Shown here in pieces: positions 1 to 64,000 of a stretch of 64,000 nt of DNA (position 1 is its first letter; every line of letters begins with the position of its first letter). The translations under genes and the position numbers were made by a program. Below the pieces are notes generated by a model that was given only the letters and a program-made list of their open reading frames with translations, was not told the origin of the DNA and made no database searches. The stretch covers positions 2,914,001-2,978,000 of the forward strand of contig WWBZ02000082.1 in the NCBI GenBank assembly GCA_011503125.2, read 5' to 3'. This DNA comes from Botryosphaeria dothidea (taxonomy: Eukaryota > Ascomycota > Dothideomycetes > Botryosphaeriales > Botryosphaeriaceae).

Positions 1-331
1 CAACGCCGACAAGCTACCCCTCTTCCCCGCGCCGATCGTCGATATTCCGAACACCAGATCACGCTCTTCATGAGACAATTCCAGGAACCGGATGCCACGG
101 GACATTTGGCCGCCAATCGCAGAGGTTAGCCGTTCATTTAGCTCGCAGCTTCCCGCGTTGGATGCGGCCGGAGATGAAATTAGCGATGCTACCGTACAGC
201 CAGAAACGAGCACCTGCTATTACTGTGCAGCCAAAGGAAAAATAGAGGATTGAAGACTGCAAATAAAATGCTCACTTGCGAAGCTTCCAATCGCCAAGCG
301 GAATAAGCTTTTGCGTTTTCGAGACCTCACC
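1..331. other. intergenic, upstream of GH27 gene
   Basis: No coding frame is supported here. This is presumably the promoter and 5' leader of the alpha-galactosidase gene that starts at 332. The window begins inside this region, so an upstream neighbour cannot be judged. Confidence 0.5.
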
Positions 332-1760
332 ATGGCTTCGAAAATTGTATCCTCGCTTGCAGTCTTTCTTCCCATAACTTCAGCTCTGGTCCTTCCAGAC
401 GGCGTCGGTAGGCTTCCGGCTCTGGGATGGGAACTCCTGGAACGAGTTCGCCTGCAACATCAGCGAAAGACAATTCCTGACCGCTGCGAACAAATTCATC
501 GAGCTTGGCTTCAAGGTACCATTGCGACCTCTTGATCGCGCATCATATGTCTGATGGAATTACCATAGGATGCCGGCTATGAATACGTGAACATCGATGA
601 CTGCTGGTCCGTGAAGGCCGCCGCGACAACACCACAGGACGAATCATCCCAGACTACACCAATTCCCCGACGGCAATCAATGGCACTGCGGTCAAAATCC
701 ACGACCTCGGCCTGAAGATCGAATTTACAGCAGCGCCGGCGACATTACCTGTGCCGGGTATCCCGCGAGTCTCGGGAACGAAGAGATTGATGCTGCCACC
801 TGGGCCGAATGGGGGAATCGACTGTATGTGACCTTTGCGCTCAAGTCACCTCAAAGAACGACAGAAACTTACCAGTATAACCTTGTCCAAGACCTCAAAT
901 ACGACAACTGCGGTGTCCTTAGCAACTGGACCGACGAATGTTCTTTCTGCGTCCCCGACTCCACCAACGATCAACGACTACGTCAACGGCACCTGTACCA
1001 ACAACCACCGGCCTCTGCGGCTCCGACTACGACTGGGACAACTCCTCACCGCGGTCCGCTACCGCCGCATGCGCGACGCGCTCGCGCGCCAAAACCGCAC
1101 CATCCTCTACAGCCTGTGCGACTGGGCCAGGCGGACGTGCAGTCGTGTGGCAACGCCACGGGCAGCTCGTGGCGCATGTCGGGCGACATCACGGCGTCGT
1201 GGCCGCGCATCCTCGAGATCCTCAACGAGAACTCCTTCTACCTCAACAACGTCGACTTCTGGGGCCACCCGGACGCCGACATGCTCGAGGTCGGCAACGG
1301 CGACCTCACGCTGGCCGAGGCGCGCAGCCATTTCGCGCTGTGGGCTGCCATGAAGTCGCCGCTGTTGATCGGGACTGCTTTAGATACGCTGAGCCAGGAT
1401 AACGTCGACATCATGCTCAATAAGTACTTGATCGCGTTTCACCAGGACACTGTGTACGGTAAACCTGCGGCGCCGTACAAGTGGGGCACCAATCCCGATT
1501 GGACGTTTGATGCAGAGAGGCCAGCCGAGTACTGGGCAGGCGAGAGCGTGAACGGAACCCTGGTCTTGATACTGAACACGGATAATGGAACCGTGGAGAA
1601 GACGTCGAGCTGGGCCGAGGTCCCTGGGTTATCGGGGGATGCGAAGTATCAGGTCACGAACGTCTGGACAGAGGAGGATCTGGGATGTATTGGTGATGGC
1701 GTCACGCTTCAGGTTGAGGCTCACGATACTGCTGCCTTGTGGATCCGGGAGAGCTGTTGA
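332..1760 (+). pseudogene. GH27 alpha-galactosidase, secreted, broken by frameshifts
   Basis: Family GH27 enzymes remove terminal alpha-galactose from galactomannan and raffinose-type sugars outside the cell. The product starts at 332 with a signal peptide (MASKIVSSLAVFLPITSALV) and then the family N-terminus LPDGVGRLPALGW. Later blocks are clear: NIDDCW, the nucleophile motif KYDNC, the acid/base region SSWRMSGDI, and FYLNNVDFWGHPDADMLEVG. The tail is intact from about 1130 to the stop at 1758-1760. Introns at 516-568 and 824-891 fit; removing the second gives DYLKYDNC. The frame must be changed by single-base indels near 430, 616-626, 720, 813, 961-972, 1005, 1045 and 1126. The frame is otherwise conserved and no early stop is needed once the indels are allowed for. 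It may be a young pseudogene or a run of sequencing errors; both are open. Confidence 0.85.
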
Positions 1761-4381
1761 ATGATTGGAAAAAATGGTCGATAAGTCTGATAGCGCCCGC
1801 AGAGGATGGTAGACATGTGCCTCCAGACACTTTTCAGAAAGACCGTTCTACACTTCAAGAAAGGGAGAGATCGTGGAAATGAGAAATTCGAGTTCGATAG
1901 GACCAAAGTAAGAATCCCGAAGTAAAGATGGTGAACTTGCGAAAACTTACGGAAGAGACGGAAGAGCCCTGCTTCCTCTGCCGTCTATCCGGTTGATCTT
2001 CCCGGGTAACAGCAGCAAAACAGACCTGTATGCAAAGGACCTTGTTGCGGCACAGGTTGTCAAATTCCAACCTGAGATCACCCCGGTACCTGCACCTGAG
2101 CCGATCCAGATCACATATACATCGAGACCTTAAGTGACCTCGGATGACCGCACGCATTGATAGCACCATCATGACACGACACGGTAAGGAAAATAAAAAG
2201 CGAGCTCCTCCAAGCAGCCGACATGGTTAATTATCCCGTTCGCACAGGCATCGAGGTGGATTCCTTGCTCGGCTGTCTAGCTCGAGGACCCGAAATCAGC
2301 AAGCTAGTTCTGCGGTGCCCCGCCGTATTATCAGACGGCTACTTGAGCTGACGGGATGTTTCTGTGGAACAGCAATGCCGGAAAAACTGAGCGAATCAGA
2401 GTCGGCAGTGGCGCCGGGGGCTGGTTCTTCAGCGGTTCAGAAGAGAGATAGATAGAAAAAAAGAAAAAAAAATCGTGGAGGGGAATAGCAGGAGTGAGAC
2501 GTTAATTCGGAAGTGAAAAGAGGGGAGCAGAAATGCACTGCTTGCCGAAGAGCCAAGGAGAAATGCCCCGAATTTCCGCATTCGGCAAACAGGGAAATCT
2601 CGACGCAATAACACACATGGCAAGTTTTCCGAAAGCCAACTCGAGGGAGGGGCTGTTCAGTTGACAGCTCACCGGTGTGCCCAGCTTCTGGGAGGGCAAC
2701 GCGTGGAAGGCGTGGGCCTGGAGAGTCAGAATGGGAGTTCCAGACGTCACGATGAAAAGCTGTCAGTGGAGAAAGCTGCTGATCTTGGACCCTCCCATTT
2801 CGGCGTCTTTTACCTATCCGACGCAGCAGGAATGCAGAGCAGTTCTTGATTCCTGGAAAGACGGCGGTGGAGGGCGATGGAGATGGCCTCATGCGACTTC
2901 CGAAACGAAGGGTGCGGGACGCCGATCGCCAGACTCAAAGGCCCTGTCGGATGTACCCGCGTCTGGAGATCCTCAGGCGCCCAACTGCCGTGGCCGTCGC
3001 CAGGCCCCTTCTGCTGGCAACCGTGGTGTTTTGCTTTTGCCGCCCTTGCTACCAAGAACACAGCCCCTCCAATCAGCACCAGGGTGTTACTCGATCAGTT
3101 TTTCCCGCGGCTCCGTCGCCTCATGCGGTCTGCGAGTCGAGTAAGACTGCTCAGACGCGTTCCACACTCGCCGCCACGGCCATGCGGAATTGGGTCTGAT
3201 GCAGAGGGCGACTTTAATCCCTCTCGTAACAGACACTGGAGTCGCCGACGGGGCAGACTATTTCGGGCAAAAAGCGCTATCAGAGTTTTCCGCGGCGTCG
3301 AATCTGGGGTGTCGCCGGTGCACGCCCTGACGGGTGCCCACGGCGGGTGCGCGGATGCCAGGGCACGCTCTAGGGCTCGTTCCAGAGCTGCTTATCCCTC
3401 CACATGCAGGCACATCTCAGCGCAGCACTGGCTCGACGCTTGTGCATGCTTTTCGTTGAGGGCGGGACCCTTTCAACGCGTTATGCACGGCGCTCTGTCA
3501 CGGACGAGCGAGCGAAGGTTGATCGTCGGCCGGCGCGTGAATGGCCGCTCTGTGTGGGACAAGGGCTGCTGCGAACTGGTGGCCTGGCGGGCGGTTCGCA
3601 GATGCTGTCACAGGGCGACGGCGCTGCTCAGCTCACCAACGCGGCCGGGGTCACAGGGGCCATCCAGGCGCACGGAACGGGCATGGGTGGACGCAAGATA
3701 AGTGGGATGAAGAAGCGTCCGCACGTATCAGAGCCGGCGCGGAGGAGCTCGTGGTGGTGACCTGCAGCATCGCAGGCGCACGGCGAGGCCTGAACGGGCT
3801 CGGCGTGGGAGAGTGAGGTGGGAGTGGAGCCGGGCGGCGGCAGTGACGTGTGGGCCAGGCCTGCTCCCGGTCGCCCCTGCCTGTGGCCGTCCCGCCGGCA
3901 ATCGTCGAGCTGTGAGATCACCAGCCAGCAGCTGCGATCCCGCCAGCCCAGCGGCAGCACGCAATGCCCAAGGGACCGTCAACAGCCACAGCTCTCCACA
4001 AACCTGCGGAATGGGCTCGAGACAGCCTTGTGCAACGTCGCCAGCCCTGCAGCATCCAGCCGGCCGCTCAACGCCAGTGCGACAGCGGGGTATAGAAGAA
4101 GCGAGGACAGGGAAGCCGTGGCCGTCCTGCCTGTGCCTTGCCGACCGGACGACTAGCAGCCTAGCGCCTTCTGCATATCCACACTTGCCTGCGCCGCTTG
4201 CGCCCCTTACGACGTCCGCGTTACAGTCGCTCGATTCGTTGAATTTTACTCCCAGACCTCCCCTGATTTGCCCCGACTACTTGTCGCATCCCAGCCACAT
4301 CCGCCATATATACTGCGCCCATCCGCTCCACGAGGGCATTTTGGTCGACAGCAGCTGTTTACCGTCCAGCTACCTGCCATC
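1761..4381. other. intergenic 2.6 kb, no supported gene
   Basis: Open frames on both strands overlap one another, are rich in Arg, Ser and Pro, and resemble nothing I know. There is an A-rich tract at 2456-2472. The last few hundred bases before 4382 should hold the promoter and leader of the P-loop gene. Confidence 0.5.
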
Positions 4382-6238
4382 ATGTCCACGAAGCCCATTT
4401 TCGCAGCAACCCACCCCAGGGCATGCTCGACCGCTTTCGAGCGCGTACGTCATCGCCCTCACCCAAACACTGCCATCTGACACCTCACTAACCACCTGCC
4501 TTCCTTCAGGTCTTCATGACGTGCCGTGACACGCTCCAGTGCGTCCACGAGCCCTTCGGCGATGCCTTTTATTTTGGTCCCGAAAGGCTCAGTGAGCGCT
4601 ACGAGCAAGACGAGGCCGCCAGAGCCGAGAGCGGCTTTGAAGACAGCACATATAGGACCATCTTTGAAAGGATAGACCGTGAGAACACTGAGGTTGGATC
4701 CCTCCCCCCCGCCTGGCAAGAAGTCGTATCCTCGGCATTGTCTCCGTTCCCTTTGTATTCGCCATCATCCACTCCCATGTCCAAAAGTCACGAGAAAAAA
4801 AAGAAATATACTACTTTCTTGTCACCCCACGTTCCCTTCATGGCAATTGTGCTTGAAAGTGCCTCAACGGTACTCCGACACGCTACTATTTGCTGCGGCC
4901 GCCGGCGAATCAGCAGCTCAACCTGCTCGCAAGAAAACGCCAAGATGACGCATTCCCATGACCACTTTCCTTTCTGAGCCCGGCGAGTACCGTGGGAGCT
5001 CGCAGCCAGCCACAGCGAGGTCTCAACAAGTACTTACCGGGTTTACAGGGGAAGCGACTTTTCATCAAGGATATCACGCACTACCTGGTGCCTCCGGACC
5101 ACAAGCCGGCCTCGATTGCGTCATCCCTCGTTGAGTACAAGCGCGGCGTCGGCACTGACCTCGCCAAATCGAACCCACACGCCCGCGTTGATAGCGCACA
5201 CGGCACCGACGCTGTCACCAACGGCGACGTCAACGGTGCGCCGAATGGGGTGAGCCATGAGGCCAGGATCGAGGTGCGCGAGGCTACCAAGCCTCCGTAC
5301 CCCTATCCCACCACAGTCGAGGCCGGCAATCCGACTGTCGTGCCAACCGAGCTGCTCAGCAAGTTCCACTGGACCTTCCTGATCCGCCACCCGCGCAACA
5401 GCATCCCCTCCTACTACCGCTGCACCATCCCTCCGCTCGACGACATCACCGGCTTCAAAAACTTCATGCCCTCAGAGGCTGGTTACGACGAGCTGCGCCG
5501 TACCTTCGACTACTTGAAGAATATCGGTCTCGTCGGGCCCAGGATTACCGGTCAGGACAACACCGAAGCGACCAGCGTCAACGGTACTGTCAAGCCTCCG
5601 TACGGTGCGGAGCCCGTTGATATCTGTGTCATCGATGCCGACGACCTGCTCGATGACCCTGCTGGCATCATTTCGAAATACTGCGAGAGCGTCGGCATGG
5701 AGTACAGCCCGGACATGCTCAACTGGGACAACGAAGAGGATCACCGCATCGCCAAGGAGAAGTTCGAGAAGTGGAAGGGCTTCCACGAAGACGCTATCGA
5801 CTCCAAGGATTTGAAGCCCCGCGCACAGGTGAGTTGAGATGCTGTTCCTTCCGCTCAGACCTCATGGCCTTTGGGAGCCATTCTCTGTCTTTAGTAGATC
5901 TGTCTTCCGTCTATCAGTTCGATCATCACAAGCGTCTGCTTTGCATGGATCCGAGGATGTGATTGAGAAAGTATCGTCGATGACAAGAGATTGGTTTTCC
6001 TGCGGCTTTGGTTCGGGTTGGAAGGAACAGCTTGATGAATTACTATACCCATCTTTCTCTCTGAACAGACATATTAACATCGCTGATCAAAAAGAAGAAG
6101 ATTCCGAAACCAGACGACGAGCTCTACGCCGAGTGGGTCCAGAAATTCGGCGAGGAAGGCGCCAAAACCATCAAGGAGACCGTCGATGCCAACGTCGCCG
6201 ACTACGAGTACCTCAAGCAATTCGCCATGAGGGTTTAA
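4382..6238 (+). CDS. P-loop / sulfotransferase-like protein (389 aa, 4 exons)
   Basis: Predicted cytosolic member of the fungal P-loop family related to sulfotransferases; the substrate is unknown. Exons: 4382-4444, 4510-4692, 5049-5828, 6095-6238. The N-terminus, ATHPRACSTAFERVFM, is a PAPS-binding-type P-loop, followed by HEPFGDAFYFGPERLSERY. Exon 3 has GKRLFIKDITHYLVPP and the second phosphosulfate-binding motif FLIRHPRNSIPSYYR, then the core ending EKFEKWKGFHEDAI. Exon 4 ends with KQFAMRV and TAA. Introns 1 and 3 have good donors (GTACGT, GTGAGT). Intron 2 is 356 nt with a weak GTTGGA donor, so the end of exon 2 is uncertain. Exon 3 contains a low-complexity TNGDVNGAPNG loop. The fold is clear, but any specific activity would be a guess. 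Confidence 0.8.
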
Positions 6239-6610
6239 ACTCAACAACCTACCACACTGATAACGGAGGGAATGGCTTTGTTGATTTAATGAATAATGAC
6301 CCGCTTCTTTGATGGTTTCTGATGGATACCTTTGGTTCTTTTTCTCTCAACACTCAGATTGAACTTGTGGGGCAGTAACGTAGTTGGAATGGATACAGGG
6401 AAATTGCATGCTGGTGAGAATCTCATTGGAGGATCGTCTCTTTTCCCATGACTACTTGGCATTTGCATATTACTCCTTTTGATGTCTCCGTGCCCCTCTT
6501 TTGTACAGTGACATTATTCTCGGTACAATCATTCTATCAGTACTTCGCCTGTGACCCGTATGGATTCATATTTAACCTCTTATTTGAAACATCCAGCATC
6601 CAAATACAAC
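6239..6610. other. intergenic, 3' side of P-loop gene and upstream of tRNA pair
   Basis: AT-richer than its surroundings. No gene is seen. It should hold the polyadenylation region of the P-loop gene and the 5' flank of tRNA-Arg(UCU). Confidence 0.5.
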
Positions 6611-6647
6611 GCCTGGTTGGCGCAATTGGCAGCGCACGCCTCTTCTA

Positions 6648-6734
6648 GTTAGCGACATGAGTATACTCCCAGGGTAGGTAGTGCTCTGCATTGCGCCTTG
6701 GTCGAAACGTATCCGTGGAGCTGCCTCATTTGAG
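6648..6734 (+). other. anticodon-loop (37/38) intron of tRNA-Arg(UCU), 87 nt
   Basis: It lies directly after A37 at the site cut by tRNA splicing endonuclease in all eukaryotes. At 87 nt it is long for this class. The 3' boundary is set by the AGGCG half of the anticodon stem, leaving A38 at 6735. Confidence 0.75.
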
Positions 6735-6754
6735 AAGGCGAGGTCGCGGGTTCG

Positions 6755-6805
6755 GTGAGTCTCTTGGTTCAAACTTGAACGGCGTTCACTACTGACATGA
6801 AGCAG
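6755..6805 (+). other. T-loop intron with spliceosomal signals in tRNA-Arg(UCU), 51 nt
   Basis: Begins GTGAGT, has ACTACTGACATG near the 3' end (CTGAC branch-site match 15 nt before the end) and finishes GCAG. Only this GT...AG cut gives the conserved A58 and a 7-nt T loop (TTCGAGT). An internal inverted repeat (GTTCAA/TTGAAC) is also present. Confidence 0.8.
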
Positions 6806-6826
6806 AGTCCCGCACTGGTCATATCC

Positions 6827-6832
6827 TTTTTT
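6827..6832 (+). terminator. Pol III T6 terminator after tRNA-Arg(UCU)
   Basis: Six T residues begin six bases after the discriminator base at 6821, as expected for a RNA polymerase III transcript. Confidence 0.75.
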
Positions 6833-6968
6833 GAGAATGCGAGGAAACTTGTGTTTTCTTCTACATTTTCGCTACTGGTATCGAACATACGTCCATATGT
6901 GGTATTGAAACAACCTTCTCCTTCACCAAACAGGCCGGTTAGCGCAATGGTAGAGCGTACCCCTCCTA

Positions 6969-7006
6969 ATCTCACTCCTTTCTGGTGGTGGTAAGGGTTC
7001 ATGGAA
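6969..7006 (+). other. anticodon-loop (37/38) intron of tRNA-Arg(CCU), 38 nt
   Basis: It follows A37 and ends before A38 at 7007, next to the GGGTA half of the anticodon stem. This is the canonical nuclear tRNA intron position, with ordinary length. Confidence 0.78.
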
Positions 7007-7026
7007 AGGGTAAGGTTGCGGGTTCG

Positions 7027-7081
7027 GTACGTCTTCTCAACTTTCTCATATGCTGAGGATAATACACTAACATGATTCTAG
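7027..7081 (+). other. T-loop intron with spliceosomal signals in tRNA-Arg(CCU), 55 nt
   Basis: Begins GTACGT, contains ACACTAACATG (CTAAC branch site about 12 nt from the end) and finishes TCTAG. Removing it restores T loop TTCGACT and the exact B-box consensus. Confidence 0.8.
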
Positions 7082-7104
7082 ACTCCCGTATCGGTCGATT
7101 TCTC

Positions 7105-7109
7105 TTTTT
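7105..7109 (+). terminator. Pol III T5 terminator after tRNA-Arg(CCU)
   Basis: Five T residues starting eight bases after the discriminator base at 7097. Confidence 0.65.
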
Positions 7110-8740
7110 GTGAAATCTCAATGTCTCTTTCCTTTTGCTTTTTACCAAGGACTTGCAATCTCAAATCGCGGGCACCGACTGCTGTATAGGCATTTCCGGC
7201 GAGCAAGACAACGGCCACGTCACTTTCGAACAATCCAGCAAGCTTGGCCCTCACTATGAATCTCCTACGCATCATACATCCATCTGTCCACCCCAAACAA
7301 CACCCTCGAACACCCTCCGGAATCTCCGAGATGCGCCAGCCGACCCAATTCACTACCGTCTTCTACACTTTCATGTTCGGAATCCACCAGCTTGCCGATG
7401 CTCATATCTCCACAGAAATTCACGCATCATGCTAGGGTCCACCAATCGCCGTTGGTACTGTCATGCTCAAGCACATCGGCTTTGGGACAGTCCATGGCGG
7501 GCCAGTTCCTTAACACGCGTTATGTTGTAAGGGAGGTGGGGCCAGTGGGATGTAGAGAGCCATGTTGACTTTCGAGAGATGCCATTCGGAAAGGCGAGAC
7601 GGAGAAGAGAGGGTGACCTGGTGGATTGGACGTTCTCGGCAAGACGTGTAAGCTGCACCGGTGGTGTCAGCGAGAGCAATGACGGGGTGAGGGAGGGACT
7701 CGGCGCCTGCCACTGAAGCGAAACCTCACGGCGGCAGCGGCAGTCTGGTGGAGTGAAGAGCGTTGCCAGGGAGGTGTCACGCGGCAAAATCCATGGGCAC
7801 TCCCAAGCCGGCTGTTCTGGGGGGATTGGCGATAACGATCACGCCATGTGATTGTGGCGGACGCAACTCCTGCATTGGGTGCTGACAGCGCGCCACTGCT
7901 CTCGCAGGCCGGAAGGAGTTATTCCCAAAGCACGCAAACCTACTCCAAGCACTTGTTGCATTGCTGCCCAGGAAAATTGCCGAAGCGAATACGCTACAGA
8001 TCATGGCCTCGAAGAAGAGCGGGCAACTACGAGGGCGGAGTTGGTGAATGCGGAGAAAAGGACTGGGGAGGAAGATCACACTTGTTCTTGGATTTCAAAC
8101 CTGTTACTCCACACCGGATGTACCTGCACACCTTGCAGGTAAAGCATAATAGGCCAGACTTGGAATACCGCTTCATTTTGATAATCAGGGTCGATCGTGC
8201 CTACAGGCCTCAGTCCCGGCACAGTTGAAGAAGGGCAGTCAAAACCCTACCCTTGGTTAATGGAGGTAGCTGTCAGCCAGCTGCATATAAGACGCTGTCT
8301 TGAACGCTTACCAATTAAGAGTAGTAAGTTCATCGTGGAGGTGTTGCCGTGCGAATTCGGAAATGCCCAGCAGTTGACATCACTTGTTCTTTTCATGGTC
8401 ACCGAAACTTTGTCGAGGGGTCGCAAAAAAGTACATCCACCAAAAATGTAGCTGAAAAGTAGCTTTCCATGAGGAAATCTAAAACATCAACAAGATGCGG
8501 CTTGTGATCAAGGATATCTTGAGACTATACACAGAGAGAAAACATGGTGCGCAAAACAGAGAACCTCCGACAATGCTAGCCCGAAATCCTTATGCCCACG
8601 ATGGGTGCTTCCAACTCCACTTCGATGCTGGCAAAATGCCAAAAACCCCCCCCCCTTAAGCCAGGCATAATATTTACAAGATATGGCGTTGTGACAATGT
8701 AGAAGAGACCTCGCTAGCCATTCAGTTCGTGACAGGCACA
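7110..8740. other. intergenic 1.6 kb, no supported gene
   Basis: Several open frames of 60-131 codons occur, overlapping on both strands, with no recognisable domain. A C9 run lies near 8648. The right-hand part is the 3' side of the BTB gene on the minus strand. Confidence 0.45.
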
Positions 8741-11155
8741 CTACGCAAGAAAGCCTCTCCGGACGTTCCTTGCTCTTTCGCCAGTCTGCGCCTCTAGCTT
8801 TACAGCATGCATGACGACTTCGACTCGTGACTCTCCGTCGTAGCGCGCAGGTTGGACTCGCAGTCTCCATTGGCCTCTCGCAACAACCCATTCGGTGGGC
8901 AATTCGTCGATTGAAGTGATTTTGTCGTCCGGTCTTGGGTCCTGCAAGCGCGGAAGGAGGCTGGCTTGTGGGTCCGACATTGAAGCGATATCGCGCTCTC
9001 GCCTTTCAACGAAGATTGGTGTCCCATCCAGTTCGATCGAGGCTTCATGTCCAATGGCGATCTTGACCCTATCGCCACTAACACCAGAGTTCGCAGGGCT
9101 AGCAGGCTGCGCTGCCACACCCCCGCCCGTCTGCAACATCATAAGACCGAGTGGTTGAGTTGCCGGAAGGCCCATCTTGCTGGCAATGACCTGGAAGAGA
9201 CTGGAGATGCGAGCTTTGGTATCACCATGGAAGGCGGCGCGCATTGAATGAACATCAAGCCGCGCTGATTCGCCGGAGATTTCAAGTACGAGCTCATGGG
9301 CAGAATCGTCAGCATAAGGTCGTGCATATGTCACCCAACCGGGACGGCCACTGCCGCCTACGCTGGGAGGTGGCCCTGCAGCGGGAGTTGCCGCTGCACT
9401 GGAGCTGGAATCTGCACCAGAGTCCAATTCAGGAGCGAACGAAACTCCGGATTGGCGAATATCTTCCAGTCGCATTAGAATCTCTGACCTTTCCCGAGTA
9501 AGATTGTATGAAATCTCGCACGGAAGAAGCTTTTGCTCGAGCCCCTTGAAGTGAAAGTATCGCGCGTCCCGAATGAGATCAGCGCGGTGGCCTTCGTCAC
9601 GAACGTGAAGGGGATAGCCTTGCAACAAGCGCAAGAGATCTGTAAAAGTGTCGCCTGATCGATTTGGTACAGACGGCGGGAGAATTGATGGTGGCCGTAG
9701 TAATGTTTGGCGATCCAGTCCGGGGAAGACCTCTTGCGGTGTGGTGAAGAAATGGGCGAACCCCAGCGAAAAGAAATTCGGAGAATCTCCTGGGCCTGAG
9801 AAGAGGTCACGGGGTATCTGAAAATCGCGTCCGCCAATCTGAATGAATATCTCGGACTTAAAGAGCTGTTGCGTTAAGCGAGGTAAGCTGTAGAACTGTG
9901 CGTCTGCAAACAAACGGACGAAGTGCTCTCCATCTCGAGGTCTGACGAAGTATCCTTGGAGATGTAGGGAAATATCCCTAAAGGTAGCCGGATCGCGGTC
10001 GATGTAGAGCGTTTTCACGTCACCTGCCCTACCGCTGGGATTATTGTACAACTGCTCCGCAAAAAAATGCGAGAAATATGAGGGTGCTCTGGCAGCCTTA
10101 GCATTTGTTCATTGCAAAAATGGAGTTTTTATGCCCGACTTACCATCAGAAGAAATGGAGGCTCCGGAGAGCCTAAATAATTCATTTCCTATTTGTATAG
10201 GAAATACCTTGCCGGCAGGTAGGATCGCTGAATACTTGTTTCCTATTTCGGCAATCTTGCGTGGACGCGTGGCTGTGGGCTGTGCCGCATTTGAAGCGTT
10301 GGCGGCGCCTGCGGGGCCGGCTTGAGCTGCAGATTGAGCGGCAGAAATCCCCGGAGTGCCTCTTGTGGCATTACCCAATCCGTCTGGTGAGCCGCCTCGG
10401 GGATTGACAAATGAAGGCCCTTGAGTTACGGTGGGACTTTCTTCTGCCACGGAAGATGAACGTGAGGTGGCAGTGCGTTTGGCGGCAGGCTCGTGTATGG
10501 AGTCGTTCCCATAAGGCAGTGCGGTAGAGGAGCCAATTGAGGCCGACTCGGAGCGGTCCTTTCTCTTCATGGCCGGCTGGGCCGAGGCAGAAGTAGAGGC
10601 GCGGGCCGGCGGCGGGAGGAAAGCAAAGGGAAGAGAAGCGAGAGGATTACTTGCATGCAGGGACGGAGAACAGGCTGAGGGGGTAAGCTGGGGGCTGTTG
10701 GCGCTGAGACTGGGTTCCGACGCGGAAATAGCGTGGGGAAAGCTAAAATCCTGGCCGGGGGATTGGTACTGGGCTTGGGTCAGCTCGCCCTGAGGCTCGT
10801 AGAAGTCGGCGACGTCGGTGAAGTCGATGGAGTCCTCCCAGTCCCAGAACTCCGAGGTGGTGACCGAGCGCGGAGGCCGGTCCTGAGATGAAGCTGGGGG
10901 TTGAGCAGCGACGCGTGCAGGCGGAGCAGTCGCGAGCGCGGCTTGTTGGGCGTGAGAGGTGCTGCGCGGAGTTGCGAAACCCGAGGAACTGGCGGGAGTA
11001 GCTACCTGGCCTGACGAGTGGAGGCTCGGCCGGCGGTCGACTTGTTGCCGTGAGGCATTGCGTCGCGCTGGGTTTGTGAAGTCTTGGTCAGCACTGAGAG
11101 CGAAGTCTCGCGTGGAGATGGGGTCCTTGGTACCACTTCGGGATTGGCCTGACAT
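8741..11155 (-). CDS. BTB/POZ-domain protein, fungal (785 aa)
   Basis: Two exons read on the minus strand: 11155-10144 and 10086-8741, stop TAG at 8743-8741. The intron (GTAAGT...GCCAGAG) restores SISSD-APSYFSHFFAEQLYNNP across the junction, which is the conserved BTB core. Residues 1-300 are disordered and rich in Ser, Ala, Pro and Gln. The KCTD-like BTB fold starts near residue 304 (IGNKYSAILPAGKVFPIQIG). It is followed by LYIDRDPATFRDISLHLQGY, and a second related unit begins at IFIQIGGRDFQIPRDLF. The C-terminal part contains a conserved ELPTEWVVARGQWRLRV block. BTB domains mediate oligomerisation or cullin-3 binding; related fungal proteins are often called BTB transcription factors, but I see no DNA-binding domain. 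The specific role is unknown. Confidence 0.85.
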
Positions 11156-12306
11156 GCCGCCCGCTTATTTTTCGCAATCTCGTTGCCGGCTCGCACCAAA
11201 CAGTAGAATCCGGCACCCAGGCTGAGCAGCCGCCGGCAGTTTGGATCAAAGTGCTGGCTGCTGGCTCTTTCAACGCCCGTCACCGTCGGCAGCACGCGCT
11301 GGTCCGGTCGGTTGGTCTCTCTTGAGTATTAGGGCGGGCAACGCAACGAGTATCTGGAGACGATCTTCTATTCCTTCTGCTGTCAGACGTAACCCCAGCC
11401 TCGCCCGCATCTATCCTATATATCAATCCCACGATGCGCGCCGGTACTTCTCGGCGCGTCGTGGCGACCGTCTAAACTCCGTGCCACTTGCGACATTCCA
11501 GACTGCTTTTCGTCTGGCGGCGAGAGCTGCCCAGCATGAAGTAGGTTGCGCCGGATGCTTCTCGAACGGGACGCTGCTGACCACGCTGGGGGCTCGTCAG
11601 TCAGCGTTCGGCCGGCGGAGGTTGCGGCAGGAAGCACGCGGTAGGGCTGTGCTCACAGGCGTGTCACGAACGCACGTAAGCCCCATCCCTATTATTAATT
11701 TCACGCCTCTCTACTATATCTGGCCCTGCGTTCTTGTTTCCACGCGTTCTGAAATTTGGAATCAACAGCAGCAGCCATGACGAAGCCCAGTCTGATGACT
11801 GATCTCTCAGTGATATGCCTTGAGCTTCCACTCGGCCTGCTCGGTCGCTCTTCGCCTCCCGTTCGCAGCCGCCTCGCCCGTCACCCGAAAGCCGTAGTGC
11901 CACCGCTTCGGACGGCAACGGATTCCAATCTGACTGGTCTAACTTTATTGCAACACCCTCTGACGTCTTCCGACAGCTTTCCTTTTGACCCGCGAAAAGC
12001 CCGCCCATGGCGCGGTGCAGTTGCGAGCTTTGCCACCGTTGCCGCCATGGTTTAGGCGCGCCTCTGCGTCTCTCACAGCCACGATCGTCGCATGCAGCAC
12101 CGTTCACTAATCTCGACCACAAATCCACGTACGTACGCGTATTTACGACACTTCATCCAACGCCATGAATGGGTATTATTGCGACAATCCCTCTGCCACG
12201 AGTCCCAGCACTCCACTACTATTACGCGCTGAAGCTATATTCCACATAGACCTCCCGTCGTCCGTCTTTGACCGATTAGTTCGTCTTCTACTTTCTGCAT
12301 GCGCCC
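11156..12306. other. intergenic 1.15 kb between two minus-strand genes
   Basis: Upstream region of the BTB gene and downstream region of the GST gene. Chance open frames only. Confidence 0.5.
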
Positions 12307-13218
12307 TCAAGCATTAAAGATATTCGGATCGTACTCCTGTCCAGTGACCTCCTTGATCTTCTGGTTCGCCTTCTTGAATCCCTCTCTTTCATGCATGCGG
12401 TCAATATACGCATGGAGCTTTGGGTACTTGTCCTTAGTCAAACCAGCCCGGATTGTCGCAGCTTCCAACGGATAGCTCATGAGGATATCTGCAGCAGTGA
12501 TGTCTTTGCCGCACAGGTAGTCGCCTCCGGAAGTTGCCAGCTGCTCCTCCAGGAAAGTAAGATGTGTCTTGAAGTTCGGTTCCAAGAAACCACCCTCAAC
12601 CCGCCCAGCAATGGCCTTGGTAATCGGCTTGATGAAAAACGGCACAGGCGCCGTCTTGATCACTACGCAGAGTTAATAGGATGACTGCTAGGACAGGCCC
12701 GGAGTCATACGGTAGAGAAGCAGCGAGAAAACCATTAGCGGCATGATGCTACCTTCCGCATAATGCATCAGAAAACGGTAGCGGATCCAGGCTTCAGTTT
12801 CGCCACCGATTTGGCCTTCTTTGCCCTCGGCATAGCGGGTTGGAATCAGCCATTTTCCAAAGTACTCGGTGAGGTACTCTGTGATGGCGCCTGACTCGGC
12901 AAGCATAATTGGCTTATCGATGCCGGGGGCTTGGATGCCTACGACAGGGGATTTGCCCAGCGGATGCACTTCTTTGAGCTCCGGAGGTGCGAGCTTGTCT
13001 TTGGTCCGCCTGAAGACCTTGAGCTCGTAGTCAATTTTCAGTTCTTCGAGCAGCCAGAGAATGCGGTGAGACCGGGATTTGTCAAGCCTACAGGGTTGTT
13101 ATTCCCAAAACGGTTCTGACCCCAACGTGAAGCCATTGGGCAATACAGGACAATCCATGGGCTCCGACTGTACTGACCAGTAGAGGGTGACCTTGGCATT
13201 CTGTTGTTCGGTGGCCAT
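12307..13218 (-). CDS. glutathione S-transferase, Ure2/Gtt-like (257 aa)
   Basis: Conjugates glutathione to electrophiles or reduces peroxides in the cytosol. Three exons: 13218-13178, 13087-12711 and 12662-12307. The first junction gives KVTLYWLDKSRSHRILWLLEEL without a break. This is the start of the thioredoxin-fold GSH site with the conserved SRS(H)RILWLLEEL helix. LAPPELKEVHPLGKSPVV and LAESGAITEYL carry the cis-Pro and the glutamate/serine that hold the gamma-glutamyl group. The second junction gives FSLLLYLIKTAPVPFF. The helical C-terminal domain ends in DITAADILMSYPLEAA and YDPNIFNA. Intron donors are GTCAGT (weak) and GTATGA. The length is normal for the family. Confidence 0.9.
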
Positions 13219-13668
13219 CTCGATGTTGCTGGGGGCAGAAAGTCTGGTGTTTTGGCAGGTGGAGAACGCACGATGAAGGAAAGGCGATTGACTGGGCTGC
13301 GATGGAGATTTAAGATGAAAAGCTACGGATATGCGATAGCCGGCGCTAGCAGCAAAGTACCTAGGCACCGAAGGCCTACTGCAAATGAGGATAGTCTTCT
13401 GGAGCATCACATGCAACTCTTTCCAATTCAGTTTACGAGAGGCTGATTGAGGTATGGCAGTGAGCAGAGGCAGATTCGGGTGGAATCAGATGGAGTTGAG
13501 ATGTTAGCAAGTGTAGTCCGACTGTCCTGGGATCGAGCCATGGATTGCGGAAATCACGTGGCCCTCATTGCCCCGATAATGCCAAGACTCCAATCGCAGC
13601 TTCCCCATTACCAGTTGAGAGCACGACTGCATCACCTTGGCCCTGTTCGCACCACCACATCCCCAACC
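13219..13668. promoter_or_regulatory. shared divergent promoter region, GST (-) and complex I B15 subunit (+)
   Basis: The two start codons face away from each other 450 bp apart. No specific motif is claimed; shared regulation is only inferred from the arrangement. Confidence 0.4.
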
Positions 13669-14237
13669 ATGGCAGGCGATCACCACGGTGTGTCCTGTTT
13701 CCGACTATGCGCGGCCATAGACCGGCCGTCTTGAGGGCATTGAGCTGACACACCACGTTTTCGCAGTTCTCCACGAGGACCCGGCGTTGGTCAAATACGC
13801 CGGTACGACTCCCTTCCGCAAACCCGCCGTCTAACCGCGCGCATCACCGCCATACACGGCATTGACACATCTGCAGAGGTTGCTCCAAATCGCTACAAGT
13901 ACTTCCGCTGGACTCCTAGGACCGCATGGCTCTCATTCTGGGTCGCCATTGCTGTGCCGAGCGTCGTCGGCCTCATTGCCTACAGGACTGATGTGAGTGG
14001 GAATTTTCTGTGGTCGTCTGTTCCAAGGTCTACAATGTTATCAGTGAAGAGGAGGACACCCCTGGCCTTCCGGAGACAAATTGCGGACGCGGCGGTAGAT
14101 CGATGGGGCCGGACGTCCAACCACACATGAGACAACATGGCGCAGGACTTCATCATGGACCCCGGACTGACGCTGTGATGCAGGGCAAGTACGTTTTCCG
14201 CGGCAAGCGCAGGGGAGATGTCATCAAAGAGTTCTGA
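13669..14237 (+). CDS. NADH:ubiquinone oxidoreductase B15/NDUFB4-like subunit (74 aa)
   Basis: Accessory membrane-arm subunit of mitochondrial complex I. Four exons: 13669-13687, 13767-13802, 13877-13992 and 14184-14237. The first two are only 19 and 36 nt, so no open-frame scan would find the gene. Splicing gives MAGDHHVLHEDPALVKYAEV, then the family core NRYKYFRWTPRTAWLSFW and a single membrane helix VAIAVPSVVGLIAY. The last exon encodes GKYVFRGKRRGDVIKEF. All introns are GT...AG with phases that agree. The short fungal length fits the B15 family, but the family name comes from memory of related fungal proteins. Confidence 0.82.
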
Positions 14238-15116
14238 GCGAGATACCAATATCACCACACTTCGGCCATAAATTACTCCGCCGCAACAAAGCATGGACTC
14301 CCTTTGTGAATAGAAGGCATACATGAGTTTCTCGGTGGATAGTATCAGGTATTGCATTTTGCAAACGTCACGTCCACTACGGAGAGCGGGCAATGGTTCC
14401 CGAGAGCATGGAGCGTAATTGCTTTTTGCGCGAATGGTCACATGGAAGACCTGAAGACACGGTCACATCGACTGCCTATTTCCCTGGAACTCAAAATGTG
14501 ACCAGAAGTTATTCGTGAACTATCTCGCCTTACCCCCACGCGGTAGGCTGTCGTGACTACAGGCTGCTTGAAATGTAAGACTCTGCATGAGGTCCGATAA
14601 CATGTCGTGTATTCATGTTGACAGAACGGTTCCGCAAGGGCATGGCTTGATACTTGCAGCAATAGGACCTCGGGAAGCGATGACAAAGTTCCGCGGGCGG
14701 GTTTAATTGCAGTAATGCCGGGCGAATCCGGCTTTCAAGTTCTCCTAGAACAGCTTATTCAGGTACGGCACAGCTATGTTGCGCAGGCATTTCCGAAAGC
14801 AGACAAACAAGGCATGCGGGGTAGTCAATGACAAGTGCAGGGCGTCGACCAGGAAAGTAAAAGTTCTCAGCGACAAAAAGCGGCGGAAAAAGCAGGCATC
14901 GGCGGGCTGCAATTGGCAACTGGGTCCGTCTGGGATCCGCGCCAAGTGATGACGGTAAAGCCGAAGCCCCCACTCGTAGAGGAAAGGCTGGCCACCGCGC
15001 GGGCGGACGCTTTGCATCCTAACCGCCTGACAAATCTACAAGAGCACCACTATGGCCCGGCCGACGCGAGCGACTCCCCGTTCCATGGCGCATTTTGTTC
15101 TGCAAAACTGCGCGAC
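14238..15116. other. intergenic, no supported gene
   Basis: Chance open frames on both strands. An in-frame open stretch runs from 14835 into the next gene, but the downstream start at 15117 sits directly before the FAD-binding motif and is preferred. Confidence 0.5.
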
Positions 15117-16829
15117 ATGGCGAACAACACGCTTCGGGACGTCGACACCGTGATTGTGGGTAAGTGTCGGCCCGCTCCCGCTCACCAGGTCACATTCGTC
15201 CTGTGAGACCTCTAATTCACGCTTGTCGGCTGACGCAATGGACCTGCTTTCTTGCGAATTGCAGGCAACGGCCCCTCGGCGTTGATTTTATCCTACATAC
15301 TTCATGGCCACATTCCCTACTACACCCGCCCGCACCACGACCCGCTTCTCCACGCGAAACTCGAGTCCCGCCGCAACCTCCTAGACCTCACGCCGGATCT
15401 CTACGCACACTTCCAATCGTCGCTGCGCTACTCGACCCAAGCCCTTCCAATCAATACCCTCCTCGATACTTTGATCCGTCCCAATGCCGACACTGAGATT
15501 GATCCGCAATCCTGCGTCGAGTGGCGGTACGAGCCAGACAAAGCGGTCTCACATGTCGCCCTGGGCGATGCCGCACATGCTGGAGGTCAATGGGCCGACG
15601 AGCCCGTATCGGCCAGCAGTGACATTGGCACGCTGAGTTATGCGGAAATGCTGTCGCTACCGGGATATTCTTTTGCGGACCATTGGAAAGCAGTGAATGG
15701 GGAACCGCTGCCACATTTTTTGCGCCCCACCCGGACGCAAGTAGCCGCATACTACAAAGCGTACCCGCAAGCTGTTGGCATTTCAGAGTCCATCCAAAGC
15801 AACGTCAAGGTGTCTCACGTTTCGAGGACTGCGGATGGCTTCTACTTTGGCTCTCATGGGATCCGATGCAAGCACCTTGTCTTGGCCTCGGGCATTTTCT
15901 CCGTCAACATCCCCCTGCCGCCTAGGCTGTCGCCCTTGTGTAACGTGCACAATGTAACGAAACCATTGCTAGTGATAGGGTCAGGCTTTTCTGCAGCGGA
16001 CATAATAATCTCGACGCCCCCTCACCGCAAAATCATCCATATGTTCAACTGGAAACCGGAGGAGCGACCATCCCCCTTGCGAGGATGTCATCACCAGGCT
16101 TACCCAGAATATGCTGGCATCTATCGACAAATGAAACTCGCTGCACTTTCCTCGTCAAAGTCCAGGGCTTCTGCATCACCTTTGATGAGGAAGAAGAACA
16201 ACCCATTCTTCACCCACCGCGACTGGGCGACCGTTTACGAAGGCCTAGCAAATGCCCAAGTGGTAGAGGTCTCATTGATCGACGGCTTTGCCAAGGTCAA
16301 CTTCCGTCTGGAATCTGGCGAACACATCGAGCGCGCCATAGGCGGAATCGAGTACGTCGTCGGAAGGCGCGGGTCATTCGAGTACCTCGTTGACTCGCTG
16401 CGTTCCGAAGTAATCGGCCCCACCTCAGGCCACGACAATGAGGAGAATCCATCACCCGGCCTTATCTCCGACCGAACCCTTCGCGAAAAGGCCGAGGAGG
16501 ACTTGGAAGTCGCGCCCTCCGTCTTCGCCATCGGCAGCCTGACTGGCGACTCGCTGGTGCGGCATGCCTTCGGTGCGTGCGCTTATGCCGCTGGCAGGAT
16601 TCTTGACGCGAAACATGAGTTCGCCGAGGAGAATCACTGCGCGGCGGCTGCTGCGAAGACGAAAATGCCGACCCCGCCAAGGAGTCCGGTCCAGAAGAGC
16701 GTCAACGGCCATTCGCGGAATGGGAGCAGCCCGAAGATCAGGCCGAATAGTGTCAGTCATCATGACCTTCACCTCGACCGCAGAAAGCTACCGAGGGCGA
16801 TGGTCCTGCAGGAGACAGAGAGACAGTAG
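15117..16829 (+). CDS. OSGIN-like FAD/NAD(P)-binding flavoprotein (535 aa)
   Basis: Two exons, 15117-15159 and 15265-16829, joined by a 105-nt GTAAGT...GCAG intron. The junction makes the Rossmann motif DTVIVGNGPSALILSYILHG at residues 9-28. Other family marks are HGHIPYY close behind it, the block DPLLHAKLESRRNLLDL, and a second nucleotide-binding motif PLLVIGSGFSAADIII in the middle, followed by HMFNWKPE. The C-terminal part contains SVFAIGSLTGDSLVRHAFGACAYAAGRI, the usual FAD-contacting end of such monooxygenase-like folds, then a basic disordered tail. Related animal proteins (OSGIN1/2) respond to oxidative stress; the fungal reaction is unknown. The start could lie upstream in the same frame. 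Confidence 0.85.
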
Positions 16830-17974
16830 ATGGAAATACCTGTTGATACAAAAGCTTGGGACTGTTCTCTCGATTAGGGGACTGGCGTTCTTGCGGGATA
16901 AATTATTTTTTTTGGTTCTCATTGCTGACAACCTTTGCATTAGCGGGTCTTTGGTTTTACGTAGACAGACTCTGTAGAAGCGGTTCCATCTGTCATATAC
17001 CTGTAAATCTTGATCCTATATACTTCATTGGAAGGAAGCTTTGTTGTTTCTGTTGTCGGCCATTGGCGCGAGACTTGCATCCTAGAAAGCAGTATCTGGC
17101 TGCATGGTTAGCTTCATCTTCTTCCTCTTTCAGCAATGATAAGCTTCTTGTTTACAACTGGCTCTGAGTTGATGTGAAATTCACATCAGTCTGAGCCTGG
17201 TCCGACGAGGCGCCCGCCTCTGATGTCGCCGAGGACGGGCACCTGCGATTGGTGACGGTGGCGGACGGAACGGTATATTTTCGATTTCACATCATAAAGC
17301 TGTCATAAGTATCATGCGGCCGGCGACGCAAAGACGCCCTTCCTCATCTGATTCTTATCACCGCGGGGAGCACTAAAAGCAAAAGTTTTGCTCAATAATT
17401 TGAGGCATCCATGCTTTTTCTGCCTTGCAGGCGTGGTTCAGGGGAATGCACAAAACGAACCAATGCCCTCGTGAGTGGAGATCACGATTTCGAGCTGCGC
17501 AAGCAGAGGCTGAATCGTACGTTGTGGGCTAAGGAAAGAGGCTTGAAGAGGGTTGGAATAAGCCATCTCGAATAGGCTTCCCTGATCGACAGACATGCGC
17601 GGAGCACAGCCGTATTTGGTGATGACGGCGCCGCGGAAGCGAGAGACCTATGTAACATGGGACGGGATTCGCTCGCTGCACGGCATCGAGAAAGTAGCGC
17701 GCCGATGGACTTCCGACTCTGACGACAGCGCGATTGCGATGCTTTTTCCATTGCATTCCCGGGGTCGAAGGAAGGTCAACGATGTCGGGCGTCCAATATG
17801 CGCGTCGCAGCACGGATGCTCGGCAAACACATGAGTGCTTTTCGCCGCGTCGGCCTGTGCACCAGCGCGACGATGACGGCAGACTATGCTCCATCCAGCC
17901 GACGATAATTACGAAGAGAAGCAACGACACGCCTGACGAGCAAGAAGCAATACTCTAATCCATATTAACGAATC
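16830..17974. other. intergenic 1.1 kb, no supported gene
   Basis: Terminator side of the OSGIN-like gene and upstream region of the EBP gene. Open frames here are short and overlap on both strands. Confidence 0.5.
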
Positions 17975-19150
17975 ATGGCAGCCACGCTTAACGACCTGAT
18001 TACGTCCAAGCTCCCAGCCCTCTTTGGCTGCAACGGCATTCTCCCGCTCTCCGCAGACTGTTACTCGGCATCCCCTCCTCCTCCTCCTGCTGCTGCTCCG
18101 CCCGGCGATCCAGTCGCGTCCGCTGCTTCCATGATGGCCGAGTCCGCGGCAGCAGCCTTCGAGCCGGCCTTGGAGGTGCCTATCGAGATCAACGCTACGA
18201 AGATCTTGCACCCGCCTCACCCCTACTTTCCCCTGGAGGTCGAGATTGTGGGATACCTGGCCAATGACTTTACGGTGCCGCAGCTGCTGGCGTCCTTCGC
18301 GGCTGGATGCGCGGGAATATTTCTGGTCACATACCTTGTTGCGAAGAAGATCAGGCCAACGATGCGCGGCTCAGATCTCCTCCAGATAATGTGGTTCGTG
18401 TTGTGTAGGTGGCCCACTGCGTGACGCTTGGATTGAGCATAACTAATGTTGCGTACCAGGCGGTTGCATTCACTTCTTCTTTGAAGGCAAGGTCCCTCCG
18501 TGCGCGAAACAACGGAAGTGAGCAGCATCTGACATATATAATAAGGCTTCTACGTCTATAACTTCAGGAGATTGGGCGGGTCGAAGCACTTGTTTGGACA
18601 GCTGTGGAAGGAGTACGCGCTCTCCGACTCGCGCTACCTGACGCAGGACCCCTTCGTGCTCTGCATGGAGTCCATCACTGCCGTAAGAGCCACCCGTTCT
18701 GGCATCGGGAGAAGCGACGCTGACTTAAGCTTGAAATTAAGATTTGCTGGGGCCCTCTATCCTTCATCGTTGCGCACATGATTACCACCGAGCATCCTCT
18801 TCGATACCCACTGCAAGCGATCGTCTCTCTGGGCCAGCTGTACGGTGACCTGCTGTACTACGCAACCGCCATGTTCGACCACTTGTTCTCGAACTTGAAC
18901 TACTCGCGCCCGGAGCAATACTACTTTTGGGGATACTTTGTGCTCATGAACGCGTTTTGGATCGTTATCCCGATCGGTGAGTACCATGATCCGTACTGGA
19001 ATGGACACCGGACATCTGGAGCTGACAGTTGCGCTAGTTTTGATCGCGAACAGCATCAGTGCTTCCGGTAGAGCTTTCAAGGCATTGGCGAAGATGGAGA
19101 GATGCCTCAATGCGTCCCCAGCAAGCCCGAAGAAGAAGAAGCATTTGTAG
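17975..19150 (+). CDS. EBP-type sterol delta8-delta7 isomerase, EXPERA domain (313 aa)
   Basis: Moves the sterol B-ring double bond from C8 to C7 in the ER membrane (emopamil-binding protein family). Five exons: 17975-18404, 18460-18486, 18546-18682, 18742-18976 and 19038-19150. After an Ala/Pro-rich N-terminus comes HPPHPYFPLEVEIVGYLAND, then helices GCAGIFLVTYLVAKK and LLQIMWFVLCGCIHFFFEG. Next are FGQLWKEYALSDSRYLTQDP and LCMESITAICWGPLSF. The last helix is FWGYFVLMNAFWIVIP, and the tail ends KKKKHL, a dilysine-like ER signal. His and Glu of CIHFFFEG and the Glu of CMES match known catalytic or binding residues. Exon 2 is just 27 nt. The second intron begins GCAAGG, a GC-AG intron, and its CTGAC branch site is good. 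Confidence 0.9.
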
Positions 19151-20460
19151 ATTGAGCATAATTTGGACAAGTCGAGAGAAAGGTTATCATGGTGAAATAG
19201 ACTTTAATAGCATTACTACCAACCAGAATCAGGCCGCCTAGAGTGATGGGTGGTTGCACCCGCTTTTTCGTAGCACGATGACGCACCGCTGTATCCGGGA
19301 TAAGGGTGATGAGGATGGACTGTAATTGGGCCACCTTCGGGGATCTAGTCTCGACAACGTGGACCAAGCAAACCAAGAAGACTAGCGCCAAGTCAGGTTG
19401 GCGAATGAAGAGTGCAGCGCTCCATCTCAGGAACGACGGAAGCATATTGTGCGTAAGTCTGGAAGTCTTTTCGGTTGCTTCAGGTTATTGGCGGAGGCTG
19501 TCTCGGGAGCTGGGGAGATGCTCTGCGCCCGTGCATGGGGTCTGCGCAGATCTGTCGATAGCTACTGTTGATCTGCCGCCGAGAGCAACGCCCCCAAAAT
19601 AGAGACAATGAATTGATGGCTGCGAGAGCGCCAACTGCGGGCTGTGGAATGCGGACAGATGCACGCGACTGCGCGACGCGTGGTAGCTGGCGCGTGGAAA
19701 GCTTGGCCCGATGGAAGAAGCAAGCCGAAGGCCCTGGACGTATGTAGTTGGCAGCGGCGGTGAGGCGTAGGGCGCTGGCAGTGCTGGGCGCGGTCGAGGC
19801 AGGTCGTGCGAGGCGGATCTTCACAAGCATGGCCCGCGCTGGCTCGAGCTATCGGGCGCAAACAACAGGCCTGTAAACAACTGGGCCCAGAGCGTCAACA
19901 ACACTCTCCAGCCACAAGCAAGCCGACCCGGGATTGCACTTGCACCCGCAACGCCTGCACCCGCTCTGCGCCCGAGTTTCAGCGCCTCACAAAAGTAAGC
20001 GCACCGCTTGAGATCATCGATTCACGCACCCGTGCATCCAACCTTGGAAGTCGCCCCCAGTCCCACAGTTATTCCGCGCAGCACCTGGCAACTTGCTTGC
20101 AACCAGGTCTGCGCAACCAACAGTCCGCCCACCCCAAGCTAGCAGACACGGGCCCTGCGAATCAGCCACCTCCCACTCCTCTCCCCGGAGTTCCATGGAA
20201 ATTCTGCTGCGCGCAGCCCGCCCGAGTCTCTAGACACCCATCCGACGCGGTCCCCAGGCTCATGTGGCCTGCTGCAAGGTATGTAGCCCACCGCCAGCTC
20301 CAGCCTCTTGCCCCGTCAGCAGCTGCACACCCTCAGTTTCGGCCGCCGCGGCGACAAAAAAGCAACCCCGCCCTTCCCCAAACCCTCCGCCCGCCGAAAT
20401 CTTCCTATTCTGCACGCAATTCCGCCAGAAGGCTAATTCCCAGCGCCGTCGTTGCGCGCC
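19151..20460. other. intergenic / leader of the DH-PH gene
   Basis: GC-rich and C-rich on the plus strand near 19900-20460, as in long fungal 5' leaders. A 300-codon frame from 19806 overlaps the next gene in another frame and is rejected. Confidence 0.5.
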
Positions 20461-23400
20461 ATGCGGCAGCAGACATCCATGACCGCGCCAGCGACTCCGA
20501 AGAGCAAACCCGCAACGCCCGCCGACAAGCAGAAGCCCGCCAAATCTCCGCTCGTCCTGGGCAAGGGCCCGGGCCCCATCGACAATGCAAAGATAAAGGC
20601 CAAGATCGAGAAATGGCAAGCTGCGGGCGGCGGCGCCATCACCGTTGTCGACCCGCCCTCCACGCCAGGGTCGGAAAAAGAGGGCGCGGCAGCCAAGGAT
20701 GCGGATAAGAGCGAGGAGGCCAAAGAAGCGGCTGAGCCGGATGCTGCTGCTGAGGCGGGCGACGGCGAAGCGGTGGCAGCGGTGGCAGCGAAAGAGAAGG
20801 ATGCCGCGAAGCCCGCTCCGGCCAAGTCGCCCTCGCCGACCAAGAAACAGCAGCCCAAGCCGAAGGCGAATGACCTGGATCAGGAGCTGCAGGCCGCCGT
20901 GACCCCGAAGAAGCGCGTCGTCAGTGACGGCCACTGGCGCAAGAGCCGGTCGCCGCCGAAGGACAAGCCGACCGGTTGGGTGCGTCCGGCGGTCAAGAAG
21001 GTCCAGGTGCCGAAGCCGCCGGAGGAGAAGGAGGAGCCGAAGAAGAGTCCGCCGAAGATACCGATATTGCCCAAGCCTGTCTATGCGCCTGATGGTAAAC
21101 GGGTTGCGGCCGTCCGCAGGCGGCGGAAGTCTACAGTCTCAAAGAGCAGTGAAGAGGACGAGCTGTCGGACTTGGAGCCAGCGCCACTCAGAAAATCTCG
21201 CAGAGAGGATAGATTCCTGCCGAAAGAGAAGTCAGACGAGCCGCCGAAGGTACTAGAGCCAGCACCACTCAGAAAATCGCGCAGAGAGGATAGGCTCCTG
21301 CCAAAAGAGAAGCCGGATGAGCCTTTGGAGCCAGCACGGCCGCGTAGGGAAGATAGATTCATGCCCAAAGAGAAGCCGTACGAGCCGCCTTCCAGCGGCA
21401 ATCGTGTGAGAGATGCTATCAAAAAACACGAAGCGCTGGCCCGAGGAGAGATCCTGGATGATCCGCTACCAAAGAGAAGGTCTGTGCGGAAGGCAAAGAG
21501 CAACTACGGTGAAAGTGAAAGGAAGCCCGATGAGAGCGCAAGCGAATCTCCAGCGCGTGGTGCTCGGTCAGAAGATGAGCTTCGAAGGAGGAGAAAGATG
21601 AGGAGGCGCACAATCGGTTCCAAAGAAGAGGTCTCAAGCCTGCCACCAGAGGAAGATCGGCCAGCAGCAGAGAGGAGACGCAGTCGCCGCAAAACTCATA
21701 GGACACTTTCCCCCGAGCCTGGAGACACGCCAGCTGCCACTCAGTCTGCGCCTGTGACCCCTCAACCCGCCACTCCGACAACAGGTGATAATGCAGAGGC
21801 TCCGACGGAGAAGGTCTTTGGTAGTCGCGTTGAGGCATGGCTGTCCTGCACACCGGATCCGTTTGTTGAAGGTAAAGACGGCAAGGATAAGGACAAGGAA
21901 CGGAGGAGAAGCTCGAGGCGCTCATCGTCGAGCACGGAGGGGTCGACGCTGCTCTCTGAGGAGAAGCGTGGTGAGAAGGACCCTGGAAGATTACAGGAAT
22001 CGCCTTCTCCGCGTCATGGCAGCAGCAGGAGGCGGAAACACCGCCGCAGAAGCTACGACAGCCAAGATGAATCGGTGCTGTCCGACGACAGGCACCGAAG
22101 AAGGTCATCTCACACGCCTACGCCGGATGAGGACAATCTTATTACTGTGGAGTACGACGACTCGACCATTCTCTCTACTTCTACTCCATCGTCTCTTAAG
22201 CGCAGGCCAGCACGCCGTGCGTCCGAATCTCCAACCAAGACTCGCCCGTCTCCAGTGCCAGCAACTATTCCGGAGGATGAAGTCGTCTCATCAACCGCCA
22301 CGTCTTCCGTTGACGCATCGAAAGCCGATTCGCCAGACATGACGCCTCGTCCCCGCAATTCCATGCGGCGTGAGTTCCCGACAACGGGCAGGAAGTTGTC
22401 GACCATTGCGTCAGTAGAGACGTTCGACTCCAAGCGGAAGCCTTCCAGAACAGTTTCTCAAGGATCCGACAATACCATTCATCCAGACGATGCTATCAAG
22501 GAGGACTCGCCAGCCGACGACTCCGGAAAGCTTGCAGATACTATGTCGATCATGACCGGAATGACTGGCATGACTGCTCGAAGCAGGAACAGCACAAGGC
22601 GCCGGCTTGCATCGCATGCAGATCTCATCTCTGTTCTATCTATGCCTGAGCGCACCAATTCGAAGAGCAAGAGTATTGTGTCTGCGCGCAGCATCCGCAC
22701 GAACAAGAGCAGATTGGCCACCGCGACAATGGAAGATTTGATGAAAGAGCTTCAATCCGACGAGTCAAAGTACATGCGCGAGCTGAGGACTCTCGTGGAC
22801 GGGGTTATTCCCGTTCTGCTCACGTGCGTGCTGTCGAAATCAGAATCAGCCGTCACAGCTGGACTCTTCAGCAAGACGGGAGGCCCAGGCGAAAGCACCA
22901 AGATCACGAAGCCAATTGTGGAGATGGGGGTTGCTCTGGAGCGCCTCAAGACCCTGCACAAACGCATCCCCAAGGCTGAACCAGAGGCTCTGCTGTCATG
23001 GGCACAGAGCGCGCAGAGAGTTTACGCAGATTACGTCAAGTCTTGGAGATTAGGTTTCCAAGATGTCGTCGTAAACCTTGCGCCCGCAAGTGACGATGAT
23101 AAGCCCGACAAGAAAGAGGATCAAGCGGATGCAGAGTCAACGATCGATGAAGGCATGCCACGCAATGAAGAGGGCTATGTTGTTGACGGCGACGGTGAAA
23201 GAGTCGACGTAGCCTTCCTTCTCAAACGGCCGCTAGTCCGCCTCAAATACCTCGCTAAGACCTTCAAGGGAATCAACATCCTCAAGCCATCCGACCGAGC
23301 AAACGACATGGCCGCCAGATACCAAGACTTAGTCACCCAAGCCCGGAAGCGGTCGAACGAAGAACGAGCGCGTTTGGAGGATGAAGCGGCTGCCAGCATA

Positions 23401-26400
23401 GACCCTACGAGAGCCAGGGATCCACGAAGCTTGGCCCCTCTAGCCGGCGTCAGCGTCGATGCGACCCGATGCGTGCGCGCAAGAGATTATTTCGACATGA
23501 CGCTTCTTCATTCAAGTGGACAGGAAGTCGATTGTAGGGTCGAGCTGTTGGTCCGCGATGACGCACCTGGACGAGGAACCAGCGGGGATCTCCTTCTATG
23601 CGAAGTGGACAATACAGGCCGGTGGCTGTTCTTCCCGCCGATCCAGCTCAGCCGCGTCTCGGCTCGCAATGGAGATCTCAAGGGCGAGATCGTTATCATG
23701 ATTCGTGGGCTCACCTCAGGTGGGGAGGAATGGCGGGAGCTAATCACTCTGCGTACCAACGACGAGGAGGTAGGCTTCGAATGGGTGCAAATGCTGGGTC
23801 TTACCCCAGTTCCTCACAAGGTTTCGAGGGGGCTGAGCTTCCGCGAGAAGCCAGCACCAAGACCTACAAGCAGTCACGGGTCTTCCTCTCTGTTGTCCGC
23901 TGGAACCGGATCCACACCGCCAATCAAGAGCAGAACCCCCAGCCCCCGCGAGATCGAGATTCCAATAGGTGAAAGGGCAGGCGAGTCGTCGAAGAAATGG
24001 GGCCGCGAGACTCCGGACAAGTCCAGGCCACTGTCACCAGAGACTGCTCCCAGTTCTGTGCTGAGCAGCGAAGTCGGCACCCTTGGCACAGGACTGAGCT
24101 CTGACGTGTTGTCGTCCGAGCCTGCAGAGTACGACGACTTGACCCCACGCAAGACGCGTCCACCACCCCTGCAGACCTCGTCAACAACTTGGACTGATGC
24201 GATGTCTAGGGCTGAGAGCCCGACAACCCCGACACTAAAGCGGTCCAAGGCCAAGCGCTATTCGCGGGGAGACCCCCGTCCGCCAAGGGGTTCCAGGGAT
24301 TCGAGCCTGGACCAAGAGCAAGTCACTCCAGAACGGCAGACGTCACGGCCTGCATTGCACTCTGAGCCTTCATATGCAACCACTTCGTCGTCCCTGACCG
24401 AAAGCTCGTATACGACTTCTTCGACGGAAAGGGGCGGCAAGGGAGGTTATAGTGTGTGGTATCCCCCGTCTGAGCCGGAAGACCTCAGTGACTACTCGGA
24501 TGAAGAGGATACACCGCAGCCTCGCCGCAGACTTACAAAGCGCCCTCCCGCCCAGCGGCGCACTTCTTCTGTACCCTCATTGGACCTTCCGAGTATCCCG
24601 AGACTGCGCAAGTCCAGTCAACCAGAAACACCGACCAAGGCAGACATGCGCGAGAACGAGATGCGCTCGGAGTCGCTACCCATTCACACGCCGTCTTCGG
24701 CACCAGCGAAACTACAGAAGAAACCGCCGCGCATGCCCGAGCAGGAGGTTGAGCCGGAATTGGAAGATGTGCCTCCACCACCTCCGCCCCACCGCACTCC
24801 AAGCCCGGTAAATAACACTCCTCCGCTTAAGATCACGCCTGTGCCCAGCTTCACTCCGCCAGCTCCAGGTCTCCGCCAACACAGGCGTACTTCTTCCCCG
24901 TTGAAGCACGAATACCAGCCATCGACATGCACCGAGTCTTCCGGCGACGATAGCGAGCTTTCCTTCTCAGATGATGTCGGCTCTCAGTACTCAGAGTCTT
25001 CTGAGGACGATCTTGAAGCTGACGACGTCGCTCCTCTCGGTCCACTACCCCCAATGGATCCCCAGCGTCAATTCCCTAGGCCTTCGCCGCCGCAGTCTGC
25101 TTACGAACCCGGAACTGCTACTCTAAGCCCCTCTCAGTCTGCTTCCCAGGCTCCGTACAGAGCTGTGCCGCCAACTACTACCAAGCCGAACAAGACAGTC
25201 GCCAATATCTTCGCTTGGTCAGATACTGGCATGTGGGATGCTCTTCATCCCGACGAGTGCAGCATCGTCATCACTCCGGGTTTGATTGAAGCATTTGAGA
25301 TGGGTCCGGAGCACTCAAAGGACTTCATCACTGAGGACGAGCAGAATAAGAGACCGCTTATTGCATTCGAGCTTACACCACTTGTCCCTCTTCGCCGAGG
25401 AACAGCTCTGGATATCTCCATTCGCTCCCCGCCAACTGCCAACTCCAGGATCCGTACAAGTGCCAACATTATGTTCCGCTCGCGCTCTACTGAAGAGTGC
25501 GAGGCCCTGTACAATTTGATCAATAGGGCTCGCATCAACAACCCGACGTACATCGCTCTTCAGAACGCTCGTGGACCGCACGGAGAAGACACCTGGGCCG
25601 CGGCTATGGATCGTCGTAACGCAGAGCGTACAGAGGGAAGCACTACTGGAGGAAGCAGCTGGTGGGGCAGCTTGGGCCGCAGGAACAGCTACCGTGCCAA
25701 AACTTCCCGTGCTATCAGCACATCAGCTGGAACAACGAGCAGCGTCAACACAATCGGCAGTGCTTTCTCAGCCCTCAAGCGGTTCAGTGGCACCGGCAAG
25801 CTGTTCAATGCCGCGAGGGGCAGCATGTACTCATCGAACCAGGATAGCCACAGCCGCAGCACCGATTCGCTCAATGGTGAAGTTGAAACAAGCCCCGGCA
25901 CTTCACCACGCCTGCCCAATACGTCAGACGATCCGACACTTGATCCGCAGGGTATGCCTCTCGGAATCATGAACACGAAGATCAGGCTGTACGCACGCGA
26001 ATCTCAGCAGAAATGGCGGGACATGGGTGCTGCGAGATTGTCAATCATGCGCCCCTCGCGGCCCTCGTCGCCAAACGCCAACCCTTACGTTAGACAGGGT
26101 CAGGGTAGCCCTGGTCAACGCAATCCGGAGGCAGAGAAGCGCATTGTTGTGCTCGGCAAGACTAAGGGCGAGACTCTGCTCGATGTCACTCTTGGCGAGA
26201 GTTGCTTCGAGAGGGTTGCGCGAACGGGTATTGCGGTCAGCGTATGGGAGGACACCGTTGGCACGAACGAGGAGGTTGGAGGCATTCCTGCGATCGGAGG
26301 CTTGACCGGCACGAAGGCGAGGGTGTACATGATTCAGGTGAGTGTCCCCTTTTCGACAAAATGTTTGGTGTTTCAGGACCTCCGTGATTTGTTAACAGTT

Positions 26401-26468
26401 TCTTGCAGATGAAATCTGAACGCGAATGCGCGTACTGCTTCTCCTTGCTTGGCAAGCTGCGGTACTAG
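20461..26468 (+). CDS. giant DH/PH-type (RhoGEF-like) protein (about 1978 aa)
   Basis: Two exons: 20461-26337 and 26409-26468. The last intron (GTGAGT...GCAG) joins RVYMIQ to MKSERECAYCFSLLGKLRY. Residues 1-750 are disordered, basic and Ser/Arg-rich. They include GKGPGPIDNAKIKAKIEKWQ near the start and a tandem repeat around residues 240-310. Residues about 755-975 resemble a Dbl-homology domain (LMKELQSDESKYMRELRTLV; FLLKRPLVRLKYLAKTFKG). A PH-like domain follows at about 1000-1113. After a second long Ser/Pro region there is another beta-rich domain at about 1580-1695 (IFAWSDTGMWDALHPDECSI). A further conserved block closes the C-terminus at about 1893-1978. DH domains activate Rho GTPases, but I cannot confirm catalytic residues; it may be a scaffold. 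An alternative start is M at 20479. Confidence 0.8.
21175..21392 (+). repeat. three-copy tandem repeat inside the DH-PH gene
   Basis: The protein unit PAPLRKSRREDRFLPKEK followed by a DEP-like tail occurs three times with small changes (third copy PARPREDRFMPKEK-like). The nucleotide copies are also close, so the expansion is fairly recent. It lies in the disordered N-terminal half. Confidence 0.85.
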
Positions 26469-29400
26469 GCGACCATTTCGAATAGTGCAGCACCGCCACG
26501 AACCTTCCCCTGCCTCCAAGTTTTCATCCTGGACGATGGATTTCATGCGTTTTAGGGGCGAGAGCGGCATGAAGTTGTTTGTTGCTCCATCCATGCGCGC
26601 CCGCCTCCTTGGTTCTCGTCCGATGATACAATTCAATTCAGCCACTGAGAACCTGCAACGTTACGACCCGCCACCCTTTGCGAAACACCGGCGCGAAAAA
26701 TGCTGCGTATACGATGCGAACTTCTATATTCATCTTCACTATAGACCTTCCCTTCTTCGCTTCTTTGTACTGAAGCTCGGTCCCTCTTGTAGCGTAATCC
26801 TTTTCGGCAGGACGCCTACTTTATTTTCTTTCTCTTTTCGGCATGATGGCATTCAGACTTGCATACTACCTTCTCCTCTTCCTTTTGCATGGCAACAGGG
26901 ATGGCATTAACTTTCCTTTGTTCTTCCGTTTGCTCGGTCAATGGTGGCTCGTTTGGATCTCTCTTGCTTTTGGCCCTTTTCTTTCCCTTTTTGTTGCTGA
27001 ATTTTTTTTTAGCGAAGCGTGGGGTTATGGTCATTTTGATTGACGAGTTTTTTACTTTCTTTTTTTGTTTTTATTTTGAAGCATGGCGAAGCGGACGATG
27101 GTACACGTGATATGCACACATGAGGAGATGCACACACGGTGGTGGCAGTAGTGGGGTACTTCTCTAGCGGGCGTTTTGTGCGATAGCTACAGGTAATTTT
27201 CTTCTTTCTTCTTGCTCTTGCTTTTTGATGTTTGCGATATCCATCTCTGCCCTTTTGCTTTTTTTTTTTTGCTGCGTGGCTTCTCTGTAGCACATGAAAT
27301 GCGTCTCTCCCTCGTAATATTTGCTGGTGGCTGCGTGCGCGGTCGGCGGCTTGTGGTGCTCTTGCCTTTTGAAAGCGTGGTTGCCGAGCGGGTGTCGAGG
27401 AGTGGATGGAACAATGTGAATAATAGACACACATGTCATGAGCGGGCAACAATAATGTCTGGATGTTTGAATTTATCAAATCATACCTTCAACGATCTTC
27501 GGCCTTGTGATTGGCTGATCTGCTGTGATTGCTGGATCATTTCCACTCCTAGCGGTTGGGGCTTGCAACCGCAGACGTTTGATGAAGGTAATTCCACCAC
27601 GACGTTCGATGCAAGAAAACTTTTTGCTGTGCTCATTTTGCCGCGACGTTTGATGATGGGCAACTCGCGGTGTGATCTGGTTGCTGAGTGGTTGCAATGT
27701 GCTCTTAGGGCTGAAATTCTTTTTGTTTTTCGCAATCTTCCTTTGCGAGGATCGGCGAGGTGGAGATCGGCAACGTTATTGTTTGTCTCGTCTCCCGTGG
27801 AGATTGGATGGCATTTCGATCGCACTCTCTTTCTTTTTTTTTTTTTGCTTGTCTACGGGAGAGAATCGTGATCGGCTGCGATCAGACCAATAGGCCTATC
27901 GAGCCGCAGCCCTACGGTGCGAAGCAATTTCAACGCTGCGTTGGAAGATGTTTGGGAAATACGGGCGATGACGATGGGTACGCTTGAAACTGCTGCGGCG
28001 GGTCTATCCGGATGAGGGGCTTATGTAACCGCTTCGTCAACAGGCTACAATAATACAACGAAGGTCCCAGCAGGGAGGAGATTTTGCTCATCTCCGGCCT
28101 GTTTGGGTGCGCTGCGGGCAGTCGTCGGTAGCGGAGGTCCGGATGGGGTGTTCGGCCCCTTTGATTTCGGTTTGCATGTCATATCTTTCTGGCCGGAACG
28201 GCTGGACATGCCGATGAACAGGTGCAATGCATCAAGAGCACGTGAAGTGGAAAGAAGTACGGTGTTGTTGTGGCGAGGAGGCATTCGATCATTTCATTTC
28301 TTGCTGTTCTACCTACCTACGTTGTTGGAGAGGCGTGGTTGGAATGTGTTGACGAGGATTTTTGTCGGCTCATTGGTCGCGCGCTGGATGGAGAGAAGAC
28401 GTGGCGAGAAGCATAAAAATGGAGGAAGCCCAAGGCTGCCGCAAGGATTCGGGAAGTAAGTTTTGGCTTCGCCAATAATAGTAAGATTGATTTATTGATC
28501 ACGGAGGTGAATGCTGTGCTTTAAGTTTCCCGCGAGCCTGGGAAGAGCTGCAAAGTGAGGATTGCGCGGATGGACGCACACGGTGGCTCGTGACTTTGGC
28601 GACGGTGCAGTGGACAGCTCGTACTTGCGGGAGTGGCTGCTGTCATCTTGCGCTTATTAGCTGGCCAGCTAGCTAGCATGCCCTGTGCTGAGGACTAGGC
28701 GACATGCTAGACAACGGAAAGGAACCAGTGAAGCACAGGGACAGGGCAGAGGCTGGGTAGGGAGCTCAATGATGCAGGGCGTTGAGCTCCGCATTCATTG
28801 TGTGATAGCTGCAGTACAGTAGGAGTGGAACCCGTCGGGGGTGAAATTTGAAATTATAGTTCGCGGCTTCCAGACAAGGATATGAAGGGAGATAACAGGC
28901 GCGAATAGTCGGATGAGATGACATTCGATGCTATGACAGCTGGCGATGGATCTGTGGACACTTGCTCGGACGACAGAACTAGTTCGATGGCGAGGAGACG
29001 GCGGCCTGGCGGATTAAGCTGGTACGCTGCGTACGACGGTGCCACGGCTGCGCTCACGGGCGACTCGGCTAGCCTTACGATGGAAGCGTTATCGCAGCGC
29101 GGGCGACTCTTGCTGGATCGGGTAAGAAGGTGCTCCCAAAGTGGACTCCTCGCTTCCAACTGATCCTGGCGCCATGCAGGTACCCTGCGTCAAGTCACAG
29201 AACCACTGTTTCCTTGCGGAAATGGATGCTGTACGTCCAATGGCCTTGCATGCTAGATGCTGCAGGCCGACTCACGTGGAGCAGATGGGAAGCCAACGAT
29301 ATCGCAACGTGCCACGGTACGCACGCACAAGCGCCAGCGTGGGTTCCGCGTGTACCAACCCTTACTTGGAGACGCTGTGCTTCCCCGCTCTGGCTGCGCC

Positions 29401-31216
29401 GCGAGAAAGCCGGGACGCGTTGCACGGTAAGCTTCCACTGGCGCCAGCAATGGTGGGAGGGCACGGTCGATGGTTCGCGGACGATAGGCGCATCGGAAAA
29501 CAGGGTCATACTGCTCAACGTGGTGGTTTTCGTCGTGTTCGTCGCCGGTGGCGAGATGCTTCAATTCTCGTGCGGCATTGCACTGCGTGCGGGCCGGCTG
29601 GTGAGGGAGATTCCGGGTATTATGGAAAAGCCAAAAGCCGGGAGAGGTTGCCAGACCGTGTATAAACGGTTTCTTCCCTTTTGCTTTTCCTTGCTGCACC
29701 GTGCGGAAGCGTCAATTTCTTGCAAGGCGGGCCGTTTCAGGATGGGCCGTGAGTCCTGTGACTCGGTGGCCTTGCTGAGAGAGTTGGACCAGGTTTGTGC
29801 CTCGGACGCGGTGACGTCGACATGACCTCCGTCTGGCGCCCAGCCAGGGAATGCCAGCGCATCCAAGCAAGAAACGCAGCACAGCTTGTTGTAGCTTGCT
29901 CTGCAGCGGCACGCGCGCGCGGCCTGCCGGGCGTTCGCAGCGGGCGCTGGCTGCTGCTGCTGCTGCTTTTGCTCGGCTGCACCGCTTCGAGGAGCGAACA
30001 TGAACTATTCGGCGCCAGAAGCTTTCCTCTTCGAGGGCGGATGAGATCCACCTCGCTGTGCTCTCGGTTTGATCAGCGCGTAGCGAGCGCCCCAAGCGAG
30101 CAGGCCTTGCTCCTGCAGCTGCCGAGTGTCCGCCAGCTGCCCATTCATTCGCCTACAACGCCCGCGACAGTCCGGCCTCCCGGGCCCGACAATGCCTGCG
30201 CTTGCCCCGATGAAACGCGCTTGGCCTGGACGACGTAAAACGACCCTCGCAGGCCCAGTGCCAGCGTCAGCCTGCCTGCTCTAGCAGCACCCAAGCCGCC
30301 GCCGGCCACGGGGCCCGAGGGCCCCCCGTTAGCCCCCTCGTGGCGGGTCGCGCAGCAGCTGAAGCCTGAGCATGCCCGAGCCTGAGCTCAGCGCGTGGGT
30401 GGTGGCAGTGGGGCGGGGGGAAATGAGCAGCCACAGCTTCAAGAAGGCTTCCACGATGCAGATCTGGGCCCGCTCTGCCTCACCTGTCAACCATGGCCCC
30501 GAGCTCCTCAAGCCCGCCACACCCAGCGTCTGCCTCTCCGGTCTTCCCGTCGGAATTTCCTCCCTATCCTTCGCCCAATCCTATTTGCCTGCTGCCAACT
30601 CAGGCCCAGAGCCCCTCCACCATCTTCCCGGTTTTGCACGCGCCTCCTTCCGCTGTTCTCCAACAAGCCAGCGGGAGCCCGGCGTGAGCGCAGAGGGCCA
30701 AAATAGCCTGCTGAGCTCAGCTGAAAACCCTCGAACCATTGGCACTGCTTAGCGGCTCCACCTCCCGCAATCCTCGAGCACGCACAAGACGCTGGCCTGT
30801 CATTTCATTCCAACGCCCAAGCTTGTTCTAGCACGCTTTCTTCCGCCGCACAGCCGCCGCCGAACCTGCTGCGCTACTTGCTGCTCTCCCGCCATTTTAT
30901 TTATACAAGGCTCAGGTCCCCCCCGGTTTGCCTTGCGTCCTCAACCGTGGCTGGCCCAATAATCCCTAATTCTCGCCCAATTACCTTGCCGTTACCCGTG
31001 CACTGGTAGACCGTTAGCTTGGCCCGCCCCGGCCTGAGACGCATTACCAGCATTGACCTGGTCAGCCCCTCAAGAGCTCGTTCCATCCAGATTGACTTGG
31101 CACTCAATATCAATGGCGCAAGCGCCAGTCCGATCAGTTCTCACCCTCAGCTTTTCTTAGAAAGAGCCGCCCGGCCGCTCTTGCTCTCCTCTCTGGAGAG
31201 GCTGTTGCGCGCAAAG
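26469..31216. other. gene-poor stretch of 4.7 kb
   Basis: 26.5-28.5 kb is T-rich on the plus strand, with poly-T runs at 27260-27271 and 27835-27846. From 29.8 kb the sequence becomes C-rich and pyrimidine-rich, as in a long fungal leader for the CBM48 gene. Open frames reach 231 codons, but overlapping frames on both strands and odd composition argue against coding. Confidence 0.5.
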
Positions 31217-33449
31217 ATGGGGGACGCTAACTCCACCACGCTCTTCACCTTCAGGATGTAAGATGAAACTTGCCCCTTTCGGTTGAAACACCCACTCACC
31301 CCTACTAGTGATGTTCCGTCTGGTGTCCGATCAGTTGAGCTGCTTGGATCATGGGACAACTTCACCCATTCCTACCGCATGGAGCGGGACCCTAAGAGAA
31401 GTTCTCGCCACTGGTATGGTATCTTCACCTTCAAGGATATCATTTGCGATGGAGAGGCCTACTCCGGTCCTGAGAAGAGGGAAGGTGGTCTGAAGATGGG
31501 AGGCACATATTGGTATCATGTAAGTATACGCACTTTGGAACCACTGACAACAGTGTTTCACTGTAACGAAGCCATACTCACTGACCTTGGCTCAGTACAT
31601 GCTGGACGGTGTATACGAATACCATGATGAGACCCAGCCCTTCACGACGACCTGTCCCCTCCATCTCGGCGAATGCGTCAATATCCTTGAGGTTCCCTAC
31701 GAAGAGAAATCGGATGACTTCGATTTCTCCTTTCCTCCGGCACCCGTTCTGACCCCAGCATTCACCATGGATCCAAAGGCTCGGTTCAGCACACCTCGTC
31801 CCAACAAGTTTGAGGCTCTTTCCAGGAAACCGGCTTCCCCGCCGCCGTCACCTTTCTTTCCGTCTCCCGTCACTCCCTCCTGCGAGGGCTCCAGTCGGTT
31901 GTCAGTTGCAACGGGTTCTGATCAAAGTAACTGGGCTGCTGCATCAGTGGGTAGCGATTCTCGACCGAGAACCAGCTATAGCCGACATGGCTTTCTGGAT
32001 CGACCCCTGAGCTCGCACGGTAGCGCTAGGCCAACGACTGCAGATGACCCCACTTTTGGGCCGGGGAATGCTCAGAAAACTCGACACCGGAATCTGCGTT
32101 CCAGACGGCCCGCGTCCGTCGCTCAGTCGGATCCCTCAAATGGACAAGTCAAGAGGTTAGGGTTCTCGCGTAATGATTCCGGCATTTCGGGTCAGGGTCT
32201 AAGCGGACGCAGGGACAACAGTGGGTCGCAAAACGACGTGTCGCTGCAGGTGGGACCTATTGAACAGCAAGACGAACAACAGAGCGAGCAGAGGCGTAAA
32301 GAGGTCCAAGCCCTGGGTCTTTCTGAGGACGTGCTATCGGAATCGGGCGCCACACTGGCATGCTGGAAACATAAGGAGTGTCTATTACGAAAGCGCAATG
32401 GTATCGCCAAGACGGAAGCTGCAAGACTTTTCCAACAGGATGCATACGAGCTGGTGGGCGCCTGGATCGAGCACACGACGATCGCATTGCTGGATGGAGA
32501 ATTCCCCTGGGACGCGGATGATCTCTCGATGGTTGGGTCCAAGTCTGACTTCTCGGACATTCTGGAGGGCAGCATTCCGGAAGAAACAGACGGTCTCTGG
32601 GCCGCCGAGAAGTTTCCTGCTTTTGAAGATACCCTGGCCCACGATGACACTTGGAGTTTCACCAGAGAAGGCACTCTGGCCCGCGTCGATGAAGAACCCA
32701 ACATGGAAACCGGATTCGAGGTTGAAGAGGATCCAGACGTTATAGGAGAGCCTCTCCATCGTTGCATTTCGGAGACGGAAAGATTCATAGACTCCTTCGA
32801 GCTACCCCCTGTGCTTACCCTCGACCCCAGCATTCAAGAGATCGGCCATACGCTAGCTCCACAAGTTTCCAACGAGGAACTAGTGGAAGATAGCTCAAGC
32901 ACGGGCCGTTTTATGGAGTCTTTTATCCTTCCTCCTCTGGACACTCAATTCGGTGCGATGGACAACTCATTTTCCAGCGATCCTGCGGAGTCACTCCACT
33001 CCGCTACTACCAATACGACTGTTGATCTTCCACAGTTGGAGGATTCGGCCATGCTCTCGTCCACATGCAGCAGCCCAGCGACGGAATCTTCGGCATGGGC
33101 CGAGTCTTTCCGCTTTTGGTCGGACCAAGACGTTGATGAAGACGCCTTGGAAGACTCTTATCTGGATTATTCATCTTCTGCCACTAGCCCAGGGCTGCTG
33201 CCTACGGTAACGCATTCCCGGACAAACTCCTGGTTCAGCACCAGCGGGTTCCAAGGATACAGCCTTCCGGAAGATCAGTATTCATCTCAGGCCACGCTTA
33301 CCAAAATTACGACGCAAGCCACCATTGTCCGGTCCGAGTCGCCACCGCTTCAGAACAAGTGCCACAGCACGTTGCGAGTGAACTCGGAGCTGGACGGTAT
33401 GGACACGCTAATGAACGAGTTTGGATTCCTCAGCGAGGCAGTCATATGA
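31217..33449 (+). CDS. CBM48 (AMPK-type glycogen-binding) domain protein (701 aa)
   Basis: Three exons: 31217-31257, 31309-31519 and 31596-33449. Splicing gives FTFRIDVPSGVRSVELLGSW and then DNFTHSYRMERD, followed by WYGIFTFKDI and GGLKMGGTYWYHYMLDGVYE. This covers residues 10-100 and is the CBM48 fold of AMPK beta subunits. The Trp of GSWDNF and the Tyr/Trp of TYWYHY stand where sugar-binding aromatics lie. The remaining 600 residues look disordered and acidic, with Ser/Pro-rich stretches and a repeated RFIDSFELPP / RFMESFILPP motif near residues 475 and 525. There is no kinase-interacting ASC domain, so this is not a plain AMPK beta subunit. A role in glycogen binding or SNF1 targeting is inference. 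Confidence 0.82.
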
Positions 33450-34638
33450 TGCCTTTCCTTCTGTACTACCTTCGACAACAGTAGTTCGGTTTAATCGCAT
33501 CTGAACAGAAGCCATCTTCACGGCAATCTGTTCTTGTTCCTTTGATTTTTCGTTTGTTTTGTCACAGGCTCTGTCAGCTGCATACATGGAAGACTTGCTT
33601 TTTTTTTTTTTACTCCTTTTTCTTTCCTTTTCTTTGCAACTACAAAGCGGTGAGAGCTCAGCATGGCGTTGGACGGATGCTTTCCCTGTACACAAATGGG
33701 TTTTCCCTTGAGCACTACTGTCCAGGATGTTGTGGAACACAATAGAGGAACAAAATGGCGGGCCTGGCTATATATGGAACAAACAGGGCGGGATGCACGA
33801 TAGATATGTACGGAACAGCAAACAAAAGGGGTTCTTGCAGCTGGGCTGTGCCATTACACGAAATAGATAGCAAATCAGCAAGATGTCGAATATCAGTTGC
33901 ACGCGCCACAGTCGGTGACGTATAGCTCGCAGAAGCTTGGCGGAGGCGGAGGGTGCCAAGAATAGCGGAGAGGTAGCGGACGAGGCAGGCTGGACGCGCA
34001 TTTCTGCTTGCGTACGCCGGCACCACGGTCTCCAAACGCCAGACTCTCATCGCTGTGGCCTTGCAGTCGACGCGCGCTCGACCAAGCAATGGCCAAGCCT
34101 CATTGCACGCTCCTGTACACGCGTCCATCCATGTTGCGTCAACGACAGCGCCAGAGCGGCGCCGCAGAGGGGGGCTGTGCTGAGCGGTGGGTGTGGGGGA
34201 GCCTTTTGGCCTCAGCGGCTGCTCCTCTATGAAAAGGGCCTCGAAACGCCTGCGTTTCATCTCGCGTGCCAGCAGCCTTACCAGTCCCGCGTCCAAGAAT
34301 CCTCCGAGCGCATTCTCCTGCTTGGTGTTGTTGCCCTGCAGCCACAGCAGGCTCCAGCTCGCGCGCTACCGCATCCTCCGCAATCTCCGGCGCCGCAGCC
34401 CAGCGACGAGACCCTGCTGCCCCATCACCGCATAAACCCTTCCCCAACGCCCAGAAGCTCTCGAGCTGCCCGCCTGTTTACCACGCAAGAGCACGACTCG
34501 CTCGCCGTTTCCAGCCGCCGCCTAGCCGCCGCATCTCCACGCTGCACCGCCCCAGCAAGCTGCCGATCTTCCAAGCTCCAGCAGCCTCGTGCCGCCGCCA
34601 CCCCTCCGATCCCACACCGCCCGAGGGGCAATCCCAGT
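33450..34638. other. intergenic 1.2 kb, leader of VHS-GAT gene on the right
   Basis: A T-rich 3' region is followed from about 34.2 kb by a C-rich leader. Frames of up to 263 codons overlap on both strands and lack domains. Confidence 0.5.
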
Positions 34639-36265
34639 ATGGTGCTGAAGAAAGTCCAGGGCCTGCTCAGCAGGCGTCCTGGTACCAGTAAGCTCCAGCA
34701 AGCTTGCTCAGCGACGGCTTCAATCTGACTGCTGGTGACAGGCTCGTCCGACGATCATGGCCCGGTCTACGAGCAGGACTCACCGGAAGCAAGCGCTGCA
34801 AGGGGCGTTGTATGTTTGCCAGACTGGACATTATCTTGGTGGAGATACTGACCTGGCTATACAGAGGCTCTTCTGCGAGTCCGGTGGCCCTAACAATGCT
34901 GTAAGTCGGCATTTCGATACGACGGCCATGAGCAAGCACTTTGCCTGGACCGCTGCCATTGCCCTCTCTTCCTGAACACCGCTGACCACCCGCAATCAAC
35001 AGACCGAGGAAATCCAATACCTTCCGGACATCGTGACCGCTGCCGAATCCTCGCCTGCCGCCGCAGAGGCCTGCGCCTACCAGATCCGCCGCTTCCTGTC
35101 CAAGGACAATTACTCGAAGCCGCATGTGCAGTACAACTCGATCATGCTGATTCGCATTCTCACCGACAACCCCGGCCCCACCTTCACCCGCAACGTCGAC
35201 GCCAAGTTCGTCAGCACCGTCAAGGACTTGCTCCGCAATGGTCGGGATCCCAGCGTCCAGCAGATCTTGAGGGAAACACTGTTCTCACTGGAGAGGGACA
35301 AGGCCTACGACACAAACTTGAATAACCTCTTCCACATGTGGCGCAAGGAGCACGTCAATGGAAGTGGCAGCAGCGGCTTCGGTCATCGCTCGCTCAACGC
35401 ACCTCCGTGGAGCCCCGGCCAGGGTTCAGCGTCGGCTCAAGGGTTTGGCGGCGGCAGCGGCGGCGGCTCCTCGCGCCGCTCCAAGGGCCTCCCGTCGCCG
35501 TCGGAGCTGGCGGCACGCGTGGAGGAGGCGCGGACGAGCGCGAAGCTGTTGCTGCAGCTGATCCAGAGCACGCCGCCGGAGGAGCTGCCCAACAACGACC
35601 TGGTCAAGGAGTTTGGCGAGCGGTGCCAGCAGGCGCAGCGCAGCATCCAGGCGTACATCAACACGGCGACCGAGGACCAGACGCAGACCGACGACGAGAC
35701 GATGCTGACGCTCATCGAGACCAACGAGCAGCTGAGCCTCGCCCTGACCAAGCACCAGCGCGCCTACCTGGCCGCCCGCCGCAACAACAGCTCCTCCAAC
35801 GTCCCGTCCGCCAACGGCAACGATGGCGCTCCCCCACCACAACCAGCGTCCACCACCCCTACCCCTCCTCCTGCTGCAAACCCCACGGAAACCGCGTACG
35901 CCCCGCCGCCAGGCCCGCCACCTCGCCTGCAGCAGAGTCTCGCCACCCGCGAGGCTTCGCCCGAGGCGGTCGACCGCGACGACCCCTTCTCGGACTCGCA
36001 CGCCCAGCCGCATCCGCTCGAGCCGACGCATTACGGCACCTCTGGCGTGGTCGGGAGCGACAGCGATCAGGTCATGAGGCCCGGTGGGGACTTCCAGGCC
36101 ACGCCCAGCTACCTGCACCGGCAGGAGAGCGCGGACGTGAATAGGACGATGCACGGGGGCGTGGGGGTGACGCCGACGGAGGAGAGAAGCGCTGGGTATG
36201 GATATGGAACCGGTGTGCCGGATGTGAGTCCGGTGGAGGAGAGGAAGGTGGTGTATAGGTATTAA
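34639..36265 (+). CDS. VHS-GAT domain trafficking adaptor, Lsb5/GGA-like (471 aa)
   Basis: Binds ubiquitinated cargo and small GTPases or actin regulators at endosome or Golgi membranes. Four exons: 34639-34687, 34742-34809, 34865-34900 and 35003-36265. The first three are tiny, and joining gives MVLKKVQGLLSRRPGTSSSD, then EASAARGVRLFCESGGPNNATEE. The VHS/ENTH superhelix covers about residues 20-150 (FLSKDNYSKPHVQYNSIMLI, VSTVKDLLRNGRDPSVQQIL). The GAT three-helix bundle covers about 205-300 (ELAARVEEARTSAKLLLQLI to LIETNEQLSLALTKHQRAYL). The rest is Pro-rich and disordered. It lacks the gamma-adaptin ear of true GGAs, so the Lsb5 type is the better match. Confidence 0.87.
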
Positions 36266-37156
36266 GGAGGAAGACGAAGAGTGGGGGATGGATGGATGGA
36301 TTCGAGGACTGGTTTAGACTGGTAGGATGGTCTTTTTGAGTTTGAAGGAAAGATTGGTAGTGGGGACTTCAAGGGGGTTGCTAGGGTGATTGGCGATTTT
36401 TTTTCTTTTCACCCTTCATTATTTGCTGTTTCTCGATTCGATTCGGAGGCACACGAGATACCACGATGCTTGATTTTGTTCAACGAAAAGGGGTTGAGAT
36501 TATGCCGGGGATAAATGCTATGAGTTACTCTTCGGCATGTCTAGCTGCGTGAGCTGCAGTGCTTTACTCTTTGGTTATGATGAGTCAACTGATCGATATA
36601 GTGTGGATGAGACTCATCATTGCCAAATGATGCTGCAGTTACCTCCTTGTAACCATGACCCATCATTCTTCCTTCCTGCGACGAAAGCAGCCCGGGAGCA
36701 CCGGCGAGCCCATAGTCGGATGATCTTTTCCGTGAATAACCAACAAACAATAAAAAGTTGTTGTGATGCAACAACTTGCTACTCAACACACGCTCGCACG
36801 CACGCACGAAGTGTTCGAGATCTCCCACGTCAGTAACAAAAAGCCACAGGCTTTGAAAAGATCACTTTTGGGGAGACGACGCACTTCGCGCTGGTGGTAG
36901 TAGAAAGAGAAGGGTGATGGAAGGGGCGGGTGGGCTTATATAAGGAAGATATATGGTAAGGCAGAGGTAGTCATACGTGAGTGAGGGATTGGTGGGTAGC
37001 ACGCGATGGTGGTTCGAGAATGCACGCGGGTGAGCTTGGGAGGTGTGCGTGGTGGTGCGCGTGATGGAGTGAGGTGGGAGTGATTGCACGGGGAGTGAGG
37101 GTGAGCGAAGGTGCGCGTGGTTGTGCCGTGGACACTTTCAGTGCAAAATACACCCC
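36266..37156. other. intergenic, no supported gene
   Basis: 3' region of the VHS-GAT gene with T-rich tracts, then simple CA/GT-rich sequence near 36,790-37,120 that yields false frames. Confidence 0.5.
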
Positions 37157-37702
37157 TCATCCTCCTGGATCCAGCATATCGTTGATTTTGATTTCCATTG
37201 ACTTGTTCTTCTCGAGTTTCATGCACACGGTCACTTCACTGTTCTCCACCTTACCTGCTTCTATTCCTTCCAGATCGAATACATCACCAGTAAGCCCGAC
37301 GATGTGGAATTCGTCCTTACAGTCGGTATGTTTCTTCTGTAGGTACTTGTCCACTCCGAATAAGTGGCGGTCTTTGGAATGCTTCTGCCTAACCTGCCCA
37401 CTCTTCCTCCTTATGGTCTCCTGCATCCGAAGGACGAACACGAAATCGCCTGCGTCCTCGAACCGCACAGTGGTCCGCCGACTTCCGCTCATCTCGGACT
37501 GCGAGCCGGCTTCAATGGGGATACCAATGGGTGCCCCCTCGACGCCGAGACGCAAGTTCCCGCCCCCCCCCCCACCCCAATTGCGGAGGAACGAGGAGGA
37601 AATAATCAGCCTTGGAGAATTTGCGGTTACTTTTGGATCGGGCTGATCCGCTTCGATGCTTGTCTTGGCCTCATGCACGCTCTCGAAAATGCACGTCAGC
37701 AT
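37157..37702 (-). CDS. possible hypothetical protein (181 aa)
   Basis: The first ATG in a 208-codon minus-strand frame is at 37702. The C-terminal part (FHIVGLTGDVFDLEGIEAG onward, ending KSMEIKINDML) has a balanced composition that could be real. The middle encodes a Gly run from an 11-base C tract on the plus strand. I do not recognise it. It could be one exon of a larger gene, or chance. Confidence 0.3.
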   Translation of the reverse strand: MLTCIFESVHEAKTSIEADQPDPKVTANSPRLIISSSFLRNWGGGGGGNLRLGVEGAPIGIPIEAGSQSEMSGSRRTTVRFEDAGDFVFVLRMQETIRRKSGQVRQKHSKDRHLFGVDKYLQKKHTDCKDEFHIVGLTGDVFDLEGIEAGKVENSEVTVCMKLEKNKSMEIKINDMLDPGG

Positions 37703-37783
37703 GGCCAGATCCGAGCCTCCGCTAGCGAATGGCTTCGGGTTTGATGGTGCATGAGGAATGCCATTGGCCCAACGGGATTTCAA

Positions 37784-38719
37784 AACGGATGATGCGCTGG
37801 GGATTTGCTGTGTGGCGGAGTAGCGGTAGAGCGGCAGTCCGGCTAGACCAAGATAGTGAGACTCTACTCAGCTGCCTTCGTCAGTTCTGTGGACCCTTTT
37901 TTTCATAAATCACTCGACGATGTAGAGTGAACTGTTTCGTGAGGATATGAGATTTTGGACAAAAGTTGTTTGGGACGAACACAGTTTCGGGTGAGCAAAG
38001 TAGCCTTGCGGTAGTCATAGGAGAAAGTACTGTGACCGGCCATTGGTTCGGCTTTAAACTTCGGCTATCTTTGGTTTTGGAATTTAAATGTTCCCCTATT
38101 TACCAAAATGCTGAGGTTCTTCCTGGCAAGCGTGCTCTCACTAGTTCTCGTTGACGGCAGCTATCCAGCGTTACTTGACGTCCAACTCGGCCGTAGCGAA
38201 TAGAATACTACCGTGAATGATAGAGGCGTAGGCTGTGGGCGTTTTCCACGATTCAGGACTTGCATGGCGTGCCCGAGAAGGGCGCTGAAGTGGCTTTCGC
38301 CTATGGAAAGACGTCCGCAATTTCACCCCACTGTAGGACTTGGGTGAGATGCGCGAATTCGATCATAGATGTAAAGGAAATCAGACCCGACCGGTAAACA
38401 AGGCTGAGTTGGCATGGCAGCAACGACTCTGCATAGCACCCATGTTGAGGGTTATACTGACCGGGACAAGTTAGCGCGTATGCAGCCACGGCGAACAACA
38501 ACCACAAGCATGTGCGTCGACCTGCAAGCGATATGCATCCTCCTCTTACGCAGCGCCTTGCAGATACAGGAAGAGGGGAAGTAGCCTGGAACCGGGAAAA
38601 GAACCTTCGAATGATGATTATGATGTTTGCCTTCAGATGTCGGTAGCGAAACATGATCACAGAAGGAGTGCTCACAGGGTCTTCTGCCCTCGACGAGGTA
38701 TCTTTCCAGTTCAGATATT
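37784..38719. other. intergenic, no supported gene
   Basis: AT-richer than average. It should carry the promoter of the membrane protein that begins at 38720. A D-arm-like string near 37817 has no T arm and is not a tRNA. Confidence 0.5.
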
Positions 38720-40192
38720 ATGCCGGTCGTTACCATCGCTTCTTGCCGATCACGGCCTCGAACCACAGCCTTTCCAACAGCCTCAGCCTTGCCGGGCACT
38801 CTTATCGTCGGAAGGCATGATGCGATTTATACGACTACCAAACGTACACCAACGCTTCCTTTCGTTGCACGGGAGGTGACGACAGTAGCAGGAATGGAAG
38901 TTGAAGAGGATAATCCCGGGTTGTCGAACGAGCAGGAGGCCGGAATTATTATCGGCTCGCTGCTACTGCTTATCTCCCTCGGTGTGCTCTTCCACTTTTG
39001 CTGCTGCAGGAATCGCGGCAAGAGTGAATGGATAGTTACTGGATCACTCTCGCCAGGGCAACTTTCAGACGGTTTACTGGTTACCGAAGGTGGCCCAGCT
39101 CCTGCACCGCAGGACCAATGGGACCAAGATCAGCAAGAGCATGCGGTCAGAGAACAAGCAATGAGAGATCAGGCTGCGAGAGAACAGGCATTAAGAGAAC
39201 AAGCGGCAAGAGAACAGGCTGCACGAGAACAACTGCAAAGAGAACAAGAGGAAGCAGCAAGACTGGAAGCCGCGAGAAGGGAGGAAGTAAGACGCGCAGA
39301 AGAAGCCGCACGACAAGAGGCCATAAGACACGCAGTAGAAGTAGCACGGCAGGCAGAAGTCGCACGGCAAGAGGCCATAAGACGACAAGCCGAAGCGGCA
39401 AGACGACAGGCCGAAGCGGCGAGGCAGGAGGCGGCAAGGCAGGAGGCGATGAGACGACAGGCAGAAGAAGAGGCTAGACGGCAGGCGGAACTGGCAAGGC
39501 AAATTGCAGAGGCAAGGAGGCAGGAGGCCGCAAGGCAAGCAGCAGAAGAAGCTAGACAAGAAGCTTTAAGGCACCATGCAGAAGAAGAGGCGCAACGAGA
39601 GGCCGAAAGACAACAGCAAGCCATCAGGGACCAGGCTGCACGGCGCACATGGCCTTATGGCGCGCGAGTCGCTGGTAGGGGGCGAGGCTTGCACGGAAGG
39701 ACTGAAGACGTCTATGCACAGAGCTCCAGGGCCTCGTACGACGGTTCCAGATATTCGTTAACACACCAGGAATATTGCATGACATCGGATCCAGTCACAT
39801 CCACGAGCCGTCCGTTTGCCAACCGTAACGATACGTGGAATCAGGCAAGTTCCAGTGCCGGAGGACGGGCTCCTGGTAACCCCCACACGACCGCAGGCCA
39901 TATGATTCGGGAGTTCCAAGACACGCTCCGGAATCGATATTCCACACTCGAGGAGGTCGAGTACGTAAATTCCGCACTGCCCCGATGGGTCGAATGGTTC
40001 GATCGACAAGCCTTTTGGATGGAAGGGAATAGACCAACGGGATGGGAGAATCGAGTAGCCGAACTAGACCGCATAGTCGAAGAACTTCACGAGCTTGATG
40101 ATAGAGCCTTGCAGGAGGGAGCGGCAGGCATGAACGGGCCTGCTCTTTACGCGCTCCTTGAAAGAGCCCTGAGAGCTTTGGAGGGCATCTGA
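38720..40192 (+). CDS. single-pass membrane protein with long charged helix (490 aa)
   Basis: Uninterrupted frame. Residues 1-65 form a Ser/Thr-rich N-terminal part without a strong signal peptide. One membrane helix lies at about 72-97 (AGIIIGSLLLLISLGVLF), followed at once by Cys-Cys-Cys-Arg, a likely palmitoylation site. Residues about 136-310 are almost only Ala, Arg, Glu and Gln in short repeats (AREQAAREQ, ARRQAEAARQEAARQEA), predicting a long coiled coil or stable single helix. A disordered linker leads to a compact C-terminal domain (MIREFQDTLRNRYSTLEEVE, RVAELDRIVEELHELDD). The layout resembles fungal cell-surface sensors or membrane-tethered spacers, but I know no family for it. Confidence 0.72.
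   Translation: MPVVTIASCRSRPRTTAFPTASALPGTLIVGRHDAIYTTTKRTPTLPFVAREVTTVAGMEVEEDNPGLSNEQEAGIIIGSLLLLISLGVLFHFCCCRNRGKSEWIVTGSLSPGQLSDGLLVTEGGPAPAPQDQWDQDQQEHAVREQAMRDQAAREQALREQAAREQAAREQLQREQEEAARLEAARREEVRRAEEAARQEAIRHAVEVARQAEVARQEAIRRQAEAARRQAEAARQEAARQEAMRRQAEEEARRQAELARQIAEARRQEAARQAAEEARQEALRHHAEEEAQREAERQQQAIRDQAARRTWPYGARVAGRGRGLHGRTEDVYAQSSRASYDGSRYSLTHQEYCMTSDPVTSTSRPFANRNDTWNQASSSAGGRAPGNPHTTAGHMIREFQDTLRNRYSTLEEVEYVNSALPRWVEWFDRQAFWMEGNRPTGWENRVAELDRIVEELHELDDRALQEGAAGMNGPALYALLERALRALEGI
39126..39650 (+). repeat. degenerate Ala-Arg-Glu-Gln coding repeat
   Basis: Short repeated coding units of (A/R)(R/E)(E/Q)(Q/A) type fill 525 bp of the membrane protein gene. The reverse strand is open too, as expected from the repeat. 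Confidence 0.75.
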
Positions 40193-43100
40193 CTGGTTAT
40201 GGACGAGAAAGGAAGGAGGATCAAGCTCCGTAAATAGTAACGACTGCAGTCGCTAGCGGAACAGAACGATGCAACCTATGCACTCTCATTCAGAAGACCC
40301 ACGGCGGCAGCTTCACAGAATAGGCTTAAACGAAGAGGAAGAGACGAAGGAGAAAATCGACGGGAGGGCTGGACGACTCACAGAATAATGTGAACGAGAA
40401 GCCACCAAGACCTTCGCGGGCTGTTGAAATCGTGTTTGACGGCACAGGAAGTCGACTCATGTGGCAGAAAAAGCATAGTTGAACTTCGCCACTGTCTATC
40501 GTCAGCTTTTGTTGTACCTGGATCACGGTACTCCGAAGTCATTCAGATGGCGCTACGGATTCCGAAATGCTCCGTCTCATCAGGTACCTTTCCCAGTGTC
40601 TCTTGGTCATCGATTGTGTTAGCCACGAACGAGGAGTGACTTCAAGCTATGTAGTCTAGAAGAATGGGAGGCAAGAGGGAGCGAAGGGCGCGAATTTGAG
40701 GCTTGAAGGCGTCAAGGAGGCACATGACGTGCATCGACGATTGGCAGTTGAATCGGCCTGGAGGGGAGTGATAGCGCGAACATGGGCGTGCAGAACAGAG
40801 GACGGAAGCACGCAGCATCCGAAGCTGATAGGCGGTGTCTCAAAAAGCTTGTTCCGGGAGAGGGCGCTGCAGGGCGAGAAATCCTTGTGCGACGAGGGGC
40901 GACGAGCAGGATGCAACAGGTCCAATCACCAGAGTCAGCGAAGCTTTTTGCGTGACTTGATAAAACCCTCGTGGCGGGTGCTCCTCGGTTATACTCTTCC
41001 GAGCGAACCCTGAGTTCTTGCAGAAAGCTTGCGACACATGTTTCCTGGCGACTGTCGGGAGGAGCAGTAGACGACTGCGTCATCCTCCGGGTCGGAATGT
41101 TGAAGAGGTACGATTACCAATAATCCGCGTCTCTTGATGTTGCTTTCTTCGAGCTTCTCCACCATTGACCTTCCAGACGGGACCCGTCATGACGAAATAG
41201 TAACGCGAGACTTTTGCAAGAGAGTAATATCCTCCGCTTGATTCCGGACGCACCAGCCCACTCACTCCTCACTTGGGGATGCTAGTGGCATGATGCGCGA
41301 AATTCCTTGGCGAGATCCTGTGACTGAAGCGAGAGAGGCCAAAAATAGCTGCCGGCAGCTATATGCATCCGCTATATTCAAACAGACCGACAGGACAACA
41401 TACCTCCTGATCTGCCAAAAAACCGTAAGCAGGAACCTGAGGTCTTCACGCTTGTTTTTCGTAAGACGCGTACGCACGGTGGGACTGCGGTTTGGCTTCA
41501 CGAATGCAGGTCGCTTCTCGAGACCATGCACGGCATTAGCATGTGTCTTATTGTGAATGGACGAGAGGTCTGAGGTCTGAAAATGCTTGAGCTTGGAGTG
41601 GGGATGGAAAGGCATTGGAGAGGATCTTCCGCCTCCTTATAGGCTGCTACCAAGAATAGCCTTCTTGACGTCAGTGGGGGCCGCGTTGAGGCTCGTACAC
41701 AGATGTTCCCGGCAAGGAGGTCAGCGTCAGCGACGCAGCTGCATTATTGAAGAGTGACGAGAACTGTCTTGTACTCCGTACGACTGCGCCGGCACAGGTC
41801 TCGGTAGCTAGATACGGGGCTTGGCGGCTAGCCTTACAGCTGGACACGACGGGGCGAAGAAAAAAAAGAGATACGTCAATCGTGAAGGGCAACGGATTCG
41901 ACGAGATGGTTGGCGCGCGGCTCTTCCCATGTGGCTCGTCGGCCGGGCCTGCATGCTGAGGCTCGCCTTCGATTGGCCTGCCGTGTCGCCATGCAGCACG
42001 CTCTGGCAGCATTCAATAGTGTTTCCAGCGGCGTCGATCGGCAAGGCCAGGCATGTTGCTCGAGGCAACCACCCCCGCGGAAAGCGTGACCTTGTGCTTA
42101 GGTGCATGGGAAAACTGCCTGGCGTCGCCTCCCCAGGTCGAGGGCGTGGCGTGACGCAGAGAACAGAGTCATCGTTATAAGCTTAAGAGGACATATCCAG
42201 GATCAAGAATACCGGACAATGTAATAAGGTTCGGGAGGAAGAGTCGATCGGTGGCGGCAGCTACAGACGGCAGCGCCCTTGTCGTCAAGTCGGGCCTACA
42301 GGGCCGAGTTGCAGAGCGGAGCGAGAGACAGGACGCAGCGGGCGACCCTTGCAGCAGTAAACAACAGAAAGACCGCACCGAGTGGCTGACAATTACGGAA
42401 CAATGCTTGGTTCTGGGTGTTGACAAGCCTCGCGTGGAGCGGCTCAACCGTCTGCTGCGACAGAAGCTTCGCTGCAGCAACCGACCGCGAGACCCTGCTG
42501 CAGATTTTAGCGAGAGAGGACGTGTTTGCCTCTCTCGACCGCGGGCACGACTCGGAGGAGCAGCGACGCCGATGCAGGAGATATAATTTACTTTTAAGCC
42601 GCGGGCATCGGAAACAGCGCACCAGACGGCCTGAATCGCGCAGGAAAAACAGCTAGGGGGGAGAAACATTTGCGCGGCTGCCGGCCTCGCTGCCCTCCGA
42701 GCACGCCGACTTGTGTGGAGGGCGGTGGGGAATGGATGGAATGACTCGGCCAGACTGCAGTTGCATCGCCGGACCCTGAGAGACACAGCCTCACTTTGGG
42801 AGTGGGGGAGGGGAGCATTTTTGGTGTTGAAGATGACGTACCCAGGCCGCCTTGTTATGGCAACAATGTTCATCCCGACGACTCCCCGAGTCAGCATGCT
42901 CGCTGCGATCAACACAAGGCCTTCTGCTTGAAGTAGGCAGGCCAAGGTGCGGTCTGCATAGGACTGGGCCACGTGCAAGCCTCCCACCGTGGGTCTAATG
43001 GGCGGTCCATGTCGACATGCAGACCGAGAGTATTGCTTCGCTGTGAGGCGGCACGCTCGTCGGCCAGCTCCCGCGCTTCAATCAGCGTCTTCGATCCGGC

Positions 43101-46100
43101 GGTGCGAGTGCAACCTTGTGCAAGATTGAGTTGTGCTTTATAAAGACCATCAGGCCACCGCTCCAATATGCCCAGCGGGCCCCGGACACCTTCGACTCCT
43201 CCAACTTTCTGCAGACGTTCGCAGCAGCACAGGCACTCTGCGCCGCGATTGAGGCCTAGCGTCGGATCTGGAGAGGCGGAACCGTCGAATCGGGAGCGCG
43301 CGATGGTCATGCGGAAGTGTTGGATACAACACGACGGTCACGGAGAAGGGTCCTGATCCGCGCCATGGGTAGTTCCCGCCATGTGAAAGATAAGCGGTGA
43401 CTGGGACGCGATCTGGCTTGTTTTCCGATGGGGCCTGACTCGGAACAGCGCAAGCGCAAGAAGCGTTTCCCGTGAAGGCAGGCCTCGCGACTCAAAGTGG
43501 GCCGCTTTCGTCGAAGCGCAGATGCATCCCGCACGTTAGCAACGCCGCTCATCATGACCTCGGAAGACGTCAAGGAATACAGACTGAGTGTTCCGAGTGT
43601 TGTTCAACACACCCTCGAGGACTGTTGCCGGGAGACCTGCGTCGCGGCGATTTGCCATGCATTCCCGGATGTTGGCTGCCCGCTTTTCCAGCACTTGCGT
43701 CGAGTGCGCCGCCGCCCGCTGCAGGGTCCTCTTCAGTGCCGTGCGACGGTCGAGGGAGAAAAAAAAAGTAAACAAAAGATTGAGGACACAATGCCATTCA
43801 CGCTCTTGCCAAGGAAGATCGAATTGCAGGAGCCAATCCTATGCCTACCTGGCCGGCCGGACAGGGAGGGGCTTGGTGGGGAATCTGCACACTTTATTGC
43901 GTGTAATTGAGAGAGACGCGGGACCTACAAGTGCTATCCTGCCAATTCGACTGCACCTTAGGCTAAAAATCGTCCTGCAGCGGACGCCAAACGTAAATTG
44001 CAGCACGGCTTCTTCCTCGGCCACTCTCGCCGCGATCTGGTGGGATTGCGATTATCGCAGATCCGGCATCATCGTCAGCCAGACGGTCCTTTCGCGTCGT
44101 TTCAGAAACATTCCGAGTCCCGCAGCTGATTCTCCCGATACCCCAGTGCCGTCTCGACAGCGGGCCGCCAAGGGCTGGCTTTTCTCGTGCGTCTGCGAGG
44201 CGTCGAGGCTACTGCGGGACATCAGCACGCATCCCTGCGTTTCGGCACACGGTGTAGTCGACGGAGGCGCGCTCCTCCACTCAGGCTTGGGGAGCCCGTC
44301 ACACTCCAGCCGCGCGAACAGTCGACCGAGGGCGGCCGTTCTCGCGCGTTCGAGACGCTGTACCCGCGGCTGACGACCGATCCACGCGATGAGCATTACG
44401 TGTCGCGGCGGGCGAGAGGGCAGCCGAATGGTCGATGACGGGGATGTGGAGGCGGAGGGAGAGTTATCGAGACTGCTCCTAGTAGGGCAGATCCACGGTG
44501 CTGGAGCGCGACGCCGCGTTGCAAGGGAGGCCGGTTCCCTAGACAAAACCCGGGTCAACGGGCGGGCGGGCAGAGGCCGTCAGCAGAGTGTCGTGTGCCT
44601 CCAGGGCGGAATCGGTGTTGACGAAGAACAGCTGGCCGGCGGAGGAGATTTCAGGACTTCAGCGAAGACTCGTCCCCCCGGCCAGCGCGACCCAGCGATT
44701 CGGGGGAGGGCCGGTCGATCGGTTTCACAGCAACTGCGAGTGCCCGTTCACGGTCGGCGCGCAATTTGTCCGCAGCCAGAGAAGAGTGGTGGAACGGCGG
44801 GAATCGACCGCGCAGCCAAGGAACACCTTGCGTGTCTGGCTCTGTTTCTGCTTTCGGCTCCAGCCGGCACCTGTACGTAACGACGTGTCTAGCCAGGCTC
44901 GCCGTTCGAAGGCCTTCGCTGCCGAGGACACTTTGCACTCTGTGCTGCGCTGCGCTCCTCAGGCTGCTCTCCAGACTCCGCCGCGACGGAACCGGTCGTC
45001 TTGCCACTGCACATGCAGTTCCAGCCCTTTTCGCCCCACGCCTAGCGCTCCCCGACGCTGGTGCTGGGCGTCCCGCACAGATGCCTCTTTGGGCATGTTA
45101 CACATCCGCGCCGCCCATGGGCTCCCCGGCGCGCGTCCTGATTGGCGTTGTTGCGGCGGCATTTGGGGCATTCGCAGGCCTCGCGGGCGACGGCAGGCCC
45201 TGTGGCTTGACCGGGCGGCAGGTGTACGAGACCGGCAAGCCTCACATACCTCTGACGCTGCTGCTGAGCGCTGTCTGGGCCGCGATGATGCAGCGAGCTT
45301 CATCGGCGTAGCGTGTGCTCGCGGCCAGTGACGCAAGGCCTTCGCGAAAAAAAGGGACCTCCGGTGGAGGATCAACCGGGCACTTTTCCCGCTCTGGCCG
45401 CCCGCTAATTATATCCTCACGCACCCTCAGCGGCGCGCGCTGTTCGCCCGCCGCCAGGCACAATAATATATCTGGGGGCGTGGTCCTGCCTGTGCGCGCG
45501 CTTCGATGGCCGCCGGCTGAGGCTCTGGCAAACGGAGATGAGGCGGAGGCACGAGATTGCGCATGAGCACCCACCGCGCGACTCGCGCGAATTGCGATGC
45601 GTTTGATCGCTGGCGGTCGACTGATACTGTGCCCATCGGACTTGCGGCTCTGTCGCCTCCGCAAAACGCGCCTTCGCGCACCCTCTCCCACGGCCCAGGC
45701 GGTCGGCTTGGCGGGTCTGTCAGCGCCATCACGCCGCTCGGCGGATGGAGCGGAGGCACGCTGGCCCGTGGTCCGTGGCCCTTCGACGAGTTTCACCGCA
45801 CGACCGCGCTTTGCTGGCGAGGGTTGCTTCCAGAAGGCCGCCTGCCGGGCGCGTCAAGCAGGAGGTTCCACATGCTTCCAGCATTCCGCCTGGCAGGCCG
45901 GGCGTGCTATCGCAGCGCGCGGAAAGCTTGATCGGCTGCTGGCCCATCGCCCGCGGCTGCCGCCCTGCGTTGCGGGTGAGTGAAGATAGGATGTGTTTGA
46001 CGTGCGCCTGGCGACCCTTTTCGCAACTCGTATTGGCGGGTACGCGCCCCACCGCGTGCGGGCAGGCGAGCGGTGCAAGGCTCGAGTGGCCCTCGTCACC

Positions 46101-47271
46101 GCCCGTACGAAAGCTTAGCGCGTACGAGGCCGGCGCAGGCAGCGGGCAGCTTGACGGCGACTAGAGACGGTGAGCAGCTGGACGCAGGCGCGGAGGCGTT
46201 CGCTGGCAGCGTGCAGCTGCTGTACCGCGGGCTGCGCAGGAGAGTTGCGCGAGCGGAGCGGAGCCAGCGAACACCGGCAGGGCGTCGGCGGGCAGCGAAA
46301 GTGCGGCAGCAGGGGGCGGCGGGCCTCTGCGCACGCCAGAGCACCGGCAGGGCCGTGGCACGACGACAGCAAAAGGCGCGCCTCATGCGTTCCTGACGTT
46401 GACGCGAGACAGCCGGCGCGCTGTCGCTCGCTGCCGTGGCGGCCGTCGCAGGGCAGCTTGCGGAGGAGTAGAGCGCGCGCTGCATGGGCTGCTGCTGGGC
46501 GGGCGGGCAGACGCGACCAGGCGTGGTCGTGATGTTGCTGCTGCTGCTGGTGAGCACGGTCGGGTAGTGTGCGTGGGCGCTGGTGCGGTGCCCTCACTCG
46601 AATGGCGCTAGTCGGCCTCTCACTCACCCCTTCTGCTACCGCTTCCTAACCACGGCCGCCTCCTCACCAAAACCCACCCGCCGCCGTCCACCACGCACCG
46701 CCCTACGCCTCTCCCCCGTCTTGGATTGTCGTTGTGCTTTCTCTTGCTGCGCTCCCCACGGTTCGTGCTGTTTGCCCGCCCGAGTTCCCGCCTGTCGCCC
46801 CGTCCAATGCAGGCCTGACAAGCCAACGCTGCCTCTTCGGGGGTGCACGCTTCGCTCTCGTTGACCGATCACCCCAATCCGCCCGCCCAAGCACGGCCGG
46901 CCGCTTTGCTTTCTGTATCTGTTTTAATAGACCTTGCTCGTACCTTTCCTTGCTGCCATTGGAGTAATCCCCGCTCGACAGTGCTCGTTGCGTTCTAGCG
47001 AAAGGGGTACGTAAACTTCACTTCAACCGCACCGCCGGCCCACGACCGCTCGCCCTCCTGCACCGCGCCCACCCTGCCCGCCTCACGCCAGCGCTTTCCA
47101 CGACCTCGCACCGCCCCTCCTGCTCGCTGTCGCGTGCGCTGCTGACCCTGAGCCCGCCCCATCCAGTCCGCTGCACAGTCGATCCTTGGCCTGCCGACCG
47201 TCCTTCCCAGGCACCGTGCCAGGAAGACAACAGTCCGCCCTGCAGCCTCCACGCCCGGCCTCTACGCTCAG
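40193..47271. other. gene-poor stretch of 7 kb
   Basis: No supported gene. From about 42 kb the GC content rises and open frames of 100-280 codons occur in all six frames, rich in Arg, Ala, Ser and Cys, as expected from GC-rich noncoding DNA. 46.6-47.27 kb is C-rich on the plus strand and looks like the long leader of the Bni4-like gene. No transposon ends, transposase or reverse transcriptase motifs are seen. Confidence 0.5.
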
Positions 47272-49672
47272 ATGGCTGAGGTACTCGCGCCCATAACCCA
47301 GCCAAACTCCTCTATCACTATGCTACACTCCTCGTCCTCGGGCGACGGGCAGTCACACCATCAGTCGTCGTCGTCGTCCCGATCCCCTCAGATGCCTCGC
47401 ACCCAGTACTACAACACCTCTGGTGGTGGCATAGGGTATAGAGGTTCCTCTGCGACGCCCGTCCAGACATACGCCTTCCAGCAGACGCCGCAGCTGCGCC
47501 CGGAGAATCGCTCCACCTCGGCACCCGTGAATCCCTACTCCCAGGCGCAGGCGTTCCAACCCACCCTTGCACCCACCAAGCAGGGCCACGCCACTCATCC
47601 CTCCTCCTCGTCGGGCTCGACCGCCTCCTCGTCTTCCTCCAACCAATCCTCGACCCGCCAACGTTCTGGATCGAAAGACGACTCCGTCTTGTCTCACCAG
47701 CGAACGAAGTCGGCCGACGAATTGCGCAGACCCAACGCGACCATGGACTCGTCAAAGCAATTGTCCGCGATTAACCTGTCGACATCGGTCCCGGATCTTA
47801 CACTCACTTCGTTCGACACCCCCACAAAGGCCTCTCCAGACCGTTACCGTCGCTCCCGCAATGTTTCCGGCCCTACTAGCCCGTCACTGCCCCAGGAGTC
47901 CAAGTCCGCGGCTCCCTCGGGCTCTGGCATGGCAGGTGTCGCCCACCTGTATAAGAGCAATGCTCCCAACCCCCGCCCCGGCCACAACAGAACTTCCAGC
48001 ATGGATGACAGTGCACTGCCTCGATCCAATTCGGAGCAAGCAAAGAGATACAGGCGGAGAAGTCTTGGTGGTTTTGAGGGTATTTCAACCCCAACAGCAC
48101 CATCGTGGGCACCTCCCCAGCAAGCCAAATTGGGTGCACACAAGAACAACAGCGGCGAGAGTATCTCGTCCGCGAGCAATTCGACAAGACCATCTTCTGT
48201 GAGTGACACGCTTTCAGCCTTGTCTTCAGGCTTCCTTTCCGTGATTGAGCTAACGTGTCCCAGTCCAAGCGCGACAATGCTCAAAGCGCTCCTCGACCAT
48301 CTTCCCCGAAAGTGGGACAGGAGTCTCGTTCGCCAAACGTACCCGCCCGCGGATCCTCTGCGGATGCAACTAAGCGCATAGCGAATCCATCTCCCCTCTC
48401 CAAGGCCACCTCGGATGCCGAAGCCCCTGGAAGCTCTGGAAAGGCATCAGCTACCGATGCTGTTGCCGGTGCAAAGAGTCCTGCGGCGCAACAACTGGCA
48501 GCCTTGAATGACAAGGAAAAGGGTGTGAAGTCGCGACTGAGGAGAGCATTCTCTTTTGGCAGCGCCGCTGAGCTCAGGAAGGCTTCTGCTGAGAACGCCT
48601 CTACGGCGCGGATGAACCAACAGAAGGGGCAACAACAAGATGACATTGATCCCGAAGATGCCGCAATTGCTGCAAAGCAGGAGGCTGCTGGCATTGGCAA
48701 CAGCATTTACTCTGGCCAAGGGGGTGTATTCTCAGGTTCTACGGATAACTTGTCGATCTCGTCTACCGCATCATCAGCGTCGATAATGCTCCGTAAGATG
48801 GGCAAGGGCATGAAGAAGGGTGGTCGCTCGCTCAAGGGACTGTTCAGGCCAAAATCTGTCATCGGCGTCCCCGCCGCTGATTCTGCTGTAGCACCGACGG
48901 TGGGTCAGGTGTCGATGGTCACGGTGGAAGCGGAGAGAGAGAAGGTGAATGTCAACGCAAGCCCGATGGAACACTCGGGTGGCGGTACTGGATTCCCTAA
49001 GCTTGAACGCAACTCGCTCGATGTTTCTTCAGCGTCCGAGAGGCCAGCATCAGTCAATGGCACCGGCGCTGGCGTCGATTCCTCACGGAAGAGCATCATG
49101 GGTGGTGAGAGGGAGCGTGCTGAGGTCCTGGCTGCCGTCAGGAAAGGCATCCTGAAGAGTGAGTGAAAAAACACCAACATCTTGTGATTTCATATTAACA
49201 ATGATCAGGGACCGGTACCGACAGCCCCTCACCTCAAGTCCGCCCAGCCGATGGAGCCCCGGGTTTCACTCACAACCATGACACCCCCAACTCCAGTGCA
49301 CCAAGCACACCCGGCGATGACAACAGGGCTCTGGGAGGTGACGACTACTTCGTCGGTGCCTCCCGTCTTGCGGCTGGTAGCTCCAGGAGCCTTCCTAATA
49401 CGCCTCATGGCGGGCCGCGCAACATCAGCTTTAGCCCTCGCATCCAATTTCACGACGCTTGGTCGAGCTCTGAGTACGACAGGCGCGGCGACATTGCAAC
49501 TTGCAACCGTCTCACTCCCATGCTGGCGCAACAGATCAAGGAGGAGCTCAATACTTTCAAGATGGTATGGAATGCCACCCGATAACGAACCGAACCAGGA
49601 TTGCATGTACTGACGATACTGCAGGAAATGGAAGTTCACGAGCTCTCGAAGCCTCACACACATTTCTTCTAA
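47272..49672 (+). CDS. Bni4-like protein phosphatase 1-targeting protein (741 aa)
   Basis: Yeast Bni4 brings the PP1 catalytic subunit Glc7 and chitin synthase to the bud neck; filamentous relatives act in septation and wall growth. Four exons: 47272-48198, 48264-49158, 49209-49564 and 49625-49672. Most of the protein is disordered and Ser/Pro-rich. The C-terminus gives the identity: a PP1-docking RVxF-type motif RNISF at 678-682, then IQFHDAWSSSEYDRRGDIAT, CNRLTPMLAQQIKEELNTFK and EMEVHELSKPHTHFF. The last 15 residues come from a separate 48-nt exon. Other marks are LRRAFSFGSAAEL near residue 405 and a basic cluster RKMGKGMKKGGRSLKGLFRP near 485. Introns are GT...AG with matching phases. Confidence 0.83.
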
Positions 49673-52485
49673 TGACCGCATCTCCACACCGGAAACTCGG
49701 GCGTCTTTGGCGAAAACAACAACCACTTTCTTCTTTGTCTGGGGGAACTTTTCAAGCTGCATTTACGAGTGGCAATCTCCTTTTTTTCGTGTTTTCTGGG
49801 TACGATGAAAGTTCTCTCTCCTTTTTTGCGTCTGCTTTGTGTCACTGGGTCCGTTTTCAAGCGAGGGTCTTTTTATCACTTTCCTATTTTTCTCAGTGCG
49901 TCTCTCCATAACAGCTCTCTAGCAATTCTTTGTGCGTGTATGTTGGTGCAACCGAAAGGAGCGCGGTACGTTGGTGGGCAGCAGAAAAATGGGAACTCTG
50001 AGCGGGGTTCATTACTAGACAGACATCCTGGGCAATGTCTTCTTCCTCTCTCCAGCTTCTCTTTCTCCCCACAAGCCTCTCCTTTGAAGGGTCTTCCGCC
50101 ATTTTCGTTAGAGGCATTCTTTATTTTTGTCATAAGTGTTGGCGCGGGTTTGAAAGTCCTCTTCCAGTAGCGTGCGGTCGGCTCTTCCTTTTCCCTTTCT
50201 GTGTCTATTTTTCCTTTATTGGCTTTTCTTTTCGTCGACGTATCGTGTGCACGTATGGGAAAGCGGAGGAGGCATTAGAGCAAGGGCAAGGCTGGCCACA
50301 GTGTCCTTTCTTTTCCGAGGGTATCACATTCTTGTGTTTTTCCAGTCTGCTATTCCTTTTGTCCACCACCGCTCTAATTCTCAGGCATTTGGAAATTACG
50401 GGGGAGGGAATCTGTTTTGAGAGAGAGAGCTAGCAGGAATCAAAAGCGGATTGTCAGCAATCACCCAACAAACTGTACCAACTGGCTGTTTGCTTCGTGA
50501 CGATATTCATTGATCAGTCAGGCTTAGGGTGTAGGACCGTGCGTTGTTCAGGCTCTCTTGGCAAGAAGGGAGAGAGAGTTCAGTCTATGTGCGGTCATTG
50601 GGAGGCTCTGTCCTCGCAAAGGGCAATGGAGGGTCGCGCCCCTGGACGCGGCTCAACGAGGACCCAGAAACAGAGACGTAGCAGTTTTAGGTAAATCAGC
50701 GCAGGCGCCAATCGCTCATTTTTCCCGGGAGCGAATGGAATTAGACCTCGTGGCAGACTAGCCGCAGGTGCCATTTCGATTCATATGCGCAAAGCAGCAA
50801 GGGAGTTTCTGTTGCTGCGTGCTTGTTGGCAAAATTAGTGTCTCACAAGTTTCAGCATCCGCATCTCGCATCAGCAACAAGGGAAAAAGAAAAAAAAAGT
50901 GAAGACGTGCAGAGTGCATATACGCTACAGCAAGCACAAGCAAAGAGGACCGCAGGCCGGTCAGTCGGGTGGCCAGCTCAAATGACAACAGATATTGCAT
51001 TCCGGGGATAAGACCCCTCAAACACCCCCGGTAAAGCCGATGATCGGAGCGCAGAGGCTTGTCTTCCTCTTTTGACGTTCTCTCTTTTCGGGTTCATCTC
51101 CTATAAACTCACGGAGTGAGGCAAAAGCAGCGCGCGGGCCGCTGAACCACACACGGTTAGCAAATCAATGAACATCATGGTTCATCCTAATGCGATAACG
51201 GGCAGTGACGACAGCCGGGCAGGTCAATAATATCGCATGGACATATGGAAGAGGTTGTTCATTTGGTTCGTCTTAGTTAGCGCGACGTTGTCATCAGGGG
51301 CAAGGAGGGAGAGAGAGGGGAGAGGGGAAGCCTTCCTAAAGCAACCCTCCCCCACCCCGAAGCGTCTCTGTACGAGATAGTGCGTGGATGACCCTTTTCC
51401 CACCACCCCCCCCCCCCCCCCCTCCATGTCCGATCCAGCCAGCCAGCCAGCATCGCGGCTGCCGCTGCCGCCCTCCGGGCCGCTTCGCTAGCCGATTTGA
51501 ACGTGGGCTTGGTTGGGCAGAACGTTGGATGGCGTGTTTTAGGCGCGCGCTGCATGGTGGTGGGTGCTAGGTAGGAAGTATGGACGGCATGAGGCATGAA
51601 GCCTGACAGCTGCTTGGTCTCGAAAAGCTGTCGCGGTGGTAGCACCGGGCCGGCCGTTTCCTGGGTACCGCATGACAGGTTGGGCAGCTGATCGGCTGCT
51701 GCTTCTGGTTATGTTTTTCTTTTATTGACAGGCTGCTGCTAAGTGGTACATACTTTGCTGCCATGGATGCTGGCTTTGCGACCAGCGCTTCATCGCAAGT
51801 CGCCGGCGTACGGTGTACGAGCTTACCTATGCGACGATGCAAGAGGCTAATGCGAGCGATGGATGCAGCGAATGCAGGTGGCCAAACGCACGCTGTAGTT
51901 TCTCAGGTCGCCGCATCACATGCTGCTGGATGGAGGGCCTCAACTGCGTGCCTCTCCAGGGTCATGGGGCGCAATGCGCCGCGATAAGGGCTGGACAGGG
52001 AGTTGCAGCTGGACAGAGAGCTGCGCGAGCCTCGTGGTCCCGCCGTGTCGCAATGGAAGCACATCCTGGACGGCATTGCAGGCGCCCCGATCAAATCGAC
52101 TTTCAGAGCCCTCCTGGTGTCGTTTCCAGGGAACATTCTTTGCATCTCTGCGCCTGGCTACTGCGTGATGCGGGCACCAAACGCGCTCGCAAATTTCCAA
52201 AAAAGCATGTGCGACAGGTCGCGGCCCAGCATGCGCCGCATTGGCGCGTCAGCCATCCGCAATGGCTGAGTGCTGGGGAGAGACGGCTCTCGCGGTGCGA
52301 TCAGATCGACGTTTCTGCGTCACAGGCAGGTGACGAGGTGACGGGGAAGGGTGAGGGCCGGCCGGGGCTCGCTTGCGCGGGGCTTATGTCAGCCACAATG
52401 AATTTCGACAAGCGACTTTAGCACCACCCGCGCTGCCTGTCCGAACCTGATCCTCGACAACCTCCGACTTTCGACATCGATCAAA
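49673..52485. other. gene-poor stretch of 2.8 kb
   Basis: T-rich 3' region to about 50.5 kb, then mixed sequence with a C17 tract at 51406-51422. The right end is the promoter of the eS25 gene. No gene supported. Confidence 0.5.
51406..51422. repeat. 17-base C homopolymer
   Basis: Pure C run, preceded by CCACCA and followed by TCCATG. Its length is likely variable and prone to sequencing error. Confidence 0.9.
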
Positions 52486-53216
52486 ATGGTACGCCGCGCC
52501 CTCCCGCTCTCAGCCTTTGTTCTCGCCATGCTGACCTCTCTCGCCACAGGCTCCCGCTGCTACTGGAGGCAAGAAGCAGAAGAAGAAGTGGTCTAAGGGC
52601 AAGGGTACGTGAACCACCGCCGTCCGCACACTCCATCCCCCGCGACATCACGAAATCGCAAAATTCCATCGCGCAAGCAATTCCAATCTCGCGAGCCGCA
52701 CCGCCGTTCGTGCTCTGAACTCTCCGCCCACGCCTGCGCACCCGCACACGCGCCAAGCACGCACCTCGTCAGAGCCTCGCAGAAGAGAGCGGACTCGACC
52801 CAAAAATGAGGAGAGCCAGTGCTGACATGTTCTTCCCCGCACTGCAGTTAAGGACAAGGCCCAGCACGCCGTTGTCCTCGACAAGACCACCAACGACAAG
52901 CTCCAGAAGGATGTTCAGTCGTACCGTCTGATCACCGTTGCCACCCTCGTCGACAGGTTGAAGATCAACGGCTCGCTCGCCAGGAAGGCGCTTGCCGATC
53001 TCGAGGATAAGGGCCAGATCAAGAAGGTTGTTGGTCACAGCAAGCTCCAGGTCTACAGTGAGTAGCCCCCCTCAATCTTGCCATTCGCCACCCCTCCAGA
53101 CGTCGTTCGCCTGGCTCGGGTCAGACGCTGGTGGGACAAGGCCGAAACTTTGGCAAAAGTCACCAAAAGACAGTTGCTGACTCGTCTTCGCAGCCCGCGC
53201 TGTCGGTTCCGAGTAA
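52486..53216 (+). CDS. rps25: 40S ribosomal protein eS25 (96 aa)
   Basis: Small-subunit protein near the tRNA E site, also used by some IRES elements. Four exons: 52486-52488 (the ATG alone), 52550-52604, 52848-53057 and 53194-53216. Splicing gives MAPAATGGKKQKKKWSKGKV, then KDKAQHAVVLDKTTNDKLQK, the winged-helix core LITVATLVDRLKINGSLARK and GQIKKVVGHSKLQVYTRAVG ending SE. The basic N-terminus and total length are normal for fungi. All introns use strong donors (GTACGC, GTACGT, GTGAGT). The 243-nt intron between exons 2 and 3 is the longest. Confidence 0.96.
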
Positions 53217-54810
53217 ATGCAGTGCCGGATGTGGACGAAAATGGCGGCGTGATGAACGGGTTTCCTTTTGCGGTTCAGAATCCAAAGCGGGTCTTTCCAT
53301 TATGAGGGCGTCTACCTATTTTCCGGGGATTTCATATCAAACAATTCCAAACGAAAACTGGGGACAAAAAAGCAAACAACATTCGGACTTCTTTGTGAGA
53401 TAGTTCGGGGCAACGAACGGACGAAAATACCAAAATGTGATGGGAATTCACGCTTGAGTTTGACAAAGGATCTTCCCCTCTTGTTACTCGTTACGCTAGG
53501 CCGCAGTGTAAATGGACCCGAGATTTTCTGCCGTCAAACAAAAAAGCATTTGACATGAATGCCTGTGACGATCTTTCATGCGTGTTGGGATCTGCCTGGC
53601 TTCTTCGACCCGTTTAGACCAGTTGAGAGAGGTTGCGCGGCCCGAGAAGGTGCGACATGTCTTGCTTGCCACTATGGTCTCATGGATATGAGGCTGCCTG
53701 AAACATATGATCTCTCCCATCTTCACAAGGTGGGCTATAAAGTTAAAAAGTGGACAACATTCAATGCCCGTCGGTACTTCAGCTGCGCAGGGCTTGTACA
53801 CGTGAGTCTATTTCAACGCCACCTCCTTTCTTTAAGCAGTTCACGTGGTCGCTATAGAGCATCTATAGTGTAGGTTTAAGACGCGATGCATGATGTCATC
53901 CTTTCAATCAGTAGAACCTCATCTTTTTCACTGCCCAGCTCGATTTCTTTCTTGTGTTATCTCAAGAATTGATATGTCCTTTGAACTGTGCACACTCAGG
54001 TAAAACTTGAGTTGACGCTTGCAGTAGTTGTTTCGGACCCTCTGCAAGTAACATGGATGTGGGTATGCTGACAGACACAAATGAACACAAGTAGAAGCAA
54101 TGATTGATACGCTGTTCTTTTAGATACTGAGCTGCTCTCATATTCTAATTGTCACTGCTTCTTACTCCATTCTCTTCTGCTCCTTCTGGTTGTCGGGTCC
54201 TGACGTGGAGCGTCCATTACTTTATTATAAAGAGTTTATGCATATCGTACTAAGGGGTAGATGTCATTTAAGATTGTTGCCACTCGGCAGGCTTCTATTC
54301 ATCACATTGAAAAATCACGTCGTTCATTGAAGTGGTAGACTCTGGCTCAAATACGCTCTCAAACTTCTCGTTCTCATACCGCCTTTTATCACTACTAATT
54401 CTCACTTCGACATTATCGTTCTGAACTTTTCAATGCATGGCTCCTAGAAAAGCTCAGATCACCTTACAATCGTTCTGCAGTGTCTCCGACTCTTCCGATC
54501 ACCGTCCGAATCCAAAACCGACGAGTCTCTTCGGTCTCCCCAGCGGTATTAGACTCTATATCATCCGCATTGTATCGACACCACTGGCAGTAGCGGTGAG
54601 ACAAGGGCGCCATTACGAGTTCGGTCCACTCTCGTACCCAATGTTAATCCACCGTCACGTTCTAGGGCATCAGCAGCAGAAAACTACACTCAAAAGCTCA
54701 AAATCTTGGTCATTGACATCAGGCTTCCAAATCCGTAAGAAACGAGAAGAGAATACAATATGTTCTACAGACCTATCCAAATCTCCTCCTCTGCCATCGT
54801 CTTCACCCAC
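53217..54810. other. intergenic 1.6 kb
   Basis: AT-rich between two convergent genes. One plus-strand frame at 54437-54750 is discussed as a separate weak candidate; otherwise nothing is seen. Confidence 0.45.
54437..54754 (+). other. weak candidate exon with LP-xx-IRLxI motif
   Basis: The frame from ATG 54437 reads LFGLPSGIRLYIIRIV about 35 codons in. Many fungal proteins of unknown function carry a similar LPxEIRLxIY motif in a 2EXR-like region. The reading then passes into the antisense of the MAPR gene, where it is surely not coding. It may be a gene relic or chance. Confidence 0.2.
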
Positions 54811-55930
54811 CTATTTCTTTTCCTCATCCCCCTCCTTCTTCGCCTTGCTCTTCTTCTTCTTATTCCTCCCCTTCGGCCGCAACTCCGCCGCCTTCTTACA
54901 CAGCTCCCTCCGCGGCAATTTCTCCAGCCAGTCCTCCTCCCTCACCACCCTCCCCACCGCCAGATACTCCTTCCCCGTCTCGCCGCCAAACACCCTCGCC
55001 CAGCCCTCAATGACGTCCCTGACCTTCTTCCGGGCGTCCCTCCTCTCCTTGGCGCTGCGGTTCTTGAGCTCCGCGGGCGTGAGCTTCGAGTCGACCTCCT
55101 CGTCCTCCGGCTCGGTGGTGGGGATGTACATGTCCTCGACGCCGCGCAGGTCGGGCGTCAGGTCCTCGTCGAAGCAGCCCGTCACGAAGGCGCGCGCGGC
55201 GTCGCGGCCGGCGAAGAAGTGGTAGCCGCCGCCGGGGCCGTAGCTGCGTGTCTTGCGTTAGTCGCGTTGTGTATTCAAAGTTCTTCTTTCAACCGTTGAC
55301 GGAGGCGGTGCTGACGGCTGGAGGAGGGGCCCACCGATTTGGGAAAATGAATGGTTGATTTGACATGCGGGTTTCGAGACGGATTGGGATTGATGAACAC
55401 TTACAAATGCCTGCCGGCGCTAACGTCGTAGATGGTACCGTTCAGCGCGAGATAGATAGGCTTCGACGGGTCGGAGCCGTCGTACGCAGAAAGCTGGTCG
55501 TCGGTCAGGAGGACGGGGCCCCTCTGTATTTCCCACGTCAGCATTAGAACCATCCTCCCCCGATCCAGCCCTCGAACACAACATTGCAGAGGAAAACCGG
55601 CCCCTTATTCACCCCGAGACTGGCCTCGAAGCACCAATAATCACCCCGTGAACTCCCTCCCTCAAAAAAAAGGAAAAAAAGCAAAGAGAACAAACTCACC
55701 ATCCAAGCCCTCACCCCGTCCACGCGCGAGAACCACGGCCGCCACCCCCACAGCACCGACTCGCCCGTGATGTACCAGCTCAGCGCGAAGTTGAGCAACA
55801 GCAGCCCGCCCAGCACGCGCAGCACGTCCAGCACCGTCACCTTTCCGATGTCCTCGGCTTCCGGGGACGAGCTGCGCGCCTTCTTCCTGCCCTCGTCCGC
55901 TGCTCGCGCCGCGGGCTTCGTGTCTGCCAT
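54811..55930 (-). CDS. MAPR family cytochrome b5-like heme-binding membrane protein (260 aa)
   Basis: Related to PGRMC1 and yeast Dap1, which bind heme and support sterol P450s in the ER. Three exons: 55930-55700, 55523-55405 and 55243-54811. Residues 1-30 are charged, a membrane anchor covers about 33-55 (VLDVLRVLGGLLLLNFALSW), and the cytochrome b5-like domain about 78-165. Splicing gives RGPVLLTDDQLSAYDGSD, ALNGTIYDVSAGRHFYGPGG and GYHFFAGRDAARAFVTGCFD. The Tyr residues of IYDVS and FYGPGGGY match the unusual axial heme ligand site of the family, which has no His pair. The Lys-rich C-terminus (NKKKKSKAKKEG) is cytosolic. The EBP gene at 18 kb serves the same pathway, but there is no linkage. 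Confidence 0.88.
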
Positions 55931-57185
55931 TGTGGTGTGCGTTTCCTCTCAAAGCTGTCCTCTTGTGGCCGGTCTTTGTTTCTCGGGGGCGTGTGTGTAT
56001 GGAGGCGCGGGCGTTCGAGCCCTCGTGGCTGTGTCGGTCGAGAGCGGCAGGCTAGGGTGTGTGCGTGTGTTTGAGTTGTTCGTGTCGGGAGGCCCGGGTG
56101 ATGCGTGCGTGCGTGAGGGGAGCGTCGTCAGCTCTGACGAGCGCACAGCGCCTCAATGGCCTGTGGTTCTCTCAAGCCTCAAAGAGCTGGGCAGTCGCCG
56201 GGGGTAGGCGTTGCGAAGTGTCGAGCTTCACAGGGAAAGCGGGAGATCCGAAAGCTAAACGTCTCGTGGACAAGAGTCAGGGCCCAGGAGAAACAAAATT
56301 AGAATGAAGTGGACAGGAAGGCTGCAAAGAGTAACAAAAACAACAAAAGAGGACACGCGCGCGCGATCTCACGAGCTCCGCCACGTCCTCGTTTCACGGG
56401 ATGAATGACGGAGACCCGTCGTCTCTCCACTGCCCGCGACGTTAACCACTTGTTATCTCCGAGACGAACGAAGCGAGACTGACTCGCGCACAAAGATTAT
56501 CTAATTGCCGCCCTCCAATTGGCGAGAAGAAGACGGCTCGTATCAACAGCTCCCACCTGTCGCGTCTTGCTGCAAGCCACAAAACCCCCCTCTGAACCAT
56601 GGTAATGGGTTTCTCTTCTCCCCGACCATCGTGACCTTGTCGATCTGCCGCAGCCCCCATCGAAGGTTTTATCGTTTCAACGTCATCTCGTCTCGAAACT
56701 CAAACGTCGCGTCTGCACTGCCGCGAGCCTTGGCGGGAAGCAACTCCCCATCTCATCATCATTCAGGGAGGAGTTGTACTTTTATTCTACAGCTCGGTAT
56801 TTCAACGCATCTAACCCAAAGAGACTGATATCACAAGTGTTGTTCGAGTACACATCTGAGAAGATCTTCCCAGATACACAAACCTTCTGCATCCCACATC
56901 TCTCACCCACCCAGACACCTCGACACATGAAAAATCGTACACTTCGTCATTTCAAACCTGTCCACCCATGATCTGCGTGATTTGTGCAGTGCATTTGCGC
57001 ACGTTCGCCTTGCCAATGATCTATGCTGCCTCCCAAACTTTTTTCAGAATTGGTATTTTGAAATTAGCACAACATCCACCATTTCTTTTTTTTTTCCACA
57101 ATCCCCCTAACTCCAATTATTGTCACATCACATGTTTCCAGAACCTTGAAATGCAATCCCAGAGAGTTTGCGGTGCTGAAATTCT
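55931..57185. other. intergenic 1.25 kb, no supported gene
   Basis: Upstream region of the MAPR gene, then AT-richer sequence on the 3' side of the GTR2 gene. A T10 tract lies near 57088. Confidence 0.5.
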
Positions 57186-58574
57186 TTACCTCGGAAACAC
57201 CTGTGCCAGTGCTTCCTGGAAAACGCCGACATTGTAGTCAATGAGGGCCTTCTTCTCTGCCGGGCTATCTTCACCCATTAGGCAGATGAGAGCGAGATAC
57301 CTGCTTTCCTGTCAGCATCATTCCAGTTTCTTGCAACCGATCCACTCACTTGTTGATCTCCCGTAGGTAGAGATAGTTGTTGCCCTTTCTTTCCATTGTG
57401 ATCAAGCTCTCTGCGTCATTGTTGCCAGTCTCTTCGGCGTCTCCATCTGTATGCCCGTTCTCATCAGGACGATCCCAGCCGTAGATGCTCGCTCACATCG
57501 ACAACCACGTCAATGTAATCCGAGCAGATTTCGTAGCTGCCGATATCGGTGGGGCTGGTGTCGGTGGCAATGTAGATTTTGCTGAGAACATCGAAGAGGT
57601 ATGCCTTCTCGATACGACAGGTGGAACAAAGGCTGTTTCAGAAGAGACTCCAGAGTGGGCAACTGCGGGATCAACTTCTGAATGACCTTGCTGAAGGCCT
57701 CGAAGATTGAGTGATCGTAGATGCTGGTCTGGTAGAAACTGACTGGCGCATTCTCGTAGCCAGCATCTGAGAGCTCGTCCTGTACTCTTTGGATGAGATG
57801 TCGCGGTAGGGTATCGCTCTTGTAGTCCTCAGAAAAGACCGTCGACTTTGTGAACAAAAACCTCGACGTTTGATGTTGGGGTAGGAGTGTTGAAGGTTGA
57901 GGATGGTGGGTATTCAGACGGGTGATGGCATCCAGATACTCGTCCTGTGCGTCGATAACCCATATCAGAGCACCGATCTCATCGAAGATGTTGTCCACGT
58001 CGAAAGCCGGGTCGAAGTAGTCCAGATGGCCAGGGAAATCCCAAACTTGGAAGTCCATGAAAGAGCTGAGCCGGATCAGTAGTAGTCCCATACAAGATAG
58101 AGAGAACGTGACATACTGCATTGACTCCTTCTTGATACGGGTGGTCGTCTCGAGATACAGCGTCTCACTCGGAGGGAGCTTATGGAAGACGACGCTAGAT
58201 ATCGAAGACTTGCCGCTTCTGCAACACTAGTCCAATATCATGCTTCCTTCGGTACGACCACTCCACGCCCGCAGCCACTATCATCGCCATCCCCACGTCA
58301 GAAATCATCAGGGCTCATGACTCACCGTCGCTGACCCATCAAAAGCAGCCTGGCTTGCCATTCTCCGGCTTGCTGTTCGGAAGGCGTCCGGTGTGGTAAC
58401 CGCGGGGTGACAGGACTCGGCGGAATCTCAGCATTCTGGAGGTCCCTGAAGATATCGCATCAAAGTTAACTTTGCTGCAGGCTTGAACCTGTCGAATGCG
58501 GCATGGTGGCTTTCTCCCATTTCCTGTCCCCGGTGGCTCACGGCGCGCTGGAATGGATAGGTAGAGGACGTCAT
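57186..58574 (-). pseudogene. gtr2: Gtr2/RagC Ras-related GTPase, two frameshifts
   Basis: Gtr2 pairs with Gtr1 on the vacuole and passes amino-acid signals to TORC1. Five exons: 58574-58542, 58435-58326, 58218-58117, 58065-57350 and 57300-57186. Splicing gives MTSSTYPFQRA, NAEIPPSPVTPRLP, then the G1 loop RLLLMGQRRSGKSSISSVVF, LETTTRIKKESMHSFMDFQV, and the G3 motif WDFPGHLDYF. The Rag-specific half runs through RFLFTKSTVFSEDYKSDTLP to ICLMGEDSPAEKKALIDYNV and ends QVFPR. Two extra bases break exon 4: one in an AAA run (plus strand 57636-57638) after LESLL, the other near 57486 after DVSE. Both sides match in shifted frames. Such a conserved gene is rarely lost, so sequencing error is likely; I use 'pseudogene' only because the frame is broken as given. 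Confidence 0.85.
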
Positions 58575-59295
58575 GTCAAAGCGACAGGTGAGTGGAAGTT
58601 GGACTGGAAGTGAAACGGCGAAGTGGGTGGAAAAGCGCCGAAAGGTTGGAGGGTTGTGGGTTTGATGATGTAGTTGGCCTATGTGCTTGTGGAGTGCGGA
58701 AGAGGAACAACGTCGGTGAAATGCTCAGGACTCAGCCCTCCATGGCGATGCGCCGGCTTGTGGCTCGGCGGTGTCTTATAGCAGAGCAGGATAGATGATG
58801 ATGTTTGGCTGAACGGGGCAGGCTGCAGGATCTCAGGTGGCTCCGGCGCAGGCAGACGGGTACATGAGACGACCACGTCAGGACCCGTGCGCTTGGCAGA
58901 AGAAATGAGAGAGCGGGCTTCCGGAGCACTCGACTGCGTGAGGTCTTACAGCAGTGGTACGACAGAGCTCCTCGGAGCGGTGGTGGACTGGGGCGGCAGG
59001 GGTGCGATTGGGTATCATGTCTTAAGCTCAAGTGGATGCACGAGTGGAGGAATGGGACCAAAGCAGCTCCCGAGGCGGCGGGTGAGGCGGTAGGATCACA
59101 ACGTCAAGCGCGCCCAAGGGAGTGGAAGAAGGAAGTAACGCGGCACAGAAACGATGCGAGCGCAGCAAAAGAACTGCCAGTCCGGGAAGGGCGGGCCTTT
59201 TCGGGGAATGTCGCCAGGAGCCGGGTGTGCGACGGTAGGGCTGAGCTTGAGCGGGCGCGCGAGTGCCGGGCGTGGGAGACCGGGAGACGAGAGAC

Positions 59296-59330
59296 GGAAG
59301 GAAGGAAGGAAGGAAGGAAGAAAGGAAGGG
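59296..59330. repeat. GGAA microsatellite
   Basis: About eight GGAA units with one interruption (GAAAGGAAGG). Confidence 0.85.
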
Positions 59331-60072
59331 GCAGCGCGGCGAAGCAGACGCTGGCAGAAAAAGGAAAAAAAGGAAAGAGGAGCGGGAGTCGCGCTCACCT
59401 TCATGGCTGGCTGTGGGTTATAAAAGCTGGCGGCGCTCTTGCCTCAGGGCTTGCTTGGTCGGAGACTGGTGCCCAAGCACAGACGCCTCCCTTGCGGCCG
59501 CGTCGATGCGGCGCGCGGCGGTGGGAACGGGTCCGCTGAGGCCTGAGCCTGAACCTGGAGCGCTGGCTGACGTCGGGGCGGTGGACAGCTTTGGCGGCGG
59601 CGGCGGGTGGTCGGGGCGGGCGGTGCGGAAGGTCGAAAACTGCTTGGATGGGATGCGTCTCTCGCGGAGGCTATCCAGCAGCAGGCCGCAAGTTGCGATG
59701 CCAGCTCACAGGCCGGGTGCGGTGCGGGCAGGGGTGCTGATAGCGCGCGCGAGCCTACAGGCGATCGGTGGTGGGAGCAACGATGACGCTGCGCTACGCG
59801 TGTGCGTGCCTGAGCCTGGGGTCCTGAGCCTGCTTGGCCGTCGAGTGTGGCTGGAGCGGAGGAATGTGGAGATGGGAGGTGTGTTTTCGGCTGGCGCGGG
59901 AGGCCGATCAGACGGGCCTTCCGGAGCAAGGAAGAGGCAGCGGCGTGGTAGGGCGTGCGACCAAGCCCAGAAGACGCCGCTTGCGAGCGCTCTTCTCGAC
60001 CTCGCGTCTCTCTCCTCCACGCCCTCGCACGCCCAAGCCTCGTGTCACACCGGCCAGCCCTGCGCGCTGCAT

Positions 60073-60104
60073 CCTCAGCCCTCAGCCCTCAGCCCTCAGC
60101 CCTC
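60073..60104. repeat. CCTCAGC heptamer tandem repeat
   Basis: Four full copies of CCTCAGC and a fifth altered one (CCTCGGC). Confidence 0.85.
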
Positions 60105-60878
60105 GGCCTTCAAGCCCAGAGGCCCAGCCCGTCCGCATTCCCCGTCTCGCCCTAAAGTAAGGAACCGCCCGCCCAACCCTGTCGTGGCAGCGAGAGCGGT
60201 GAAAGCATAATCTCACGTCCATGTGCCCACGCGACGACTTGTCCACTTGGGCTGTTCCACACATGAGGCCAATGATTCAAGAGAGACTGCCGGACACCTT
60301 AATGCGTCTCAAGCTTCGTTAATGCACCCTCCGCTGCCTTCCGCCAGCCCTCGCCGCGGATCCCGGCCCGCCGTGCTCTCATATCACATTTACGCCGACG
60401 TCGAGCCTCTCACCAATGGTTTTTTTTCGCATCTCGACCACAGGGGAGCCTGCAGCAGTTACATGCCGCAAAGTTCCCACTCTGCCCGCGACTGACTGCT
60501 CAGCTCGCACATGAAACGCAACCTCGATAGCTAGTCGTTACCATCGTCACAGCCGCATCCGTCCTTGCTCCCGTCCTTCCGTTCCCGTCCTTTGATACGA
60601 AAACCTGATCAAAAGCCACCCGCCCGAAAAACACCCTACCAGTCGCCTCACTCATCGCTAGAACAAGATCTGCACCCCGCCCAGTGACGCCGAGCCTGCC
60701 CCGTTTGGAAAGTCGAAAGTAACACGAATAGCAGACGCCTTAAAATCAGACCAGCAAGTACCTCGGCCTCCCTGCCCATAACTCATCTCCAACCAGAGGG
60801 CTTGCCGTCTCCTTGTGACTCCTCTCCTAAGAATCTGCCCACTCCTTGTAACGCATCTCGTCGTGGGGCTCCGATCCC

Positions 60879-62841
60879 TTACCTGCTGCGGATCTCAGCG
60901 CCCATCACTGCCGCGCTCATCAGGCCAAGACCGCCCACGAGTGACAAGCCCCATGCCAACGCCGCTGCCTCTGCATCTTCAGTCATGGTGTCATCATGCT
61001 CCTCTTCGTGCTCCAGGTCGGCGACCTCCGCCTCTACGGTGGGCGACGGGGTGTACGCGGCGTCGTCAGCGTCCGAGCCATCTGTGACGGTCCTTCTGCG
61101 CAAGCTGCGCCTTGTCGACGGGGACGAACCTTCCTTTTGCGTAGAGTTTGCGTTCCTCTTTGACCTTCCGCGACGCCTTGTGGACGGAGAACCTTGAGAC
61201 TCTGTAGGGCTTGCGGGCGTCTCTTCCTGTTAGATTCGGTCTCCGGGCTGAATGCAACATTTTTTTGAAGTATCCTCCTTCCCGATTTGGGGGAATATGC
61301 TGCCAAACATGTCCTTGACGTCAAGACCTCGAGCGGCGGCCCAAATGCAGAGGCTGAAGCCCGAAAGGAGCACATCCCAGCCAATGACGCTAATGATGGG
61401 ATCGTCGCTGATGGCGCCTAGGATCTTACCAGATGCGGAAGTGAGCTTGGACCACAGTGTCCTCTCGTACCAGGGGTGTGTGGACCAGACGAAATTGTAG
61501 CGTCTATGATAAGTAGGACCCGAGTTCAGAAGCACCCCCCAGAAGGTACTCCTCAAGTAAAAGCAGTTGACACGATGCTGAGGGGCATTGTAGACCTTAG
61601 TCTCGGCATGATGTGCAGCATGCACGTCTTTGTGCTGCTTTCCAAACCTCTTGGGCAAAAACTGTAAAGTAGGTTCAGCAGAGCTCGGATACTAACTTCA
61701 TAAGGGAAAAGAGAGTTGACGCCAGGCATAGTGACTCGAGCGTACAAACAACCAGCGGCAAGGATTTTCCTATGCCCATACAAGGTTGACTTGCCGGGGA
61801 ATTAAAGTATCCATCCGGATACAAGTGTTTCAAGAAAGCAGTACCATGTAAATCCAGACGAACACTTCAATTTCTCATAGCAGCATCATGTTGTATTGAC
61901 TTCGGAATCACCACGCACACCGTGGCATCGATAAATTGAGGCAGTCGACTGCGCAGACGACGGAGTTACCATGCCTGACGCTCGATAAAAACTGCTTACC
62001 TTGATCCCTGTTGCCAAGAATAGAGTACTCAAACGAGAACCAGTGTCCGCAATCCATCCAGCGTCGTTGGAAGTAAGGCCCGGTAGGAATCCAGTGGATA
62101 GCGAAGCAATCCCGACGGGGACCAGGTACACGTGTACATGAGGCGTCCACCTTGCGCCGTGCTGTGTCGCTGTAGCCGGGTAGGGGGTGATGGTGAGAAT
62201 CACGAAGAAAAGGCTTTGGGCCAGACTCAGGCTCGAGAGCTCGGCGAGGCCCCAGAGAGCAGCGATTGCCCAGCTCGGAATGTCGCGTCGGCGGCCTGCG
62301 ACATGATCGTCAGCAGGGTATCTCGCATATTTGAAATGGTACACCCTGATTACGCACCTTCGATTCCGACAAAAGCACTGAAGGCAAGGCGAGCAATCAG
62401 AAGTTGCTGCGTCCACCACACAGCCCTGCTCGAGCCGAGTGCCGCGCGCTTGAATTCATCAGGGGGATTGACGTCCTGCCACCATCTTCCCAGCTGCCAG
62501 TCTAGATCTCCGGTGCCCGCATACCAGCCGTCCCAGAGGGCACCTGGCGTTGGTTCGCCTTGCTCGTTTGCCCAAGCTTCGTAGGAGGACAGCAGCGCAT
62601 AGCCCCAGTGGTAGAGTAAGATCAGGACGCTAGCGATGGCGAGAGAACCGTAGGTGGTGACATTCTTCTTGCGCTGCTCTTCGCGGGCACGCGTCTTTTG
62701 CGCCGGGGGCAAAGTGCGCACAGCTTTGCTGATATACTTGAGGACGGTGACTAGACAGAGATCGACAAGCACAGCCGCAGAGATGAGATGAAACAGAGGG
62801 TCGCGATTCGAGTTAAATACGTCCGCTTCCACGGGTGCCAT
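60879..62841 (-). CDS. fungal multipass membrane protein, gene model uncertain in the middle
   Basis: The first two exons are firm: 62841-62358 and 62295-62000, joined at FSAFVGIEGRRRDIPSWAIA. They hold membrane helices LFHLISAAVLVDLCLVTVL, SLAIASVLILLYHWGYALL and SLAQSLFFVILTITPY, and a VYLVPVGIASLSTGFLPGL segment. Downstream, the same reading continues with MPGVNSLFPYE and YNFVWSTHPWYERTLWSKLT, then IISVIGWDVLLSGFSLCIWA. A Ser/Arg-rich tail EETPASPTESQGSPSTRRRG leads to a last helix AWGLSLVGGLGLMSAAVMGA and stop at 60881-60879. A TAA at about 61231 is in frame unless a 93-nt intron (61319-61227, donor GTCAAG) is removed. A 35-nt intron at 61696-61662 has good signals but is very short. I know no function for this family. 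Confidence 0.65.
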
Positions 62842-63242
62842 GGCGGTGGGTGCGCGGTCGTCGCGATGAAAGTGGAGCGGGCGAGTCGTTTGCGATGACG
62901 CAATTGGGTGTTGAAACGCGATATCTTCAGCAGTCGGGCGCGCAGTGCTGTAGAGTGCTGGAGAAGGTAAGATGTTTTGGTTGAGTGCGTGCCAGTGCCT
63001 GGCGTTGGCAGACCAAGAGACCTTGGACGTGTTGGCTGCTGTCTCAAGCAGGCTAGCTGACCACAACTGCGGCGGCGGGGCGGCTCGCGCGACTGGGGGG
63101 CCTGGCCCCTTTGATTCGTCGGGCGGCTGCGCTTTAACCACATCATCACTCCAAAAGCTCCAGCAACGCACGCGCGTCCACTTTTGCACTTCTGTCAACT
63201 CGCTCTGTCGCCGCACCAGCTGCGCGACGAAAACTCTCCAAC
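62842..63242. promoter_or_regulatory. bidirectional promoter, membrane protein (-) and Arl3 (+)
   Basis: The two start codons are 401 bp apart and point away from each other. No specific motif is claimed. Shared control is inferred from the spacing. Confidence 0.5.
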
Positions 63243-63968
63243 ATGTACCACTTAATGAAGGGATTATACCTCTACGCGACTAGCAAAGAAGGTATTGCCG
63301 CCCCTATCTGCACCGCAATTCCCCGCGATCGGGCGAACTCACAAGGCTCAAACCCCACAGAATACTCCATCCTCCTCCTCGGCCTCGACAACGCGGGCAA
63401 GACCACCCTCCTCGAGCAGATCAAGGCCATACACTCGAACAATCTCCACCCGAAACTCAAGACCGTCCCCACCGTCGGCCAGAATGTCTCGACCATCACG
63501 CTACCGGACATGTACCTCAAGATCTGGGACGTCGGTGGCCAACACTCGCTGCGCGGCCTCTGGCAAAGCTACTACGCCTCCTGCCACGCCATCGTCTTCG
63601 TGATAGACAGCACAGACATTGGCGACGCGGATTTGGAGAACCTGGCGAATGGAAGGGACGACGACACGGACGGCCGCCTGCAAGAATGCCGCATGGTGTT
63701 GGAGGACGTGCTGCAGCACGAGGAAACCGAAGGCGTCCCTCTGTTGGTGTTGGCGAACAAGCAGGACCGCGAGGACTGCGTGGAAACGGTACGGATCAAG
63801 GAGGGCCTGGTGCGCAAGGTCTTTGAGGGCGAGAAGGGAGGGAGCGTCAGAGACAGCCGCGTTCTGCCTTGCAGCGCGCTGACGGGCACTGGCGTCAAAG
63901 AGGCCGTCGACTGGTTGTGTAGCAGGGTCAAATGGAACAAGGAGGGGCGGCCGCCTGTTATGCGGTGA
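63243..63968 (+). CDS. arl3: Arl3/ARFRP1-type small GTPase (218 aa)
   Basis: Acts at the trans-Golgi: recruits Arl1 and golgins after membrane binding through Sys1. Two exons, 63243-63291 and 63361-63968; the 69-nt intron (GTATTG...CACAG) restores MYHLMKGLYLYATSKEEYSI. The start MYHLMKGLY lacks the Gly2 of true ARFs and fits the N-acetylated start of yeast Arl3 and ARFRP1. All G motifs are present: LGLDNAGKTTLLEQ, switch I PTVGQNVSTI, WDVGGQHSLRGLWQSYY, VLANKQDRED and CSALTG. There is an extra acidic/Gly insertion (GRDDDTDGR) before alpha-3, longer than in yeast. The stop is at 63966-63968. The neighbour on the left shares its promoter region. Confidence 0.93.
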   Translation: MYHLMKGLYLYATSKEGIAAPICTAIPRDRANSQGSNPTEYSILLLGLDNAGKTTLLEQIKAIHSNNLHPKLKTVPTVGQNVSTITLPDMYLKIWDVGGQHSLRGLWQSYYASCHAIVFVIDSTDIGDADLENLANGRDDDTDGRLQECRMVLEDVLQHEETEGVPLLVLANKQDREDCVETVRIKEGLVRKVFEGEKGGSVRDSRVLPCSALTGTGVKEAVDWLCSRVKWNKEGRPPVMR

Positions 63969-64000
63969 TACCGGTTTATCCTTGTGGAGGTGACTCTAGG

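Follow-up and report, generated by a model that had tools for sequence, protein, structure and literature searches.

GT-AG introns in the T and D loops of tRNA genes of Botryosphaeria dothidea: probable spliceosomal introns in RNA polymerase III transcripts

The window analyzed here, a stretch of 64,000 nucleotides from the genome of the plant-pathogenic fungus Botryosphaeria dothidea, contains two adjacent tRNA-Arg genes, with anticodons UCU (6611-6821) and CCU (6933-7097). Each of them holds an anticodon-loop intron and, in addition, a GT-AG intron in the T loop at position 57/58. The features of the two genes are as follows:

6611..6647, + strand: tRNA-Arg(UCU) exon 1, with the 5′ halves of the acceptor and anticodon arms, the D arm and the anticodon UCU (ARAGORN and gene model)
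6648..6734, + strand: Arg(UCU) anticodon-loop intron of the canonical kind, 87 nt at 37/38 (from ARAGORN after deletion of the T-loop insert)
6735..6754, + strand: tRNA-Arg(UCU) exon 2, with the variable loop between the 3′ half of the anticodon arm and the 5′ half of the T stem (GCGGG), then TTCG (sequence)
6755..6805, + strand: Arg(UCU) T-loop intron at 57/58, 51 nt, with GTGAGT, CTGAC at 6792-6796 and GCAG at 6802-6805 (sequence)
6766..6776, + strand: GGTTCAAACTT inside the Arg(UCU) T-loop intron, at offset 12, the B-box offset of other families (7/11, shuffle p = 0.57, not significant alone)
6806..6821, + strand: tRNA-Arg(UCU) exon 3, AGT-CCCGC-ACTGGTC-A, with the acceptor 3′ half and A73 (sequence)
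6827..6832, + strand: Arg(UCU) T-run of six T, Pol III-type terminator (sequence)
6933..6968, + strand: tRNA-Arg(CCU) exon 1 (gene model)
6969..7006, + strand: Arg(CCU) anticodon-loop intron, 38 nt (placed by hand)
7007..7026, + strand: tRNA-Arg(CCU) exon 2 (gene model)
7027..7081, + strand: Arg(CCU) T-loop intron at 57/58, 55 nt, with GTACGT, CTAAC at 7067-7071 and CTAG (sequence)
7082..7097, + strand: tRNA-Arg(CCU) exon 3 (gene model)
7105..7109, + strand: Arg(CCU) T-run of five, Pol III-type terminator (sequence)

The anatomy of these genes can be read directly from the sequence. An earlier note on this DNA had described the T arm of the Arg(UCU) gene as split, and this is what we observe, with GCGGG-TTCG and AGT-CCCGC flanking the insert at 6755-6805. 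The branch-like CTGAC reported there is also present, but it starts 37 nt into the insert and not, as was written, 51 nt later, 51 being the length of the insert. Both T-loop inserts lie between G57 and A58, with the A of the branch motif 10-11 nt before the end of the intron. Because an insert of this kind is found at 57/58 in the neighboring Arg(CCU) gene as well, the Arg(UCU) insert is not attributable to chance. As the note had anticipated, a tRNA finder recovers the gene once 6755-6805 is taken out: ARAGORN then calls tRNA-Arg(tct) and places its 87-nt intron at 37/38. Removing the T-loop insert alone from Arg(CCU) yields a Gln(ctg) call with a misplaced 14-nt intron, and removing all introns from the pair yields Arg(tct) and Arg(cct). 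At its default score and with anticodon introns allowed, ARAGORN reported no tRNA in the unspliced region 6501-7150, and it found neither Arg gene in the raw window; a relaxed threshold produced many spurious calls in both. An Rfam search of the window at the gathering threshold returned no matches, as did a viral-contig scan, and Pfam matches in 3 of 10 window ORFs were irrelevant.

On some counts the window genes are the weakest cases of those described below, given an acceptor mismatch, paralogues free of a T-loop intron and intronic B boxes that do not reach significance. In the ARAGORN drawing, the acceptor helix of Arg(UCU) contains a C2xU71 mismatch and two G-U pairs. The earlier note had named an intact tRNA-Arg(UCU) elsewhere, combined with silence of this locus and its decay in relatives, as an observation that would speak against it, and half of that combination is seen, since another such gene exists (L038, C1:2915695-2915797, with only a 37/38 intron and no T-loop intron, as read by eye) and the window gene carries its acceptor mismatch. 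ARAGORN places the L038 intron differently and calls the isotype Thr. With L038 present, the window gene is ruled out as the only AGA-decoding gene. Given the mismatch and the existence of L038, disuse of the window Arg(UCU) gene alone is conceivable, and taken singly it may be out of use. Intron-less Arg(CCU) genes also occur elsewhere in the genome (L020, L021). The tandem Arg pair occurs, with the same exons and introns, both on C78 and on C36 (L055, C36:3806150-3807000), and C3 and C12 likewise have tRNA loci in common (L009/L010, L048/L049); haplotypes or assembly duplication would account for both observations.

Pattern searches of the genome, a single 51.7-Mb assembly of 78 contigs, identified at least 13 distinct T-loop introns in 16 gene rows, distributed over seven isoacceptor families [Arg(UCU), Arg(CCU), Ala(AGC), Ala(CGC), Asp(GUC), Pro(AGG) and Pro(CGG)], and at least 10 distinct D-loop introns in 11 gene rows from three families [Ala(AGC), Pro(AGG) and Pro(CGG)]. 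These counts are lower bounds based on the part of the pattern matches that was inspected. In all, 26 gene rows were modelled (22 plus four of Pro(AGG)); three rows, L010 and two of L055, are exact duplicates of others. The locus at C78:2243107 repeats the T intron of the C36 Ala(CGC) gene and stands outside the counts of modelled rows, and L161 lies outside the modelled gene set.

The split-B-box pattern GGTTCGGTNNGTN{25,55}NAGANTCC gave 8 genome matches, against none for the reversed pattern. A looser T-loop pattern gave 35 matches (34 separate places, one overlapping pair being counted once) against 63 in its reversed control. The corresponding figures were 41 against 62 for a pattern selecting D-loop introns (15 loci and a few more inspected), 26 against 30 for one requiring the branch motif (partly inspected), 18 against 46 for another loose pattern (7 of the 18 inspected) and 262 against 162 for an intact B box (100 of the 262 listed). 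Since loose patterns match no more often than their reversed controls, the tRNA identity of each case rests on structure. Among the matches to the looser T-loop pattern, 11 of the 12 distinct inserts flanked by a 5-bp T stem contain the branch motif; of those lacking the stem, 2 of 18 do (Fisher P = 1.5e-5). Around the one stem-bearing exception (C36:1779654), the short stretch inspected offers nothing else that points to a tRNA, and one of the two motif-bearing inserts lacking a full stem belongs to an Asp gene whose T stem has a terminal mismatch.

Once all introns (D, T and anticodon) are removed, ARAGORN calls a tRNA of the expected isotype in 22/22 rows and in 4/4 Pro(AGG) rows, with the expected anticodon in 25 of the 26 (L139m is read as ggg, not CGG), and every modelled row forms a full cloverleaf, that of the window Arg(UCU) with one acceptor mismatch. 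When 22 rows were submitted unspliced, all 15 with a T intron returned nothing, three Ala rows with only a D intron were miscalled and the four others were found.

Several candidates were set aside in the course of these searches. The displayed matches to GG[TC]AGCGCTATAGACTTCTA are not tRNA-Arg genes: they lie in an AT-rich repeat family (L088, L090, L091, L096, L103, L108, L109), RIP-like by eye, that mimics the 5′ half of tRNA-Arg(UCU). The D-loop candidates L126, L133, L134 and L135 contain no tRNA, and some of them resemble coding introns. A Lys(CUU)-like copy without the 3′ half of its T arm (L054, G000:C58:2826308-2826373), which ARAGORN does not call, is probably a decayed tRNA copy.

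Paralogues provide exact intron boundaries. Of seven Asp loci, with exons 97-100% identical, four have the T intron and three lack it. Four Pro(AGG) loci with identical exons carry no extra intron (L138), a D intron only (L128, L129) or both D and T introns (L127), and in Pro(CGG), at an exon identity of 92%, L139 has neither intron and L118 has both. All seven Ala(AGC) loci (six distinct) contain a D intron, and four of them (three distinct) also contain a T intron. Where Asp, Pro and Ala genes carry a T-loop intron, excision of the GT...AG segment gives exactly the form seen in an uninterrupted paralogue. No such paralogue is known for the D loop of Ala(AGC), where the boundary follows from the restored D loop.

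The 23 distinct D- and T-loop introns are all 50-60 nt long, start with GTNNG, a start that is built into most of the search patterns, and end in AG. A branch motif (CTRAY or TTAAY) whose A lies 8-14 nt upstream of the intron's 3′ end is found in 13/13 T and 10/10 D introns; interior shuffles show it in 7%, and the window's GTDNG..AG stretches in 14 of 468. This motif is absent from all but one of the D- and T-loop search patterns, only the T intron of L127 having come from the pattern that requires it; in the introns themselves it is CTAAC-like and its A lies 10-13 nt before the end. Introns in apparent coding sequence of the same genome can look similar, including L140 (51 nt, GTAGGT..CTAAC..GCAG, by eye), L071 (58 nt) and L075 (59 nt), and 11 of 31 candidate coding-intron sites, a crude set obtained with low-power frame-based finders, contain the branch motif. 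L140 (C18:4038180-4038520, minus strand) is in addition a coding-like chance mimic of a split B box, with TTCG|GTAGGT..CTAAC..GCAG|ACCCC. The recurrence of these signals in 13 distinct T introns and 10 distinct D introns rules out a chance GT-AG pair in a single gene. Self-splicing group I and group II introns have a catalytic core of several hundred nucleotides, and the D- and T-loop introns, at 50-60 nt, are too short to belong to either group.

The tRNA splicing endonuclease is an alternative enzyme. Ectopic tRNA introns could be cut by it, as proposed for Cyanidioschyzon merolae, leaving the GT-AG ends and branch motifs as coincidence, and PMC4090602 and PMC9602550 give precedent for a single eukaryotic tRNA having introns in its D, anticodon and T arms. 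The genes described here hold ordinary anticodon-loop introns too. However, the branch motif stands near the 3′ end in 23/23 introns, and no part in endonuclease cutting is known for it. The introns of the D loop and those at 57/58 depart from the canonical endonuclease position 37/38, where the separate anticodon introns lie. A bulge-helix-bulge (BHB) motif has a 4-bp central helix, and such a helix is found at the ends of 0/23 D and T introns, which argues little against the endonuclease because only 2/21 anticodon introns score positive. On balance, cutting by the endonuclease appears quite improbable.

The spliceosomal character that the earlier note had read into a single insert is supported by the 23 distinct introns with spliceosomal anatomy, by exact insert-free paralogues and by conserved exons alongside diverged introns. 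We infer from these sequence features that the D- and T-loop introns are spliced out and that the spliceosome is the enzyme that removes them. The 51-nt insert of the window Arg(UCU) gene would very probably be a U2-type (GT-AG) spliceosomal intron at 57/58, one member of a set of such introns in Pol III transcripts that are served by two splicing systems and, in most genes, by a replacement B box.

Conservation bears on whether these genes are in use. Within families, with the identical copies L010 and L055 left out, exons are 92-100% identical, compared with 67-98% for T introns, 51-69% for D introns and 33-100% for anticodon introns; among the four Asp copies with a T intron, differences affect 0-2 of 72 positions in the exons and 10-18 of 53 in the intron. 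Since the exons are so well preserved while the D and T introns range from 51 to 98% identity, the interrupted genes look functional rather than dead, though gene conversion homogenizing the exons could also produce such likeness. The interrupted genes might instead be pseudogenes that gained introns or inserts while silent, leaving intact copies to do the work. Candidates for that work exist, namely a further Arg(UCU) gene and uninterrupted genes for Asp, Pro(AGG), Pro(CGG) and Arg(CCU), and both the C2xU71 mismatch of the window Arg(UCU) and a T-stem mismatch in one Asp copy (L123) would suit decay. Against this, exons hold at 92-100% identity as introns diverge, T-runs and B-box-like sequences are retained, the D loop is interrupted in 7/7 of the Ala(AGC) loci found, with no uninterrupted one seen, and a compensatory T-stem change (G50-C64 versus C50-G64) spans the Ala(AGC) T intron. 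Together, these observations make the pseudogene reading very improbable.

Four of the Ala(AGC) loci were found through the T loop alone, using the split-B-box pattern, and the D intron is present in 4/4 of them; the D-loop pattern behind the other loci selects for a D intron. A genome search for the uninterrupted Ala(AGC) D-loop form with up to two mismatches returned two Pro genes and the 3′ junction of an Ala intron at C69. Allowing one mismatch to the conventional Ala(AGC) form gave 15 genome matches against 16 in the control, and none of the three inspected (L136, L137, L141) was a tRNA. The AGC anticodon, as inosine, reads GCU and GCC, and no Ala(AGC) gene without a D intron was found, so removal of this intron would be essential, unless a gene was missed among 1497 tRNA candidates, of which 63 were scored. 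Copies with a T intron have the T stem CGGGG/CCCCG and those without it CCGGG/CCCGG; this double compensatory change, which spans the T intron, counts as one event. In the 3′ trailer, an exact GGTTCAATTCC B box is present in 4/4 rows with a T intron and in 0/3 rows without. The Ala(AGC) trailers (L009, L010, L011, L014, L058, L124, L125) also contain a small hairpin-like CTGG..CC element.

The T intron splits the B box, a promoter element. Scored as matches out of 11 to GGTTCGANTCC, with N counted as a match, a B-box-like sequence (at least 8/11) is found in 10 of 13 T introns, starting at intron position 11-15. Shuffling gives p < 0.05 in 8 of the 13 and a combined p = 2e-9, a value obtained from paralogous rows that are not independent; the same statistic is 0.80 for D introns and 0.99 for anticodon introns. 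Both window T introns are exceptions, the CCU intron scoring 5/11 (p = 1.0) and the UCU intron reaching only the 7/11 given above. Downstream, a run of at least four T within 45 nt is observed in 25 of 26 rows, compared with 10% of random window positions, and one of at least five T in 23 of 26, compared with 3%.

These signals also bear on the polymerase. Spliceosomes normally act on Pol II transcripts, and both the A and the B box are interrupted in four Ala(AGC) loci (L009, L010, L011, L014), in Pro(CGG) L118 and in Pro(AGG) L127, so that Pol II might be thought to transcribe the interrupted genes. The near-universal T-runs and the putative replacement B boxes in introns or trailers are, on the other hand, Pol III features, and we regard transcription by Pol II as unlikely.

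The course of events suggested by this anatomy would begin with transcription of the interrupted gene by Pol III, with the intron, and in Ala(AGC) also the 3′ trailer, supplying TFIIIC with a replacement B box in most genes. The anticodon-loop intron would be left to the tRNA endonuclease and ligase, and the spliceosome would excise the intron in the T loop and, in other genes, that in the D loop, so that two splicing systems would work on one precursor. Removal of the D- and T-loop introns would be expected to precede end processing, as folding of the elbow has to come first. As the T-loop introns appear to bring along the promoter element that they disrupt, an intron could enter the B box without silencing the gene. 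The spliceosome would probably be essential for cytosolic tRNA in this fungus, since every Ala(AGC) gene found needs its D loop restored and several genes would undergo three removals by two unrelated systems.

Spliceosomal introns in structural RNA genes occur in the nuclear rDNA of ascomycetes (Pezizomycotina); the tRNA introns share their spliceosomal nature but differ in that the host RNA there is rRNA, made by RNA polymerase I. A further parallel is the U6 snRNA gene of Schizosaccharomyces, whose mRNA-type intron is reported, according to PMC10484740, to contain a B-box match, combining, as here, a Pol III gene, a spliceosomal intron and a B-box match within it. This gene differs from the tRNA genes in encoding an snRNA with one intron and no second splicing system acting on the same RNA. 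Among tRNAs, PMC4090602 and PMC9602550 describe ectopic introns at 12/13 and 53/54 of C. merolae Ile(UAU), for which a BHB is thought critical for the endonuclease, and nucleomorph introns of 3-24 nt in Guillardia, whose mechanism is given as unknown. In contrast to both, the introns reported here are 50-60 nt long and have GT, a branch site and AG. Non-canonical archaeal tRNA introns (56/57 in Pyrobaculum islandicum), as covered in PMC4090602, are similar in a T-loop position close to 57/58 and in the presence of several introns per gene, and differ in their BHB motif and archaeal endonuclease. The earlier note knew of no precedent, which stands in part: the open-access literature searched yielded no spliceosomal intron in a tRNA, and Schizosaccharomyces U6 is a partial Pol III precedent. 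A Pol III gene with a spliceosomal intron is thus known; for a tRNA, the literature searched named none.

Splicing of tRNA and splicing of mRNA are taught as separate systems. If working tRNA genes have spliceosomal introns, tRNA supply would depend on the spliceosome, and Pol III precursors could be routed to it. The Pro(AGG) genes, with zero, one or two extra introns and identical exons, constitute a natural series for studying intron gain and promoter rescue. Interrupted genes of this kind escape standard tRNA finders, as with ARAGORN in the raw window, and PMC8450103 describes the search of tRNAscan-SE 2.0 for non-canonical introns as belonging to its archaeal mode; other fungi may hold such genes unseen.
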